A stretch of DNA of 64,000 bases, taken from Acidimicrobiia bacterium. GTDB lineage: Bacteria > Actinomycetota > Acidimicrobiia > Spongiisociales > UBA5794. Position numbers and translations under genes: made by a program. This document shows positions 1 through 64,000 of this stretch, in pieces (within the stretch, counting starts at the first letter, position 1; every line of letters starts with the position of its first letter). The stretch spans positions 1 to 64,000 of the forward strand of contig DASWKR010000017.1 of assembly GCA_036396535.1 (NCBI GenBank). The letters run 5' to 3'. The notes under the pieces are model-generated. The model did no database searches. It saw only the letters and a list, made by a program, of their open reading frames with translations, and was not told the DNA's origin.

Positions 1-1017
1 CTGTCTTCGCTCGTCCAGGAAGTCGTCAACCGTCCGGGGTGGGCACCGAACAACGACCTCGGGTTCACGATCACCGGCACAGGGCGGCGCGTCGCCGAGT
101 CCTACAACGGCTCCCAGAGCGGCGCACCCCTCCTCCACGTCAAATACAGCACAGACACCGAACCGCCTCCTCCGCCACCGCCGGTCGGCACGGTGACGTT
201 CGCGGTGATCGGCGACTTCGGGCAGGTCCGGGCGAGCACGGCGACGGTCGCTTCGACCGTGGCCCAGCTCGACCCTGATTTCGTGGTGACGGTCGGCGAC
301 AACAACTACACCTCGAGCAGCGATCTCGACAACGTGATCGGCCGGTACTACTCCGCCTACATCGGCGACTACCAGGGCTCTTTCGGACCCGGGTCCCCGA
401 CGAATCGATTCTTCCCTTCCCTGGGCAACCACGACTACTCGGACGGCGGGGGCTTGCCGGCCTACGAGGCCTACTTCACCCTGCCCGGCACGGGAGTGGT
501 CACGAGCGGCACGTCCGGCAACGAGCGCTACTACGACTTCACGATGGGGCCGGTGCAGTTCTTCGTGGTCAACAGCAACAGCCAGGAGCCCGACGGCAAC
601 AATTCGACGTCCGATCAGGCGGATTGGCTGCAGGCGGGGTTGGCGGCGTCGACGGCTCCGTGGCAGATCGTCCTCTTCCACCACGCCCCGTACTCGTCTG
701 GTGAGCACCACGGCTCGGACACCACCATGCAGTGGCCGTTCGCGGCGTGGGGAGCCGATGCGGTGCTCGCCGGCCACGAGCACATCTACGAGCGGCTGGC
801 GGTCGACGGGATCCCGTACTTCATCAACGGCGTCGGCGGCGCCGACCTCCACGCCGCGAGTCCGCCGATCCCGGAAAGCCGCTTCGTCTACGACGACGAC
901 TTCGGAACGATGCTCGTCGAGGTGTGCGAGGGACGGCTGGCTTTTACCTTCCACTCCATCAGCGAGGGAGTCGTCGACGCCTTGGCGGTGGGCGCGGCGT
1001 CGTGCGCCGTCGGCTGA
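1..1017 (+). CDS. Secreted metallophosphoesterase (purple acid phosphatase-like), 5' end outside window
   Basis: The reading frame is open from the first base, so the N-terminus lies outside the window. The visible protein starts with the tail of a carbohydrate-binding-like module (motif VNRPGW, then GTGRRVAESYNGS about residues 28-40, then APLLHVKYS), followed by a Pro linker and a calcineurin-like phosphoesterase domain. Metal-binding motifs are GDFG, GDNNY, GNHDY, the HHAPYSSGEHH stretch and AGHEHIYE. The order matches extracellular purple-acid-phosphatase-like enzymes, which hydrolyse phosphomonoesters or diesters. It converges on hmuV with a 3-bp gap. The substrate cannot be read from the sequence. 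An internal ATG is not needed, because the fold clearly begins upstream of position 193. Confidence 0.85.
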   Translation: MSSLVQEVVNRPGWAPNNDLGFTITGTGRRVAESYNGSQSGAPLLHVKYSTDTEPPPPPPPVGTVTFAVIGDFGQVRASTATVASTVAQLDPDFVVTVGDNNYTSSSDLDNVIGRYYSAYIGDYQGSFGPGSPTNRFFPSLGNHDYSDGGGLPAYEAYFTLPGTGVVTSGTSGNERYYDFTMGPVQFFVVNSNSQEPDGNNSTSDQADWLQAGLAASTAPWQIVLFHHAPYSSGEHHGSDTTMQWPFAAWGADAVLAGHEHIYERLAVDGIPYFINGVGGADLHAASPPIPESRFVYDDDFGTMLVEVCEGRLAFTFHSISEGVVDALAVGAASCAVG

Positions 1018-1020
1018 CGC

Positions 1021-1800
1021 TCACTCTCCCACGAGGACGAGCGGGCAATGGCGGTACGGATGGTCGATGACGCGCATCGACTGGCCGTACACGGCCCGGA
1101 GCGTCTCGGAATCGAGCACCTGTGAGGGGGTGCCCGTGGCCACGGACCGTCCGTTCGACAGGAGGAGGAGCCTGTCCGAGTAGTACGCCGCCGCGTTGAG
1201 ATCGTGCATGACTGCCACGACGAGCCTCCCCTCGGAGGCGAGCCGCCGCGCCTCGGTCAGCATCCGCTCCTGGCCTGCCATGTCGAGGGCGCCGGTCGGC
1301 TCGTCGAGCATCACGACGGGGGCTTGCTGCGCGATGACTCTCGCCAAAGCCACCCTGGCCCTCTCACCCCGCGAGAGCGTGGCGAACACCCGATCCGCCA
1401 GATCGAGAGTGTCGGTGCGGAGCATCGCCTCACGCACGGCTGTGGCGTCGGCCTCTCCGCTGTTCTCCGGCCGGCGTCGGTGCGGGTACCTGCCCATCTC
1501 GACGACGGCCCCGGCGCGGAAGGCGATGGCGTCGGGCTCCCGGTCCGCCAGGAATGACCGCACCACCGCCAACTCGGCCACGGACAAGCTGTCGACCGGT
1601 GCGCCGGCCAGGTGCACGCTCCCGGCAGTCGCCCGCATGTCGCCGGCCAACAGGCGGAGCAGAGTCGACTTTCCAGCACCGTTCGGTCCGATGATCGCCA
1701 CGACCTCGCCCGCCTCCCCGGAGAGGTCGACCCCGTCGACGAGGGTGCCGGCTCCGATCCGGTACGTGACGCCGGCTGCTTCGAGGAGCGGCTCAGACAT
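1021..1800 (-). CDS. hmuV: Heme ABC transporter ATP-binding protein HmuV
   Basis: A 259-residue ABC ATPase that energises heme (hemin) import together with HmuU and HmuT. Walker A GPNGAGKST lies at residues 38-46, the signature LSRGE at 142-146, Walker B VVMLDEP at 162-168 and the switch histidine MHD at about 198-200. The signature is the RGE variant usual for iron-chelate/heme ATPases. The ATG lies inside the end of hmuU (8-bp overlap), so translation is coupled. Length is normal for the family. A cobalamin or siderophore role is possible for this ATPase class, but the HmuT sequence next door favours heme. Confidence 0.88.
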   Translation of the reverse strand: MSEPLLEAAGVTYRIGAGTLVDGVDLSGEAGEVVAIIGPNGAGKSTLLRLLAGDMRATAGSVHLAGAPVDSLSVAELAVVRSFLADREPDAIAFRAGAVVEMGRYPHRRRPENSGEADATAVREAMLRTDTLDLADRVFATLSRGERARVALARVIAQQAPVVMLDEPTGALDMAGQERMLTEARRLASEGRLVVAVMHDLNAAAYYSDRLLLLSNGRSVATGTPSQVLDSETLRAVYGQSMRVIDHPYRHCPLVLVGE

Positions 1801-2797
1801 CTCGGGTCCTCGAGATCAGCCAGAGAAAGAGCGGGCCGCCGAGCGCCGACGTCACGAGGCCGACAGGGATCTCGACGGGCTCGAGCGTCAGCCGGGCCAC
1901 CAGGTCGGACAGTACGAGCAGGACGGCTCCTCCGAGGGCCGACACGCCCATGAGCCTCCGATGCGCAGGGCCTACGAGCCGGCGGATCCAGTACGGAACC
2001 AGGAGCCCGACGAAGGCCACGACGCCGACGGCCCCGACGGTGGCGCCGACGACGATTCCCACCGCGATCAGCACGATCGTGGCGACGAGGTCGGTGTCCA
2101 CGCCGAGGTGACGCGCCTCGGAGTGCCCGAGCGACATGAGGTCGAGCGATCGTGAAGTGCCGAGGAGCACGAGGGCGCCTGCCCCGATCATGACGGCTGC
2201 CGTCCCGAACGATCGCCACGTCGAGCCGGACAGGCTCCCGAGGAGCCAGAACTCGATGGGCGGGACCCTGCTGCGGTCTGCGGCGAATACCAAGAAGCCA
2301 ACCCAGGCGCTCAGCGCCGCCCCGAGGGCGACCCCGGAGAGGATCAGCCTCGTCCTGTCGATCGTCACCCGACTGCCGAGCCGGCGCACGACGAAGCCGG
2401 TCACCACACCTGAGACGATCCCCCCGGCGATGGCGCCCTGGACCCCCCCTGCCGCCGACCCGATCACTGCCCCGATCCCTGCCCCCGGCCCTATGCCGAG
2501 CAGCTGGGGGTCTGCCATCTCGTTGCGCAACATGCCTTGGAGGACGGCGCCGGTCGCCGCCAGCCCTGCTCCGACCGTGCATGCGGTCAGCAGCCTCGGC
2601 ATCCTGATCCCCCACACGACGGCTTCCGCCTGGCGGCCCGGCTCACCGAGTGCGCCGAGACCGGCCTTGCGCGCAACCACGGCGAGCGCCTCCAGCGGTG
2701 GCACGGCAACTGCGCCCGTCGTCAACGTCGCGATCGCGGCCGCGCCGAACAGGGCGGCGAGCACACCCGTCACCCACCCTCGCCTGCCCTGCTGCAC
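1793..2797 (-). CDS. hmuU: Heme ABC transporter permease HmuU (FecCD family)
   Basis: A FecCD-type permease of about 334 residues with roughly ten hydrophobic segments, the channel for heme import. The frame is open further upstream, but that stretch is Ser/Arg-rich shadow translation over hmuT. The GTG at 2797 sits 1 bp after the hmuT stop and is followed at once by a plausible first membrane helix, so it is the chosen start. Typical motifs are TGAVLQGMLRNEMADPQLLGIGPG and the ISRTRD C-terminus (the first is given in part only). The order hmuT-hmuU-hmuV with tight spacing indicates one transcript. Confidence 0.87.
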   Translation of the reverse strand: MQQGRRGWVTGVLAALFGAAAIATLTTGAVAVPPLEALAVVARKAGLGALGEPGRQAEAVVWGIRMPRLLTACTVGAGLAATGAVLQGMLRNEMADPQLLGIGPGAGIGAVIGSAAGGVQGAIAGGIVSGVVTGFVVRRLGSRVTIDRTRLILSGVALGAALSAWVGFLVFAADRSRVPPIEFWLLGSLSGSTWRSFGTAAVMIGAGALVLLGTSRSLDLMSLGHSEARHLGVDTDLVATIVLIAVGIVVGATVGAVGVVAFVGLLVPYWIRRLVGPAHRRLMGVSALGGAVLLVLSDLVARLTLEPVEIPVGLVTSALGGPLFLWLISRTRDV

Positions 2798-2798
2798 G

Positions 2799-3821
2799 TC
2801 AGCCCGTGAGGCTGTAGAGGTCGCCGATGAACTCTGCGAGCGCCTGACCGACGCGTGGGCCGAGGTTGAAGAAATACGCCTCGTCGTAGACGAGGAACTC
2901 CTCGTTGGCGGCGGCCGGCGTGTCCGAGACACCTGGTATCGCCAGCAGAGCGTCGAGCCCACCGAGAGCCTGGAGTCCCAGCTCGGGCAGGACGATCACG
3001 TCGGGGGCTGCCGCGATCAAGGCTTCCGGCGTCAGCGGCGCCAACCCGCCCACTCCGGATCCGGCCCCCGCGTCGACCGCGCCCGCCCCCTCGATCATGG
3101 CTTGGGTCTGTGTGCCGGCACCGAACAGGAAGATCGTCTCCGGGCCCCTCACGTACACGTATGCAACGGAGGGCGACTCCGCCTCCTCCGGGATGAGCGC
3201 CCGAGCCGCCTCGACCTCGGCCGCCACGCGGCCGGCGAGCTCCGCCCCTTCATCCGGCACACCGAGGATCTCGGCGATCTGGCCGATCTTGGTGGCGGCA
3301 CCGTCGAGCGTCACCTGGGTCTCGATGATGACGACGGGCACCCCGGCGTCGCGCAGCTGGTCGATCACCTCCTGCGGGGCGACCTGCTGGTCGCCGATCA
3401 CGAGAGTCGGGTCGAATCGGAGCACCGCCTCAGGGGCGAGTTGCATGCTCAGTCCAACGGTGTCCCCCCGATCGATCAGCGCGGCTGCCTCTTCGGGATA
3501 GGTCGTCGTCACGTCGACGGCGACCACGCTCTCACCCAAGCCGAGCTCGTAGATCACCTCGGTGATGTCGCCGTTGAGCGAGACGATGCGTGAAGTGTCG
3601 TCGACGGCGGTCTCGACACCGTCGATGCCTGTGAACGTGCGGGCCGCCACCGTTGTCTCGACGACCGTCGTGGACGGCGCCCCTGTCGCTGTGGCGACAG
3701 GCGTCGTCGTGGCGACAGACGTCGTCGTGCCTTCCGTCGTTGTCGAAGCCGTGTCGCCGCCACACGCCGCGGCGACAACGACGAGCGCCGCAAGTGCGGG
3801 CAGGAGTCTCGCTCTTCTCAT
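2799..3821 (-). CDS. hmuT: Heme-binding lipoprotein HmuT
   Basis: Substrate-binding lipoprotein of 340 residues that captures heme outside the membrane and delivers it to HmuUV. The N-terminus has a basic stretch, a hydrophobic core and the lipobox AAAC with Cys20. A Thr/Ser/Ala-rich linker follows (about residues 25-55), then the periplasmic-binding fold starting near RIVSLNGDITEVIYELGLG, the characteristic HmuT opening. The ATG at 3821 overlaps the stop of the upstream 7-TM gene (ATGA), so it heads a coupled series. The Thr-rich linker recurs in other exported proteins of this window. Confidence 0.88.
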   Translation of the reverse strand: MRRARLLPALAALVVVAAACGGDTASTTTEGTTTSVATTTPVATATGAPSTTVVETTVAARTFTGIDGVETAVDDTSRIVSLNGDITEVIYELGLGESVVAVDVTTTYPEEAAALIDRGDTVGLSMQLAPEAVLRFDPTLVIGDQQVAPQEVIDQLRDAGVPVVIIETQVTLDGAATKIGQIAEILGVPDEGAELAGRVAAEVEAARALIPEEAESPSVAYVYVRGPETIFLFGAGTQTQAMIEGAGAVDAGAGSGVGGLAPLTPEALIAAAPDVIVLPELGLQALGGLDALLAIPGVSDTPAAANEEFLVYDEAYFFNLGPRVGQALAEFIGDLYSLTG

Positions 3822-4555
3822 GTGATCATCTCCGGTGTCATCCCCGTCGTCTCTCTCTGTGCTCGATGGACCGATTCGCCCCGGTCGCCGACGATCAGCC
3901 TGTAGCCGGCCCAGATCAACGAGAGCCCGACGAGCTCCGTCACGTAGAGCACCCGCACCATGCCGAACCGCGCGAATCCGCCGCCGATCCCCGGCAAGAT
4001 CGCGCCCGTCGCGATGACGGCGTTCCCCCAGACGCGCCACCGCGCCCCGGGCTGGCTGCGGTATCTCCAAGCGGACCAGATCGCTCCTCCCACGAGGAAC
4101 GTCACCGCATACAGGTTGATCACCGGCGAGAGGAGCCGCACCCACTGCCACCCGAGGACGTCGCCGCTCAGGTGATGCTCCTCGACCGCTTCCCGCACGA
4201 TCGGAGAGGCGACGACGAGGGAGGTCGCCATGGCAACGTAGGTGAAGAGCCAGACGGCGAGGCGGTCGGCCTTGCGACGCGGCAGCAGGAGGTAGACGGT
4301 GCCTTGGGCGAGAGGCGCCCCACCGAGCAGTGCGCCTGAGACGTACCAGGCGCGAAAGACGATCTCGTTCCATCCGAAGAGCGTCGTGAGCGCCTCGGTG
4401 GAGGTACCGACCCCGTAGAGGGCGACGCCGATCATCCACCACAACAGGTATCGGGCGTCCGGCTTGCTCCGCCAGTGGCGCCACAGCACCACCGTGAAGC
4501 TCGCGGCGACCACCGTCGAGGCGAGCGGCAAGTAGTCGATGGGGTTGGTGCTCAC
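3818..4555 (-). CDS. Seven-helix membrane protein leading the heme-uptake operon
   Basis: About 245 residues with seven predicted membrane helices (for example PLASTVVAASFTVVLW, LLWWMIGVALYGVG, LIWAGYRLIVG). I do not recognise the family. GTG 4555 is preferred over a TTG at 4612, because GAGAGG lies 3 nt before the GTG and the N-terminus then runs straight into the first helix. It is first in the hmuTUV transcript and its stop overlaps hmuT by 4 bp, so it is probably co-translated with the heme-binding protein. A role in heme sensing, passage or handling is guessed from position only. Confidence 0.65.
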   Translation of the reverse strand: MSTNPIDYLPLASTVVAASFTVVLWRHWRSKPDARYLLWWMIGVALYGVGTSTEALTTLFGWNEIVFRAWYVSGALLGGAPLAQGTVYLLLPRRKADRLAVWLFTYVAMATSLVVASPIVREAVEEHHLSGDVLGWQWVRLLSPVINLYAVTFLVGGAIWSAWRYRSQPGARWRVWGNAVIATGAILPGIGGGFARFGMVRVLYVTELVGLSLIWAGYRLIVGDRGESVHRAQRETTGMTPEMIT

Positions 4556-4632
4556 GGACCTCTCGCATTCGGGCCGGAGTGGAACCCAATCCGATCCGAC
4601 AGCCGACAGCAAGTCGGGAGTGCGAGTCGGCC

Positions 4633-4638
4633 TACGCT
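4633..4638 (+). promoter_or_regulatory. Putative -10 box (TACGCT) for the NADH dehydrogenase gene
   Basis: TACGCT ends 6 nt before the ATG at 4645. No Shine-Dalgarno lies between them. This spacing predicts a leaderless transcript. No good -35 hexamer is visible. Confidence 0.45.
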
Positions 4639-4644
4639 GATCGG

Positions 4645-5925
4645 ATGGCGTGGTACGACGTTCTCATCGTCGGAGGCGGCTTCGGAGGCGCCTTCTGCGC
4701 CCGCGAGCTCGAGCGGCGATTGGGAGGTCGCAGCGAGCGCGTCCTGCTCGTGGCGCCGGACAACTTCATGCTGTTCTCGCCGTTGCTGCCCGAGGCGGCC
4801 TCCGGGACGTTGGAGCCACGCCATGCGGTCATCCCGCTGCGAGAGCTCCTCTCGGAGACGGAGCTCCTCATCGGCACGGTCTCCGGCCTCGACGTCGCTG
4901 CGAGGCGCGCAACCGTCGAGGACATCAATGGCGGCATCCACGAGATCGAGTTTCGAGTGGCGGTCCTCTCGCCCGGATCGATCCCCACCGTCCTGCCGAT
5001 CCCCGGCCTCCGCCAACACGCCGTCGGCTTCAAGACCCTTGCCGACGCCATCTGGCTCCGCAACAGGGTGCTGTACCAGCTCGATGCCGCTGAAGCAGCA
5101 AGGACGGTGGAGGAACGCCGCAAGCTGCTGACGTTCACCTTCATAGGTGGCGGATACGCCGGCGTCGAAGCGATCGCCGAACTGGAGTCGCTCGCCCGCG
5201 ACGCCCTGAAGCGTTATCCGGGCCTCACCCGAACCGACATGCGGTGGGTGCTCGTCGAGGCACAGGGCTCGCTCCTCCCCGGGCTCCACGAGCGGCTCGC
5301 CCGGTTCACCGAACGGGTGCTTCGCAGGAGGGGCATCGAGGTGTACCTCGACACTCGACTCGAGTCGTGCGAGGGAAAGCTCGTGGTGCTGAGCGGCGAC
5401 CGCACGACGCCGTTCCCCTCCGAGACGATCGTCTGGACTGCCGGGCAGCGTCCGAATCCCGTCGCCGGGACGTGGGACTTGGAGACGGATGAGCGGGGCT
5501 TCGTTCCCGTCGACGACCACATGCGGGTGGGCAACCGTCCCGACCTGTTCGCAGTCGGCGACCTCGCCGCCGTGCCCGACCCCGACGGGGGGATCAGCCC
5601 GAACACGGCACAGCATGCGCTTCGGGAGGCGAAGGTGGCGGCCGCCAACGCCGCAGCCTTCTTCGGAGCGGGCGACGCCGTCCCGTTCACCTATCGCAAT
5701 CGTGGGCTCGCCGTCACCCTCGGCAAGTGGCAGGGGGCGGCGCAGGTGAAGCGCTGGACGTTCACCGGTCCGCTTGCGTGGTGGATGGGCCGCTCATACC
5801 ACCTGCTGATGATGCCCGGCCTCGCCAGGAAGAGCAGGATCGTCGGCGACTGGACGTTCGCGTTGCTGTTCCCGCGCGACGTGTCCCAGCTCGGTCGGCT
5901 CGGCGAGCCGTCGCCGCTCGCCTGA
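4645..5925 (+). CDS. ndh: Type II NADH dehydrogenase (NDH-2), FAD-dependent
   Basis: A 426-residue pyridine nucleotide-disulfide oxidoreductase that passes electrons from NADH to quinone at the cytoplasmic membrane face without pumping protons. FAD-binding GGGFGG is at residues 10-15, the second dinucleotide motif GGGYAG at about 168-173, and FAVGDLAAV is the conserved flavin motif near residue 310. The C-terminal region is hydrophobic/amphipathic (WWMGRSYHLLMMPGLARK), as expected for membrane attachment in this family. The ATG is chosen because the Rossmann strand YDVLIVGGG starts right after it and a -10-like TACGCT sits just upstream. It is divergent from the heme operon. Confidence 0.88.
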   Translation: MAWYDVLIVGGGFGGAFCARELERRLGGRSERVLLVAPDNFMLFSPLLPEAASGTLEPRHAVIPLRELLSETELLIGTVSGLDVAARRATVEDINGGIHEIEFRVAVLSPGSIPTVLPIPGLRQHAVGFKTLADAIWLRNRVLYQLDAAEAARTVEERRKLLTFTFIGGGYAGVEAIAELESLARDALKRYPGLTRTDMRWVLVEAQGSLLPGLHERLARFTERVLRRRGIEVYLDTRLESCEGKLVVLSGDRTTPFPSETIVWTAGQRPNPVAGTWDLETDERGFVPVDDHMRVGNRPDLFAVGDLAAVPDPDGGISPNTAQHALREAKVAAANAAAFFGAGDAVPFTYRNRGLAVTLGKWQGAAQVKRWTFTGPLAWWMGRSYHLLMMPGLARKSRIVGDWTFALLFPRDVSQLGRLGEPSPLA

Positions 5926-5929
5926 CGGG

Positions 5930-5935
5930 TACCCT
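5930..5935 (+). promoter_or_regulatory. Putative -10 box (TACCCT) for threonine synthase
   Basis: TACCCT ends 8 nt before the ATG at 5944, with no ribosome-binding site between. It fits the leaderless pattern seen at other genes here and lies in the 18-bp gap after the NADH dehydrogenase stop. Confidence 0.4.
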
Positions 5936-5943
5936 CCGGCGCC

Positions 5944-7158
5944 ATGTCGTTCGTCACCCACCTCGCGTCCGCCATCGACGGGACCGCCCTCGATCCGAAT
6001 CGACTCCAAACGGTGCACGACGGCCGGCCCTTGTGGGTGAGGTACGACCTCGATGCCGTCGGTGCCGCGGTATCACGCGACGACATCGCCTCCCGGGCGC
6101 CGACGATGTGGCGCTATCGAGAGTTGCTGCCCGTCGACCGTGACGAGAACGTGGTCTCCCTCGGCGAGGGAATGACGCCGCTGCTTCGGTGCGAACGACT
6201 CGGGGCGTCGCTCGGGCTCGACGACCTGTGGATGAAGGACGATTCCCAGCTCCCGACAGGCTCGTTCAAGAGCCGCGGCCTCGCCATGGCCGTCAGCCGG
6301 GCGAAGGAGCTCGGCGCGACCAGGCTGGCGATCCCCACAGCCGGTAACGCAGGCGGGGCCCTCGCCGCATATTCGGCCCGAGCCGGCATCGAGGCGTGGG
6401 TCTTCATGCCGGCCGACACGCCGGAGGTCAACAAGGCGGAGGCCGTCAACCACGGCGCCCGAGCGTTCCTCGTCGACGGGCTGATCACCGACTGCGGCGC
6501 CATCGTGCGGGAAGGGACGGATCACATGGGCTGGTTCGACGTCTCGACCCTCAAGGAGCCATATCGGATCGAGGGCAAGAAGACGATGGGTCTCGAGCTC
6601 GCCGAGCAGCTCGATTGGATCCTTCCGGACGTCATCCTCTACCCGACGGGCGGCGGCACCGGCCTCATAGGGATGTGGAAGGCGTTCGACGAGCTTGCCT
6701 CGCTCGGGTGGCTCGACTCCCCCGATCGACCGCGGATGATCTCGTGCCAGGCGGCAGGATGCGCCCCGATAGCCACGGCGTGGGCGGCCGGAGAGCGGTT
6801 CGCCACGCCCTTCCCCGATCCCCGAACCGCGGCGAGCGGCCTGCGGGTCCCGACTGCGATCGGCGATTTCATGATCCTCGACGCGGTGCGAGAGTCGCAT
6901 GGCGCCGCCCTCGCCGCCACCGAGGAGCGCCTCCTCGCGTGGGCGAGGCGGGCCGCCGAGCTCGAGGGAATCTCCGTGTGCCCCGAGGCGGGCGCGTGCC
7001 TCGCCGTCCTCGAGGACCTGGTGGCCGGGGGCGACATCGAGCGGTCCGAGAAGGTCGTCGTCTACAACACGGGGGCTGCTCAGAAGTACATCGAGTTGAT
7101 CAGGGCCGACGTGCCTCTCGTGACCCCGCCGGTCGACTGGGAAGCCCTCACCGCCTGA
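5944..7158 (+). CDS. thrC: Threonine synthase (PLP-dependent)
   Basis: A 404-residue fold-type II PLP enzyme converting O-phosphohomoserine to threonine. The PLP-binding lysine is Lys109 in TGSFKSRG. The glycine-rich phosphate loop is TAGNAGGALAAYSA, and PTGGGTGLIGM is the second PLP/phosphate motif. The N-terminal extension with VSLGEGMTPLLRCERLG is typical of the shorter bacterial/archaeal-type threonine synthases. Neither homoserine kinase nor homoserine dehydrogenase is adjacent, so thrC stands alone. Threonine dehydratase-like enzymes share the fold, but the N-terminal region favours synthase. Confidence 0.85.
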   Translation: MSFVTHLASAIDGTALDPNRLQTVHDGRPLWVRYDLDAVGAAVSRDDIASRAPTMWRYRELLPVDRDENVVSLGEGMTPLLRCERLGASLGLDDLWMKDDSQLPTGSFKSRGLAMAVSRAKELGATRLAIPTAGNAGGALAAYSARAGIEAWVFMPADTPEVNKAEAVNHGARAFLVDGLITDCGAIVREGTDHMGWFDVSTLKEPYRIEGKKTMGLELAEQLDWILPDVILYPTGGGTGLIGMWKAFDELASLGWLDSPDRPRMISCQAAGCAPIATAWAAGERFATPFPDPRTAASGLRVPTAIGDFMILDAVRESHGAALAATEERLLAWARRAAELEGISVCPEAGACLAVLEDLVAGGDIERSEKVVVYNTGAAQKYIELIRADVPLVTPPVDWEALTA

Positions 7159-7277
7159 CGCGGCGTCGCAGAGGCGCCGCGGCGTCGCACGGCCGCCGAC
7201 CGTTCCGCGAAGATGCACCGGATGGACGTCGCAGCCGGAGTCGTGCCGCAGGTCGCCGCCACTTGGTTGGTCGCCCC

Positions 7278-8084
7278 GTGACGGGGCCGCCGCGACGTCG
7301 CCCCCCTCTGAAAGCCCCGTGGCCGTTGCTCGCCCTGGCGATCATCGGCACCGCCCTCTTCGTCCTTCCCCTCGTCGGGCTGCTGGCGAGAACCCCGTGG
7401 AGCGGGCTCGGCTCCATACTCTCCCAACAGGTGGTGCTCGATGCGCTGCGACTCTCGATGATCACCTCGACGGCCGCCGCCGTGCTCGCCGTCCTGCTCG
7501 GTGTTCCCATCGCCTGGGTCTTGGCGCGTCTCGAGTTTCGGGGCAGATCGTTGCTCCGCGGGCTCGTCGTGCTCCCGATGGTGCTCCCTCCCGTCGTCGG
7601 CGGCGCCGCCCTACTGTTCGCCTTCGGGCGTCGCGGCTTCTTCGGGGAGGCCCTCTTCGAGGCGACGGGCATCCTCCTCCCATTCTCGATCGGAGGGGCC
7701 GTACTCGCGGCGACCTTCGTGGCGACCCCTTTCCTGGTCCTCACCGTCGAAGGAGCGCTGCGGTCCCTCGATCCGCGTTTCGAGGCGGCCGCCGCGACCC
7801 TCGGCGCCTCGAGGTGGACCGTGTTCCGCCGCGTGACCCTCCCGTTGCTCGGCCCGTCGCTGGCGGTCGGGGTCGTCATCGCATGGGCGAGGGCCCTCGG
7901 AGAGTTCGGAGCGACGATCACCTTCGCAGGCAACCTCCAGGGCAGGACCCAGACTATGCCGCTGGCGGTCTTCGTGGCCCTCGAGAGTGAGCGAGACACC
8001 GCCATCGCCCTCAGCCTGGTGCTCGTCGCCGTCTCGCTGGCGATCCTGCTGGTCCTGCGCGACCGCTGGTGGCCGGCACGGTGA
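7278..8084 (+). CDS. modB: Molybdate-type ABC transporter permease
   Basis: A 268-residue BPD-type permease with about five or six helices. The EAA-like loop EAAAATLGASRWTVFRRVTLP is characteristic (given in part), and ARALGEFGATITFAGN is the classical ModB/CysT-type motif. It forms the channel for molybdate or tungstate import. The GTG at 7278 is the in-frame start closest to the first helix and lies 119 bp after thrC. Its stop overlaps modC (GTGA). No substrate-binding modA is present in the window, so the oxyanion is inferred from the family and from the molybdoenzyme operon 1 kb away. Confidence 0.82.
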   Translation: MTGPPRRRPPLKAPWPLLALAIIGTALFVLPLVGLLARTPWSGLGSILSQQVVLDALRLSMITSTAAAVLAVLLGVPIAWVLARLEFRGRSLLRGLVVLPMVLPPVVGGAALLFAFGRRGFFGEALFEATGILLPFSIGGAVLAATFVATPFLVLTVEGALRSLDPRFEAAAATLGASRWTVFRRVTLPLLGPSLAVGVVIAWARALGEFGATITFAGNLQGRTQTMPLAVFVALESERDTAIALSLVLVAVSLAILLVLRDRWWPAR

Positions 8085-9139
8085 GCGGGCTCGATGCGCG
8101 GCTCAAGCTCTCGAGGGGGGCGTTCGATCTCGACGTCTCTCTCGTGGTGGCCGCCGGCGAGACGCTCGCTCTGCTCGGGCCGAACGGGTCCGGGAAGACG
8201 AGCACCGTGCTGGCGCTCGCAGGCTTGGCTGCGATCGACGAGGGACACATCGAGCTCGAAGGGAACATCCTCGACGACCCCGGTCTCGGGGTGTTCGTGC
8301 CGCCGGACCGTCGCCGCATCGGTGTCGTCTTCCAGGACTACGCCCTGTTCCCACACCTGACCGTTGCCGCAAACGTGGGATTCGCCATCACCAGCGGGAA
8401 CCGCCGGGCACCGGACGCGGCGGAGCGAACGGCGGCGTGGCTGCAGCGGCTCAGGCTCGAGGATCTCGCCGACCGCAAGCCCGGCCGGCTGTCCGGCGGT
8501 GAGTCGCAGCGCGTCGCACTCGCCAGGGCGCTGGCGAGCGAACCCTCGCTCCTCCTCCTCGACGAGCCATTGGCGGCGCTCGACGTCGCCATCAAGGCCG
8601 CACTGCGGCGAGAGCTCGCCGACCATCTCGCCGGGTTCGCAGGCCCCCGGATCTTGATCACCCACGATCCGACGGATGCCTTCCTGCTCGCAGACACGAT
8701 CGCCATCATCGAAGCAGGAGGCGTCGTCCAGGTGGGACGGGCCGACGACCTGCGCCGTCATCCACGCTCGGCGTACGCCGCCGACTTGGCCGGGGTGAAC
8801 CTGCTGGCAGGGACCGCCACACGCGGCGACGTGGTGATGGAGTCCGGACCGCCGATGCAGATCGCCGAGACGGGCGTGGGCGGGCGCGTTCTGCTGACGA
8901 TCCACCCGAGGGCCATCTCGTTGCACGTCGAGCCCCCTTCCGGAAGTCCCAGGAACGCATGGCAGACGTCGATCGTGTGGATCGAGCCGATCGGAGACCG
9001 GGTCCGGGTCCAGCTCGGCACGCCTCACCCTCTCACTGCCGAGATCACTGAGGGCTCGATGACCCGCATGGGCCTCACGGTCGGGTCTGCGGTGTGGGTC
9101 GCCATCAAGGCGACCGAGATCGGAGTGCAGCCGGCCTGA
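8081..9139 (+). CDS. modC: Molybdate-type ABC transporter ATP-binding protein
   Basis: A 352-residue ABC ATPase with a C-terminal TOBE-type oxyanion domain. Walker A GPNGSGKT is at residues 33-40, the Q-loop VVFQDYALFPHLTV at about 82-95, signature LSGGE at 137-141 and Walker B LLLLDEP at 157-163. The last 120 residues (from about AGTATRG onward) form the regulatory TOBE part found in ModC. The GTG at 8081 overlaps the modB TGA; a second GTG at 8069 is also possible. It converges with the molybdoenzyme operon, leaving 11 bp. Confidence 0.82.
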   Translation: MSGLDARLKLSRGAFDLDVSLVVAAGETLALLGPNGSGKTSTVLALAGLAAIDEGHIELEGNILDDPGLGVFVPPDRRRIGVVFQDYALFPHLTVAANVGFAITSGNRRAPDAAERTAAWLQRLRLEDLADRKPGRLSGGESQRVALARALASEPSLLLLDEPLAALDVAIKAALRRELADHLAGFAGPRILITHDPTDAFLLADTIAIIEAGGVVQVGRADDLRRHPRSAYAADLAGVNLLAGTATRGDVVMESGPPMQIAETGVGGRVLLTIHPRAISLHVEPPSGSPRNAWQTSIVWIEPIGDRVRVQLGTPHPLTAEITEGSMTRMGLTVGSAVWVAIKATEIGVQPA

Positions 9140-9150
9140 GTTGTGGCCGA

Positions 9151-9894
9151 TCAGCCGTTGGCGACCCTCACGGTGAGGCGCGCCCTGGCGGCAAGGTCGA
9201 GCCAGCACCCAGCCGAGCCGGCGTGAAGACCGGCGAGGCCCTCCCAACGTCGGGCGGCGTCCTCGTAGAGGCGAGCGACGAGCGGACCATCCCCTGCCAG
9301 GGCGGCATGAGGATCGGCCGAGCCGCCGGCGAGCTCGGCCGCTTCGCTCGCCGGGATCACCAGCCCTCCCCACAGCGAGCGGAGCCGGCTCACCAGATCA
9401 CCGGGTTGCCCAGTGGGCCCATAGCCGTCGTCGCCGGCGACCCCCCAAGCTCCGAGGGCCGGGGCGACACGCAGCCGATCTCCGATGGCGAGCAGGGCGG
9501 CTTTGTCCGCATCGATCCGGGGGTCGGCCGACGACCGGGCGGCGGCATCGAGCCACGGCACGGCCCATGGGACGATCCTGTCCGCCGCGAGGAAGCGGCG
9601 GTCCGAGTAAGCCTTGGTCGCCGTCGGCCCGTCCCCCTCCGCCCAGGCGACCGCCTCGGCCGCGGCGAGGCCCGCCGCGAATCGACACAGGTCGGCGAGC
9701 CCCGCGTCGGCGATCAGGTACGACCACTGGCGGGCGCGTCTCGACAGATCGGCCAGCGGATCGACCTCGGGGATCACCTCCTGCTCGGTCGGGTCGGCTG
9801 CCTGACCACCGAGGGGGCCGGCTACCCGGTTGCGGGCGATCGCCATCCAGCGGTCGGCCTCGAGCCGCGCCGCCTCCTCAGACTCGGTAGGCAT
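9151..9894 (-). CDS. Uncharacterised 247-aa protein, possible chaperone of the molybdoenzyme
   Basis: A 247-residue soluble, Ala-rich, largely helical protein without signal or membrane segment. Its ATG lies 17 bp inside the end of the catalytic molybdopterin subunit gene, so it is the third cistron of that operon. Dedicated TorD/NarJ/DmsD chaperones commonly occupy this place. The segment RFLAADRIVPWAVPWLDAA loosely resembles the F-x-x-H-x-x-W-x-P region of those chaperones, but the usual EPDH motif is not visible. I infer an assembly or insertion role from context and this weak likeness only. An unrelated accessory function is equally compatible with the sequence. Confidence 0.5.
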   Translation of the reverse strand: MPTESEEAARLEADRWMAIARNRVAGPLGGQAADPTEQEVIPEVDPLADLSRRARQWSYLIADAGLADLCRFAAGLAAAEAVAWAEGDGPTATKAYSDRRFLAADRIVPWAVPWLDAAARSSADPRIDADKAALLAIGDRLRVAPALGAWGVAGDDGYGPTGQPGDLVSRLRSLWGGLVIPASEAAELAGGSADPHAALAGDGPLVARLYEDAARRWEGLAGLHAGSAGCWLDLAARARLTVRVANG

Positions 9895-12595
9895 CGGGCG
9901 TCGGCCTCACGGGTCTCGCCAGCCACTCGGGTCTGCGCATACCTCCCGGCCCCGGACCAGGTCTGGTCATGGCGAGCCACTCCCGGTAGACGTCACGCGA
10001 CCTGGCGGTGTCCACGAAGATGTCGCCGTAGCGGTCCTCGGGAGCGGCGGGGCCGAGGCGGACTCGTTGATGCCAGGCGTGCATGCCGGAGACCGGGTCT
10101 GGATGGACCGGGAAAGCGAGGTTCTGGTGGACCCCGGCGTCGCGCCACCACACCCGCTCCGTGTCCGGGTCGTCCGACTTCCACGGCTCGATCCCCGACT
10201 TCTGCCTGAGCATCCATCCGTCCTCCTTGCGCTCGATGTCGACGAGCGCCGTCGACCACCGTTCCCCGCCGCGCTCCTCGTCGAGGCGCCAGCGTCCCAT
10301 GTGGTGCGATGCGGCGACCACGCCCGGTCGGATCCCCTCCGTGCGCCACACCCGCATGACGAAGTAGCCGATGTCCGTCGTGATGCGGACGAGGTCGGCC
10401 GTTTCGAGGCCGAGCTCGTCACCGTCGTATGGGTTGACCCAGAGCGGGTGGCCGTGCGAGATCTCGTACAGATACTTGGCGTTGCCCGATCGGGTGTGGA
10501 TCAGCGTCGGCAGCCGGAAGATGGGCAGCAGGATCCGCTCGTTGCCCGCCAGGTCGAGGTGGCGCCGGTCGACGTGGCTTGGCAGGTAGGTGGGGATCGC
10601 CTCCTCGTCCCACCCCCAGGCGGCCATCGTTTCCGAGTACCACTCGAGCTTCCCGGATGGTGTCCCGAAGCCTTTGCGCCTCACGCCGTCCACGCTCACC
10701 CCGGACTCGTCGGGCCGTTCGTTCACCAGATACACGTCGGATGACACCTCGAAGGCGCCGTACTTGCGCATGAACCCGAGCGGCGTCAGCCCTTCGGACC
10801 CTGCGCGTTCCGGGAGCCCGGGGACGGAGTGCTCGAACATCCAGCCGTAGTACTCGTCCACGGAGACGGGTCGGCTCGGATCGCGCGGCGACTCGAACCA
10901 CTTGCGGATGCCGAGGGCGCCGTCCTCGTCGATCTTCCAGGAGAGGTCGATCCAGAATTCGGTCTCCTCCCATACCTCTCCAGGGTTCGCTTCGTAGGTG
11001 CGCTCGATGCGCCTCCCTGCTCGCTCAGCGGCGACTCGCAAGACCGGCTGGCGGAACCCGATCCATTGGCCGGCGTGCGTCTCATAGCTGTGCGTGTCGT
11101 GGCGCTCGGATCCGAACCCCATCGGCAGCACGTAGTCGGCGAACCATGCCGTCTCCGACCAGGTGGGGGTGAGCGCGACGTGGAGCCCCACCTTGGTCTC
11201 GTCCGTGAGCATCTCGAGCCACGAGAACCCGTCCGGGTTCGTCCAGACCGGGTTGTACACCCTCGTGAAGTACACGTCGAGGCGGCCGCGCCCCTCGGCG
11301 AGGAAGTGCGGGAGGAGCATCGACAGCTCATGGTGGGCGAGCGGATACTCGGCAGGCCACAGCAGCTCGTTCCACCTGGAGTGCGGCGGGGGCATGTTCC
11401 AATGGGCCGGGCTCAGCTTGTCCCACGTATTTGGCGAGACTCCCCCCGGCGTGCCGACCGACCCCGTGAGCACGTGGAGGAAGAACAAGCAGCGAGCCAC
11501 CTGCCAGCCCCCGAGGTTGCCGGACCCGGCGGCTCTCCAGGTGTGCGAAGAGAACCGTGGGCCGGCGTCGGCGATACCGCGGGCGATCGCCTCGATCCGG
11601 GAGGCAGGCACGCCCGCCTCTTCGGCTGCGAACTCGAGGGTGTAGGCGGCGTATGTCTCCGCCAGCAGCCCGACGAACGCCTCGTAGGTGCGCGGTCCCT
11701 CCGGGGCGAGGCTCTCGAGGGCTCCCTCCCAGTCGACCCAGCGCCGCATGAACTCGTGGTCGACAGCATCCCACTCGAGTAGCCGGCCGGCGATGGCCAG
11801 CAAGATCGCCGCCTCGGTGCCCGGCCACGGCGACAGCCAGTAGTCGGACATGGCAGCGGTGTTCGACAGCCGCGGGTCGATCGTGGCGAGCTGCGCTCCC
11901 GCCTGCTTTCCCTCCATGATGCGTTGGGCGTGCGGGTTGAAGTAGTGGCCGGTCTCGAGGTGGGCGGACAGCAGGAGGATGAAGCGGGCGTTGGCGAAAT
12001 CGGCGGACGGGCGATCGCTGCCCATCCACATCGCGTAGCCGACCCGGGCGCTCGAGGAGCAGATGTTCGTGTGCGAGTTGTGGCCGTCGACGCCCCAAGC
12101 CTTCAGAGTGCGCTCCATGAACCCGTCCTCGCCCGGCCGGCCGACGTGGTACATGATCTCGTCGTGCCGTCCCTCCTCGATGGCGGCCCGGATCCTCGAC
12201 GCGATGTCGTCGAGCGCCTCGTCCCACGACACCCTTTCCCAGCCGCCGGCTCCCCTGGCGCCGACGCGGCGCATCGGGTGCAGGATCCGCTCGGGGTCGT
12301 ACATCTGGTTGAGGGTTGCCGGGCCCTTGGCACAGTTGCGGCCCCGCGACCCCGGGTGGGCGGGATTGCCCTCGAATCGGCGAACCTCGCCCGTCTCCTT
12401 GTCGACGTAGGCCAGGAGCCCGCAGGCAGACTCGCAGTTGAAACAGGTCGTCGGCACGAGCCGGAATCGGTTCTTCTTGCGTTCCGGCCAGGCTTGCGCG
12501 TCGTACTCCTCCCAGTCGTCCCACAGCTCGGGCGGCGGATAGCTGGTGAGCCCCGTTCCCGGGACGAGGCGCGGGATGTCGTCTCGGGTGCTCAC
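9878..12595 (-). CDS. Molybdopterin oxidoreductase catalytic subunit (DMSO reductase family)
   Basis: A 905-residue catalytic subunit binding a [4Fe-4S] cluster and bis-MGD molybdenum. The cluster cysteines are Cys51, 54, 58 and 88 (CFNCESAC then GRNCAKGP). Downstream come the MYDPERILHPMRRVG segment and GPGTEAA-like nucleotide motif variants, and the C-terminal MopB-type domain (LPTLIHTRSGNAKYLYE). Cys179 in HTNICSSSAR is positioned like the Mo-ligating Cys of polysulfide/thiosulfate reductases. I see no twin-arginine signal: the protein opens with STRDDIPRLVPG. GTG 12595 overlaps the upstream stop (GTGA). The substrate is unknown; thiosulfate/polysulfide reductase-like and formate dehydrogenase-like activities are alternatives. 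Confidence 0.82.
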   Translation of the reverse strand: MSTRDDIPRLVPGTGLTSYPPPELWDDWEEYDAQAWPERKKNRFRLVPTTCFNCESACGLLAYVDKETGEVRRFEGNPAHPGSRGRNCAKGPATLNQMYDPERILHPMRRVGARGAGGWERVSWDEALDDIASRIRAAIEEGRHDEIMYHVGRPGEDGFMERTLKAWGVDGHNSHTNICSSSARVGYAMWMGSDRPSADFANARFILLLSAHLETGHYFNPHAQRIMEGKQAGAQLATIDPRLSNTAAMSDYWLSPWPGTEAAILLAIAGRLLEWDAVDHEFMRRWVDWEGALESLAPEGPRTYEAFVGLLAETYAAYTLEFAAEEAGVPASRIEAIARGIADAGPRFSSHTWRAAGSGNLGGWQVARCLFFLHVLTGSVGTPGGVSPNTWDKLSPAHWNMPPPHSRWNELLWPAEYPLAHHELSMLLPHFLAEGRGRLDVYFTRVYNPVWTNPDGFSWLEMLTDETKVGLHVALTPTWSETAWFADYVLPMGFGSERHDTHSYETHAGQWIGFRQPVLRVAAERAGRRIERTYEANPGEVWEETEFWIDLSWKIDEDGALGIRKWFESPRDPSRPVSVDEYYGWMFEHSVPGLPERAGSEGLTPLGFMRKYGAFEVSSDVYLVNERPDESGVSVDGVRRKGFGTPSGKLEWYSETMAAWGWDEEAIPTYLPSHVDRRHLDLAGNERILLPIFRLPTLIHTRSGNAKYLYEISHGHPLWVNPYDGDELGLETADLVRITTDIGYFVMRVWRTEGIRPGVVAASHHMGRWRLDEERGGERWSTALVDIERKEDGWMLRQKSGIEPWKSDDPDTERVWWRDAGVHQNLAFPVHPDPVSGMHAWHQRVRLGPAAPEDRYGDIFVDTARSRDVYREWLAMTRPGPGPGGMRRPEWLARPVRPTPDAYRV

Positions 12596-14145
12596 GACAG
12601 CGGAACGCTCTGGCCGGCCCTCACGAAGGCGTCGTCGGCGCACCACACGCCGGCGGCGGCTGCGGCGCCACCGATCGCACCGTAGACGGCTGACCCCCCT
12701 GCGAGCGTGACGATCCCGAGCACGATCGGGACGGCGGCGCCGAGCACCATCCAGCCGAGCCACCACTCCAAGGCGTACCTCCCCTCCATGAGATGATGCG
12801 CCGCCTCGGCGGCGTTCCTCGTCGGATGCCGGGCCGCCAGGTCCGTGAGGGCAACCACGCCAACGGCCCCGCAACCGGCGACGAGGCACAGGGCGAACGG
12901 GCCCTCGAAGCCCTCGGCGTCGAATCCGAGCGTCGCCACGAGCCCGGCACCGCCTCCGACGGCCACTGCGGCCGCCACCATGTGCCACAGCAGCCTCGGA
13001 CTCTGCCACAGGTCGCGCCCCTCGGCCTGCCCGAAGAGGAAGGCGGTGTACCCGGCGACCGCCAGGCCGATCACCGCTGCCAACCAGGCGACGACGGCCA
13101 CGCCGACCTCGGATCCGACGACACCGAGAACCAGCCACACGACGAGGAGCAGCCCGTATCCGGCGAGGATCCACGCTCCCTTCACGAGCCACGATCCCCA
13201 TCGCCCCTTGGTGAGGAGGTATACGAACCGCTCCGGCCGTTTCAAATCGGCGACGAGGAGGGCCCCCGTGGCAGCGAGGAAGACCGCCGCGACGGCCGGG
13301 ATGCCGTGGCGCGCCAGTGAGGAAGACGTGCCTGCCCCGCCCAGCAGGGCGACGGCAGTTGCGATGGCGAGGCCGGCGGCGATGCCCTTGGTGAGGAAGT
13401 ACGAAGAGACCCGCCAGCCCCAGGGCATCGGGTGATCGGTCGTGTACACGACCCGGGCGAGACCGCCGTGCTCGTAGACGACTCCCGGCCCGGCTGCGGC
13501 GGCGTCCGGGGACAGATCGACGCCGAGGTAGGACGGCTCCGGATCGCGCCACAGTCCTCCGTCCCCCGGATCGACGGCGCCGAGCGGATCGAGGTTGGAT
13601 GCCTCGGCGCCCAGGTACCACAGGTTGGGACGCGTCCCCTGCTCGACGGAGCGCTGGGAGGTCTGCCGGGTCGCCACGATGCCGGCGATGCGGCTCGCAG
13701 GGTCGTCGAGGTCGCCTGCGATGATCGCCTGCTCAGGGCATACGACGACGCATGCGGGCTCGAGCCCGACCTCGACTCGATGCACGCAGTAGTTGCACTT
13801 CTGAGCCGTTTGGTCTCCGGGGTCGATGTAGAGGGCGTCGTACGGACAGGCTTGCAGGCAACTCTTGCACCCGATGCACCTTGAGGTGTCGAAGTCGACG
13901 ATCCCGTCGGGTCGCCGGAACAGGGCCGTCGTCGGACATATGTCGACACACGGCGCGTCCGTGCAGTGGTTGCACCGCATGACCGAGAAGAAGCGCTTCG
14001 TGTCGGGCCAGGTGCCCTTCTCGACGTACTTCACCCAGGTCCGGTTCACCCCGAGGGCCACGCCGTGCTCCGTCTTGCAGGCGACCGTGCATGCGTGGCA
14101 CCCGATGCACGTCGTCTGGTCGATGACAAACCCGTACCGGGTCAA
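12592..14145 (-). CDS. Four-cluster ferredoxin subunit fused to NrfD/DmsC-type membrane subunit
   Basis: A 517-residue fusion. Residues 1-140 hold sixteen cysteines in four DmsB-like groups: Cys13/16/19/23, 58/61/66/70, 90/93/96/100 and 117/120/132/136, enough for four [4Fe-4S] clusters. Residues about 225-510 form a multi-helix DmsC/NrfD-like membrane part that would exchange electrons with quinones. In most relatives these are two separate genes. TTG 14145 has GGGAGGAG 7 nt upstream and yields MTRYGFVID, the standard opening of such iron-sulfur subunits. It is translationally coupled to the catalytic subunit by a 4-bp overlap. Confidence 0.82.
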   Translation of the reverse strand: MTRYGFVIDQTTCIGCHACTVACKTEHGVALGVNRTWVKYVEKGTWPDTKRFFSVMRCNHCTDAPCVDICPTTALFRRPDGIVDFDTSRCIGCKSCLQACPYDALYIDPGDQTAQKCNYCVHRVEVGLEPACVVVCPEQAIIAGDLDDPASRIAGIVATRQTSQRSVEQGTRPNLWYLGAEASNLDPLGAVDPGDGGLWRDPEPSYLGVDLSPDAAAAGPGVVYEHGGLARVVYTTDHPMPWGWRVSSYFLTKGIAAGLAIATAVALLGGAGTSSSLARHGIPAVAAVFLAATGALLVADLKRPERFVYLLTKGRWGSWLVKGAWILAGYGLLLVVWLVLGVVGSEVGVAVVAWLAAVIGLAVAGYTAFLFGQAEGRDLWQSPRLLWHMVAAAVAVGGGAGLVATLGFDAEGFEGPFALCLVAGCGAVGVVALTDLAARHPTRNAAEAAHHLMEGRYALEWWLGWMVLGAAVPIVLGIVTLAGGSAVYGAIGGAAAAAGVWCADDAFVRAGQSVPLS

Positions 14146-14173
14146 GCGTGGTCTCCTCCCGATCGTGGCGAAC

Positions 14174-15046
14174 CTAGTCGGGTCGCACCGCGGCGAGGAG
14201 GTTCCCGTCCTCGACGATCTCGCGAAAGGCGCCCCTCAGGTCGTCGGTGGTTCCGGGCCGCCACACCGCGCAGATCTCCCTCTCGCCGATGGCGTCGCTG
14301 CGGCGCTCGAGCGGGGTCGGCCCGGACTCGGCGATCGACTCGGGGAGGACCGACCACCCCATGCCGAGATGGACGAACTGCCTGAGCACGAGTGGATTCG
14401 AGCTCTCACCGACGACCGTGGGCACGATCCCCGCCGCGGCGAGGGCGGCGTCGACGGCCCCCCTCGTATGGGAGCCCTCCGGGTAGAGCACCCACTCGAG
14501 ACCATCCAAAGAACCGGGGAGCGGCGGCCCGTAGACGTACAAGTCCTCGACGGCGACGACCTCGTGCTCCCCTGCCTTCACCGGCGCCACCACGTACACG
14601 AGGTCGTGATCGAACCCGAGGAGCTGGCGCGTCAGGCTCTCCGAGTCGTCGACGGAGATGCGCAGATCGACGGACGCCCTGCTGTCGCGAAATCGGGCGA
14701 TCCCGGACTCGAGCAGGTAGAGAAACGCCGCGTCGATCATGCCCACCCGCAACGTCCCACCCAGACCCTCGCGACGCGCCCGCACGCCTGCCGCCAGCGC
14801 CCGGGTCTGGCCGAGGACGGAGGCGGCGTATCGGGCGACCTCGTGTCCCACCTCGGTGAGGCGTCTCCGCCTGCCGTCCGCCTCGAACAGCGGTGCCCCG
14901 ACGATGTCCTCCAGCCGCGCCAGTCCCTGCGAGAGGGCGGGTTGCGATACACCCAGCAGGTCGGCGGCCTCGCCGAACGTTCCCGCACCGGCGACGGCAT
15001 CGATGTACGTGAGCTGGCGAAGGTGGACGGCCTCGAGATCAAACAT
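14174..15046 (-). CDS. LysR-family transcriptional regulator
   Basis: A 290-residue LTTR. The winged helix-turn-helix spans about residues 6-66 (LRQLTYIDAVAGAGTFGEAADLL, given in part, then VSQPALSQGLARLE), followed by a linker helix and an effector-binding domain from about residue 95 (GTLRVGMIDAAFLYLLESG). It is transcribed ahead of the molybdoenzyme operon with a 28-bp gap and divergently from the inositol-phosphate synthase gene, so the 100-bp intergenic region may serve both. Two inverted repeats of LTTR type lie there. The effector is unknown. Confidence 0.88.
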   Translation of the reverse strand: MFDLEAVHLRQLTYIDAVAGAGTFGEAADLLGVSQPALSQGLARLEDIVGAPLFEADGRRRRLTEVGHEVARYAASVLGQTRALAAGVRARREGLGGTLRVGMIDAAFLYLLESGIARFRDSRASVDLRISVDDSESLTRQLLGFDHDLVYVVAPVKAGEHEVVAVEDLYVYGPPLPGSLDGLEWVLYPEGSHTRGAVDAALAAAGIVPTVVGESSNPLVLRQFVHLGMGWSVLPESIAESGPTPLERRSDAIGEREICAVWRPGTTDDLRGAFREIVEDGNLLAAVRPD

Positions 15047-15057
15047 CCAGATATCCT

Positions 15058-15101
15058 ATCAAATCATTTCATTCATTTGATTTGATCGATTGAAGGTCAA
15101 A
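15058..15101. promoter_or_regulatory. Inverted repeats between LysR gene and ino1 (candidate LysR operator)
   Basis: ATCAAAT-N10-ATTTGAT occupies 15058-15081 and TTTGA-N11-TCAAA occupies 15081-15101, so two dyads share a border base. The stretch is strikingly AT-rich for this genome. LTTR sites are typically T-N11-A dyads located between a regulator and its divergent target. Assignment to this LysR protein is an inference. Confidence 0.5.
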
Positions 15102-15146
15102 GGGATACCGTTGACGCATCGCCCCCTCGGAGGAGGTCCGAACAAC

Positions 15147-16361
<1,215 letters not shown>

Positions 16362-16465
16362 CTCCGGAGGCGCGCAGCGGACGGGCTTCGCCCTCTGCTC
16401 GACCGTCTCCAGGAAGAGTGCAGCCGGACTGCGGACGCCCGGTGCGACCGTACTCCTCGGTGGCG

Positions 16466-16471
16466 TAACCT
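16466..16471 (+). promoter_or_regulatory. Putative -10 box (TAACCT) for the VOC gene
   Basis: TAACCT ends 7 nt before the GTG at 16479 and no Shine-Dalgarno lies between, again a leaderless arrangement. The preceding 100 bp after ino1 show no other recognisable element. Confidence 0.42.
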
Positions 16472-16478
16472 CGAGCCG

Positions 16479-16853
16479 GTGGATGCAGAACCGACCGGAC
16501 TGGTGACAACCATCATGCACGACACGACGGACCTCGATGAGGCCGTCGGGTTCTGGACGCGCATCCTCGGCATGGATGTCGTGCACCGCGATGCGACGTA
16601 CGCCTATCTGTCACGCTTCGACGAGGCCGGTCCTCGCCTGGCGTTCCAGCTGGTCCCCGAGTCGAAGGTCGGCAAGAACCGGCTCCACCTCGATGTCAAG
16701 GTCCCCGACCGCAAGGGCTTCGAGGGACTCGTCGTCGACCTCGGGGGGTCGGTCGTCCACGAGCAGGATGTTCCCGGCTATCCGACGTGGACGGTGATGC
16801 GCGACCCCCAGGGCAACGAGTTCTGCATCTACGAGGCCACGGAGATGCCATAG
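16479..16853 (+). CDS. VOC-superfamily protein (glyoxalase/bleomycin-resistance type)
   Basis: A 124-residue single-repeat vicinal-oxygen-chelate protein. It opens with the beta-strand and helix TTIMHDTTDLDEAVGFWTRILGM. Putative metal ligands are the early His, the central His in NRLHLDVKV and the C-terminal Glu in DPQGNEFCIYE. Members of this fold isomerise, cleave or bind small organic molecules; the substrate cannot be assigned. GTG is chosen as start because it lies just after a -10-like element and no better start exists before the first strand. A short GC hairpin (CGGGT/ACCCG) follows the stop. Confidence 0.78.
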   Translation: MDAEPTGLVTTIMHDTTDLDEAVGFWTRILGMDVVHRDATYAYLSRFDEAGPRLAFQLVPESKVGKNRLHLDVKVPDRKGFEGLVVDLGGSVVHEQDVPGYPTWTVMRDPQGNEFCIYEATEMP

Positions 16854-16875
16854 GCGGGTCGCCGCGCACCCGTCG

Positions 16876-17616
16876 TCATGTCAGTGCCGTGATCGCAACC
16901 CGCGAGCCGAGCCCTTCGTCTCCGACGACGATCCGGTAGCGCTCGCCGGCGTACGTGCCGGTGAACTCCCACCCTTCCTCGACGCGCTGCGGGACGTCGA
17001 ACAGCGCGGTGTACGCGTCGACGAGGTCGTCGAGCTCTCCCAGCGAGCGCACCACCAGGCCGTTCGGCGTCGCCTGGTCGAACGTCGCCAGGTCGGGGAG
17101 GAGGACGCCCGGAAAGCGCGCCGCCTCTGGAACGTCGCCGATGTCCCGGCTGTCCGGATCGCAGTAGGCCGCCAGGAGCTCGTCGATCGGCACCACGGCG
17201 GGCCCGGTGAGGGCGACCCACCTGGGATCGTCGAGGTCGACGTCGTCGACGACGTAGTCGGCTTCAGTGATGAGGTCGAGGCCGGCGATCCTCGCCTGCG
17301 CCCACAGATCCATGGCGTCGACGAGCGGATCGGGCGCCAGCGAGCGGGCCTCCTCGACGAGGTCTCGGCTCGCCGCGACGACCGCCGAGACCCTGTCCTG
17401 GTTTCCTCCCGTGTCGAGGAGCAGCAACTTCTCGACCGTGGGGCACAGCCTGCGGCGCGACGCGTCGGCGACGCCTGCGACCGGAGCGACCGTGGTGCTC
17501 GCCGACGTGACGGTTCCGTCGACAGGGCCATAGGTGGGCAGCGTCTCACGCGGCTGGCCGGCGCACCCCGTGGCGGCCACGAGGAGCAGAAAGGCGGGGA
17601 ACGCGGCTCGTCGCAT
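16876..17616 (-). CDS. Putative lipoprotein of unknown function
   Basis: A 246-residue exported protein: MRRAAFPAF, a hydrophobic core, then the lipobox ATGC with Cys18. The mature part is mixed alpha/beta without a motif I recognise, with two recognisable Asp-rich patches (DYVVDDVDLDDPRW). The ATG at 17616 is selected because it precedes the signal peptide directly; the frame stays open upstream without meaning. It is divergent from the kinase/LLM fusion gene and probably monocistronic. A lipoprotein of the outer membrane-facing envelope layer is all that can be supported. Confidence 0.68.
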   Translation of the reverse strand: MRRAAFPAFLLLVAATGCAGQPRETLPTYGPVDGTVTSASTTVAPVAGVADASRRRLCPTVEKLLLLDTGGNQDRVSAVVAASRDLVEEARSLAPDPLVDAMDLWAQARIAGLDLITEADYVVDDVDLDDPRWVALTGPAVVPIDELLAAYCDPDSRDIGDVPEAARFPGVLLPDLATFDQATPNGLVVRSLGELDDLVDAYTALFDVPQRVEEGWEFTGTYAGERYRIVVGDEGLGSRVAITALT

Positions 17617-17661
17617 CCACACGGTTGCACCAAGATAGCGAGCACTCCAGCCGAGGCTCTC

Positions 17662-17667
17662 TACGCT
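17662..17667 (+). promoter_or_regulatory. Putative -10 box (TACGCT) for the kinase/LLM fusion gene
   Basis: TACGCT ends 7 nt before the ATG at 17675, the same hexamer and nearly the same spacing as at the NADH dehydrogenase gene. No ribosome-binding site intervenes. Confidence 0.45.
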
Positions 17668-17674
17668 CGGCGCG

Positions 17675-19156
17675 ATGCGCCTGGTCACCCCCAGCGTGAT
17701 CGTCCTCGTCGGCCCGTCGGGTGCAGGCAAGTCGACATGGGCGCGTGCTCACTTCGAGCCGAACGAAGTCGTCTCGTCGGACGACCTGCGCGCCACGGTC
17801 GGGATCGACCGCGACGACCAGAGGGCCGGAACGGACGCCTTCTTCCTCCTCGACGAGATCGTCCGCCGACGGGTCGCCCGCAAGCTCACCACCGTGATCG
17901 ACTCGACGGGCCTCGACGCCGACCGCCGCGCCGAGGTGATCGGGCTGGGGCGAGCCGGCGGGCTGCCCGTGTTCGCCGTCGGGTTCGACACCCCGCCGGA
18001 CACCTGTCGTGCCCGCAACGCCGAACGACCCCGGCCGATACCGAAAGCCGTGCTGTCGCGCCAGCTGAGCGCTTGGAAGCGCACCCGCCCATTGCTCGAC
18101 GACGAGGGGTTCGACGCAGTCGAGATCGTCACGGACACATCCGTCGCCACCGCCCACGTCGTGCCGCCTTCGATGGCCGAGGCGCCCCTGGCGGCAAGGG
18201 CCCAGCGGGAGGAGCCGGTCGCCATGCGATTCGGGCTCCAGCTGTCGTCATTCCCTTCGGACGCCCCGTTGCGCCGGCACGTCGCCTCCGTGGCCGAGGC
18301 AGCCGAATCAGCGGGATTCGACAGCATCTGGGTGATGGACCACTTCCGGCAGATCCCGCAGATCGGGCGGGAGTGGGAGCCGATGCCCGAGAGCTACACG
18401 ACGTTGGCGTTCATGGCGGCGGTCACGAAGCGCGTCAAGCTCGGAACGCTCGTGACGGGCGTCGGATACCGCAACATCGCCCATCTCGGCAAGATCGTGG
18501 CGACGCTCGACGTGCTCAGCGCAGGCCGCGCCATCTGCGGCCTCGGCATCGGCTGGTTCGAGCGGGAAGCCAAGGCCTACGGGCTCGACTTCCCCCGAAC
18601 GCCGAGGAGGTACGACCTGCTGGAGGACGCTCTGCGCCTCTTGCCCTTGCTGTGGGGCCCGGGCTCGCCGTTCTTCGAGGGCAAGGTGGTCAGCGTGCCG
18701 GAAGCCATGTGCTATCCACGTCCGATCCAGGACCGGATACCCATCCTGGTGGGCGGGGCCGGCGAGAGGCGCACCTTGCCGCTCGTGGCGCGCCACGCCC
18801 AGCTGTGCAACTTCTTCGGCGACGCCGACTCGGTCAGGCGCAAGAGCGAGGTCCTCGCCGGGCTCTGCGAGGAGATCGACCGCGATCCGGCCGAGATCAC
18901 GGTTTCGCACCTCGGACCGGTTCTCGTCGGCGCCGATCAGCGGCAAGTCGCCGACGAGACGAAGCGCCTGCGGCCACGGGCGCAGAGCCCCGCGGAGTTT
19001 GCGGCCTCGGTCAACGCCGGATCGGTCGAAGACCACATCGGCCGGTTCCGCGGGCTCGCCGACGCCGGCGTGGGGCTCGCCATCGTCGCTCCTGCCGGAG
19101 GAGCGACCGTCGAGTCGGTGGAGGCGATGGCGCCGGTCATCGCTGCGTTCGGCTGA
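17675..19156 (+). CDS. P-loop kinase fused to F420-type luciferase-like oxidoreductase
   Basis: A 493-residue open frame with two domains. Residues 1-160 are a polynucleotide-kinase-like P-loop domain: Walker A GPSGAGKST at 13-21, SSDDLRA at about 34-40 and DSTGLDADRR at about 76-85. Residues 184-493 are a luciferase-like monooxygenase (LLM) of the F420-dependent class: MRFGLQLSSF, WVMDHF, LGTLVTGVGYRNIAHLGK, GIGWFEREAKAYGLDFP and PILVGGAGERRTL. At the junction the Met184 codon (18224) is preceded by GGGAGGAG with 9-nt spacing, so the oxidoreductase may also be made alone. It converges on a hairpin at 19173. Substrates of both halves are unknown. Confidence 0.82.
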   Translation: MRLVTPSVIVLVGPSGAGKSTWARAHFEPNEVVSSDDLRATVGIDRDDQRAGTDAFFLLDEIVRRRVARKLTTVIDSTGLDADRRAEVIGLGRAGGLPVFAVGFDTPPDTCRARNAERPRPIPKAVLSRQLSAWKRTRPLLDDEGFDAVEIVTDTSVATAHVVPPSMAEAPLAARAQREEPVAMRFGLQLSSFPSDAPLRRHVASVAEAAESAGFDSIWVMDHFRQIPQIGREWEPMPESYTTLAFMAAVTKRVKLGTLVTGVGYRNIAHLGKIVATLDVLSAGRAICGLGIGWFEREAKAYGLDFPRTPRRYDLLEDALRLLPLLWGPGSPFFEGKVVSVPEAMCYPRPIQDRIPILVGGAGERRTLPLVARHAQLCNFFGDADSVRRKSEVLAGLCEEIDRDPAEITVSHLGPVLVGADQRQVADETKRLRPRAQSPAEFAASVNAGSVEDHIGRFRGLADAGVGLAIVAPAGGATVESVEAMAPVIAAFG

Positions 19157-19172
19157 GTGGCGCGTCGGCACA

Positions 19173-19204
19173 ACACGAAGGGCCGGCAGAACCGGCCCCC
19201 GTGT
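19173..19204. terminator. Hairpin between convergent genes (likely bidirectional terminator)
   Basis: ACACG-aa-GGGCCGG, loop CAGAA, CCGGCCC-c-CGTGT forms a 12-bp interrupted stem between the fusion gene and the HHH-protein gene, which converge here. No T-run follows, as is common in GC-rich actinobacteria. Confidence 0.6.
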
Positions 19205-19224
19205 CCCACCGTTCCTGGCGGGAT

Positions 19225-20025
19225 CTACAGCGTCTCACCATACTTCAGGCGGTGCTGCTCTGCCGCTCCCCCGATCCAGTCGTCGCGCTCGATGCGGTCG
19301 GGGAACGACTCCAGAGCGGCGGCAACCACCGCGATCTCGGCGGCATCGAGGCCGGCGATCTGCCGATAGCTGGTGATCCCCATGCCCTTGAGGCGGACCT
19401 CGATCTTGGGACCGATGCCTCGGATGAGCTTGAGGTCGTCTTCGGCATCCGGCCCCAGGCCCCTCGTGCGCTCGGCGATCGCCGCCATGGCGGCGACGGC
19501 GTCCTCTCTGCTCGGCTCGTCGGGAAAGAGTGAGGCGAGGCCGCTCGGAGCCCGATCGGGATCGTCATCCTCCCCCTCGGACGGCCCTCCCGTCGCCTCG
19601 CCCAGCACGCCCGCCCGCTCGCCACGTGCTCCAGACGCAGGCTCCGGCGCCGGGCCGTCGGCGATCCTCGATGAGAGACCTCCCGGCTGGTCGCGGGACG
19701 CCGCCTGAGACGACTCGAGCTCGGCGACACGGCCGCGCAGCCGTGTCACGGTGGCCACGTTCTCGGCGTCGCCGGAGTCCGCCCGCTCCCTCGCCGCCTT
19801 GAGCTCTGAGAGGAGTGCGGTCACTTCCGCGTCGCGGTCGGCAAGGGCGGTCTGGAAGCGCGCCGTGTTGGCCCTCTCTCCGGCGAGCCTCGTCTCGAAC
19901 TCGCGCCGCAGCGTGTCGCGAAGGAACCAACGGCGCATCATCCAGCCGATCAGAAAGCCGATGAGGAGGGAAGCGAGGCACCACCAGATGATCTCGCCGA
20001 TCGCATACGCCGTGCCTCGGAACAC
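19225..20025 (-). CDS. Membrane-anchored coiled-coil protein with C-terminal helix-hairpin-helix domain
   Basis: A 266-residue protein with one N-terminal membrane helix (IIWWCLASLLIGFLIGWMM), a charged coiled coil (about residues 35-110), a low-complexity acidic linker and a C-terminal helix-hairpin-helix domain starting near residue 185 (DDLKLIRGIGPKIEVRLKGMG, given in part). Such RIGxGxxxxxxL modules bind DNA or occur in ribosomal-protein-like adapters. GTG 20025 directly follows the TAG of the OmpA-like gene, so the two are co-translated. The pairing of an OmpA-type wall binder with an HHH membrane protein suggests an envelope complex; the function is unknown. Confidence 0.7.
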   Translation of the reverse strand: MFRGTAYAIGEIIWWCLASLLIGFLIGWMMRRWFLRDTLRREFETRLAGERANTARFQTALADRDAEVTALLSELKAARERADSGDAENVATVTRLRGRVAELESSQAASRDQPGGLSSRIADGPAPEPASGARGERAGVLGEATGGPSEGEDDDPDRAPSGLASLFPDEPSREDAVAAMAAIAERTRGLGPDAEDDLKLIRGIGPKIEVRLKGMGITSYRQIAGLDAAEIAVVAAALESFPDRIERDDWIGGAAEQHRLKYGETL

Positions 20026-21420
20026 CTAACCGTCTCCTTCGTTCACCACGAACTCGATTCGCCGATTCTGGGCTCGTCCCTCTTCGGTCCCATTGTCGGC
20101 GATCGGATCCGTCTCTCCGAGCCCGATGGCGCTGAGCCTGCTCGCCTCCACCCCGCCCGCCACGAAGTAGTCGACGACGACCTGGGCGCGCGCCTCGCTC
20201 AGCGCCAGGTTGGCGGCATCGTCACCGACGTCATCCGTGTGGCCTGCGACGAGCAGCGTCGTCGAGGGGTTGGCGAGGAGGATGGCGATGGCCTGATCGA
20301 GAAGCGTGGTCGCCTCGGGCGCCAGGTCGGCGCTGCCAACCTGGAACGTCGTCGAGCCGCGCAGGAGCTCGGTGAGCTCCGCAGCCACCGACTCCGAGTC
20401 GATCTCCAGCTTGGTGACGACGTTGAGCGACGTCGTCTCGCCGATGGCGCCGAAGGCTGTCGACGCCGACCCGAGCGTCCCATCGTCGGGCCCGCGACCC
20501 TCCAGGGTCAGCACGTTGTTGGCGACATCGACGCTCCACGGATCGAGCCCGACCGTCGCCGGGAAGATCCCGGGCAGCGCCTCCAGCCAATCCGGTGATG
20601 CGACGTTGCCGACCGACACCGTGCTGACGACGCTGTCCTCCCCGTAGATCTCGACGGCTCGCCCGACGATGCGATCGACAGCCTCCTGGTCCGGCAGGGC
20701 GCCCGAGAGCGTGACGACTCCGTCGTCCGACTTGACCGCCCTGAAGACGACGGAGTCGAGCGGGACGACGTCGAGCCGGTTGTCGACGGGAAGTCCGGTG
20801 AGGTCGACGACCTGGCGACCGACGGCCTCTTTGGCTTCTTCCGACGGGACCGTGCCCGCAACCGACGCCCCCGTTTCCCTGAGGGCGATGATCCCTTCGG
20901 CGAGCTCGACCTCGGTGAGCAGGGTCGGGACCGCGACCAGCCAGTCGGGTGACGTCGACTGGGCGACGACGAGGGCATTCACGACGTTGGTCACGCCGAA
21001 CCGCTCGACAGCGGCGGCGACGATCTGGTCGGCTGCCGCCTGGCTCGGCACGACGCCCGCGATCTCGATCGTCCCGTCGCGCAGCGCCATCGTCACCTCG
21101 GGTGGCCTACCGTCGGCCGGTCCGGGGGCGGACGGTGTCGCGGTGGTGCGCTGGATACGGTCGTCGACCACCCTGACACCCCTGATCGCCCGAACCAGAA
21201 CGGCCACCCGGTCCGCCGAGACGGCATCCGTGCTGCCGATGAGAACGGCATCCCTGCCCTCGAGGCGCACTGTGATCCCGGAGTCCGCGGCGGCGGCTGC
21301 CGCCCGGAGCTCGAGGTCGCGCTCTTCCGTGGGGACACCCCACACCACGGCCAGCAACGTGAGCGCCACGAAGAGCGCCAGCAGCCACCAGACGGCGACA
21401 GGGATCCGCTCCTTCTTCAT
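20026..21420 (-). CDS. OmpA-family protein with BON-like repeats and N-terminal membrane anchor
   Basis: A 464-residue exported protein. After MKKERIP comes one uncleaved membrane helix (about 8-30), then several BON-like repeats (VTMALRDGTIEIAGVVPSQ and VVTLSGALPDQEAVDRIV), and a C-terminal OmpA domain at about 355-464 with LLVAGHTDDVGDDAANLALS, RAQVVVDYF and GRAQNRRIEFVV. OmpA domains bind peptidoglycan non-covalently. The architecture resembles ArfA (Rv0899) of mycobacteria. The ATG at 21420 is preferred over an upstream start, since GGAG lies 5 nt before it and it precedes the anchor. It is divergent from dnaK and heads a two-gene operon. Confidence 0.8.
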   Translation of the reverse strand: MKKERIPVAVWWLLALFVALTLLAVVWGVPTEERDLELRAAAAAADSGITVRLEGRDAVLIGSTDAVSADRVAVLVRAIRGVRVVDDRIQRTTATPSAPGPADGRPPEVTMALRDGTIEIAGVVPSQAAADQIVAAAVERFGVTNVVNALVVAQSTSPDWLVAVPTLLTEVELAEGIIALRETGASVAGTVPSEEAKEAVGRQVVDLTGLPVDNRLDVVPLDSVVFRAVKSDDGVVTLSGALPDQEAVDRIVGRAVEIYGEDSVVSTVSVGNVASPDWLEALPGIFPATVGLDPWSVDVANNVLTLEGRGPDDGTLGSASTAFGAIGETTSLNVVTKLEIDSESVAAELTELLRGSTTFQVGSADLAPEATTLLDQAIAILLANPSTTLLVAGHTDDVGDDAANLALSEARAQVVVDYFVAGGVEASRLSAIGLGETDPIADNGTEEGRAQNRRIEFVVNEGDG

Positions 21421-21525
21421 GGGGCTCCGCGGGGGTGGCGAGTGAGGGCCAGATGATGTCACGTCGACGGCTGCTCCGCACGTTCGGCCCGGTCGGAGCG
21501 TCTGCCGGCCGATTCATGTCAGGAA

Positions 21526-21553
21526 TATGATAACGGTCGACTCAAGTTATACT
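21526..21553 (+). promoter_or_regulatory. HAIR operator and -10 box of the dnaK operon
   Basis: TATGATA-N7-ACTCAAG (21526-21546) has the 7-7-7 geometry of the HspR-associated inverted repeat (consensus CTTGAGT-N7-ACTCAAG); the right half is perfect and the left half matches three of seven. TATACT at 21548-21553 follows immediately, so bound HspR would cover the -35 region. The autoregulated hspR gene is last in this operon. Confidence 0.72.
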
Positions 21554-21602
21554 GTCGCACTACACTAAGCGTTCACGACCTCTCACACCACAAGGAGCAC
21601 TC

Positions 21603-23435
21603 ATGGGAAGAGCCGTAGGGATCGACCTCGGCACCACGAATTCGGTGGTCGCCATCCTCGAGGGTAACGAACCCCGTGTCATCGCAAACGCAGAAGGCCA
21701 CCGGACGACGCCATCCGTCGTCGCCTTCGCCAAGAACGGCGAGGTCCTCGTGGGCGACCAGGCGAAGCGCCAGGCCATCACGAACCCCGACAGGACCATC
21801 CGCTCCGTCAAGCGCCACATGGGCACCGATTGGTCCGTGGAGGTCGACGGCAAGAAGTACACCGCCCAGGAGATCTCGGCGCGCATCTTGATGAAGCTGA
21901 AGCGTGACGCCGAGGCGTTCCTCGGCGAGGAGGTCACCGAGGCGGTCATCACCGTTCCGGCGTACTTCGGGGACGCCCAGCGGCAGGCGACCAAGGAAGC
22001 CGGCCAGATCGCCGGCCTCGAGGTTCTCCGCATCGTCAACGAGCCGACGGCTGCATCCCTGGCATACGGCCTCGACAAGAAGAGCGATCACCAGATCCTC
22101 GTGTACGACCTCGGCGGCGGCACATTCGACGTCTCGGTGCTCGAGATCGGCGAGGGGGTCTTCGAGGTCAAGGCGACCAGTGGCGACACCGGCCTGGGAG
22201 GCGACGACTGGGACGAGCGGGTCATCGAGTGGCTCGTCAAGGAGTTCAAGAACGCCCACGGAGTCGACCTGTCGAAGGACCCGATGGCCCTCACCCGGCT
22301 CAAGGAAGCGGCCGAGAAGGCCAAGATCGAGCTCTCCTCGGTCTCGGAGACCGAGATCAACCTGCCGTTCATCACCGCGACCAATGAGGGCCCGATCCAC
22401 CTTTTGGAGACGCTCACCCGATCCGAGTTCCAGCGCATGACCGAGGACCTCGTCGCCAGGACGCGTCACCCCTTCGAGCAGGCGCTCAAGGATGCGGGCA
22501 CCGGCGTCGGCGACATCGAAGACGTCATCCTCGTCGGCGGCTCGACGAGGATGCCTTCGATCCAGGACCTCGTTCGCGACCTGGCAGGCAAGCAGCCTCA
22601 TCAAGGCGTCAACCCGGACGAGGTGGTGGCGCTCGGGGCCGCCATCCAGGCCGGGGTCCTCAAGGGCGACGTCTCGGGCATCCTGCTGCTCGACGTGACG
22701 CCGCTCACCCTCGGCGTCGAGACAGAGGGCGGCGTGTTCACGAAGATGATCGAGCGCAACACGACCATCCCGACGCGACGGAGCGAGAAGTTCACCACCG
22801 CGGCCGACAACCAGCCGGAGGTCGAGATCCACGTTCTCCAAGGCGAGAGGGCGATGGCCGCCGACAACAAGTCCCTCGGCCGCTTCAAGCTGCCAGGCAT
22901 CCCGCCGGCGCCGCGCGGCATCCCGCAGATCGAGGTGACCTTCGACATCGACGCCAACGGGATCGTGTCCGTCTCCGCCAAGGACCTGGGCACCGGCAAG
23001 TCGCAGCAGGTGACCATCACGGGCGGCACCGCCCTTTCACAGGACGACATCGATCGCATGGTGCGTGACGCCGAGACCCACGCCAACGACGACGAGGAGC
23101 GCCGCACCCATGCGGAGGCTCGCAACCACGCCGATCACACGGCCCACCAGATCGAGAGGCAGCTCGCCGAGCACGGCGACAAGCTCGCCGAGGACGAGAA
23201 GTCGGCGATCGAGGACAAGATCACCGCGGTGCGCAAGCTCCTGACGGAGGATCCGTCGACCGCTGAGCTCCAGAAGGCGACCGAGGAGCTGCTCACCTCG
23301 AGCCAGGTTCTCGGCCAGCGGATCTACGAGGCTTCCCAGGCGGCGTCCACCGAGACCGAGAGCGGCGCACCGGGTGACGGGGAAGGCGATGTCGTCGAGG
23401 CCGAGATAGTCGAGGATGAGACGGATGAGTCCTGA
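21603..23435 (+). CDS. dnaK: Chaperone DnaK (Hsp70)
   Basis: A 610-residue Hsp70 that binds unfolded segments in an ATP-driven cycle with GrpE and DnaJ. The actin-like ATPase opens with [14 protein letters not shown], and carries [38 protein letters not shown] and VGGSTRMP; the substrate domain follows ([17 protein letters not shown]). The acidic tail ends DETDES. AAGGAG lies 5 nt before the ATG. The HAIR operator upstream and hspR at the end of the operon indicate repression by HspR with DnaK as co-repressor, as established in Streptomyces. Confidence 0.96.
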
Positions 23436-24051
23436 TCGGTTCGACCAACCTGAGATCGTCGACGACCACGAGGACGCCGGGACTTCGGCGGATGACTTCG
23501 CCGCAGTCGACGGCGAGGTCATCGAGGCGACGCACATCGACCCGGCCTCGCTCGGGCTCGATCTGTCGGCAGACCCCGAAGCGGCGCGCCAGGAGCTCTT
23601 GGGCGCCCTCATCGAGGCTCGTCTCGAGGCAGCCGAGTACCTCGAGACGCTGCAGCGGGTAGCCGCCGACTTCGACAACTACCGCAAACGCGTCGAGCGA
23701 GACCAAGCCGACGTCGTGCACAGGGCGACCCGTCACCTCGTCGAGCGGCTGCTTCCCAGCCTCGAGAGCCTCGACGCAGCCCTGTCGTACGAGACACAGA
23801 CCCCGACGGAGGAGAAGATCCTCGATGGGGTGCGCGGCACGCACACCCAGCTCATGGACATGCTCGCCAAGGAGGGGCTCCAGCCGATCGAGGCGGTGGG
23901 CACGACGTTCGACCCTGCGCTGCACGAGGCGGTCTCGGGGACGGCGGGTGATGGCGACCTCACCGTCACCCAAGAGCTGCGTCGTGGGTACACGCTCGGA
24001 GGCCGGGTCATCCGGCCGTCACTCGTCGTCGTGGAGAGCTCGGGGCAATGA
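23425..24051 (+). CDS. grpE: Nucleotide exchange factor GrpE
   Basis: About 208 residues; releases ADP from DnaK. An acidic, disordered N-terminus (about 60 residues) precedes the long dimerising helix ([20 protein letters not shown]) and the C-terminal beta domain ([30 protein letters not shown]). Two ATGs are possible: 23416, which GAGG abuts, and 23425, which has GAGG at 9 nt; the latter is chosen. It overlaps the dnaK end and its own stop overlaps dnaJ by 4 bp, so the three cistrons are coupled. Confidence 0.93.
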
Positions 24052-24956
24052 GGCAGGAGTGGGTCGAGACCGACTACTACGCCGTTCTCGGCGTCCCCAA
24101 GGACGCCTCCGACAAGGACGTCAAGAAGGCGTACAGGAAGCTCGCCCAGCAGTACCACCCCGACGCCAATCGCGACGATCCGTCCGCCGAGGCTCGATTC
24201 AAGGAGATCAGCGAGGCGTACGACGTCCTCGGTGACGTCGAGACCCGTAAGGAATACGACAGCGTCAGGCAGATGGGGTACTTCGTCGGCGGCCCCGGCG
24301 GCGGCCAGCAGTACGTGCGTGTCGAGGACCTCTTCGGCCAGGGAGGCTCGGGTGGTTCGCCGTTCGACTTGTTCGGTGGGCTCGGTGACTTCTTCTCGGG
24401 CAGGACGGCATCGCGGCCCCGCCCAGGTCGCGACGTCGCCGCCGAGCTCACGCTCGGATTCGACGACGCCGTCTCGGGTGCGACGAAGCAGGTTTCGATC
24501 GACGGCCAGACCTTCAAGGTGAAGATCCCGAAGGGCGTAAGAGACGGCGCCAGGATCCGGCTCAGAGGCAAGGGCGCCCCGGGCGCCCTCGGCGGGCCGA
24601 GCGGGGACCTGTACGTCACCATCCACGTCGTCCCCCATCCGATATTGGAGCGCACCGACGACGACCTGAGGGTGGAGGTGCCCATCACGTTCACCGAGGC
24701 GGCGCTCGGCGCCGACATCGACGTCCCGACGCTCGACGGCAAGGTGAGGTTGCGCATCCCGCCGGGCACCCCGAGCGGCAAGACGTTCCGCGTCCGCGGC
24801 CGAGGGATCGAGACCGCCAAGGGCACCAAGGGTGACCTTCTCGTCACGGTGTCCGTGGTCGTCCCCGAGGAGTTGACGGACGAGCAGCGGGCGCTGCTCG
24901 AGAAGCTCAGGGACAACGGCCCGAGCGAGAATCCCCGTGCCCACCTGGGAGTGTGA
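24048..24956 (+). CDS. dnaJ: DnaJ-family co-chaperone without zinc finger (CbpA/type II-like)
   Basis: A 302-residue J-protein that stimulates DnaK ATPase and delivers clients. The J domain spans residues 8-70 with HPD at 37-39. A Gly/Phe-rich stretch (about 83-120, [16 protein letters not shown]) leads to the C-terminal client-binding domains ([32 protein letters not shown]). The four CxxCxGxG zinc repeats expected between them are absent and no cysteine is present in that region, so it is CbpA-like although located in the dnaK operon. The ATG overlaps the grpE stop; a 3-bp gap leads to hspR. Confidence 0.9.
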
Positions 24957-24959
24957 GAA

Positions 24960-25358
24960 GTGACGAGGCGTGAATCGGCCGTGTACATCATCTCGGTAGC
25001 CGCCGAATTGGCAGGCGTCCACCCACAGACCCTTCGGATCTACGAGCGCAAGGGACTGATCGAGCCGTACCGAACCCCGGGCGGGACGAGGCGCTACTCC
25101 GACGAGGATCTGGAGCGCCTCGGGCTCATCCAGGAGCTGACGTCGGCGGGGGTCAACCTCGAGGGTGTTCGCAAGGTCCTCGAGCTCCAGGAGGAGAACA
25201 GGCGGCTCCGTTCCCAAGTCGACAGGCTGCGTCGCCTGCTCGGCGAAGCCGAGACCAGGTACGCCGGATCGCCGCCGGGTGAGGGCACTCGGGTGGGCCC
25301 GGGCGGCGAGGTGGGGCGCAATCTGCCCGATCTGCGGCGACCCGACCCCCTCCGATGA
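24960..25358 (+). CDS. hspR: Heat-shock repressor HspR (MerR family)
   Basis: A 132-residue MerR-type winged-helix repressor. ISVAAELAGVHPQTLRIYERKGL is the diagnostic HspR recognition region (part shown), with GGTRRYSDEDLERL and GVNLEGVRKVLELQEEN after it, then a coiled coil (about 80-100) and a Pro/Gly-rich tail. HspR represses the dnaK operon and clpB by binding HAIR sites, using DnaK as co-repressor (known from Streptomyces and Mycobacterium). Candidate sites at dnaK and clpB are visible. GTG 24960 is three bases after the dnaJ stop; GAGAAG just upstream is a weak ribosome site. Confidence 0.92.
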   Translation: MTRRESAVYIISVAAELAGVHPQTLRIYERKGLIEPYRTPGGTRRYSDEDLERLGLIQELTSAGVNLEGVRKVLELQEENRRLRSQVDRLRRLLGEAETRYAGSPPGEGTRVGPGGEVGRNLPDLRRPDPLR

Positions 25359-25372
25359 TTCGCCGGGCCGCG

Positions 25373-25378
25373 TAAGCT
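25373..25378 (+). promoter_or_regulatory. Putative -10 box (TAAGCT) for the small membrane protein gene
   Basis: TAAGCT ends 7 nt before the ATG at 25386, in the 27-bp gap after hspR. It implies that the next gene has its own leaderless promoter and need not be part of the heat-shock operon. Confidence 0.42.
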
Positions 25379-25385
25379 CGACGGC

Positions 25386-25742
25386 ATGGAGGCGCTCCGC
25401 AACCGGTGGATCCGGTTGCCCTTCCTGTTCGGCCTCGGACTCATCGTCGCGGCTCTGGCGGGCCGCTGGGCGAGCCCGCGCTGGGTCGACTACTGCACCC
25501 GGGTGAAGGACACCGGCGTCCGGTGCGAGCCGATCGACATCTGGACGATGACCGGCTACATCACGATCGGCCTCGGCATCGTCGTCATGATCATCGGGCC
25601 CATCGTCGCCTCCCTCATCCACCTGTTCGCCCACGGATACAACTGGGAGACATCGCGGGTCGAGACGCTCGTGTCGAACCTGCCGATCGCCGCCGGAATC
25701 GCATACTTCGTGCTCGGCTTCGTGATCGCCGCAGCGGCATGA
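25386..25742 (+). CDS. Small membrane protein of unknown function
   Basis: 118 residues with three hydrophobic segments (LPFLFGLGLIVAALAG, MTGYITIGLGIVVMIIGPIVA in part, LPIAAGIAYFVLGFVIAAAA) separated by a short extracytoplasmic-looking loop with two cysteines (CTRVKDTGVRCEP) that could form a disulfide. I do not recognise a family. It sits between hspR and an acidic protein gene, each apparently with its own -10 element, so a heat-shock link is not supported. Confidence 0.6.
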   Translation: MEALRNRWIRLPFLFGLGLIVAALAGRWASPRWVDYCTRVKDTGVRCEPIDIWTMTGYITIGLGIVVMIIGPIVASLIHLFAHGYNWETSRVETLVSNLPIAAGIAYFVLGFVIAAAA

Positions 25743-25783
25743 CGCGGGACGGCCGACCCAGCATCGACCACGGCGCTCCGCCG

Positions 25784-25789
25784 TAAGAT
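25784..25789 (+). promoter_or_regulatory. Putative -10 box (TAAGAT) for the acidic protein gene
   Basis: TAAGAT ends 7 nt before the GTG at 25797; no Shine-Dalgarno is visible. The next downstream base is C, as after most of the similar boxes in this window. Confidence 0.42.
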
Positions 25790-25796
25790 CGCGCCC

Positions 25797-26459
25797 GTGA
25801 TCCCGCTGCGACTCGTCGAGACCGAGCGCGAAGGCTTCGAAGAGCCCGTGGTCGAGCTGTGGCGCGACGACGAGTTCGTCGGCTTCGTCTTCTGGGACGA
25901 GGGTTCCATCGTGCAGATCTTCCACGACCGGGACGACGATGTGTTCGACCTCGACCTGCACGATCTGCTGCGGGTCCTGGATCTCGCCGACCGGATGGTG
26001 GCACCCGGGTTCGGGGACTTCGCCGTCCTGCAGGATGCCATCCGCAGCGGTGAAGCGGCCTACGAGGCCTCAGACGGCGAGGCCGAGGACGAGGACTGGG
26101 AAGACGAGGACCCTGCGGTGGTCGCTCTCGCCGAGGAGTTCGACGAGCAGGCGGCGCACCGCAATGACGACTCCGAGGGCTATTTCGACACCGCGACGGC
26201 CAGAAGGCTCATCGACGCCTGCGATCGTCTCGATCTCGCCATCGTCGAGATGGACGGATTCGACCTCGAAGGAGCCGCCCTCATCCCGAGGCCCAACCTC
26301 ACCCTCGAGGTCGCCGACGGCGGGGGTGCCGAGTGGAGCGATTACCGCAGGCTGAGCAACGACGCCGCTCGGGGGACCCTGGTGGGCTGGCCGGGCCGGC
26401 CGTCGCTGGTGGTCGCCTTCGTGATCAAGCGCCACGACGGAGAGCGCATCGTCATGTGA
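25797..26459 (+). CDS. Acidic protein of unknown function
   Basis: 220 residues, strongly acidic (a run EAEDEDWEDEDP near residue 100), no signal or membrane segment. The N-terminal 80 residues (LRLVETEREGFEEPVVELWRD in part, FVFWDEGSIVQIFHDRDDD) look like a small beta-rich domain, and the C-terminal 60 (WSDYRRLSNDAARGTLVGWPGRP) another. I know no function. GTG is the start because it follows the -10-like box directly. It converges on the archease-like gene across a 100-bp gap in which I see no feature. Confidence 0.58.
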   Translation: MIPLRLVETEREGFEEPVVELWRDDEFVGFVFWDEGSIVQIFHDRDDDVFDLDLHDLLRVLDLADRMVAPGFGDFAVLQDAIRSGEAAYEASDGEAEDEDWEDEDPAVVALAEEFDEQAAHRNDDSEGYFDTATARRLIDACDRLDLAIVEMDGFDLEGAALIPRPNLTLEVADGGGAEWSDYRRLSNDAARGTLVGWPGRPSLVVAFVIKRHDGERIVM

Positions 26460-26560
26460 CGCCAGCCGCCGGGGCGCGCATGGTCGGCCGCATCGCTCGG
26501 CGCACCCAGCGGGGCGCCGGCTCGTCGCGATGTACCAGGGGCCGCGGCGCCCGTGCCAGC

Positions 26561-26992
26561 TCAGGCGAGCGGCCGCAGCCGAGGAGCCGTGACAAGGCTG
26601 AGCTCTGCGCTCCATCCATCCGGCCCTGCGAGGACGGATGCACCCGACACGCCGCTGACGATGACGCGCTGGGCAGGAACCTCGCCGATCGGAAGCCCGG
26701 CTGCCGAGCCCTGCACGCCGCCCTCCTCGAGTCGATCGACGACGAAGTAGGACCACACGAGCAGCTCGGAGGTGCTCCAGGCGACGAGCTCGGACACCCA
26801 GTTGGCGAGCAGGTCGTCGAGGGTGTCCCCGGGCGCCACGATCGGCCGCGAATACGTCGGAGGGACGTTGGACAGGTCGTAGCTGAGGTCGAAGACGGCG
26901 AACCCGGCGTTCTCCAGCAGCTCGGGCGCCGTTGTCCCGAACACCCTGACGCGGAGCTCACCTCTCGCCGGCTCGAGTCGCAGGTATCGCAC
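26561..26992 (-). CDS. Archease-like protein
   Basis: 143 residues that follow the archease pattern: an opening strand, then GTTAPELLENAGFAVFDLSYD, the central DTLDDLLANWVSELVAWSTS and a C-terminal beta region. Archeases activate the RNA ligase RtcB or related enzymes by nucleotidyl transfer support. The usual His-Thr-Ala-Asp start is replaced by EPARGEL, so the first calcium-binding Asp appears to be lost. No rtcB lies in the window. GTG 26992 faces clpB across a 130-bp region holding the clpB HAIR site. The assignment rests on pattern likeness, not on a complete motif. Confidence 0.5.
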   Translation of the reverse strand: MRYLRLEPARGELRVRVFGTTAPELLENAGFAVFDLSYDLSNVPPTYSRPIVAPGDTLDDLLANWVSELVAWSTSELLVWSYFVVDRLEEGGVQGSAAGLPIGEVPAQRVIVSGVSGASVLAGPDGWSAELSLVTAPRLRPLA

Positions 26993-27060
26993 GTGTGCCC
27001 AGGAAGGTACTCGCCGTGCGGCTTTCCCGGGCGGCGTACGAAGGTAGGGACAACCGTGAT

Positions 27061-27095
27061 CTTGATATTGCCATTATCAAGTTTCTTGGCATAAT
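27061..27095 (+). promoter_or_regulatory. HAIR operator overlapping the clpB promoter
   Basis: CTTGATA-N7-TATCAAG (27061-27081) is a perfect dyad with the HspR 7-7-7 spacing. A possible -35 TTGCCA (27068-27073) lies in its spacer and CATAAT (27090-27095) 16 bp further is a likely -10, so repressor binding would block the polymerase. The ribosome-binding GGAGG at 27114-27118 precedes the clpB GTG. Confidence 0.75.
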
Positions 27096-27122
27096 GGACT
27101 CACGATCCGTGTTGGAGGACCC

Positions 27123-29699
27123 GTGGACATCAACGCATTCACGCAGAAGTCGCAGCAGGCCGTCCTGGCGGCGCGCACGTCGGCCGCCAGCAGGCAGCAC
27201 CAGGTCGTCTCGCCACTGCACCTCCTCGAATCGCTTCTCTCGCTCCCCGACAGCATCGTCTACCCGCTTCTCGCCAAGCTCTCCGTGAACCCCGCCGAGC
27301 TCAAGGCGGCGACCGAGCGCGAGCTGGCACGTATCCCGTCCGTGTACGGCGATGCGGGAGAGGTCGGATTCTCGACCGAGGCGATCGCAGTGCTCGAGGC
27401 CGCCCAAGCGGAGATGGCCGCCATGAAGGACACATACGTGTCCATCGAGCACGTCCTGCTCGCCCTGGCTGCGTCTGCGGACGTCGCCGGCGAGCTGCTC
27501 CGATCGGCCGGCGTCACGAAGGACTCCACACTGACGGCTCTCGCCGAGGTGCGCGGTGCGCAGCGGGTGACGAGTCAGACGCCGGAGGACACCCTCGCCC
27601 CGCTCGACAAGTTCGGGCGCGACCTCGTGCAGCTCGCCCAGCAGGGCAAGCTCGATCCGGTGATCGGCCGCGACGACGAGATCCGCCGAGTCATCCAGGT
27701 GTTGAGCCGCAAGACCAAGAACAACCCGGTGCTCATCGGCGAGCCGGGTGTCGGCAAGACCGCCATCGCCGAGGGCCTCGCCCAGCGCATCGCCGATGGC
27801 GACGTGCCGGAGGGCCTCAAGAACAAGCGCCTCGTCGCCCTCGACCTCGGAGCGATGGTGGCCGGAGCCAAGTACCGGGGCGAGTTCGAGGAGCGCCTCA
27901 AGGCGACCCTCGACGAGATCAAGGCGGCCGAGGGCCGGATCATCACGTTCATCGACGAGATGCACACCATCGTCGGTGCCGGCGCCGCCGAAGGCTCGAT
28001 GGACGCATCGAACATGCTCAAGCCGATGCTGGCCCGAGGCGAGCTGCGCATGATCGGAGCGACGACGCTCGACGAGTACCGCAAGTACGTCGAGAAGGAC
28101 GCCGCCCTCGAGCGCCGATTCGCGCCAGTGTTCGTCGATGCCCCATCCGTCGAGGACACCATCGGCATCCTGCGCGGCCTCAAGGAGCGCTACGAGGTCC
28201 ACCACGGTGTCCGCATCACCGACGGCGCCCTCATCGCCGCTGCCGTGCTCTCCGACCGCTACATCACGGGCAGGCACCTCCCCGACAAGGCGATCGACCT
28301 CATCGACGAGTCTGCGTCGCGCCTGCGCATCGAGATCGACTCGATGCCCGAGGAGATCGACGAGCTGGAGCGTCGCAAGCGCCAGCTCGAGATCGAGCAG
28401 AGCGCCCTCGTGAAGGAGAAGGACGAGGCGTCCAAGGGCAGGCGGGCCGTCATCGAGGAGGAGCTCGCCAACATCGGGGAAGAGCTCGACGCCTTGCACG
28501 CCCACTGGCGCCTCGAGAAGGAGCGGATCGACGAGATCCGCGGCGTGAAGCAGCAGATCGAGTCGGTCAGAGCCGACGCCGATCGGGCCGAGAAGGCGGG
28601 CGACCTGCAGCGGGCCGCCGAGCTGCGCTACGGCACGCTGCCGGAGCTCCAGAAGCGGCTGGCCGAGGAGCAGGACGAGCTCGCCAAGCTCCAGTCGACG
28701 CTCACGATGCTCAAGGAGGAGGTCGACGAAGAAGACGTCGCCGAGGTGGTCAGCCGCTGGACCGGCGTACCGGTCTCGCGCCTCATGGAAGGCGAGATGC
28801 AGAAGCTCGTTCGGCTGGAGGATCACCTCCACGAGCGGGTGGTCGGCCAGGACGAGCCGGTCTCGGCTGTCGCCAATGCCATCAGGCGAAGCCGGGCAGG
28901 GCTCTCGGATCCGAACCGGCCGATCGGATCGTTCGTGTTCCTCGGTCCGACCGGTGTCGGCAAGACCGAGCTGGCGCGAGCCCTCGCTCAGTTCCTCTTC
29001 GACGACGAGCGGGCGATGGTGCGCATCGACATGTCGGAGTACATGGAGAAGCACTCGGTGAGCAGGCTCATCGGCGCCCCTCCCGGGTACGTGGGCTACG
29101 ACGAGGGAGGCCAGCTCACGGAAGCGGTGCGCCGCCGGCCGTACTCGGTGGTGCTCCTCGACGAGGTCGAGAAGGCGCACCCCGACGTGTTCAACGTCCT
29201 GCTGCAGCTCCTCGACGACGGTCGGCTGACGGACGGACAGGGTCGCACCGTCGACTTCACGAACGCCGTGCTCATCATGACGTCGAACCTCGGCTCGGAG
29301 TTCATCGAGGCGGACCTGCCGGAGGAAGTGGTCGAGTCGCGCGTCATGGAGATCGTGCGCAGCCACTTCCGGCCCGAGTTCCTCAACAGGGTCGACGACA
29401 TCATCGTGTTCCACCGGTTGACGAGGGACGACCTGCGAACGATCGTCGCCATCCAGTTCGAACTCCTCCGCAGGCGCTTGGTGGAGCGGGGCCTCGACAT
29501 CCGCATGTCGGAGGCGGCAGCCGATTGGCTCACCGAGCACGGCTACGACCCGATCTACGGGGCCCGACCCCTCAAGCGGCTCATCCAGCGCGAGATCGCA
29601 GACCCGCTCGCCCTGCAGATCCTCGACGGCCGGTTCGGAGAGGACGAAGCGATCGAGGTCGTCGCCGAGGGTGAGGCGCTCGGGTTCAGGGTCGCCTGA
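27123..29699 (+). CDS. clpB: Disaggregase ClpB (Hsp100)
   Basis: An 858-residue AAA+ unfoldase that resolubilises protein aggregates with the DnaK system. In order: N-terminal Clp repeats (about 1-145), first AAA module with Walker [16 protein letters not shown] (about 205) and [11 protein letters not shown], the long coiled-coil middle domain (about 400-525) that distinguishes ClpB from ClpA/ClpC, and second AAA module with [15 protein letters not shown] (about 607) and the D2 loop [20 protein letters not shown] is preceded by GGAGG at 4 nt. The HspR operator upstream places it in the same regulon as dnaK. Confidence 0.96.
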
Positions 29700-29772
29700 G
29701 CCCGGAGCCGGCCACCCGCGAGGGCTCGGCCCGCTTGGCGAATTGCGGGGGACAGCGGTACGGCGAGAAGGC

Positions 29773-30897
29773 TCAGTCGAAAGCGCCGTCGGCGTGATCG
29801 CCCGGGTCGTCGTCCGCCGCGCCGGCCGTGTCCGCCCTCCTGACCCACACGGTCCGCTGCGGGAAGGGGATCTCGATGCCCTCTCGATCGAAGGCGTCCT
29901 TGAGGCGCCGCCTGATCTCTCTGGCGACGGCGAACTGCTCCGCCGGCTCGACCTTCATGATCAGCCGGAACGAGATGGCGTCCGGGCCGAAGCTCTCCAC
30001 GCCCATCACCTCCGGCTCCTCGAGCACCGTGGCGTGGGCCACGTCTTCGCCCCACAGACCGTCTGCCACTTCCTTGATGACCGCGGTCGCCTTGTCGAGG
30101 TCGGTGTCATAGGCGACGTCGATGTCGATCACGGCGCGGGCCCACGTCTGCGACTTGTTGCCGACCCGCCTGATCTCGCCGTTCGGGACGTGCCACAGGG
30201 TCCCGTTCAGATCGCGGATCCGCGTCGTGCGCAGGTTGACCGCCTCCACCACGCCGGTCGCCTCGCCCACGTCCACGATGTCGCCGACGCCGAACTGGTC
30301 CTCGATGAGCATGAAGATGCCGGACAGGAAGTCCTGGACGAGCTTCTGCGCCCCGAAGCCGATGGCGATCCCAGCGATGCCCGCGCTGGCGATCAACGGA
30401 CCGAGGTTGAGGTCGAACTCGCTGAGCGACATCATGATCGCGGTGCCGTAGATGACGAGACCGGCGCCACTGCGGAGGACGGCTCCGAGGGTGTTCGCCC
30501 TCTGCTGGCCGCGTGCGACCTGGATGGCCGAGTGGTCGGTCAGGCCACGTCCCAGGTCGAGGAAGCGGGGCCGGCTCCTCGCCTCGGGCTGATCTTCCGA
30601 GACATCGGCATCCGACTGTTCGATGACGGCGTCGCGGCGATCCTGGAGGACGGCAGCGTGCTTCGCTTCCTGCCTCAGCACGATGCCGTCGACGATCCGG
30701 TTGACCGCTCTCACGACGACCCGGTGGACGACGAATGCCACCAGCAGGATGAGCACGACCTTGATCGGCCGTACCAGCAGGTTGGCGAAGGCGGCCAGAT
30801 TCTCGCTACCCGTGTTGTCGTAGACGAGACGGCACAACAGGTTCGGCGTTGCACCGCACGCCGACAGAAGGTCGGCGAACACGAACGTGGGCTCCAT
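29773..30897 (-). CDS. MscS-family mechanosensitive channel
   Basis: 374 residues. An N-terminal helix (VVLILLVAFVVHRVVVRAVNR in part) is followed by a charged cytoplasmic loop (about 78-140) and the MscS core: the pore helix region GPLIASAGIAGIAIGFGAQKLVQDFLSG, then the beta domain FGVGDIVDVGEATGVVEAVNLRTT, IRDLNGTLWHVPNGEI and the alpha/beta C-terminal vestibule. Such channels open under membrane tension and release solutes on osmotic downshock. The C-terminal tail is acidic (DDDPGDHADGAFD). It converges on clpB with a 73-bp gap lacking a clear terminator. Confidence 0.87.
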   Translation of the reverse strand: MEPTFVFADLLSACGATPNLLCRLVYDNTGSENLAAFANLLVRPIKVVLILLVAFVVHRVVVRAVNRIVDGIVLRQEAKHAAVLQDRRDAVIEQSDADVSEDQPEARSRPRFLDLGRGLTDHSAIQVARGQQRANTLGAVLRSGAGLVIYGTAIMMSLSEFDLNLGPLIASAGIAGIAIGFGAQKLVQDFLSGIFMLIEDQFGVGDIVDVGEATGVVEAVNLRTTRIRDLNGTLWHVPNGEIRRVGNKSQTWARAVIDIDVAYDTDLDKATAVIKEVADGLWGEDVAHATVLEEPEVMGVESFGPDAISFRLIMKVEPAEQFAVAREIRRRLKDAFDREGIEIPFPQRTVWVRRADTAGAADDDPGDHADGAFD

Positions 30898-31105
30898 CAG
30901 GCTTCGATCACCTCGCCTGCGACCTTAGAACAAGACACCGGTGGCCCTGCGGCAAGACCCCGGTTTCACGATCGCAGTGGATTGGCGTGAGCCTCACCCG
31001 GCAGCTCTCTGACGGCCGAGTTCCAGAGGCCACCGCGACACGCCGCATCGTTTGATGGATCCGCGTTCGAACCCTTCAGAAGCTGTCCTGACGCCGGAGA
31101 GCGCC

Positions 31106-31637
31106 ATGTCGAAGATCATCGCCATCTGCTCAGACGGGACGAGCAACACGTTTGGGATGCCGAGCGATGAGCACGCCACGAACGTGACGCAATTGGTGCC
31201 CCATGAGCAAGCTCGATGCCGACGATCGCACCCGGATCCTCGACCAAGACATCAAGGAGGTCTGGTTCTGTGGATACCATTCCGATGTCGGTTCGGGCCG
31301 GATCCCGCTCCGGTGGGTCCTGGCCGAGGCTGTTGCCGTAACGCCCACCTTGCGGCTCTCCGAGGCCGGGGCAGCACTCCTCGATGACGACGATCCACAC
31401 CCGAACGTTGGCGGCGATTCGACAGGGGCTTGGTGGCGGCTCGCTGAGTGGATACCTCGCTTGGAGATCCTCAACGACCGGAAGTATGCCCGGCGAGTGC
31501 TCAGATGGCCGAGCCGCGGTGATCGTGATCCCGCAGGCAAGACCCGAAAGGGACGTGTTCACATCCATGAGTGTTCCCGCCGGTGTGCGCCTTTCCCTCA
31601 GCTCGAAGTGTGGTCGACGCCATCGACCAGGCATTGA
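31106..31637 (+). pseudogene. Decayed DUF2235 (T6SS-lipase-like alpha/beta hydrolase) gene
   Basis: Two remnants of one DUF2235 protein lie in different frames. The first, from ATG 31106, reads MSKIIAICSDGTSNTF and ends near ATNVTQLV, matching the family's N-terminal DGT-N...TNV motif. The second, from about 31203, reads DIKEVWFCGYHSDVGSG, IPLRWVLAEA and HIHECSRR, matching the C-terminal WF-G-HSDVGG and WM-EA motifs. The roughly 150-200 residues normally between them, including the GxSxG elbow, are missing. I infer a deletion plus frameshift. The flanks 30898-31105 and 31638-31850 hold no gene I can support; TAGCCT at 31814-31819 probably serves the next gene. Confidence 0.68.
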
Positions 31638-31850
31638 TCATCGCCGTCCATGGGTGGCGGCAGTCCGCCGATCATGATGATCCCTTCAGCTGGCAGGGAG
31701 GACCGTCTCGACAGGTCGAAGCCGGCCGAAGAGATGTCATCGGATCGGTTGCCACTTCGCGCTCTCACGGCCGGCCGTCTCGAGAACTCGTGGCCCGGGG
31801 ACGGGCGTTCGGATAGCCTCGGATCGAAGCACGCTCTGGGAGGCACGGTA

Positions 31851-32894
31851 ATGACGACGGCGTTGGCGATTGGCACTCTGAAGGGGGCGTGGATCGCCCG
31901 CTCCGACGACGGCGGCGAATGGGATCTCGAGGGGCCGTTCCTCAAGGGATGGCAGGTCAACACGTTCGGGACGGCTCCCGGCGGGGCCCGCCTCCTCACG
32001 ACGGGAAGCCAGTGGTATGGGGCCGCGGTGCATCGCAGCAAGGACCTCGCCGACTGGGAGCAGATCGTGGACGGCCCGGCGTACCCGGAAGAGTCGGGTC
32101 ACAAGCTCGAGCAGATCTGGACGCTCACCACTACCGGCGGCGACCTGTACGCCGGGGTCGCAGAGGCCGGCCTCTTCAAGAGCTCCGACGACGGGTCGAC
32201 GTGGAGCCCGGTGGCGGCCCTGAACGAGCACGAGACCCGCGCGGCATGGATGCCCGGCTTCGGCGGGTTGGCGGCACACCGGATCCTCGTCGACTCCGCC
32301 GACCCTGCCCGGATGTGGGTGGGAATCTCGGCGGTCGGGGTCTTCGCAACCGAGGACGCCGGAGCGAGCTGGGAGCTGCGCAACACGGGCGTGGTGGCTA
32401 CCGGACCCGACGATGACTTCGACATCGGCTACTGCGTCCACGGCCTGGTCGCCGATCCCGATGACGCCGACACGATCTGGCGCCAGGACCACAAGGGTGT
32501 CTATCGCACCACGGACGGCGGCCGCTCATGGGAGCGCATCCAGAACGGGGTCCCGGGCGCCGGTTTCGGCTTCCCAATCGGCAGGGACGATGCCACCGGG
32601 AGCCTCTTCATCGTCCCCCTGGAGGCCGACGAGTTCCGCGCCCCCGTGGACGGCAGGTTCGCCGTGTATCGCTCCAAGGACGGCGGAGACTCGTGGGCGC
32701 CGTCGGGCGACTGGCCCGACGATCCGACATTCGACACGGTGCTGCGGGACTCGATGGCAACCGACGGCGACGGCGGCGTCTACGTGGGCACGTCCGGCGG
32801 CAGCGTCATCTCCACGGGAGACGCCGGGGACTCTTGGACCAAGCTCCCATGGACGTTCCCGCGCATCATCAGCGTCCACGCCTTCAACGAGTGA
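31851..32894 (+). CDS. Asp-box (BNR/sialidase-like) beta-propeller protein
   Basis: 347 residues with about six Asp-box repeats: RSDDGGEW, SSDDGSTW, TEDAGASW, TTDGGRSW, SKDGGDSW and TGDAGDSW, spaced through a predicted propeller. No signal peptide is visible, so it appears cytoplasmic, unlike most sialidases. ATG 31851 has GGGAGG 7 nt upstream; a TAGCCT box lies 31 nt before it. Its TGA shares a base with the ATG of the ubiquitin-like gene that follows (TGATG), implying joint function. A glycosidase activity is not supported, as the catalytic residues of sialidases are not evident. Confidence 0.78.
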   Translation: MTTALAIGTLKGAWIARSDDGGEWDLEGPFLKGWQVNTFGTAPGGARLLTTGSQWYGAAVHRSKDLADWEQIVDGPAYPEESGHKLEQIWTLTTTGGDLYAGVAEAGLFKSSDDGSTWSPVAALNEHETRAAWMPGFGGLAAHRILVDSADPARMWVGISAVGVFATEDAGASWELRNTGVVATGPDDDFDIGYCVHGLVADPDDADTIWRQDHKGVYRTTDGGRSWERIQNGVPGAGFGFPIGRDDATGSLFIVPLEADEFRAPVDGRFAVYRSKDGGDSWAPSGDWPDDPTFDTVLRDSMATDGDGGVYVGTSGGSVISTGDAGDSWTKLPWTFPRIISVHAFNE

Positions 32895-33163
32895 TGCCAC
32901 TCGTCGACGTCACCATCCCGAAGATGCTCGCCTCGCTCGTGAGGAGCGAGCGCCATCTCGCATTCGAGGCGTCGACCGTCGCCGGAGCCCTCGAAGCGCT
33001 CTGCTCCGCCCATCCCGAGCTGAGGGTCCACATCTTCGACGAAGCCGGCGCCGTCAGGCCACACGTCTCGTGCTTCCACAACGCCACCAGCGTCGCGGAC
33101 ACCGCGACGCCCCTGTCCGAAGGCGACGCAATCGTCGTTCTTCAGGCCGTGAGCGGCGGCTGA
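32894..33163 (+). CDS. MoaD/ThiS-family ubiquitin-like protein
   Basis: 89 residues of beta-grasp type ending in Gly-Gly (AVSGG), the C-terminus that is adenylated and thiocarboxylated or conjugated in MoaD, ThiS and SAMP-like proteins. Supporting stretches are VTIPKMLASLV, the helix TVAGALEALCSAHPELR and LSEGDAIVVLQAVSGG. It is translationally coupled to the Asp-box propeller gene rather than to molybdopterin or thiamine genes. It may be a sulfur carrier or a protein modifier; the partner enzyme of MoeB/ThiF type is not in the window. Confidence 0.82.
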   Translation: MPLVDVTIPKMLASLVRSERHLAFEASTVAGALEALCSAHPELRVHIFDEAGAVRPHVSCFHNATSVADTATPLSEGDAIVVLQAVSGG

Positions 33164-33186
33164 CAAGAGACACGATCCGAGGAGCT

Positions 33187-33245
33187 TTGAGTACTCCTGC
33201 ATTCCATGCTACTGTTCTAGGCAAGGTAGCTGACACAACAAGCTA
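33187..33245 (+). promoter_or_regulatory. Promoter and candidate PadR operator
   Basis: TTGAGT (33187-33192), 17 bp, TACTGT (33210-33215) is a good housekeeping promoter. Overlapping and following it are two dyads: GCTAC-N13-GTAGC (33208-33230) and TAGCT-N9-AGCTA (33227-33245). PadR repressors usually bind such dyads and control their own operon; the link to the PadR gene at 33301 is inferred. Confidence 0.6.
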
Positions 33246-33300
33246 TCCTGCCAGGCAAGAGACAGGACAGGCCCGGGAGGGCCCCCGAGGACGGAGCACC

Positions 33301-33633
33301 GTGGAACACAGCTCCCAGCTACTCAAGGGCGTGCTCGACATGTGCCTGCTGGCGTTGATCTCGGAGGAGCCGAGCTATGGATACGAGATGGTGGACAAGC
33401 TCCAGCGGCGCGGCCTCGAGTTGGTCTCGGAGGGCAGCATCTACCCGCTCCTCAGTCGCCTCCAGAAGAAGGGCCTCATCGACGGCTACTTCGTCGAGTC
33501 CACCGGCGGGCCGCCCCGCAAGTACTACCGCATCGAAGAAGCGGGACGTGAGCAGTTGCGACACTGGATCGTCGAATGGGACAAGCTCAACACCGGAGTC
33601 CAGGAGGTGCTGAATGGAGGCGGTAGTGAGTGA
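33301..33633 (+). CDS. PadR-family transcriptional repressor
   Basis: 110 residues: LLKGVLDMCLLALISEEPSYG is the typical opening helix pair, YEMVDKLQRRGLELVSEGSIYPLLSRLQKKGLI the winged-helix recognition region, and PPRKYYRIEEAGREQL the wing (each shown in part of the protein). The short C-terminal helix makes the dimer. GTG 33301 follows GGAG at a suitable distance. The dyads upstream suggest autoregulation. It is the first gene of an operon with the HAAS-NfeD and SPFH genes. Confidence 0.87.
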   Translation: MEHSSQLLKGVLDMCLLALISEEPSYGYEMVDKLQRRGLELVSEGSIYPLLSRLQKKGLIDGYFVESTGGPPRKYYRIEEAGREQLRHWIVEWDKLNTGVQEVLNGGGSE

Positions 33634-34399
33634 TTCGCGCTTCGATCGACTCGTCTCCGACTGTGAGTCCTACTGGAGACAGACCGGGGTTCCGCGCCAT
33701 GCCGTTGCGGAGATGACCGCCGAGCTGCGTTCCCACCTCGCAGAGGCGACCGCAGCCGGCAAGTCCGTCGAGACGGTCATCGGCGGCTCGCTTCCCGCCT
33801 TCGCCGAGTCGTGGGCGGCGGAGCGCCGCTCACCCCGGATACCGTCTGCGGCAGTGGCGCGGAACACGAGGCCGAGGGACATCGGCTTGGCCGTGCTCGG
33901 GGTGGCGGTCGTGGTGGTGGCATTGATCTACGGAAGAAAGGAGGACACCGTGGACATCGAGGTCTGGCGTTGGATCTTCCTGGGCGCGGCGTTCCTGTTC
34001 ACAGCAGGAGAGATGGTGACGGCGGGGTTCTTCCTGCTTCCGTTCGCCATCGGCGCGGGCGTGGCGACGGTGCTCGCCTTCGCCGGCGTCGACGTGCCCG
34101 TGCTCCTCGTCGTGTTCCTCGTCGTGTCGCTCGTGTCCCTGGTGGGACTGCAGCGATACGCCAGGACCGAGGACGATCAGGCTCACCCGGTCGGGGCCAA
34201 GAGATACGTCGGCAGGCAGGTCGTCGTCATCGAGCCGGTCAGCCGGATCGACGGAACCGGGAGGGTGAGGATGGACACCGAGGAGTGGCGAGCAACCACC
34301 GACCTGCCATTCACGATCGAAGTCGGCACGGAGTCGGTCGTCACGGAGGTCAGGGGCACCCGCCTCGTCATCGAGCCCGAGCTGGCCGCCGAGAGCTGA
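33614..34399 (+). CDS. HAAS-domain protein fused to NfeD-like membrane protein
   Basis: 261 residues. Residues 8-72 (FDRLVSDCESYW, ELRSHLAEATAAGKS) resemble the helical HAAS/DUF1700-type adapter that accompanies PadR regulators; a membrane helix follows at about 91-108. From residue 113 the protein is NfeD-like: WRWIFLGAAFLFTAGEMVTAGFF, further helices, and an OB-fold tail (about 195-255, YVGRQVVVIEPV). ATG 33614 has AGGAGGT 5 nt upstream and overlaps the padR end. Inside, AAAGGAGG at 33937-33944 lies 5 nt before an in-frame GTG (33950) exactly where a stand-alone NfeD would begin, so a second product is likely. Confidence 0.78.
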   Translation: MEAVVSDSRFDRLVSDCESYWRQTGVPRHAVAEMTAELRSHLAEATAAGKSVETVIGGSLPAFAESWAAERRSPRIPSAAVARNTRPRDIGLAVLGVAVVVVALIYGRKEDTVDIEVWRWIFLGAAFLFTAGEMVTAGFFLLPFAIGAGVATVLAFAGVDVPVLLVVFLVVSLVSLVGLQRYARTEDDQAHPVGAKRYVGRQVVVIEPVSRIDGTGRVRMDTEEWRATTDLPFTIEVGTESVVTEVRGTRLVIEPELAAES

Positions 34400-34436
34400 G
34401 TTCCAATGAGATCGAGCAACCAGAAAGGAGCATGAA

Positions 34437-35363
34437 ATGGGCATCTGGCTAGCAGCCTTCCTGGCTGTCGTCGTCCTCATCTTCATCTACTTCGCCATGG
34501 CGGTGAAGATCGTGCAGCAGCACGAGCAGGGCCTCGTCGAGCGATTCGGACGGTATCGGAAGACGCTCGACCCGGGGTTGCACCTCATCGTGCCGCTCGT
34601 GGACGCCATCCGGAGGGTCGACATGCGAGAGCAGGTGGTCGACGTCCCGCCGCAGGAGGTCATCACGAAGGACAACGTGGTGGTCACCGTGGATGCCGTC
34701 GTCTACTACCAGGCGACCGACCCGGTCAAGCTCAAGTACAACGTCGCCAACTTCATCGTGGCGGCGACGAAGCTGGCCCAGACGAACCTCCGTAACGTCG
34801 TCGGCGACATGGACCTGGACGATGCCCTCACCTCGAGGGACACCATCAACGCCCAGCTCCGTGCGATCCTCGACGAGGCGACGGACGTCTGGGGAACCCG
34901 GGTCGTGCGCGTCGAGATCCAGCGGATCGATCCGCCGGCAGACGTCACGGACGCCATGCACCGCCAGATGAAGGCGGAACGGGACCGGCGCGCCCTGGTC
35001 ACGGAGGCCGAGGGCGAGAAGCGCTCGCAGATCCTCAGGGCAGAGGGCATCAAGGAGTCGCGCATCCTCGAAGCCGAGGGCCAGGCGGAGGCGATCAAGC
35101 AGGTGGCCGAGGCCGAGAAGTTCCAGAAGCTCACCGTCGCCGAGGGCGAAGGCCAGGCCATCGAGCGAGTCTTCGCGGCGATCCACAACGGAGACCCGAC
35201 GGCCGACCTCATCGCCATCCGCTACCTGACGGCGCTCACCGACGTGGCCAACGGGCAGGCGACGAAGATCTTCCTCCCGATGGAGTTGAGCGGGATCCTC
35301 GGATCCGTGGGCGCCATCGGCGAGATCTTCAACGGCGAGCGCGGGGACGCACAGCGCGGCTGA
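34437..35363 (+). CDS. SPFH/stomatin-family membrane protein (partner of NfeD)
   Basis: 308 residues: one N-terminal hydrophobic segment ([21 protein letters not shown]), the SPFH/band 7 domain (about 25-200; [39 protein letters not shown]), and an Ala/Glu-rich coiled coil ([20 protein letters not shown] in part). It is of the slipin/stomatin type, which forms membrane microdomains and oligomers and is typically encoded beside NfeD, as here. AAAGGAG lies 6 nt before the ATG. The operon is padR, HAAS-NfeD, SPFH, so microdomain assembly is probably controlled by the PadR ligand. Confidence 0.9.
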
Positions 35364-35377
35364 GCGCGGGAACGCGC

Positions 35378-35405
35378 GGTGCGGCTGAGCGCGCTCAGCC
35401 GCGCC
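35378..35405. terminator. GC-rich hairpin after the SPFH gene
   Basis: GCGGCTGAGC-GC-GCTCAGCCGC is a perfect dyad, extended on both sides with one G-U pair to a 13-bp stem. It lies 15 bp after the SPFH stop and before the convergent lgt end. No T-run is present. Confidence 0.6.
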
Positions 35406-35508
35406 CGCAGGGTTGACCACGGATGAGGGGGCGGCGACCGGCTGCCCCCTCGCCCGACGTTCGCCGGCGACAGGCCGGGTCGACTGCAGGCCGAGCAGGA
35501 GCCGAGGC

Positions 35509-36471
35509 TCAGTCGACCTCGTCGTCGAAGTCATCGTCGAGGTCGTCCCACGAGTCATCGGTGGCGGGAACCGGCACCGGGGCGGGCCGGAGGGCTTGGT
35601 AGGCGGCGTCCTGCTCGGGGCTCACGACTGGAGAGCGGGCGCGGTGCCATACGAAAAGTCCGACCCCGAGGAGCGCCGCCAGCAATGCACCCCATTGACT
35701 GCCGGTGAACGGTCCCATCACCGAGTCCGCCGTCGTCCCGGCCTCGGCGGCTTGCAGCCGAGTGAAGTCGATCAGGAAACGCTGCGTCCCGTACCAGATC
35801 ACCCAGAGGGAGAACATGTGGCCGTAGTGGGGAGCCTTCCAGTTGCGCCGCAGCCACACGATGACGCCGAGCAGCACGGCCGCCCCGATCATGTCGTACA
35901 AGGCGGTGTGGTGGTAGGTGCCGCATATGCCGTCGATGGCGGCCTCGACGGTGCACTCGAGGGCGTCGTGCTGCGGTGAGATGTCGTAGCCGGCCTTGAC
36001 CGTGTACCCGAGGAAGAAGGTCGTCGGGCTGCCGAGGTGCTCGACGATTGCGAGGTCGCCGATCCGGCCGATGACCGCTCCGACGGCGAGACCGGCTGCC
36101 GCGGTGTCGAGCAGCGGCCACACCGGCTGGCGCAGCATCCTCATGCGGAACACCCCGCCGAGGACCCCGCCGGCGTAGCCCCCGAGGATCGAATAGTCCC
36201 CTGCGATGGAGATGGCCGACCCGAGGTCGTAGCCGGGATCGCCCAGGTGGGCGGGGATCGTGAAGAAACGAGCCCCGAGGATCGAGGTGACGAGCGCCCA
36301 CGTGAGCACCGACGACACCGCCTCGGCGTCGTAGCCCCTGCGCCGCACCTCACGGATCATGAGGAACGCACCCACGACGAAGCCGACTCCGGCGAACAGC
36401 CCGTGGAGGCTGAGGCTGATCGGACCAACGTCGAAGATGGGGATCGGCGGGTATGAGATCGACGCGAGCAT
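35509..36471 (-). CDS. Divergent prolipoprotein diacylglyceryl transferase (Lgt) homologue
   Basis: 320 residues, about seven membrane helices. It follows the Lgt layout: an opening IPIFDVGPISLSLHGLFAG, the helix GARFFTI, the signature region GRIGDLAIVEHLG and the late helix WYGTQRFLIDFTR. Lgt transfers diacylglycerol to the lipobox cysteine. Relative to E. coli Lgt, the Arg (143) and Glu (151) positions are kept, but Asn146 is Asp, the His103 region reads DYSILGGYAGG without His, and Glu243 is Asp. The C-terminus is an acidic tail. ATG 36471 is preferred over upstream frame extension. It may be a true but divergent Lgt or a paralogue with another task. Confidence 0.75.
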   Translation of the reverse strand: MLASISYPPIPIFDVGPISLSLHGLFAGVGFVVGAFLMIREVRRRGYDAEAVSSVLTWALVTSILGARFFTIPAHLGDPGYDLGSAISIAGDYSILGGYAGGVLGGVFRMRMLRQPVWPLLDTAAAGLAVGAVIGRIGDLAIVEHLGSPTTFFLGYTVKAGYDISPQHDALECTVEAAIDGICGTYHHTALYDMIGAAVLLGVIVWLRRNWKAPHYGHMFSLWVIWYGTQRFLIDFTRLQAAEAGTTADSVMGPFTGSQWGALLAALLGVGLFVWHRARSPVVSPEQDAAYQALRPAPVPVPATDDSWDDLDDDFDDEVD

Positions 36472-36481
36472 CCTGGAGTCG

Positions 36482-36487
36482 AGGATA
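36482..36487 (-). promoter_or_regulatory. Putative -10 box (TATCCT) for the Lgt-like gene
   Basis: On the minus strand TATCCT ends 10 nt before the ATG at 36471, giving a leader of only a few bases. The divergent TAGCCT at 36520-36525 (+) probably serves the amidohydrolase gene. Confidence 0.4.
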
Positions 36488-36554
36488 CCGGCGCCCCGCG
36501 GCTGTCGTTTCGTCGCGGTTAGCCTTCCCGTCCTCCGATCGGCGAGGAGGACCT

Positions 36555-37715
36555 TTGGACGCCAAGCAGGCTGCCGCGCAGGCATTCGAGGCCGTGGAGG
36601 GAGACCTGAGGCAGATCTCCCGGTGGCTCTACGAGAACCCGGAGGTGGCGTACGAGGAGCACGAGTCCTCGCACCGCCTCGTCGAATTCATGACCGCCAA
36701 CGGATTCGAGGTCGAGTACCCGGCTTACGGTCTGGCCACGTCCTTCGCCGCCAGGGCAGGCAGCGACGGCCCCGAGGTGATCATCTGCGCCGAGTACGAC
36801 GCGCTGCCCGAGGTCGGGCATGCCTGCGGGCACAACATCATCGCAACGGCGGCGTGCGGTGCCGGGGTGGCACTGCGCGACGCTGCGGACCAGCTCGGGT
36901 TCCGGGTGACGGTGCTCGGCACGCCGGCCGAGGAGGCCTACGGCGGCAAGGTCGACCTGATCGAGGCGGGCGCCTTCTCGGGAGCGGCCGCGGCGATGAT
37001 GGTGCACCCCTCCGTCCGTGACGAGGTCGATCCCGGAGTGCTCGCCGTCGCCCACGTCGACGTCGAGTTCCACGGAAAGGAGTCCCACGCCGCCTTCGCT
37101 CCCGAGAAAGGCATCAACGCCCTCGACGCGGCGGTGCAGGCGTACGTCAACGTCTCGACGCTGCGACAGACCCTGCTGGCGACGGACCGGGTTCACGGAG
37201 TCATCACGTACGGAGGAGGGGCGCCGAACGTCGTTCCCCCATTCACGTCGATGGCTTGGTACGTCCGCTCTGCGACCCGCAGCCGGCTCGACGAGCTCTA
37301 TCCGAGGGTGCTGAGTTGCTTCGAAGCGGCGGCGATCGCCACCGGATGCAAGCACGAGGTGCACCAGCGAGGCCACCTCTACACCGACATGGTCTCCGAC
37401 TCCCTGCTCGCCGACCTCTACGCGGCGAACTCGGAGGCGATGGGGAGACCGATGCACCGGCGGGGATCGGACCCGCCCCTCGGGGGCTCGACCGACATGG
37501 GCAACGTCAGCCACGAGGTGCCGACGATCCACCCGATGCTCGACATCCAATCCCTCCCCGCCGTCAACCATCAGCGTGAGTTCGCGGCGCACACGATCAC
37601 CCCGGCCGGCGAGCGGGCCATCCGCGATGGAGCGCTCGGCATGGCGTACACGGTCATCGACGTGGCCGGGCCGGGGCGCTGGGACGAGCTGGGGTCCCCG
37701 GTCGCGGTGGGATGA
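36555..37715 (+). CDS. M20-family amidohydrolase (aminobenzoyl-glutamate hydrolase-like)
   Basis: 386 residues of the M20D metallopeptidase group. Metal-binding segments are CAEYDALPEVGHACGHN (Asp, His and Cys/His region), GTPAEEAYGGK and the C-terminal HRRGSDPPLGGSTDMGNVSH; the dimerisation domain lies between. Related enzymes cleave N-acyl amino acids, p-aminobenzoyl-glutamate or dipeptides. The start is TTG 36555 with GAGGAGG 4 nt upstream, at the correct place before KQAAAQAFEAVEGDLRQISRWLYENPEVAYEE (part). It is divergent from the Lgt-like gene and overlaps ybaK by 4 bp. Confidence 0.83.
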   Translation: MDAKQAAAQAFEAVEGDLRQISRWLYENPEVAYEEHESSHRLVEFMTANGFEVEYPAYGLATSFAARAGSDGPEVIICAEYDALPEVGHACGHNIIATAACGAGVALRDAADQLGFRVTVLGTPAEEAYGGKVDLIEAGAFSGAAAAMMVHPSVRDEVDPGVLAVAHVDVEFHGKESHAAFAPEKGINALDAAVQAYVNVSTLRQTLLATDRVHGVITYGGGAPNVVPPFTSMAWYVRSATRSRLDELYPRVLSCFEAAAIATGCKHEVHQRGHLYTDMVSDSLLADLYAANSEAMGRPMHRRGSDPPLGGSTDMGNVSHEVPTIHPMLDIQSLPAVNHQREFAAHTITPAGERAIRDGALGMAYTVIDVAGPGRWDELGSPVAVG

Positions 37716-38233
37716 GGAAGGCGAATGCGGTTCGCCTGCTCGATGCGGCAGGCGTCACGTACACCCTCCACGAGTACGACATCTCGATGGAGGAGTTCTC
37801 CGCAGAAGCCGTCGCCGACCTCATCGGGCTCCCGCGGGCTCACGTGTTCAAGACGCTGGTCGCCACAGGCCGGGACACGGGGCCCTGCTTCGCCGTCGTC
37901 CCGGCAGGCACCGGCGTCGACCTCGGAGCGCTCGCCACGGCTCGACGTGACAAGCGGATGGAGATGGTTCCACTGCGAGACGTCGAGCCACTCACCGGGT
38001 ACCTGCGGGGAGGCGTGACGGCCCTCGGAGCGAGGAAGCGCTTCGCCGTCGTCCTCGACGCCTCGGCGGCCGACCTGGACGCGATCGCGGTCTCGGCGGG
38101 CGTCAAGGGGCTCCAGGTGAGCCTGGCGACCTCTGCATACGTGCAGATGACCGGGGCGACGCTCAGCCCGATCGCCGCTGAGCCGGCCGCAGCAGCCGGC
38201 GAATCGGGTCAGGGACTCACAGGATCTGGCTGA
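37712..38233 (+). CDS. ybaK: YbaK/EbsC-type aminoacyl-tRNA deacylase
   Basis: 173 residues of the YbaK fold, which hydrolyses misacylated tRNA such as Cys-tRNA(Pro). Family features: [20 protein letters not shown], the catalytic-lysine region [18 protein letters not shown] and [15 protein letters not shown]. The ATG overlaps the preceding stop (ATGA), so it is co-expressed with the amidohydrolase. The end overlaps the aapP stop on the other strand by 17 bp. The tail (about 150-173) is Ala/Gly-rich and may be disordered. Confidence 0.9.
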
Positions 38234-38957
38234 GGAACAGCTTCGTCCTGTCGTGCTGCGGGTTCGTGAAGAAGTGCTCGGGGGTGCCCTCCTCGACGAT
38301 GTCGCCGTAGTCGAAGAACAGAACCCTGTCTGCGACCTCCTTGGCGAAGCCCATCTCGTGGGTCACCACGAGCATCGTCATGCCGGATAGCGCCAGCTCC
38401 TTCATCACGTCGAGCACTTCCTTGATCATCTCGGGGTCGAGGGCGGACGTCGGTTCGTCGAACAGCATGATCCTCGGTTCCATCGCCAGCGAGCGGGCGA
38501 TGGCGACCCGCTGCTGCTGCCCGCCGGAGAGCTGGCCGGGGTACTTGTTCGCCTGCTCCGGGATGCCGACCCGCACGAGGAGGGACATGGCGAGGGCCTC
38601 CGCCTCCGCCTTGGGCCGCTTGCGCACCCAGATCGGAGCCAAAGTGATGTTGTCGAGGACCGTGAGGTGGGGGAACAGGTTGAATTGCTGGAACACCATC
38701 CCGACCTCGGAGCGGATCTTCTCGATGTTCTTCAGGTCGTTCGTGAGCTCGACCCCGTCGACGATGATCGAGCCCTCCTGGTGCGCCTCGAGGCGGTTGA
38801 TGCACCGAATGAACGTCGATTTTCCGGAGCCGGACGGCCCGATGATGACGACGACCTCGCGCTCCTTCACCGTCGTGGTGATCCCGGTGAGCGCCTGGAA
38901 GTCGCCGTACCACTTCTTGACGCCTTCGCAGATGATCATGTTGCCGTTGTCGGACAT
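38217..38957 (-). CDS. aapP: General L-amino acid ABC transporter ATP-binding protein AapP
   Basis: 246-residue polar-amino-acid ATPase. Walker [11 protein letters not shown]-loop [17 protein letters not shown], signature [16 protein letters not shown], Walker [12 protein letters not shown] and the switch [16 protein letters not shown] are all intact. It energises uptake of a broad range of L-amino acids through AapQ and AapM. The ATG lies 8 bp after the aapM stop. It is the last gene of aapJ-aapQ-aapM-aapP. Confidence 0.9.
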
Positions 38958-38965
38958 GGTGCCTC

Positions 38966-40843
38966 CTATCGCTCGCCGACGCCGAGTTTGCGCTCGATGC
39001 GCTGGCTGATGCGCGAGAACGTGAACGTGAAGATCCAATAGAGCAGCGCCGCCGCCACCAGGTCCTCCTTGAGCGAACCCAAGAAGTTGAAAGGCTGCGA
39101 CTGGTTGGGAATGACGTTGCGAGCGATCCTGAGGAGGTCGAAGAGGCCGACGATGGCGACCAGCGAGGTGTCCTTGAAGATGGCGATGACCTGGCCTACG
39201 AGGGCCGGGATCACGGCCCGCAGGGCCTGCGGGAGCGTGATGAACACGGTGCGCTGCAGCGTCGTCATCCCGAGGGCGTTGGCAGCCTCGGTCTGTCCGT
39301 TCGGAATCGCCTGGAGCCCCCCGCGGACGTTCTCGGCCAGGTAAGCGGCCGAGAAGAACGTGATGAAGGCGATCACCTCGATCACGTTGGGGAAGTTCGT
39401 GTCGAGCGGGAAGAAGATCGGGAAGACCACGACGCTGATCAGCAGCCACGTGATGAGCGGGACGCCGCGCACCAACTCGATGTAGACCGTCGAGATGAGC
39501 CTGAAGATCGGCATCGTCGAGGTCCTTCCGAGCGCCAGCAGGACGCCGAGCGGAAACGCCAGGCCGATCCCTGCGATAGCGAGGATCCAGGTGAGCAGGA
39601 AGCCCCCGAACGGGGTCTCGTTCGGAGTGTCGACCGCAGTGACGGCGACCGCCAGCAGCATCAGGTAGGTGATGACCCCGGCGGCGGCGACCCAGATGAC
39701 GAGATACCTCGTCGTCACCTTGCCCCGACCCCCTCCGAACGTCGGCGCTGCGAGAGCGAACAGTGCCAGCGCCAGCAGCATGAGGCGCACGAGGATCAGC
39801 GCCGAGAGCGCCCACGAGGCCACCGCCAGGACGAGCACGAGACCGGCGACGCCCCTCCCGAGCTCACCGACGTCGCCGGCCAGGAACCACAACAGCGCGG
39901 CACCGGCGATGGCGAATCCGAGACCGATGGTCAGGTAGGAGCCGACCTCCTGGAACTGGGCGCTCCTCGTCAGGTGGAGCACGATGAAGGGGAACGAGGC
40001 CGTCCACGAGAGGGCGAGGGTCCGCTTGGCCACCGCTTCCGGCAGTCGGTCGCGAACGACCCGGCCGACGAGCCACGACACCACGAGCACGACGAAGAGG
40101 ATGCTCCACGGCACGGTTGTCGTGCCGGCGATCCCCTCGAACCTCGAGACCCTGATCCCGGCTTCCGGGTCGGGCACGGGGACCTCGATCACCCACACCG
40201 AGGCGACGATGACGCCCAGTGCGACGAAGGCGACGACGACCGAGTCGAGGCTGCGGCTTTTTGATCGCCCGCCCAGGCCACGCTCGATGCCGGTGGCGAC
40301 CGCGACCAGGAGGAGGCCGGCCACCGTCCACGACACGAACATGCTGGCGGAGAAGGGCTCGAGGGCGTCGAACGGCGCATCGCCCCCCGTTACGGCATCG
40401 ATGATCCACGACACCACGTCGAAGGCGGCGCCTGCGATGAGGGTCGCGAACAGGAGGAAGGCGCCGATGCCGGCGACGACCCTGAGCAACCGGCGTGGAG
40501 CGACGCGCCCTCCCACCCTCCAGACGGCCAGCGACAGCCCGAGGAGCACCACGACGATCCCGATGGAAGCCCAGGTGCGCCACATGTGCTCCGGCGGGTA
40601 CGCCTGCACCATGAGCAGACGCAGGTTGGTCGTGACGGCCTCCCACTGCCGTTCGGGCCCGAACACGAATCCCACGAGCCCGCGCACCACGAGAACCGCC
40701 AGCGCACCGCCGATGAAGGTGAGCACGGCGCTCATCGGCGTGCTGAACAGGTTGACCCGCATCCAGACGACCGGGCCGTGCGGCGGCGGCTCCGGCGCCC
40801 GCTGAGCCTCGGGCGTGTCGGGGAGCACGATGCTGTCCGCCAT
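38966..40843 (-). CDS. aapM: General L-amino acid ABC transporter permease AapM
   Basis: 625 residues, longer than the usual 380-400, due to an added block of helices between the first helix and the transport core. The opening [20 protein letters not shown] is the AapM hallmark. The permease core occupies the last 230 residues, with the loop [20 protein letters not shown] and [20 protein letters not shown] 40843 overlaps the aapQ stop by one base. The extra membrane region (about residues 75-380) has no recognised function. Confidence 0.85.
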
Positions 40844-42357
40844 CAGCGTTCCACCAGTCTCAGCCTGCGGTTGTAGTAGTTCACGATGGAGGACAGGACC
40901 AAGCTCCCCGCCAGGTAGAACCCCATCCAGATGAGCACGATCGGGATGGTCTGGCCCGTCTGGTTGTAGAGCGTCTGTCCGGCGGTGACGATCTCGGGAT
41001 AGGCGACGGCGATGCCCAGAGACGTGTTCTTGAAGAGGTTGAGGTACTGGTTGCCCATCGGGGGCAGGATGATCCTGAACGCCTGCGGCAGGATCACGAA
41101 CCGCAGCAGCTGCGACCGCTTCAACCCCAGGGCCGCCCCTGCTTCGCTCTGCCCCTTGGCGACGGCCAGGATGCCGCCGCGAACGATCTCGGCGATGAAC
41201 GAAGCCGTGTAGAGCGTGACTCCGAGCCACAACGCGGTGAAACCCGGAGTGAGCACGAGGCTCGACTGGGAGAGCTGCACAAACCCTGCGCCCGTCAGCT
41301 CGACTGCGGGCATCGCCCCGACGAGCGGCGCTCCGGTTCGCGCCGTGTCGTACTTCGACGACAACAGGTTGAAGAACGCCTCACCGGCGTTCACGAGCGA
41401 CGATCCCACTCCCGACAGGACGATGAACAGGCCGGCGAACGCAACGCCGGCCAACGCCGCGAAGACGATGCGGAACCAGTCGTCGTCCGTCAGCTTGGCG
41501 AGACCGGCTGCGGAGCGCTTCGAAGCGAGGAACCTCCGGATCCACCACCCGGCGCCGGCGACGGATGCGACGGCCAAGATCGCCTGGATCAACCAACTGG
41601 GGATCGCCCCGATGACGTCCGCAAGTCCGCCCCAAACCGCGCCGAGCCACACCATGCTCGGGTGGGCGAACCACCCGACGACGGCGAACAGGACGAATAC
41701 GGCGATGGCCCACGAGACGGCGTAGGTCTCCGCGCCCCGTTCCTCCTTGAGCCGCATCCGTCGCCGGTAGACGATGTAGGCGACGATCAAGCCGGCCACC
41801 AGGATCGCCAGCCACTGGTAGAAACCGTCGCCGGGGAACACCCACGGGATCGCCAGGCCGCGAGCCGAGCTGATGAAGAGCGCCGACCCGACGTCGTCTT
41901 CGGTGAGGACGTGCAGGCCCTGGACGATCGCAAGCCAGAAGATGATCTGGACCAACAGGGGAATGTTGCGGATCGTCTCGACGTACACCGTCGCCAGCCT
42001 CTTCACGATCCAGTTCGACGAGAGCCTGGCGACGCCGATGATCGTGCCGAGGACCGTCGTCGCCAATATCCCCGAGATGGCGACACGCAGAGTGTTGACC
42101 AGGCCGGCGTACAGCACCCGCCTCCCGGTGTCGGGCGTCGTGTCGATGCCCTCGCCGAGCTGGAAGCCGGGCGGATCGCTGAGGAACTTCGTGCTGAACG
42201 TGAGGTTCCTGTCGTCGATGTTCGACCCGGCCTGGGTGGCCAGCGCCCCGATGAACACGACGAGGAAGGCGACTGCGATGAGTTGGGCGGCCCACTTCAA
42301 CACCGTGGAGTTGCGCCACAGGGGCGCCCGCTCGTGCTTCCTCACCTGGACCGCCAC
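40843..42357 (-). CDS. aapQ: General L-amino acid ABC transporter permease AapQ
   Basis: 504 residues, longer than typical AapQ (about 400). Conserved parts are STVLKWAAQLIAVAFLVV (part), PDTGRRVLYAGLVNTLRVA, the FGTIIGVARLS-like helix, ETIRNIPLLVQIIFW and the C-terminal core AALGLKRSQLLRFVILPQAFR with LNLFKNTSLGIAVAYPEI. An extra helical block lies at about residues 190-330. GTG 42357 is chosen because GGGAGG lies 10 nt upstream; the more distant upstream frame has no support. A strong terminator stands between aapJ and this gene. Confidence 0.85.
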   Translation of the reverse strand: MAVQVRKHERAPLWRNSTVLKWAAQLIAVAFLVVFIGALATQAGSNIDDRNLTFSTKFLSDPPGFQLGEGIDTTPDTGRRVLYAGLVNTLRVAISGILATTVLGTIIGVARLSSNWIVKRLATVYVETIRNIPLLVQIIFWLAIVQGLHVLTEDDVGSALFISSARGLAIPWVFPGDGFYQWLAILVAGLIVAYIVYRRRMRLKEERGAETYAVSWAIAVFVLFAVVGWFAHPSMVWLGAVWGGLADVIGAIPSWLIQAILAVASVAGAGWWIRRFLASKRSAAGLAKLTDDDWFRIVFAALAGVAFAGLFIVLSGVGSSLVNAGEAFFNLLSSKYDTARTGAPLVGAMPAVELTGAGFVQLSQSSLVLTPGFTALWLGVTLYTASFIAEIVRGGILAVAKGQSEAGAALGLKRSQLLRFVILPQAFRIILPPMGNQYLNLFKNTSLGIAVAYPEIVTAGQTLYNQTGQTIPIVLIWMGFYLAGSLVLSSIVNYYNRRLRLVER

Positions 42358-42515
42358 GCCCGGTTGCCTCCCTTCGCCTGCTCTGCCCCTGGCAACAAGC
42401 CAGACGAGGCTAGTGAACAGCCGACGACCGCTGCCACTGAGCCGAGCACAACGCCCCACGATCACCCGGGAACCGCGAAGACGGCCGGCCGCCGGCGCCC
42501 CTGGGTGCCGGCGAA

Positions 42516-42552
42516 GAAGAGGCGCCCCCCAGTCGCTCGGGGGCGCCTCTTC
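42516..42552 (-). terminator. Intrinsic terminator/attenuator between aapJ and aapQ
   Basis: A 14-bp perfect stem, GAAGAGGCGCCCCC against GGGGGCGCCTCTTC, with a 9-nt loop, lies 15 bp after the aapJ stop; on the minus strand the 3' arm runs into TTCG. It would reduce permease mRNA relative to the binding protein, a usual arrangement in such operons. Confidence 0.75.
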
Positions 42553-42566
42553 CCTCTCTGCTCAGA

Positions 42567-43691
42567 TCACCGCGCCGGCGGTGAGTAGATGAGTCCACCG
42601 TTCAGGTAGCTGGCGTTCGGCGAGCCGTCCCTGAAGAGGCCGACGGGGTTCAGGTTGCGTGTGAAGATCTCGTCGTAGTTGCCGACTTGTGAGATCACCT
42701 GCAAGAAGGCGTCCGCCGGCAGGCCCATGGCGGTCTGGAACTCGCCTTCGCCTCCGAACAGCCGGACGGCCTCAGGATCGGCTTCCCATGCGTTGTCGCC
42801 GACGTTGGCGGACGTGATGCCCTTCTCGTCGGCGATGATCGTGGCGTAGACGACCCAGTTGATCACGTCGGCCCACTCGGAGTCGCCTTCACGGTAAGCG
42901 GGGCCGAGCGGCTCCTTGGAGAGCGGTGCCGGTGGGAAGATCACCCACGTGTCAGCCCCGGCGGTGCCGGCTGCCACCTCGGCTGCCTTGTTGCCTGCCA
43001 GCCCCGACCCATCGGTCGTCACTGCGTCGCACGACCCGCTCTTGAAGGCTTCCATCACAGCCGGGAAGTCCTCGAACGTGGTCACGGTGATCGACGCCCC
43101 GCCGAGCTGGGCCCACTCTGAGATGTTCTTCTCGGTCGTCGTGCCGGCGTTGGTGCACACCGTGGCGCCGTCGAGATCCGGCGCCGTGGAGGCCTCGCTG
43201 AACGTGTCGGAGGGCCCCATCACCTGCTGGCCGTCGTAGTAGGTCGTCGGACCGAAGTCGATGGAGACGGTGCCCGCATCGCGGTCCTGGGTGAACGTCG
43301 TGTTGCGGATGAGCACGTCGATGTCGCCCGACTTCAACACGTCGAAGCGCTCTGCGGCCGTGAGCGCCCTGAACTGGACTGCCTCGGGATCGCCGAGCAC
43401 CGCGGCGGCAACCGCCCGGCAGTAGTCGGCATCGAAACCGGTCGCCGAGCCGTCGGGCTGGGTCTCCGAGAAGGCGACGGCGGCTCCACTCACGCCGCAG
43501 TTGAGCTCACCGCGGGCGATCACCGCTGCCAGCGTCCCCTCCCCCGTCTGCCCGGCGTCCCCGTCGGCGACCGTCGTCGTGGTCTCCCCGTCGGCGACGG
43601 TTGTAGTCGTCTCCTCGTCCTCGGCACTACCTCCGCAGGCTGCCACGACGAGGGTGAGCACCGCTACCAGTGCTAGAAGTCTCTTGACCAT
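42567..43691 (-). CDS. aapJ: General L-amino acid-binding lipoprotein AapJ
   Basis: 374 residues: signal peptide with lipobox VAAC (Cys19), a Thr-rich linker with a repeated ETTTTVADG unit, then a binding-protein fold highly typical of AapJ: IARGELNCGVSG, GFDADYCRAVAAAVLGD, LIRNTTFTQDRDAGTVSIDF and TTYYDGQQVMG. It captures a wide range of L-amino acids for AapQMP. AGG/GAGG lies right before the ATG. A stretch AYREGDSEWADVINWVVYA is also diagnostic. It is the first gene of the operon, separated from the permeases by a terminator. Confidence 0.9.
   Translation of the reverse strand: MVKRLLALVAVLTLVVAACGGSAEDEETTTTVADGETTTTVADGDAGQTGEGTLAAVIARGELNCGVSGAAVAFSETQPDGSATGFDADYCRAVAAAVLGDPEAVQFRALTAAERFDVLKSGDIDVLIRNTTFTQDRDAGTVSIDFGPTTYYDGQQVMGPSDTFSEASTAPDLDGATVCTNAGTTTEKNISEWAQLGGASITVTTFEDFPAVMEAFKSGSCDAVTTDGSGLAGNKAAEVAAGTAGADTWVIFPPAPLSKEPLGPAYREGDSEWADVINWVVYATIIADEKGITSANVGDNAWEADPEAVRLFGGEGEFQTAMGLPADAFLQVISQVGNYDEIFTRNLNPVGLFRDGSPNASYLNGGLIYSPPAR
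43559..43612. repeat. 27-bp tandem repeat in the AapJ linker
   Basis: Two units starting CCCCGTCGGCGAC at 43559 and 43586 encode the repeated ETTTTVADG of the lipoprotein linker. They differ by a few synonymous bases, so the duplication is not brand new. Copy number may vary between strains. Confidence 0.75.
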
Positions 43692-43806
43692 CCTCGCTAC
43701 CTCACTTCTCTGCTTCTCCTCCAGCGCGCAGAAAGGCGCGCAGCACGTAGCGCGAACCTAGTCAACTGGGTCACCCGACCGCCAACCGTTCAAGAGAAGG
43801 CCCAGG

Positions 43807-44316
43807 TCAGACGCCTTGAGCGTGGATGAAGACCCTGCGTTCCCTCGCCTGGTCGAGCTCCACGAAGAGAACCCGCTGCCACTGGCCGATGAGCACCTCT
43901 CCGTCGACGACCGGGATCGTCACGGAGGGCTGGCCAACGATGAGCTGCCTGCAATGGGCATGCCCGTTGATGAACTCGTCTTCCTGGAGGTTCTCGGTTC
44001 GCCGCGAGTGGTCGTCGTGCTCGTAGTACACGGCCTCCGGTACCACCCGCTCGATGAGGCTTCGGAAGTCGTTGAGGAAGCCGGTCTCGGACTCGTTGAT
44101 GACGACCGACGTGGTGGTGTGCGGTGAGTACACCGTGACCTGCCCGTGGCGCACCCCGGAGCGGCCGACGACGTCGCGAACCATGTCGGTGAGATCCCAG
44201 AACTCGTTCGACCCGCTCGTCGCGAAGTGGATGGCCTCCGTCCTGATCGGGGGCGCCGTCGACTCCGACAGGACGGTGAGTGCCCCTTCGGGGGGCCGCG
44301 TCGCCCTACGTATCAT
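43807..44316 (-). CDS. yjbQ: YjbQ/UPF0047 family protein
   Basis: 169 residues of the UPF0047 fold. Conserved metal/active-site segments are PHTTTSVVINES and HDDHSRRTENLQEDEFINGHAHCRQL (part). YjbQ from E. coli has weak secondary thiamine-phosphate synthase activity, but the physiological role is not settled. ATG 44316 is preferred to a TTG at 44331. It ends 115 bp before aapJ on the same strand (the gap holds the aapJ promoter region) and probably has its own promoter. Confidence 0.85.
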   Translation of the reverse strand: MIRRATRPPEGALTVLSESTAPPIRTEAIHFATSGSNEFWDLTDMVRDVVGRSGVRHGQVTVYSPHTTTSVVINESETGFLNDFRSLIERVVPEAVYYEHDDHSRRTENLQEDEFINGHAHCRQLIVGQPSVTIPVVDGEVLIGQWQRVLFVELDQARERRVFIHAQGV

Positions 44317-44436
44317 CGAACGGTCTTCCAAGTCGGTCTCCTGGCGATGCTCTGAGCGACCGCACCATACTCGGCCGCACGGGATATTCGGAGCGACGAG
44401 GCCCCAGGACGGTCTCGAAATGTGCCCCCGGGTTGC

Positions 44437-46650
44437 TCACGAGAAATGCATCACCTGGAGCAGATTCGAGTAGTCGTCCGTCCACAGGGGCCCTTCCCCT
44501 CCATTGAGTGCGACCCAACCCCGATCGGCCAGGAGCTCGGCGACGCTTGCCCGATCGGCCGAGATCACGACCCAGGTCGACTCCCACTTGCCGTCCTCGA
44601 CCTGCTCGGGGGTCGTGCCGTCCGCCTTGCCGACGATGGTGAGCCCCAGCTCGTCGGCCTGGCGAGCCAGGACCGGAGCCAGGTCGAGGTATCGGTTCGA
44701 GACGTGATAGGCGATCAGCCCGCCATCTGCGAGGTGGCGCTCGTAGGCGTCCATCGCCTCCAGCGTGAGCAGGTGAACCGGGATGGCGTCCGACGTGAAG
44801 GCGTCGAGCACGACGAGGTCGTACCGCTCGTCGGCCGCCTCGAGGAGGAGCCTGCCGTCCCCGAGCCGGATCTCGGTGCTCGCCTCCGACTCGGACAGGA
44901 ACGTGAAGTACCGGGGATCCGAGGCGACCTCGGCCACCAGGGGATCGATCTCGAGGTACACCTGCGTGTCTCCCGGCCTCCCATAGGCGGCGACCGCGCC
45001 GGCGCCGAGCCCGATCACGGCGGTGGAGTGCGCCGAATCGTCTCGCAGTGAGAAGACGTCGCCGATCGGACCGCTCCTGTGGTAATAGGTGCGCGGCTCA
45101 CCCGCGAGGGCGGGATCCAGGGCCTGGGCTCCGTGCACCGTCGAGCCGCTGACGATCTGGCGCTCCGATCCTGTGTCCTCGACCCGGAGGGTGCCGAAGA
45201 AGCTCCGATCGAACAGCTCGGCGCTCGCAAGCGGGATGACCGTCGCCAGCACCAGGGCGACTCCGATGGCGGCGGCGTAGTGCCAGGGCCGGCGCGCCAG
45301 CACATAGCCGGCAACCCCTACCGCGGTGAGCAGGACGAGCGAGCCGGAGGCTTCGTCCGATGCCCGGAGCGCAACGATCACCCCGACGAGCACGACGGAG
45401 CCGAGGACGATGACGATGCCGAGCGACTGCCTGTGGCCGGGGGTGCTCCCGAAGAGCGCCGCCGGAAGGAACACGAGAGCCGCTGCGAGGGCGAGCGGGT
45501 ACTCGAGCACCACCGGGAACACGACGGGCGCGACCAGTGCGACGAGCATGCCACCCACTGCACCGCCCACCGAGACGAGCATGTAGAACTCGGTCAGCCG
45601 GGCCGTGTGGGGCCGGGAGGCAGCCAGCTCGCCGTGGGCGACGAGCGCCGCCGCCGTGAACACCACCAGGCTCAGTGCGACGTCGAAGACGAGGGGTACG
45701 AATGCGACCAGGCTCACCGCCAGCGGGACGACGAGCAGCTTGAGGACCCGCGCCGAGAGGTCACGCAGCCAGGACGGGTTCGGACCGAAGGCCACCACGA
45801 ACGTGGCGAGGTAGAGGGTGAGCGGGATCACCCACAAGAGCGGGATGGCGGCGATGTCCGTGGAGAGGAAGTGGGTGACCCCGAGCAGCAAGGCCGATGG
45901 AACGGCGGCCAGCGCGATCCAGCGCAACCTGAGGCGAGGCGCGATGGGAGGCACGTCGGCGTCCTCGGCTGCGCCGGCTCCGGAGTCCGATGCGCGCCTC
46001 CTGGCGACGGCGGTGACTCCGCACAGTGCGACGAGGCAGACGAGCACGATGAAGGCGCCGGTCCACACCGTGGCTTGCTCGTCGAGCGTCAGGGTGGGCT
46101 CGACGACGAGTGGATAGCCGAGCAGGCCGATGAGACTGCCGACGTTGCTCGCCGCGTACAGGAAGTAGGGGTCGTCTGCCTTGCGCTGATCCGTCTTCGA
46201 GTACCACCGCTGCAGGATTGGGCTCGCCGTCGAGAGGGCGAAGAACGGCAGTCCGACGGCGACGCCGAGCGCCACGAGAGCCCAGCGCACGGGGGCGGTC
46301 GTCGACGGCACCCACATCTCGGGTATGCCGACGGGCAGGAGGGCGGCCGCCACGATGAACAGCCCGACCTGGGCGACGACCAGCCGGCGCAGACCGAGCC
46401 TGGTCGAGGTGAGGTGCGCCCAGGCGTACCCGGCGAGCAGGAGGATCTGGAAGAACACGAGGGCGGTGTTCCACACCGCCGGCACGCCGCCGAGCCGAGG
46501 CAGCAGCATCTTGGCAACCATCGGCTCGACGAGGAAGAGCATCGCCGAGCCGAGGAGGATCGTCCCTCCGAAGACTGCCGTGACCCACCGGCGCGAGCGG
46601 GAGGGCTCATGCGTGGCGAAGGCCACCTCCCGCGGCACAGTCTGCGTCAT
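44437..46650 (-). CDS. Membrane-fused spermidine synthase-like protein
   Basis: 737 residues. The first 490 form about 13 membrane helices in a transporter-like arrangement ([44 protein letters not shown]). The last 240 are a spermidine synthase-type SAM-binding domain: [29 protein letters not shown] and [19 protein letters not shown]. Fused spermidine synthases of this layout are widespread in bacteria but their substrates are mostly unproven. ATG 46650 follows AGGAGAG. It is divergent from purA. The putrescine-binding residues cannot be verified by eye. Confidence 0.83.
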
Positions 46651-46793
46651 CGGCTCTCCTCAGGACGGCACGTCATGGTGGTCCATCGGCGCCGCCGAGG
46701 TCGCATTTGAGCAAACCTGTGCGGGCGTTGGGAGGCGAAGGCCGTCGGGCGAACCCCTCCTACACTCGAACGTCCGGAGTCGCGGAGGAGCGC

Positions 46794-48068
46794 ATGCCCG
46801 CCACAGTCATCGTCGGATCGCAGTGGGGCGACGAGGGGAAGGGCAAGATCACCGACCAGATGTCGGAGTTCGCCGATGTGGTCGTCCGGTACCAGGGCGG
46901 CAACAACGCCGGGCACACGATCGTCGTCGGCGACGAGCGGTTCGCCCTCACCCTCATCCCCAGCGGGGTTCTCTACCCCCAGGTCACACCGGTCATCGGG
47001 AACGGTTGCGTCGTCGATCCGGCCGTGCTCCTCGAGGAGATGGAGACGCTGCGCAATCGGGGCATCGACCCGGGCAAGCTGCGCCTCTCCGCCAACGCCC
47101 ACCTCATCATGCCGTATCACCGCAAGCTGGATGCCGTGATGGAGCGCTACCTCGGCAGTCAGAACATCGGGACGACGAAGCGCGGGATCGGTCCGGCGTA
47201 CATGGACAAGTACGCCAGGTCGGGTATCCGGGTCCAGGACCTCTTCGACCCGAAGATCTTCAGACAGAAGCTCGACGCCGCCCTCACCCACAAGAACAAG
47301 ATCCTCACGAAGGTCTACAACCAGCTCCCCATGGACGACGAGCCGATCGCCGAGGAGTACCTACGGTACGCCGACCGTCTCCAGGAGCACGTGACGGATA
47401 CCTCGCTCCTCGTTTGGGAGGCGATCCACGAAGGCAAGAACGTGCTCTTCGAGGGCGCCCAGGGAACCCTGCTCGACATCGATCACGGGACGTACCCCTT
47501 CGTCACGTCGTCGAACCCGACTGCGGGAGGCGCCCCGGTCGGCGCAGGGGTGGGCCCCCGCGACATCGATCGGGTCGTCGGGGTGGCCAAGGCGTACATC
47601 TCCCGGGTCGGCACCGGGCCGTTCCCGACCGAGCTCGAGGACGAGATCGGCGAGAAGATGGTCGAGATCGGCGGCGAGTACGGGACCGTGACCGGCAGGA
47701 GGAGGCGGTGTGGCTGGCTCGACGCCGTGGCGCTGCGCTACTCGGTTCGGGTCAACGGGATCAGCGAGATCGCCCTGACGAAGCTCGACGTGCTCTCGCA
47801 CTTCGAGTCGCTGAAGATCGCCGTCGCCTACGACTCGCTCGACCAGCGATACAGCGAGTTCCCTCGCCAGCAACGCGTGCTCTACAACTGCCATCCGGTG
47901 TACGAGGACATGGAGGGCTGGAGCTCCGACATCTCGTCCGTCACGTCCTTCGAGCAGCTTCCGGCTCCCGCCCGCGCCTACGTCGAGCACGTCGAGGAGC
48001 TGGCAGGAGTGCCGATCACCACCGTGTCCGTCGGCCCGAGTCGGGCGGCGACCATCCGGCGCGCATGA
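46794..48068 (+). CDS. purA: Adenylosuccinate synthetase
   Basis: 424 residues; joins IMP and aspartate with GTP in the first committed step to AMP. The N-terminus [18 protein letters not shown] carries the GTP/IMP loop; other blocks are [36 protein letters not shown] (part) and [15 protein letters not shown] 46794 starts directly before the first strand and follows GGAGGAG; TACACT at 46761-46766 is a likely -10. The stop overlaps purD (ATGA). It is the head of the purA-purD-purE-purB block. Confidence 0.95.
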
Positions 48069-49315
48069 AGGTCCTCCTCCTCGGCGGCGGGGGCCGCGAG
48101 CACGCCCTCGGGTGGAAGCTCGCTCAGAGCCCGGTGCTCACCGCGCTCGTGAGCGCCCCTGGGAACCCCGGCCTGGCGGAGCTCGGTCGGTGCATCACCT
48201 CGATCGACATCACCGATGCGGCCGCCGTGACCGACCTTGCTGCGACCGAGGCTGCCGACCTGGTGGTGATCGGGCCCGAGGCCCCACTGGCGGCCGGCGT
48301 CGCCGATGCGCTCGGCGCGGCGGGAGTGCCGGTGTTCGGCCCGGGGGCGGCCGCCGCCCGCCTCGAGTCGTCGAAGGCGTTCGCCAAAGAGGTCATGCGA
48401 ACGGCAGGTGTGGCGACCGCGGCGGCGGAGGTGTTCACCGATCCGGCAGGCGCAGCCGCCCACCTCGCAGGCCGAAGCGGGCCGTACGTGGTGAAGGCGG
48501 ACGGTCTGGCCGCCGGCAAGGGGGTTCTCGTAACCGAGGACTTGGAGGCCGCCACGGCGTGGGCCGCCGCATGCCTGACGGGGAGGTTCGGCGAGGCGGG
48601 CTCTGCGGTCGTCATCGAGGACCACCTCGACGGCGACGAGGTCTCGGTTCTCGCCGTCTGTCACGGCGAAACCGCCCTGACGCTCGAGGCGGCCCGCGAC
48701 TACAAGCGCATCGGAGACGGCGACACGGGACCGAACACGGGCGGGATGGGCTGCTACAGCCCGCCGCGCCACCTGCCGGAGGGCCTCGTGGCGGCGACGA
48801 GGGACGACGTGATCCAGCCGGTGCTGCGTGAGTTGAGCAGGCGGGGCATCCCGTACACCGGATTCCTGTACGCCGGTCTCGTCCTCACGGCCGACGGACC
48901 GCGTGTGCTCGAGTTCAACTGCCGCCTCGGCGACCCGGAGACCCAGGTACTCATGCCGCGCCTGGCGAGCGACCTGCTCACCGTCTTGGCGGCGGCGGCT
49001 GCCGGCGAGCCGATCGACTCCCCGCTCGAGTGGCATGAGGACGCCGCAGTCGACGTCGTGCTGGCGTCTCCCGGTTACCCGGTCGGTTCGGTGTCGGGGC
49101 TGCCGATCTCCGGCGACCTGTCGGCAGGCGGCGACGTGCTGGTCTTCCATGCCGGCACGCGATACGGGGACGGCGGGCTCGAGACGAGCGGCGGCCGGGT
49201 GCTCAACGTCGTCGGGGTCGGCCCCGACGTGGCGACGGCCCGGAAGCGGGCGTACGAGCGGGCCGGCCAGATCGACTTCGAAGGCAAGCAGATGAGGAGC
49301 GACATTGGGAACTGA
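48065..49315 (+). CDS. purD: Phosphoribosylamine-glycine ligase (GARS)
   Basis: 416 residues, ATP-grasp enzyme making glycinamide ribonucleotide. Motifs: [89 protein letters not shown] and [20 protein letters not shown] 48065 overlaps the purA stop. Its end overlaps purE by 11 bp, so the cistrons are coupled. Length is typical. Confidence 0.95.
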
Positions 49316-49766
49316 GAGCGCCAAGGTGGCCATCCTCATGGGATCCGGCAAGGACGCAGACAAGATGGAGCCTGCCCGCGAGGTGCTCGACGGCCTCGGG
49401 ATCGCCAGTGAGGTACACGTCATGTCGGCACACCGGACCCCGGACACGGTCGCGGCGTTCGCCGCCGCCGCCCGCGAGAACGGCTACGCCGCCATCATCT
49501 GCGGCGCAGGCAAGGCTGCCCACCTGGCGGGCGCCGTCGCCGCCCACACGACGCTGCCCGTGATCGGTGTCCCCATCGCAGCAGGCAGCCTCGGTGGCCT
49601 CGACGCCTTGCTGGCGACCGTGCAGATGCCGACGGGCATCCCGGTTGCGACCGTTGCGGTCGACGGGGCGGCCAACGCCGCCTACCTGGCGGCCGCCATG
49701 ATCTCCGTCACGGACGATGGCGTCGCCGCCGCCCTCGAGAAGTACCGGGAGTCGCTCCGGTCGTGA
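49305..49766 (+). CDS. purE: N5-carboxyaminoimidazole ribonucleotide mutase / AIR carboxylase PurE
   Basis: 153 residues of the PurE fold: [15 protein letters not shown], the catalytic [33 protein letters not shown] and [16 protein letters not shown]. It produces CAIR. The first loop reads MGSGKDAD where most class I enzymes have MGSDSDW. PurK is not in the window, so it may be a stand-alone (class II-like) carboxylase or purK may be elsewhere. TTG 49305 has AGGAG at 6 nt; GTG 49326 is an alternative. Confidence 0.9.
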
Positions 49767-51058
49767 TCCCCCGCTACTCCCTCCCCGAGATGTCGGCCAT
49801 CTGGAGCGAGGCCCGCAAGCTCGCCGTCTGGAAGGAGGTCGAGACTCTGGTCGTCGAGGCCTGGGTGGCGGCCGGGGTGGCGCCTGCCGACGCTGCGCTT
49901 GCGCTGCGGGCCGCCCCCGAGGTGGACCCGATGGCGTGGAAGGACCGAGAGGAGGTCACCAACCACGATCTGGCGGCGTTCGTCGACGTGCTCTCGGCGA
50001 CGGTCGCTGACGGAGGCGAGTGGGTTCATTACGGCCTGACGTCGTCCGACGTGCTCGACACCGCCCAGGGGGCCATCTTGAAGGAGGCGGGTGATCTGCT
50101 GACCGGCCGGGTGGAGGCGCTGCTCGGCGTGGTGCGGGCGCGGGCCGGCGAGCATCGCGACACCTTCATGGTCGGCAGGACCCATGGGATCTGGGCCGAG
50201 CCGACGACGTTCGGGTTGAAGCTGGCGACCTGGGCATTCGAGCTGAGCCGCGACCTCGATCGAATGCGCCGGGCCACCGCCGCGGTGGCTGTCGGCAAGA
50301 TCTCCGGCGCAGTCGGCACGTACGCCCACACGCCGCACTCGATCGAGGCGTACGTGTGCGGCAGGCTCGGGGTCGGGATCGAGCCAGCCTCGTCACAGGT
50401 GACCCATCGCGACCGTCACGCCGAGTTCTTGTCTGCGATCGCGCTCGTGGGATCGTCGCTGGAGCGCTTCGCGACGGAGCTGCGGCAGCTGCAGCGCAGC
50501 GAGGTCGGCGAGGTGCGTGAGGCGTTCCGGTCGGCGCAGAAGGGCTCGTCCTCGATGCCCCACAAGCGCAACCCGATCACAGCCGAGAACATCACGGGGA
50601 TCTCCCGCCTGCTCCGCGGTTATGCGGGCGCCGGCCTCGAGGACGTGGCGCTGTGGCACGAGCGCGACATCTCCCACTCGTCGGTGGAGCGGGTGGCGTT
50701 GCCCGACGCCTGCCTGCTGCTCGACTTCGCTCTCGTCAGGATGACGAAGCTCGTGGCCGAGCTCGTGGTCGACGCCGAGCGCATGGCCGCCAACCTGGAG
50801 GGCACGAGGGGGCTCGTCTACTCGCAGGCGGTCCTGCTGCGCCTCGTCGAGACGGGGACGGGGCGCGACGAGGCGTATCGCATCGTGCAGCGCAACGCCA
50901 TGGCGGCTTGGGAAGGTGGCGGGCAGCTCCGGGATCTCCTGGCGGCCGACCCCGAGGTCGCCCTGAGTGACGCCGACCTCGCCGAGTGCTTCTCCCCGGA
51001 GCGCTTCCTCCGCAACGCCGGCGTCGTCTTCGATCGCCTCGATGCGCTCGAGGTCTGA
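49763..51058 (+). CDS. purB: Adenylosuccinate lyase
   Basis: 431 residues; cleaves SAICAR and adenylosuccinate. The fumarase/aspartase superfamily signature [17 protein letters not shown] is intact, as are the catalytic-His region [32 protein letters not shown] and [14 protein letters not shown] 49763 overlaps the purE stop by 4 bp. It closes the first pur block; the 50-bp palindrome lies 20 bp downstream. Confidence 0.95.
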
Positions 51059-51077
51059 CACACGGACGTTCCCCTTC

Positions 51078-51127
51078 CGTTCTGGCGTCCCCGCATCGCA
51101 CATGTGCGATGCGGGGACGCCAGAACG
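51078..51127. repeat. 50-bp perfect palindrome after purB
   Basis: From CGTTCTGGCGTCC at 51078 to its complement ending 51127 every base pairs, with the centre at ACATGT (51100-51105). As RNA or cruciform it forms a 23-bp stem with a 4-nt loop. It lies 20 bp after purB and 32 bp before a -10-like TAGCTT, so a terminator is the simplest role; no T-run follows. Confidence 0.85.
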
Positions 51128-51159
51128 CAGAGAGCGGCGGGACCTCGGCTCGTCCCGGC

Positions 51160-51165
51160 TAGCTT
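51160..51165 (+). promoter_or_regulatory. Putative -10 box (TAGCTT) for leader ORF and DMT transporter
   Basis: TAGCTT ends 6 nt before the ATG of the 17-codon leader ORF at 51172, in the same leaderless arrangement as the -10 boxes of other genes here. Confidence 0.4.
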
Positions 51166-51171
51166 GCGGCG

Positions 51172-51225
51172 ATGGTCATCGGGTGTGCAACCGCGTCGCG
51201 CCTCGCGGGGTTCTCCTCAGCATGA
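51172..51225 (+). CDS. 17-codon leader ORF overlapping the DMT transporter start
   Basis: ATG 51172 opens a 17-codon frame (MVIGCATASRLAGFSSA) whose TGA (51223-51225) overlaps the ATG of the transporter gene at 51222 as ATGA. A -10-like TAGCTT lies 6 nt upstream, so the mRNA may start at or near the leader ATG. The transporter ATG itself lacks a clear Shine-Dalgarno, so its translation could depend on reading the leader. It could also be a chance open frame. Confidence 0.45.
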   Translation: MVIGCATASRLAGFSSA

Positions 51226-52121
51226 CCTCGACGACGACAACGGCAACCATCCGCGACGACAGGGCCCCGTTCTCAAGCATCGATTGGGCGCTCTTCGCAA
51301 CAGTCGGTCTCATCTGGGGTGCGTCGTTCCTGCTCATCAAGGTTGGCCTGGAGGCCTTCCACCCCGCCCTCATCACGTGGGGCAGGGTGGCGCTCGGCGC
51401 AGCAACGCTCGCCGTCATGCCCCGGCCTCCTGTCGAGATCGCCAGAGAGGACCGCAAGACGATCCTGCTCCTCTCGTTCACATGGGTGGCGATCCCGTTC
51501 ACCTTGTTCCCCCTCGCCGAGGAGCACATCAACTCGGCGGTGACCGGGATCCTCAACGGGGCGACGCCGATCTTCGCCGGGATCCTCGGCGCCGTCTTGT
51601 TCGACCGCGCTCCCCGCGGACCGCAACGGGTCGGCATTGCAGTCGGATTCGCGGGAGTCGTCCTCATGAGCGCAGGCTCGAGTGCGGAAGGTGGCACGGC
51701 GATCGTGGGCGTGCTCATGGTACTGGCTGCAACCGTCTTCTACGGGTTGTCGATCAATCTCGCCGGCAGGGTGCAACAGCGCTACGGCTCGATAGCCGTG
51801 ATGTCGCGCATGCTGGCGCTCGCCACCGTCTGGACGGCGCCCTTCGGTCTGTGGGGCCTGCCTCGATCGACGTTCGCCATCGACGCGGCCGCCGCAGTCG
51901 CAGTGCTCGGGATCGCAGGCTCCGGGATCGCCTTCGTGTTCATGGCGACCCTGGCGGGGCGGGTTGGGGGGCCGCGCGCATCGCTGGCCACATACATGAT
52001 CCCCGCCGTGTCGCTCGTGCTCGGCGTCGTGTTCCTCTCGGAGACGGTCGCTTTGGCAGCGCTCGCCGGCATCGTGCTCGTCATCGGCGGTGCCGTGCTC
52101 GCGTCGCGGAGGGAGCGGTGA
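51222..52121 (+). CDS. DMT-family transporter (EamA domains)
   Basis: 299 residues with ten membrane helices in two EamA repeats: WALFATVGLIWGASFLLIKVG opens the first and VGVLMVLAATVFYGLSINLAG the second. These exporters carry amino acids, metabolites or purine-like compounds; the substrate is unknown. ATG 51222 overlaps the stop of the 17-codon leader. The end overlaps the TauE/SafE start region. It stands between the two pur blocks, which permits but does not prove a purine link. Confidence 0.85.
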   Translation: MTSTTTTATIRDDRAPFSSIDWALFATVGLIWGASFLLIKVGLEAFHPALITWGRVALGAATLAVMPRPPVEIAREDRKTILLLSFTWVAIPFTLFPLAEEHINSAVTGILNGATPIFAGILGAVLFDRAPRGPQRVGIAVGFAGVVLMSAGSSAEGGTAIVGVLMVLAATVFYGLSINLAGRVQQRYGSIAVMSRMLALATVWTAPFGLWGLPRSTFAIDAAAAVAVLGIAGSGIAFVFMATLAGRVGGPRASLATYMIPAVSLVLGVVFLSETVALAALAGIVLVIGGAVLASRRER

Positions 52122-52875
52122 ACACCTGACGCTTGCCGAGGCCGCAGCCATCGGGCTCGCCGGATTTGCGGCGGGAGCAGTCAACGGCGCCGCCGGAGGC
52201 GGCTCGATCGTCTCGTTCCCCGTTCTCTTGTGGACGGGGTTCCCGGCAGTCACCGCCAACGTGACGTCGACCGTCGGCATCTGGGCCGGATACCTGGGAG
52301 GCGTCGCCGGCTACCGACGGGAAGTGCGTGCCCAGCGCGATCGGATACGTCGATTCGCGCCGGCCGCCGTCACCGGAGCGGTCGCCGGCGTGGTCGTCCT
52401 GCTGACGACCCCGGAGCGGCTGTTTCGATCGATGGCGCCGTGGCTCATCCTGGCGGCGTCCGTCCTCTTCCTCGTCCAACCGATCGTGGCGAGGGCGGTG
52501 GCGGCCACCTCGATCGGCGGCGAGAAGGCTCCCCTGCTGCACGCCGGGGTGTTCCTCGCCTCGGTCTACGGTGCGTACTTCGGCGCAGGCTTCGGCGTGA
52601 TCCTGCTCGCCCTCCTCGGGGTGTTCCTCGCCGACGACCTGCAACGCCTCAACGGCCTGCGCGGGGTGATCGCGCTCACGGTGAACTGCGTGGCACTGAT
52701 CCTCTTCGCCGTGACGGCGCCCGTGGCGTGGGACGCCGTAGCCCTGATGGCACCGGCAAGTTTCGTAGGAGGGTTCATGGGCGCGGTGCTCGCCAGACGG
52801 TTGCGGCCGGTGTGGTTTCGCGCCGTCGTGATCGGCTTCGGCGTCGTCGCCGGGACGCGCCTGCTCATCGTTTGA
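52090..52875 (+). CDS. TauE/SafE-family membrane permease
   Basis: 261 residues from ATG 52090, with about eight helices. Hallmarks are LAGFAAGAVNGAAGGGSIVSFPVLL (part), TSTVGIWAGYLGGVAGYR and VYGAYFGAGFGVILLALLG. Relatives export sulfite, sulfoacetate or related organosulfur anions. The ATG overlaps the DMT gene by 32 bp; GGAGGGAG at 52108 is 10 nt before an in-frame CTG (52126), which would give a more usual N-terminus, so the start is uncertain. It converges with the DUF3352 gene (4-bp gap). Confidence 0.82.
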   Translation: MPCSRRGGSGEHLTLAEAAAIGLAGFAAGAVNGAAGGGSIVSFPVLLWTGFPAVTANVTSTVGIWAGYLGGVAGYRREVRAQRDRIRRFAPAAVTGAVAGVVVLLTTPERLFRSMAPWLILAASVLFLVQPIVARAVAATSIGGEKAPLLHAGVFLASVYGAYFGAGFGVILLALLGVFLADDLQRLNGLRGVIALTVNCVALILFAVTAPVAWDAVALMAPASFVGGFMGAVLARRLRPVWFRAVVIGFGVVAGTRLLIV

Positions 52876-52879
52876 GCAG

Positions 52880-54583
52880 TCAGGCTCCCGACGATACGTC
52901 GAACAGCAGGACGAAGCGCGCCGTCAGCGTGTCGCCCTCGACGACGGTCGAGCCGCCGATGCCTCTCACCGCTTGGAACGGGGCGCCTTGCCGCACAACG
53001 GCGGGATCGTCGAGCAGGAAGGCATCCACCGCCGCCTCGACGTCGACGTACAGGTCCACCCCGTCGCCGGGGAGAAGGGCATCGAGGTCCCGGTAGAGGG
53101 CGCTCGTCGTCAGTCCCTCGCCTCCTCCTGACAGCACGGGACCGAGCGTGGCGGCGCTCGTGCCGATGGCGAGCGCCTCCTCGGTGATCGAGAACGCCAG
53201 CACCTCGGCGCCGTCGGCGAAGACCCGCATCATCTCGCCATCCTCGACGACTTCGACACCGTCTACCGCGAAGCTTGGGATGACTCCCTCGAGGAACCCC
53301 CGCATGCCGGCGGGGTCGTCGATACCGATCCCGCCGACGATGCCGACATCGGCGCCCAGCATGGACGAGATCAGGCCGCTGTCTGCGGGAACGACGGCGA
53401 GCGTGAACCGCCCGTCGAGGTACCCGAGGACGTCGCCGTATGGTCCGAGCGGCACCCCGGCGCTCTCCAGCGAAGCACGCAGCGCGTCCATCGCATCGGC
53501 GAAGGTCTCCTCGGCGGCTGCGACGCCGAGGTAGAAGTACGTCCCCGCCGGCAGCCCCGACACGAGCGGCGGCTCTTCCGAGCCGATCAAGGCAGGGGCG
53601 TCGCCGTCGTAGAGGAGCTTGGTCTCGGCCCAGAAGCCATCGTCGACGAGGCCGGCTGCGCCTGCGACAGCCACGAGGTTCTCATACAGCGACGAGTCGA
53701 TCTCAGGGACCGCGCCTGCCCCGGCGACGCCCTCGATTGAACGGATGAGGTCCGGGATCGTGTTGCGCATGTAGAAGCTCACTCCACGGTCGGGGTCGAG
53801 GGCCGCCATCGCTCTCTGGAAGGCCGGCGTGTCGGCAATTGCGCTGCCGGACTCTGCGTCGAAGGCGCTGCGCAGGGTGGCGTCGTCGGAGGCGACGAGG
53901 AAGGTGTCTTCAGTCAGCGAGTAGTAGCCAAGGCCCGAATCGGCAACGTAGACGGTGTGTCCGTCCACGACCTCCGTACCGATCGAGCCGCCATGGTCTT
54001 CGACGGTCGACACGAGCTTCGTGACGAATTGCTCCGCCGTGGCGTGATCGCGCACGTCGATCGCGACGAGCAACCCGCTCGGGAGGCGTGAGGCGGCAGT
54101 CTGGGAGACGCCCGCCAGGTCGACCACCGCCAGCGCGGCTGAACGGCCGACCCACGGCACGACGTCCTCGGTGAGGGAGATGCCCGTCTCGCCGAGCACC
54201 TCGTCGCTGAGCGCCTCGACGATGCTGGCGAGGTCGCCTCTCTCGATCGTGCCGACGTCGAGCATCGGCCGGGTGACGGCGTCGATGATCGTGTCGAGCC
54301 GGCCGTCCTGTGTGAAGTGCAGGAAGTCGACGGTGACGACCAAGTCGGCGTCCTGCGGGATCGAATCGGCTGCGCCGAGCGGAGATCCCATCTCGTTGCG
54401 CAGCCAGGCGGCACCTGCAACCCCGGCGACGACCAGGGCACCGGCGACTCCGGTAGCGACCACCATGCTACGGCGCGATCGTTTCCGGGGCCTCGGCGCG
54501 GTCCCGCCTTCGGGCGCGTACGGGTCGAGCGGGCGCACGCCCGGCTGATCGGCAGTCGGCTGCTCGTCGCCTGAGTCCATCAT
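52880..54583 (-). CDS. DUF3352-family membrane-anchored protein
   Basis: 567 residues. A cytoplasmic Pro-rich start (PYAPEGGTAPRPRKRSRRS) precedes a single helix (MVVATGVAGALVVAGVAGAAW) and a large extracytoplasmic domain of repeated alpha/beta units (SIPQDADLVVTVDF, YVADSGLGYYSLTEDTFLVASDD). The pattern VP-x-DA-x-xxVxxD at the start of the exterior part is typical of DUF3352. The function is unknown; a soluble exterior sensor or chaperone-like role is guesswork. AAAGGAAG precedes two adjacent ATGs. The PGRP gene lies 50 bp upstream on the same strand. Confidence 0.75.
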   Translation of the reverse strand: MMDSGDEQPTADQPGVRPLDPYAPEGGTAPRPRKRSRRSMVVATGVAGALVVAGVAGAAWLRNEMGSPLGAADSIPQDADLVVTVDFLHFTQDGRLDTIIDAVTRPMLDVGTIERGDLASIVEALSDEVLGETGISLTEDVVPWVGRSAALAVVDLAGVSQTAASRLPSGLLVAIDVRDHATAEQFVTKLVSTVEDHGGSIGTEVVDGHTVYVADSGLGYYSLTEDTFLVASDDATLRSAFDAESGSAIADTPAFQRAMAALDPDRGVSFYMRNTIPDLIRSIEGVAGAGAVPEIDSSLYENLVAVAGAAGLVDDGFWAETKLLYDGDAPALIGSEEPPLVSGLPAGTYFYLGVAAAEETFADAMDALRASLESAGVPLGPYGDVLGYLDGRFTLAVVPADSGLISSMLGADVGIVGGIGIDDPAGMRGFLEGVIPSFAVDGVEVVEDGEMMRVFADGAEVLAFSITEEALAIGTSAATLGPVLSGGGEGLTTSALYRDLDALLPGDGVDLYVDVEAAVDAFLLDDPAVVRQGAPFQAVRGIGGSTVVEGDTLTARFVLLFDVSSGA

Positions 54584-54633
54584 CTTCCTTTCGGCTTGCC
54601 ACGACTATCGGAAACACAACGAAGGCCCTTGAA

Positions 54634-55581
54634 TCACGCCCTGCCCGCCTCGATGTCCGCCACGAGGGCGTCACCTTCCTCGCCGCAGACGACACGCAGC
54701 TCCGGGGGTCCGGCGGCCAGCCGGGCGACAACCGCCTTCCGCAGGGTGCCGTCCTCGATCGTCGAGTACAAGCTCGAGCCGGGGCATGTGGTCGCGGCGT
54801 GGTCGCGGTGGCCGGTGATCGCGTCGGCGCCGACGCCGAAACGGGCCGCAGCCCACGCCAGCACGTCGACGAGCGCACCGAGCTGCGCCTCCGGGACGCT
54901 CTGGTCGTCGAAGTTGCCCTCACAGCAGACGAGGAAGTGGCCGGCAGGGTCGTAGCGGGTTGCGGTGTCGCCCGCCTTCGTGGTGTCACGGCCTTCGTAG
55001 GCGTACCCCTTGGCGTCGATGATGTAGTGGTAGGCCAGGTCCGGCCACCCGCGGTCGTCGATGTGGAAGCGCTGGTGGCCCCGCACCATCGCCGGCGCCC
55101 GCCCGTTGTCTCCCAGGAAGGCGGCGGTGTGGTGCACGGTGAGCCGCTCGATCGTGTGGTCCTGCATCCCGTCCTCGGCGGCTCTGGCACCCCAGGACTC
55201 GCGGCAGATCACCGTCACGACGCCGTCCCCGCCAGGCGGCGAGGTGGGAGGAGGCTCGGTGGTCTCGGGGGCCGCATTCGACGTCGTCGTCTCCGGGGGC
55301 GGTTCTGTCGTCGTGGAGGCCGTCGTCGACGTGGGGGGTTCGGTGGTCGTGGGGGCGGCGCTCGTCGTCGCAGATGGGACCGTCGACGTCTCCCGGACCG
55401 TGCCGGCGGTCGTCGTCGGGCCGGCACCCCGGATCGCATCGGCGGGCGCGGCGCCGGCGGGCTCCGCGGCGCTCTCTCCCGACCGGGCGAGTCGCACACC
55501 GAACGCCGATATGCCTGCCACGCCGAGGGCGCCGCCGAGCCAGGTGAGGAACCTGCGGCGAGCGGGATCTCGTTCCGTCAT
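54634..55581 (-). CDS. Tat-exported N-acetylmuramoyl-L-alanine amidase (PGRP/Amidase_2)
   Basis: 315 residues. A twin-arginine signal (ARRRFLTWLGG, residues 7-17) is followed by a Thr/Pro-rich linker (about 50-115) and a peptidoglycan-recognition/amidase domain. Zinc ligands are predicted at His150, His258 (GHRD) and Cys266, with the T7-lysozyme spacing between the last two; YHYIID and SWGARAA are family motifs. It should cleave the bond between MurNAc and the stem peptide outside the cell. ATG 55581 directly precedes the signal; a longer frame has no support. It is divergent from purC. Confidence 0.87.
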   Translation of the reverse strand: MTERDPARRRFLTWLGGALGVAGISAFGVRLARSGESAAEPAGAAPADAIRGAGPTTTAGTVRETSTVPSATTSAAPTTTEPPTSTTASTTTEPPPETTTSNAAPETTEPPPTSPPGGDGVVTVICRESWGARAAEDGMQDHTIERLTVHHTAAFLGDNGRAPAMVRGHQRFHIDDRGWPDLAYHYIIDAKGYAYEGRDTTKAGDTATRYDPAGHFLVCCEGNFDDQSVPEAQLGALVDVLAWAAARFGVGADAITGHRDHAATTCPGSSLYSTIEDGTLRKAVVARLAAGPPELRVVCGEEGDALVADIEAGRA

Positions 55582-55661
55582 GACGGGCACCGTAGGCCAT
55601 GGCGAATGCAACGGGAAGCAACACCCTCGAGGCCATCCGCTGGGGCGGAACGACGCATGGC

Positions 55662-55667
55662 TACCAT
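55662..55667 (+). promoter_or_regulatory. Putative -10 box (TACCAT) for purC
   Basis: TACCAT ends 8 nt before the purC ATG at 55676 without a Shine-Dalgarno, again in leaderless arrangement; this would be the promoter of the purCSQL operon. Confidence 0.42.
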
Positions 55668-55675
55668 CGCCGGCG

Positions 55676-56539
55676 ATGCTGGCGCTGAAGCATCTCGGAT
55701 CGGGCAAGGTCAGGGAGATCTACGAGATCGACGAAGAGCGGCTGCTCATCGTCGCCACCGACAGGATCTCGGCTTTCGACGTCGTGCTCGAGCCGGAGAT
55801 ACCCGACAAGGGCAGGGTGCTCACCGGGCTCTCGAAGCACTGGTTCGACATCCTCGCCGTCCCGTGCCATCTCCTGTCGACCGACGTGACGACGCTTCCG
55901 GGGCTCGACGGTGAGTCCGCCGCCTACCTGCAGGGCCGTTCGATGGTAGTGAGACGCGCCAACGTGATCCCTATGGAGTGCGTCGTCCGCGGCTACCTGT
56001 ACGGATCTTCGTGGAACGAGTATTCCAGGGGAGGCGGACCGACCACCGAGCACCTCGGCGCGGGCCTGCGGATGGCAGACCGGCTCGAGGAGCCGATCTT
56101 CACCCCGGCGACGAAGGCCGAGTCCGGCCACGACGAGAACCTCGAGGAGTCCGAGGCGCGGGCCCTCGTCGGGAGCGACGTCTACGAAGAGCTGCGCCAT
56201 CGGTCGGTCGCCGTCTATCTGGAGGCGGCCGCGCTGGCGGCGGCACGCGGGATCCTGCTCGCAGACACCAAGTTCGAGTACGGGTTCGTCGACGGCGAGA
56301 TCATCCTCATCGACGAGGTCCTCACGCCGGACAGCTCGCGCTACTGGCCGGAGGACGAGTGGCGGCCGGGGCATATCATGCCGTCGTTCGACAAGCAGCC
56401 GGTACGAGATTGGCTCGAGGCGCAAGGCTGGGACAAGGTCCCTCCGGCGCCCCGGCTGCCGGAGGGCGTCGTCTTCGACACGCGCACTCGCTACATCGAC
56501 GTGTACGAGCGCCTCACCGGCAGCCGATTCGTGCGATGA
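55676..56539 (+). CDS. purC: SAICAR synthetase
   Basis: 287 residues; ATP-dependent ligation of aspartate to CAIR. Motifs: LGSGKVREIYEID, VATDRISAFDVVL, PDKGRVLTGLSKHWF, PMECVVRGYLYGSSW, TPATKAESGHDENL, TKFEYGFVDGEIILIDEVLTPDSSRYW (part). The ATG at 55676 is chosen since KHLGSGKVREIY follows. It starts the second pur block and its stop overlaps purS (ATGA). Confidence 0.95.
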   Translation: MLALKHLGSGKVREIYEIDEERLLIVATDRISAFDVVLEPEIPDKGRVLTGLSKHWFDILAVPCHLLSTDVTTLPGLDGESAAYLQGRSMVVRRANVIPMECVVRGYLYGSSWNEYSRGGGPTTEHLGAGLRMADRLEEPIFTPATKAESGHDENLEESEARALVGSDVYEELRHRSVAVYLEAAALAAARGILLADTKFEYGFVDGEIILIDEVLTPDSSRYWPEDEWRPGHIMPSFDKQPVRDWLEAQGWDKVPPAPRLPEGVVFDTRTRYIDVYERLTGSRFVR

Positions 56540-56769
56540 CGAAGTACCGGATCGACATCCGCCGCAAGCATGGCCTCGCCGACCCCGAAGGGGCGACGAC
56601 GGCGAGAGCGCTCCACGACCTCGGGTACTCCGGGGTGGTCGACGTCAGCTTCGGACGGGTGATCTTCGTCGACACGGACGACGGCGACGCCTCCGACGTG
56701 GCTGCGATGTGCGAGCAGCTGCTCGCCAACCCTGTGATCGAGGAATACGCCATCGAGGTGGTCGAATGA
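56536..56769 (+). CDS. purS: FGAM synthase small subunit PurS
   Basis: 77 residues. PurS is the structural bridge that lets PurQ-derived ammonia reach PurL. Typical parts: YRIDIRRKHGLADPEG, ATTARALHDLGYSGVVDVSFGR, MCEQLLANPVIEEYAIEV. It overlaps purC and purQ by 4 bp on each side, so expression is tightly coupled. Its presence shows the three-subunit FGAM synthase is used. Confidence 0.93.
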   Translation: MTKYRIDIRRKHGLADPEGATTARALHDLGYSGVVDVSFGRVIFVDTDDGDASDVAAMCEQLLANPVIEEYAIEVVE

Positions 56770-57464
56770 AGGCAGCCGTCGTCGTGTTCCCCGGCAGCAA
56801 TTGTGAACGAGACGTCGTCCATGCTCTCTCGACGCTCGGAGTCGACGCTCGCACGGTCTGGCATCGCGAGACGTCCCTCGAGGGCTTCGACGGCGTCGTG
56901 ATCCCCGGCGGCTTCGCCCACGGCGACTACCTGCGCACCGGGGCCATCGCCCGTTTCTCTCCCGTGATGCGCGAAGTGGAGCGATTCGCAGACGAGGGTC
57001 GACCGGTAGTCGGGATATGCAACGGGTTCCAGGTGCTCTGCGAAGCGCGACTCCTGCCGGGCGCCCTGGTTGCCAACCGCGACCTGCGCTTCATCTGCCG
57101 TCCGGTCGACATGCGGGTCGAGAGCACAGGTTCCGTGCTCACCGGCGAAGCGTCGGTGGGAGACGTCCTGCGGCTCCCACTCAACTCGTACGAGGGGAAC
57201 TTCGTGGCGCCGGCCGCCGAGCTCGAGCGGATCGAGGCGCACGGCCAGGTGCTGCTGAGGTACTGCGATCCCGACGGTGACGTCACCGACGAGGCCAACC
57301 CGAACGGTTCGTCGAACTCGATCGCCGGGATCCGCAACGAGAGCGGCAACGTCGCAGGGCTCATGCCGCATCCCGAGCGGGCGAGCGACCCGGTACTCGG
57401 TTCGACCGGAGGCGTCCCGCTCCTCGCCTCGTTGGCGACCGCACTCGTGCCCGCCTCCGCATGA
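56766..57464 (+). CDS. purQ: FGAM synthase glutaminase subunit PurQ
   Basis: 232 residues, class I glutamine amidotransferase. The nucleophile Cys sits in [44 protein letters not shown] and the catalytic His/Glu pair LMPHPER are present. It supplies ammonia to PurL through the PurS-containing complex. ATG 56766 overlaps the purS stop; the stop overlaps purL. Confidence 0.95.
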
Positions 57465-59626
57465 CGCTGGCAGAGCCGACGCACCGGACGCTGGGCATGA
57501 CGGATGCCGAATACGGCTCGGTCGTCGAGATCCTCGGCAGGGAGCCCCGCCCGGCGGAGCTCGCCATGTACTCGGTGATGTGGTCGGAGCACTGTTCGTA
57601 CAAGTCGTCGCGCCTCCACCTGACGCGCTTTCCGACGGAGGCGCCATGGGTGGTCGTCGGGCCAGGCGAGAACGCCGGGGTGGTCGACGTCGGCGACGGC
57701 TGGCTGGTGGCGCTCCGCATCGAGAGCCACAACCACCCCTCGTTCGTCGAGCCGTATCAGGGAGCTGCGACCGGCGTGGGTGGCATCTTGCGCGACATCT
57801 TCACGATGGGAGCGCGCCCCATCGCGGTGCTGGATCCGCTGCGGTTCGGCCGGTTGCACGACCCCCGGAGCCGCTACCTGCTCGCGGGCGTCGTCGCCGG
57901 CATCGCCGGGTACGGCAACGCCGTCGGTGTCCCCACCCTCGGTGGCGAGCTCGAGCTCGCCGACGAGTACGCCGCGAACCCGCTCGTCAACGTGATGGCG
58001 CTCGGACTGCTCCGCCGCGAGCAGCTCGTCACGCGGGCGGCCTCCGGGGTGGGCAACGTGGCCGTCCTCCTCGGTGCGGCGACGGGGCGAGACGGCATCG
58101 GGGGAGCATCGATCCTGGCGTCCGCAGCCTTCGACGAGGCGTCCGGCGCCAAACGGCCGTCCGTCCAGATCGGCGACCCGTTCGAGGAGAAGAAGCTCAT
58201 CGAGGCGTGCCTCGAGCTCTACGAGGCCTCCCTCGTGGTCGGCATCCAGGACCTCGGTGCCGCCGGCATCTCGTGCGCCACGTCGGAGTGCGCAGCCGCC
58301 GGCGGCATGGGGATGGACGTCGACCTCGACGCCGTGCCGCTCAGGGAGGCGGACATGACGGCAGGGGAGATCCTCATGTCGGAGTCCCAGGAGAGGATGC
58401 TCGCCATCGTCGAGCCGTCCCGCCTGTCCGAGGTGCTCGCCGTCGCCGGCAAGTGGGAGATCAATGCCACCGAGATCGGCGTCGTGACGGCGGGAGGCAT
58501 GCTGCGGGTCGTCCACGACGGCGAGCTCGTCGCCGAAGTCCCCGCCTCCTCACTGTCCGACGACGCCCCCCGCTACGAGCGGCCTGCTCTACGCCCCGAC
58601 TGGCAGGACCGCCTCGCCGCCGACCGACCCGAGCTCCCCGCCGCGGTCGACGCCGGTGAGGCGCTGCTCGCCATGCTCGACGATCCCGCCCTCGGGGATC
58701 CGTCATGGATATACGAGCAGTACGACCACCTGCTCTTCCTCAACACGGTCGTGGCGCCCGGGAACGACGCAGCTCTACTGCGAATCAAGGGGACGGGCAA
58801 AGGTCTGGCCGTCTCGACAGACGGAAACGGACGCCTCTGCTACCTCGACCCGCGTGTCGGCGCGGCTCGAATCGTCTGGGAGGCCGCCCTCAACGTTGCC
58901 GTCACGGGCGCCCGACCGTACGCGGTCGTCGACAACCTCAACTTCGGAAACCCGGAGCGGCCCGAGGTGATGTGGCAGTTCGTCGAGACGGTCGCCGGCA
59001 TGAGCGAGGCATGTGAGCAGCTCGGCGTGCCCGTCGTCGGGGGCAACGTGTCGTTCTACAACCAGACCGATGGCCGCGACATCTACCCGACTCCGGTGGT
59101 CGGGATGCTCGGCCTCGCCGATCCCATGCCTGCCCAGGCGCCACGCCTCGACGCAGCATCTCCCGGCATGGAGGTGTGGCTGGTCGGGCCGGCCGGCCGG
59201 AGCGACTTCGCGGCGAGCGCCTACGCCAGGGTCATCCTCGATCACCTCGGAGGGGAGCCGGCTGCGCCCGACCCAGAAGCAGGCCCGGCCGTCGTGGGGC
59301 GCGCCGTCGAGCTCGCCCACTCCTCACCGGTCCTCCACGACGTCTCGGCCGGCGGCCTCGCCGTCGCCGTGGCCGAGGTCGCCTTCCGTTCGGGCGTCGG
59401 CATCACCATCGACGTCGCAGACTGGCGCGAGCTTTTCGACGAGAGCCCCCACCGGTTCGTGGCGATCGCCCCGCCGGGGGGCGTCGCCGCAACGGAGGCC
59501 GTTCGAGCGGTTCGTCTCGGGGTCGTGACGGGCGACGATCGCATCGAGTTCGGTCGGCACGGCTCCGTCACCGCCTCCGTGGCCCGGCGGGTGTGGCGTG
59601 AGGCGCTGCCCCGGCGGCTCGGCTGA
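57461..59626 (+). CDS. purL: FGAM synthase large subunit PurL
   Basis: 721 residues, the short form of PurL that needs PurS and PurQ. Motifs: [66 protein letters not shown] and [10 protein letters not shown]. It converts FGAR, glutamine and ATP to FGAM. ATG 57461 overlaps the purQ stop. The 57-bp gap to the next gene contains a new -10-like element, so the operon probably ends here. Confidence 0.95.
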
Positions 59627-59670
59627 GGACGCCTTCCCTGCCCGCAATCGGTTGCCGCCCATGACGTTGC

Positions 59671-59676
59671 TACCGT
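59671..59676 (+). promoter_or_regulatory. Putative -10 box (TACCGT) for the dehydrogenase operon
   Basis: TACCGT ends 7 nt before the ATG at 59684. A GTG at 59675 overlaps the box and would then lie upstream of the transcription start, which favours the ATG as start codon. Confidence 0.42.
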
Positions 59677-59683
59677 GACCGAC

Positions 59684-60652
59684 ATGCAGCCAGACCCGCC
59701 GGTCATCGCGATCCTCGGGGCCCGGTGGCCCGATCTGGCCGTCGAAGAGCTCGTGCTCGACGGGTACCAGCTTCGCCGCTCGGACGGGTCGACATACGAC
59801 GAGATCCTCGAAGCCGCCGCCGACGCCGTGGCGATCATCGCCGGGCCGAGGCCTCCTCTCGACGCCGCCGCATTGCAGGCGCTCCCCGCCAAGGCGATCG
59901 TGCGCTACGGCGTCGGAGTGGACAACGTCGACCTGGTGGCCGCCTCCGATCTCGGAAAGTGGGTCGCCAACGTGCCCGACTACGGGACGGAGGCGGTGGC
60001 GCTCCATGCGGTGGCGATGGCGCTGGCAGCCGTCCGCCGCCTGGCGCAGGCGGATCGGGCGCTGCGAACCGGCGACTGGGGCTTCAACAGCCTGCGACCC
60101 CTCCACTTGCCGTCTGCGATGACCGCCGGTGTGGTCGGTTTCGGCCGCATCGGGCGGACGGTGGCAACCCACTTCGGGGCGCTCGGGTTCTCGAAGGTAT
60201 ACGCCACCGACGCGCTGGCACCGATCGATCCGGACGTGGCCGAATCGGTCGTCCTCATGCGATTGCTCTCGAGCTCGACGGTCGTCAGCCTCCATGCTCC
60301 GGGAGCCGCCGACGGCACACCTCTGATCGGCCGCCCCGAGCTGGCCATGATGCGGCCGGGGAGCATCCTGGTGAACACGGCACGCGGGTCGCTCGTCGAC
60401 ACCGAGGCGCTCGTGGCCGGACTCGCCCGCGGCCGCCCCGCCTTCGCCGCCCTCGACGTGTTCGAGCGCGAGCCACCCGATCTGTCGGTGTTCGCCGACC
60501 TCGAAGATCGGGTCCTGCTGACACCACACATGGCGTGGTACACCGAGCAGAGCGAGCGCGACCTGCGTCGCAAAGCGGCAGAGGAGGCCCTCCGCATCCT
60601 GCGCGGTGAGCGCCCTCGATATCCGGTAGCAGAGCCGGGAGGAGCCGGATGA
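59684..60652 (+). CDS. D-2-hydroxyacid dehydrogenase family protein
   Basis: 322 residues with the bilobal D-2-hydroxyacid dehydrogenase fold. The NAD motif GVVGFGRIGRTVA is near residue 150, catalytic Arg in NTARGSLVD, Glu in FEREPPD and His in LTPHMAW. The N-terminal substrate lobe begins VIAILGARWPD. It resembles the CtBP/SerA-like group rather than SerA itself, as no ACT domain follows. It is the first gene of a four-gene operon and overlaps the creatininase gene by 4 bp; the substrate is unknown. Confidence 0.82.
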   Translation: MQPDPPVIAILGARWPDLAVEELVLDGYQLRRSDGSTYDEILEAAADAVAIIAGPRPPLDAAALQALPAKAIVRYGVGVDNVDLVAASDLGKWVANVPDYGTEAVALHAVAMALAAVRRLAQADRALRTGDWGFNSLRPLHLPSAMTAGVVGFGRIGRTVATHFGALGFSKVYATDALAPIDPDVAESVVLMRLLSSSTVVSLHAPGAADGTPLIGRPELAMMRPGSILVNTARGSLVDTEALVAGLARGRPAFAALDVFEREPPDLSVFADLEDRVLLTPHMAWYTEQSERDLRRKAAEEALRILRGERPRYPVAEPGGAG

Positions 60653-61407
60653 CGAAGTCGATCTACCACATGACAAGCGGAGAGGTCGCCGCGGCACTGG
60701 CAGGCAACCAGACGGTCGTCGTCCCATTCGGCTCCGTCGAGCAGCACGGACCCCACCTGCCTTGCGGCACGGACACCATCGCCGCCAAGCTCGTCGCCGA
60801 GGAGGTGGCGGCACGCCTCGACGCGGTCGTGGTTCCGTTCGGTCCGTACGGAGTTACGCCCATCCACGCCGGCCACCCCGGCACGGTCAGCCTGCGCCGC
60901 ACGACATTCGAGAGCCTGCTGGGTGACATCTGCGACGAGATGGTTGCGATGGGCGCCACGCGATTTGTCTTCGTGAACTGGCACGAGGGCAACATCGCCT
61001 CGATGGATGCCGTCGCCACCGAGCTGCAGGCGCGGCACGAAGGCGTCTACATCGCCGTGGCGCATGCCTGCTACACCGCCCAGCGCGTCTACGCCGCCGA
61101 GGGAGGCGAGCTCACCCACGGCGGCGGGATCGAGACGCTGGCGGTGATCGCCCACGATCCGTCGCTCGCCGCCGTCGAGGCCGCCGGCGAGGCGACCCGA
61201 AGCGAACACGCCGCCGCCATGGACGAGATGCGCCGCGACCGCGAAGTCCACGGCTACATCACGGACGTGACGGAGATCGACGACGACGGTTGGTACGGCA
61301 ACCCGCGGTGGGCCACTGCCGAGGCGGCGGTCGGTTTTGCAGGCCGCATGGCCGACGAGATCGTGCCGGCCGTCGAGCGGATCTTTGCCTTGCGGGGTGG
61401 CGGGTGA
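60649..61407 (+). CDS. Creatininase-family amidohydrolase
   Basis: 252 residues. Metal ligands of the family are in VVPFGSVEQHGPHLPCGTD (Glu, His, Asp) and in FVNWHEGN, with a C-terminal Glu in GGIETLAV. The family includes creatininase, mycofactocin MftE, FAPy deformylase ArfB and the IPS-type hydrolases. None of those partner genes is adjacent, so the substrate (a small cyclic amide or lactam is likely) stays open. The ATG overlaps the preceding stop (ATGA). It shares its transcript with a dehydrogenase, a cupin and an oxidoreductase. Confidence 0.83.
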   Translation: MTKSIYHMTSGEVAAALAGNQTVVVPFGSVEQHGPHLPCGTDTIAAKLVAEEVAARLDAVVVPFGPYGVTPIHAGHPGTVSLRRTTFESLLGDICDEMVAMGATRFVFVNWHEGNIASMDAVATELQARHEGVYIAVAHACYTAQRVYAAEGGELTHGGGIETLAVIAHDPSLAAVEAAGEATRSEHAAAMDEMRRDREVHGYITDVTEIDDDGWYGNPRWATAEAAVGFAGRMADEIVPAVERIFALRGGG

Positions 61408-61808
61408 ACGTCGTCAAGGGCGCCGCCATGCGATTCGAGCAACTGCCCGGGCGCGCCTCGGCAGACCCGCTGGCAGGCATCGCCTCCGAGTCGAGCATGC
61501 GGATCGTCCGGCTGGTCGGCGGCATCGCACGCCGCGCACATCTCCATCCCCTCAGCGAGGAGGTCGTGGTCGTCGCCGCCGGCAACGGGGTCGTCTGGAT
61601 CGAGGGTGAGCGGACCCCGGTTGCGCCCGGTGACGTGGTGCGCATCCCGCCCGGGGCCCGTCATGCGACGCTGCCGGCGCCGGGCACCGAGATGACGCTC
61701 CACTGCTTCTTCCCCCATCCCGACTTGGCGCACAACATCGAAGAGACGGACATCGCGTTGCACAGCGACGAGACGGACAGTGCGTTGCACGGCAAGGAGG
61801 AGGCGTGA
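61404..61808 (+). CDS. Cupin-domain protein
   Basis: 134 residues, a single cupin barrel. Motif 1 is RAHLHPLSEEVVVVAAGNG with His/His/Glu ligand positions, motif 2 is DVVRIPPGARHATLPAP. The tail (HNIEETDIALHSDETDSALH) contains two near-repeats. Small cupins act as isomerases, dioxygenases or sensors; here the operon suggests an enzyme step or sensor for the same compound. GTG 61404 overlaps the upstream TGA; an ATG at 61428 is possible too. Confidence 0.8.
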   Translation: MNVVKGAAMRFEQLPGRASADPLAGIASESSMRIVRLVGGIARRAHLHPLSEEVVVVAAGNGVVWIEGERTPVAPGDVVRIPPGARHATLPAPGTEMTLHCFFPHPDLAHNIEETDIALHSDETDSALHGKEEA

Positions 61809-62866
61809 CGAGCGAGAAGGTACGGCTGGCACCGATCGGGCTCGGCAGGTGGGCGCGGGTCCTCGCCCGCGGGGCGCAGCGCGGCGACGTCATCGACCTC
61901 CACAGCTGCTTCAGTCGATCCGAGGAGAAGCGATCCGCCTTCCAAGAGGAGTTCGGCATCCCGAGGTCGGCCGAGACCCTCGAGGAGCTGCTGGCCGACG
62001 ACGAGGTCGAAGGTGTCATCGTCACCACCCCGAACGACACCCACAAGCACGTGATCGTCCAGGCACTCGAGTCCGGCAAGGCGGTGTACACGGACAAGCC
62101 GATCGCCCACACGCTCGAGGACGCCCTCGCCATCAAACGTGTCGTCGAGGACACCGGAAACATCTTCGCCGTGGGCCACTCGGCGCGGCGCCTCTCCGGA
62201 TGCCGAGTGATGAGACGTTGGATCGACGAGGGCAGGATGGGCCACATCTCGCTCGCCGAGGCGAACTTCTCCAACGAGCGGGGACTCGAGCTCACAACGG
62301 ACACGTGGCGTTGGTATGCCGACAAGAGCCCCGGCGGGACGTTCATCCAGCTCGGGGTGCACCACGCAGACAACCTGCAGTACCTGCTCGGCCCGGTGGC
62401 GCAGGTGTCGGCCCACGCCCGGCGCCTGTACACGGCCTCCGAGGTGCCGGACGCCGTCATGGCGATCCTCGAGTTCGAGTCGGGCGCCCTCGGTTACATC
62501 GGATGCGGGTGGGCGTCGCCCGGCGTGTACCAGATCCGCCTGCAGGGAACCGAGGCGAACCTCATGTACGACCTCGACTTCACCCACTGGGACGAGTCCC
62601 ACGAGGCGGACCGGTGGAGCACGCTCACCTCGCAGGCGTATCGCGACATGGTGCGACCCGCAGTAGAGCTCCCGCCGACAGACATGTTCCGCGAGCAACT
62701 CGACGAGTTCGCCCTGGCGATCCGCGGTGAGGCGACGGTCGAGGTCGGCGCAGACGAGGCGATCAGGGCCCTGGCGATCGTGCGAGCCGCCCTCGAGTCC
62801 TCGGATCGCAACGGGGAAGCCGTCGAGATTCGACCGATGCTCGAGTCGGTCGGCGCCGCCGTGTGA
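61805..62866 (+). CDS. Gfo/Idh/MocA-family oxidoreductase
   Basis: 353 residues. The Rossmann domain opens RLAPIGLGRWARVLARGA, with VIVTTPNDTHKHVI and the catalytic-Lys motif TDKPIAHTLEDAL (EKP in most relatives). The C-terminal domain contains GGTFIQLGVHHADNLQYLLG with the His pair common to sugar and inositol dehydrogenases. Members oxidise sugars, inositols or their derivatives with NAD(P). GTG 61805 overlaps the cupin stop. It is the last gene of the operon and converges with the next gene. Confidence 0.86.
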   Translation: MTSEKVRLAPIGLGRWARVLARGAQRGDVIDLHSCFSRSEEKRSAFQEEFGIPRSAETLEELLADDEVEGVIVTTPNDTHKHVIVQALESGKAVYTDKPIAHTLEDALAIKRVVEDTGNIFAVGHSARRLSGCRVMRRWIDEGRMGHISLAEANFSNERGLELTTDTWRWYADKSPGGTFIQLGVHHADNLQYLLGPVAQVSAHARRLYTASEVPDAVMAILEFESGALGYIGCGWASPGVYQIRLQGTEANLMYDLDFTHWDESHEADRWSTLTSQAYRDMVRPAVELPPTDMFREQLDEFALAIRGEATVEVGADEAIRALAIVRAALESSDRNGEAVEIRPMLESVGAAV

Positions 62867-62870
62867 GAAC

Positions 62871-63230
62871 TCAGTCCTTCGGTTCGAGCACGAACCACTC
62901 GATGAACCGCCGGCACCGGCCGGAGTCGTCGAATTCCAGCTCCCACAGGTTCCAGTAGACGTTCCCGTTCGAGTAGCTCGTCTTGCCGGTCGTGATCACC
63001 CGGTCGTCCGTGACGAGGTGCGGGTGGTACTCGGCCTCCCACGATCCGGGCTCGTCCTGGTTCGCCAGCCAGTCGTCGGCGATCGCCTGGGCACCGAAGA
63101 TCGGCTCGTCGTAGGGGTGATAGCGGTGCGAGGCGTCCTCGGTGAACAGGGCCACGATGGCGTCGCGGTCGTAGGTGTGCCACGCCTCGACGTAGCGATC
63201 GAGCCAGGCCTGGATGTCGTCGGATGTCAT
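62871..63230 (-). CDS. NTF2-like (SnoaL-type) protein
   Basis: 119 residues: IQAWLDRYVEAWHTYDRDAIVALFTEDASHRYHPYDEP (part) is the usual opening of the NTF2-like cone, then GAQAIADDWLA and a sheet ending FIEWFVLEPKD. Such proteins are small isomerases, hydrolases or binding domains; the function is unknown. It runs on the minus strand 52 bp downstream of the alpha/beta hydrolase gene, probably in one transcript. Confidence 0.75.
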   Translation of the reverse strand: MTSDDIQAWLDRYVEAWHTYDRDAIVALFTEDASHRYHPYDEPIFGAQAIADDWLANQDEPGSWEAEYHPHLVTDDRVITTGKTSYSNGNVYWNLWELEFDDSGRCRRFIEWFVLEPKD

Positions 63231-63282
63231 CTCACTCCGTTCGTCCTCGAGGCGAAGACGCTACCCCCGGCCGCAGCTCGGT

Positions 63283-64000
63283 TCACCCTGTGAGCTTGTC
63301 GCGCAGCCATGCGAACGAGGCGGGAGCCCACTCCTGGTAGTGCTTGAAGGCGCAGTGACCGGCATCGGCGTAGACCCGGGCCTCCTTGCCGGTCACCGGG
63401 CCCGTCTCGAGCATGTAGTAGATGTTCCCGATCGGGGCGAGGTGGTCGTGCTTGCCGTTGATCATGAGCACCGGCATGGTGATCCGGTCGACCAGACCGA
63501 GCTCTGACAACGCCCATCGCGAGAAGCTCTCCAGCTCCTTCTCGGCGGTCGTCGGCGGGAACGACGGCGGCCCGTCGGGTTCGCCGTACCGGAACTCGGA
63601 GCGGCGGTTGCGTGCCTCGACGAACTCGGCGAGCTCGCCGTCGCTCATCCGGTACCCGAACGGATGGCCGGCGATGGCGACCACCGCCTTGACCATCTCG
63701 GGGTGCGTCCCTGCCAGCTGCATGACCGAGTACCCGCCCCTGCTGATCCCCAAGGCGCCGATCCGATCTGCGTCGACCTCGGGGCGGCCGGCGAGATGCT
63801 CGATGGCGGCGATCCACGCCTTGACAGACTCCGGCTCGTATGGGAACGGCGTCTCGCCGGTGCCCGGGCCGTCCATGACGAGCGTGGCAAGGCCCTCGGC
63901 CATTGCCATCTCACCCGCCCAACCACGGTCCTCCTTGAAGACGTCGGCACCGCACATGACGAGCACTGCGGCGACCGGGGCGTCGATGGAGCCGCGCGGG
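63283..64000 (-). CDS. Alpha/beta hydrolase, N-terminus beyond window
   Basis: Minus strand, open to the window edge, so the N-terminal part (usually about 130 residues) is missing. The visible frame continues upstream of 63966 with RGSIDAPVAAVLV. Catalytic elements: nucleophile Ser in GISRGGYSVM, acid region INGKHDHLAP and His in DAGHCAFKH. ADVFKEDRGWAGEMAMAEG and DGPGTGETPF are seen in FrsA/dienelactone-type esterases. A two-domain (FrsA-like) hydrolase is the best guess; the substrate is unknown. It is probably co-transcribed with the NTF2-like gene. Confidence 0.83.
   Translation of the reverse strand, partial: PRGSIDAPVAAVLVMCGADVFKEDRGWAGEMAMAEGLATLVMDGPGTGETPFPYEPESVKAWIAAIEHLAGRPEVDADRIGALGISRGGYSVMQLAGTHPEMVKAVVAIAGHPFGYRMSDGELAEFVEARNRRSEFRYGEPDGPPSFPPTTAEKELESFSRWALSELGLVDRITMPVLMINGKHDHLAPIGNIYYMLETGPVTGKEARVYADAGHCAFKHYQEWAPASFAWLRDKLTG

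Follow-up and report, generated by a model that had tools for sequence, protein, structure and literature searches.

What joins a cytosolic Asp-box propeller to a small ubiquitin-fold protein that ends in Gly-Gly? The question is raised by two overlapping genes in the window, the whole stretch of 64,000 nucleotides that was analyzed, which corresponds to contig C17 of a host draft genome of 3.13 Mb (96% complete). The features of the locus are as follows.

31838..31843, + strand: Shine-Dalgarno-like GGGAGG, 7 nt 5' of the propeller ATG (read from the sequence)
31851..32894, + strand: propeller gene, 347 aa (open reading frame and translation)
32892-32894, + strand: propeller stop codon TGA (read from the sequence)
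32892..32896, + strand: TGATG stop/start overlap, one base common to both genes (read from the sequence)
32894..33163, + strand: MoaD/ThiS-family (CysO/SAMP1-like) ubiquitin-fold gene, 89 aa, end AVSGG
32894-32896 and 33161-33163, + strand: ATG and stop codon of the MoaD-like gene (read from the sequence)

The original prediction described a propeller gene that shares TGATG with a MoaD/ThiS-type gene whose product ends in Gly-Gly. Both genes are real and lie at the given place, and the Gly-Gly end is present as AVSGG. The overlap suggests translational coupling of the two genes. Five flanking genes were scanned, with ClpB and MscS upstream and PadR, an NfeD-like gene and SPFH downstream. No molybdopterin, thiamine or other cofactor gene was found among them, so that the claimed lack of adjacent molybdopterin and thiamine genes holds over this range. 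In the same five genes, the thiamine families of a canonical ThiS neighbourhood, the adjacent JAB and cysteine synthase of a CysO-Mec+-CysM locus, and the E1, E2 and JAB genes of an operonic ubiquitin-like conjugation system are all absent.

The two proteins and their families

The N-terminus of the propeller protein is MTTALAIGTLKGAWIARS, in which, judged by eye, no signal peptide is visible, as had been claimed; the protein is cytosolic. Six Asp-boxes had been counted. This number requires correction, since the sequence has five canonical 8-residue boxes (SSDDGSTW, TEDAGASW, TTDGGRSW, SKDGGDSW and TGDAGDSW) and two degenerate ones (SDDGGEW and SKDLADW). From these boxes, the predicted strands and the match to 3B7F, the protein is a seven-bladed propeller. 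The AlphaFold model has a pLDDT of 90.6 and a pTM of 0.90. 3B7F is matched by phmmer at E 2.5e-46, by Foldseek end to end with a TM of 0.89, and by VIA-align with a Z of 44.6 and 2.2 Å over 344 residues. Behind 3B7F in the structural ranking come seven-bladed 6-phosphogluconolactonases (Z about 27), with which GH74 glycosidases tie (Z 26.7). Full-length similarity and a single seven-bladed Asp-box domain place the protein in the 3B7F / YP_299179.1 family. In the portion of PMC2716378 available, this is a functionally uncharacterised family of 7-bladed Asp-box proteins, the tunnel of 3B7F measures 9 by 11 Å and no partner is mentioned; the word MoaD is absent from the main text of that paper.

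The scores of BNR_2 (13.4 bits against a cut-off of 31.4) and NF045728 (53.3 against 175) fall below their cut-offs. Sortilin-Vps10 scores 39 against 33, with its best stretch at residues 108-239, and no glycosidase family model exceeds its own cut-off. Sialidases and GH74 glycosidases have the Asp-box propeller fold in common with the window protein, but the latter is a single seven-bladed domain with no visible signal peptide. Neither protein of the pair matched a PADLOC anti-phage defence model at E 0.01.

Conservation in the propeller was analyzed over 117 homologues, 100 with an adjacent MoaD (linked) and 17 without (unlinked). Conservation in the linked rows is 98-100% for K11, W90, W133, H143, S160, C195, H197, Q212, H214, W227 and R299, each of which is also present in 17 of 17 unlinked rows, while R263 is kept in 92% of linked and 16 of 17 unlinked rows. 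Six codons of this set are located as follows.

31881..31883, + strand: codon of K11, K in 98% of 100 linked and 17/17 unlinked homologues
32277..32279, + strand: codon of H143, invariant in the alignment of homologues
32328..32330, + strand: codon of S160, invariant in the alignment of homologues
32439..32441, + strand: codon of H197, invariant in the alignment of homologues
32490..32492, + strand: codon of H214, invariant in the alignment of homologues
32745..32747, + strand: codon of R299, invariant in the alignment of homologues

According to the strand order of the AlphaFold model, K11, S160, H214 and R263 lie in or adjoin B-C turns, and W90, H143, H197 and R299 lie at or just before A strands, following D-A loops. 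B-C and D-A elements are located on one face of a propeller, the face that bears the active sites in related folds. The conserved polar set is thus predicted to occupy or adjoin the B-C and D-A loops on a single face, and this site, rich in His, Arg and Lys, looks enzyme-like. The invariant set is equally kept in the 17 propellers with no adjacent MoaD, and may therefore serve a chemistry that is independent of the carrier. Linked and unlinked propellers differ at W34, V103, G107, W156 and other positions, differences that descent may explain equally well, as 7 of the 17 unlinked rows belong to family f47 and 3 to Rhodobacterales.

The small protein exceeds the cut-off of Pfam ThiS (PF02597; 33.5 bits against 22.5) and carries the Gly-Gly C-terminus of the carriers in that family. 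More specific models are not reached: the SAMP1 equivalog NF041918, its best NCBIfam match, scores 47 bits against 60, TIGR01687 (MoaD family, archaeal type) 32.8 against 49.5, and TIGR01683 (canonical ThiS) 14.2 against 37.45. The closest solved relatives in the PDB are SAMP1 chains. Under an HMM built from the pair proteins, nine CysO-like paralogues reach 74-97 bits; the remaining ThiS-family stretches in those genomes score 7-28 bits, and one of 20 stretches has no match. The paralogues are called CysO-like by resemblance. The signature and the tail are encoded here.

33056..33064, + strand: codons of R55-P-H57, small-protein signature (pair MoaDs against CysO-like paralogues)
33155..33160, + strand: codons of the C-terminal Gly-Gly (translation and homologue ends)

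Residues were compared between 97 pair MoaDs of 78-108 aa, a set that excludes the plasmid rows (L036 included), L047 and L107, and ten CysO-like paralogues. R55 is found in 97/97 pair MoaDs against 6/10 paralogues, H57 in 85/97 against F in 10/10, and S87 in 78/97 against A in 10/10. The terminal glycines are among the most conserved parts (Gly88 in 97/97, Gly89 in 96/97). The small protein has the ubiquitin fold and the AVxGG tail in common with CysO and SAMP1, but differs from the F57/A87 of CysO-like proteins. By these comparisons it is a CysO/SAMP1-like protein with a signature of its own, R55, H57 and S87.

The ends of 105 pair MoaDs were also checked by hand. Exactly Gly-Gly was found in 87 and Gly-Gly with an extension in 14; 2 were cut by a contig end and 2 had no Gly-Gly, namely L036 (end VLPALA) and L100 (end IIIKTAMIG). 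The extension of the open reading frame past Gly-Gly ranges from 1 to 193 residues. Scoring by script had given 84 exact, 15 extended, 2 cut and 4 without, with boundary errors at L054, L138 and L143, all of which end in Gly-Gly.

On a tree built from 119 rows, 3 changes suffice for the pair label, compared with 20.6 in shuffles; this tree rests on few columns, many of its forks are weak and its bootstrap values are unsettled. Two pair rows, L132 and L139, group with Moco-type MoaDs (97/74). Compared with the Moco MoaD, ThiS and CysO-like paralogues that were sampled, pair MoaDs are separate by score and mostly separate on the tree. A single origin of the pair MoaDs appears neither supported nor contradicted by the tree, because L132 and L139 fall among Moco-type MoaDs and the label needs three changes.

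Conservation of the pair

Conservation of the pair in other genomes had been set beforehand as the point on which the proposal would stand or fall, and the pair is conserved. Used alone as the query against 198 relatives, the small protein was matched in 76 genomes. Among the best 30 loci, the window's own included, a propeller is adjacent in 21 and a contig end truncates one; six encode MoaD-MoeA fusions (two recognized by Pfam, the rest by length and sequence) and two show neither arrangement. Querying with the propeller only removes the bias of finding loci through the small protein. By this route an adjacent same-strand MoaD-like ORF was present in 69 of 80 loci in named genomes (the best 80 of at least 575 stretches) and in 22 of 30 loci in the phylum (the best 30, with 93 of 296 genomes matched). 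Since both sets are the best matches of longer lists, this rate holds for close propellers and may be lower for distant ones.

Counting loci found via the small protein, the partner is present beside 105 of 125 distinct propellers, or at 115 of 135 propeller loci when duplicates are also included. In 77 of 100 measured pairs the genes overlap or are separated by no more than 20 bp, and the pair rows in the tree carry 13 phylum labels. Only 4 of 49 same-family relatives have the pair. The pair is common, not obligatory, and it is not a chance neighbourhood. Conserved adjacency strongly supports the functional coupling that had been proposed, and the two genes very probably form one functional unit.

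The order of the genes provides further evidence. Small genes lie downstream in 112 of 115 paired loci (duplicates included). Fifteen records from a plasmid collection were also read, nine of them beta/gamma-proteobacterial (of ten listed). All nine have the inverted order, with the small gene upstream of the propeller (L034, L035, L187-L191, L196 and L197; the propeller of L191 reads in three pieces). L145, which belongs to the window's class, has the small gene upstream as well. The small gene is downstream in the plasmid records L036 and L192, and in L033, L193, L194 and L195 no partner was detected. As the genes are still adjacent where their order is inverted, adjacency has outlived a rearrangement. 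Seven phylum loci of family f47 have a propeller and no linked partner. For 20 loci (19 unpaired ones and L036), three reading frames of the downstream DNA were inspected by eye for a divergent MoaD, which was seen in L036 only, where it lacks Gly-Gly; the regions upstream of unpaired propellers were covered by an HMM scan.

No third gene accompanies the pair regularly. Of 147 neighbour ORFs, 123 were scanned, cut to 300 aa, and 24 were excluded, 20 of these being short. Sigma70_r2 occurs in 6 of the 123 proteins; no other Pfam family occurs in more than 2. Among the 25 commonest of 118 families, ThiF, JAB, MoaE, ThiG and rhodanese are all missing, and E1, E2, JAB, Mec+ and CysM genes are likewise not recurrent. 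Clustering of the neighbours gave small clusters only, the largest of which is scattered over 11 loci; genes were called by a longest-ORF heuristic, which errs in GC-rich DNA. From the sequences, the module appears to have two parts only. No metabolic gene travels with the pair, and consequently no substrate can be named.

Possible activation and sulfur transfer, and competing explanations

The host genome encodes exactly one ThiF-family E1, which has an N-terminal rhodanese domain, and one MoaE, on contig C70. A second ThiS-family domain, a MoaD ending in PPVSGG, is located on C60 close to the N-terminus of a long hydrophobic protein, i.e., it is fused to a membrane protein. One Prok-JAB is found on C61 beside RNase PH and Ham1, a setting like that of mycobacterial Mec+, and no cysteine synthase family was found around it in the 28 of 50 ORFs scanned. 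A search of the host with PF02597 returned the window protein, the fused MoaD and no others; a search for further homologues of the small protein at E 0.001 matched the window protein only. The surroundings of a canonical Moco MoaD, a moa neighbourhood in which it is the only MoaD, are therefore not those of the window protein, with MoaE on C70 and a MoaD domain on C60.

The small protein was considered as the only MoaD of the host, a candidate rejected on account of this fused second domain. The same candidate for the lineage is opposed by the same-family relatives, 43 of 49 of which have MoaE and 4 the pair. Given the MoaE and the fused MoaD of the host, an ordinary Moco use is unlikely. The earlier expectation that the gene is not simply a moaD or thiS thus gains support from this separate domain and from the pair proteins, which score and mostly cluster apart. 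The surroundings of the MoaE genes in 18 genomes (18 of 20 stretches) were also searched for MoaDs, by the pair HMM (E 1) and by a pattern for a Gly-Gly end, and none was found; the pair HMM scores Moco MoaDs poorly, which makes this a weak test.

Activating enzymes were surveyed in 39 chosen genomes. The pair was seen in 34 of these; in G113 the small gene borders a contig edge, and four genomes of family f47 have a propeller and no linked partner. Of the 39 genomes, 38 have an E1, 38 a PF02597 match and 36 a MoaE. The corresponding numbers for 14 control genomes are 12, 11 and 11. The co-occurrence is compatible with activation by E1 and is not proof of it, and it says little, since E1 is widespread in the controls too.

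A sulfur-transfer mechanism, in which a dedicated carrier delivers to the propeller as its acceptor enzyme, is quite possible and is tentatively preferred here. The Gly-Gly end of the small protein would be adenylated and converted into a thiocarboxylate by the general rhodanese-ThiF E1 of the host, encoded elsewhere. The charged carrier would then dock on the loop face of the propeller. Subsequently, a Lys/His/Ser/His/His/Arg site at the mouth of the central tunnel would pass the sulfur on to a small, probably anionic metabolite. The propeller would play for this carrier the part that ThiG, MoaE and CysM play for ThiS, MoaD and CysO, respectively. The reading of the propeller as acceptor is drawn from the layout of carrier beside receiver, the near-strict Gly-Gly and the enzyme-like invariant site. 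MoaD and ThiS have partners of the MoaE fold and the TIM-barrel fold, respectively. In MoaD/MoaE and ThiS/ThiG, as in the window, a small Gly-Gly carrier is found beside a larger partner, but here the partner is a propeller and no cofactor genes flank the pair. In the sections of PMC1779556 available, dedicated Gly-Gly carriers are described as often encoded beside, or fused to, their receivers, with ThiS/ThiG and MoaD/MoaE as examples.

Docking was approached with a joined chain. Here, 13 of 15 natural in-frame pairs, with one stop between the genes, were read through and aligned with single propellers and MoaDs, with L113 first. The AlphaFold confidence scores were a pTM of 0.86, 86-97 for the MoaD blocks and about 46-51 for the linker. 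On the same scores the last three residues have a pLDDT below 50, and the Gly-Gly tail is not seen docked. For an analysis of coevolution between the partners, about 100 pairs make too small and too closely related a sample.

Instead of delivering sulfur, the small protein could be conjugated through its Gly-Gly end to lysines, either on the propeller or on proteins that the propeller recruits, and be removed by a JAB peptidase. SAMP proteins are protein modifiers, and the kinship with SAMP1 seen in the solved chains and in the best NCBIfam match, although the latter is below its cut-off, points in this direction. So do the occurrence of Prok-JAB in 17/17 tested propeller genomes against 8/14 controls, and those open reading frames that extend past Gly-Gly and would need trimming. 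However, no E1, E2 or JAB gene recurs beside the pair, the JAB of the host sits beside RNase PH and Ham1 as mycobacterial Mec+ does, and no conserved lysine acceptor was identified in the propeller but K11, which strand order places at the tunnel mouth. Such a conjugation is considered rather unlikely, though, like the subunit role that follows, it competes seriously with sulfur transfer.

Slightly less probable still is that the propeller is a lactonase- or hydrolase-like enzyme and the small protein a non-covalent accessory or regulatory subunit, whose Gly-Gly has no chemical use. The rank of 6-phosphogluconolactonases and GH74 directly after 3B7F would suit such an enzyme, as would the active-site-like set kept in propellers with no linked MoaD, and L036 keeps the pair despite its loss of Gly-Gly. 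A mere subunit, however, would not need a Gly-Gly that ranks among the best-conserved parts of the protein, and a fold common to many propellers shows no function.

The small protein might also double as the CysO-type carrier of the host. The host has an E1 and a Mec+-like JAB with no CysO found beside it, no free-standing carrier other than the window protein was found there, and the ORFs scanned around JAB include no cysteine synthase family. But the distribution among same-family relatives indicates no general need for the pair, the host genome is a draft, 96% complete, and the propeller would be left unexplained; this explanation is improbable. Finally, an ordinary moaD or thiS placed by chance beside a propeller gene, as the Pfam name ThiS might suggest, is largely refuted by the occurrence of the pair under 13 phylum labels with an inversion of order, by the low score of the ThiS model, and by the MoaE and separate MoaD domain of the host.

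Consequences for the 3B7F family

Each half of the pair belongs to a known family, and the pairing appears new in the open-licence literature, where no paper on a MoaD paired with a BNR, sialidase or propeller protein was found. Propeller, sialidase and BNR are absent from the main text of PMC1779556, a 2006 survey of such neighbourhoods, and the pair is not described in the available parts of the beta-grasp papers PMC1949818 and PMC1796856. The crystal structure known for this family, that of Ralstonia eutropha Reut_B4987, labelled 'putative glycosyl hydrolase', dates from 2007, and no function for the family was found. Its annotation as sialidase or glycosyl hydrolase looks wrong, because the propeller has no signal peptide and is paired with a Gly-Gly carrier.

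We tentatively propose, and with marginally less assurance than sulfur transfer itself, a widespread two-part bacterial pathway of the sulfur-carrier or ubiquitin-like kind, in which a CysO/SAMP1-like protein would act with a seven-bladed propeller as acceptor enzyme. If true, the pair would be a fourth carrier-acceptor pair besides ThiS/ThiG, MoaD/MoaE and CysO/CysM, with an acceptor fold new to carrier chemistry and a new product. A sulfur relay would imply an unknown thiolated metabolite or modification in many bacteria, while conjugation would imply a minimal bacterial modifier system with no E1 or E2 of its own. Through its link to a carrier, the 3B7F family gains a hypothesis that can be tested. 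Hosts of this family include Pseudomonas and Burkholderia, and PA1355/PA1356 may, by a count of genes, be the Pseudomonas pair, from which no conclusion is drawn. PA1356 is named in the accessible part of PMC11538994.

MoaD domains within larger proteins

The MoaD domain was also found joined to other proteins:

Host contig C60 (stretch 1-9000), 3047-4291, minus strand: MoaD-membrane protein fusion (L149), its MoaD domain carrying an internal PPVSGG
Locus L024, 1422-2924, plus strand: MoaD-MoeA fusion (Pfam)
Locus L026, 268-1770, minus strand: MoaD-MoeA fusion (Pfam)

In the C60 protein, PPVSGG is followed by a long, apparently multi-spanning hydrophobic stretch, for which no family match was obtained in the Pfam scan. 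Open frames of ~330-390 aa with a PF02597 match are repeatedly present in many genomes of the host's order, which suggests that the MoaD-membrane protein fusion is conserved there. If so, release of the carrier would require cleavage after Gly-Gly. Further MoaD-MoeA fusions were assigned from length and sequence at loci L025, L028, L029 and L032, and in such fusions the MoaD part is located at the N-terminus of MoeA.

JAB peptidase and activating enzyme of the host

Two host genes on other contigs were analyzed:

Host contig C61, around 4061-4792: Prok-JAB gene (L198)
Host contig C91, 2530-3684, plus strand: E1 with rhodanese domain (L148, Pfam)

The Prok-JAB gene is adjoined by RNase PH and Ham1 genes, and neither a cysteine synthase nor a ThiS-family match was observed among the 28 ORFs scanned nearby. 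Compared with the mycobacterial Mec+-CysO-CysM cluster, the host locus looks as if the middle of the cluster were missing.

Regarding the E1, an N-terminal rhodanese domain precedes ThiF. In PMC1779556, E1s of this kind are described with the rhodanese domain at the C-terminus.

Variation among propeller and MoaD loci

Several loci depart from the regular form of the pair:

Paraburkholderia phymatum plasmid (L191), 1491-2630: propeller, frame in pieces
Locus L047, 5946-7053: propeller, frame in pieces
Locus L036, 5105-5380: pair MoaD without Gly-Gly, ending VLPALA
Locus L100, 7055-7336: pair MoaD without Gly-Gly, ending IIIKTAMIG

Adjoining MoaD-like sequence is retained at both fragmented propellers, the state of which may reflect sequencing error or decay. 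Likewise, the L036 and L100 MoaDs still adjoin the propeller after loss of the Gly-Gly end. Pair MoaD ORFs extending 1 to 193 residues beyond Gly-Gly occur at L007, L009, L010, L047, L048, L056, L067, L071, L074, L086, L123, L124, L132 and L139; trimming of the extension, its tolerance, or draft errors may each account for these ends. Furthermore, the pair in a record titled Mycobacterium sp. KBS0706 (L114) nests inside Inquilinus limosus, with flanking clusters common to both, and is probably explained by a mislabelled genome or transfer.

In a single case, on a Rhodobacter sp. CZR27 plasmid (L194, 17-2610), a propeller lacking MoaD is divergent from the ergothioneine genes egtB and egtD.

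Other genes of the window and host

Window, 33301-35363, downstream of the pair: consecutive genes for a PadR regulator, an NfeD-like protein and an SPFH protein
Host contig C19, 461-955: second, distant Asp-box-like protein (L002)

The three genes resemble an ordinary membrane-protein operon. The C19 protein matches the window propeller at E 2.9e-5.
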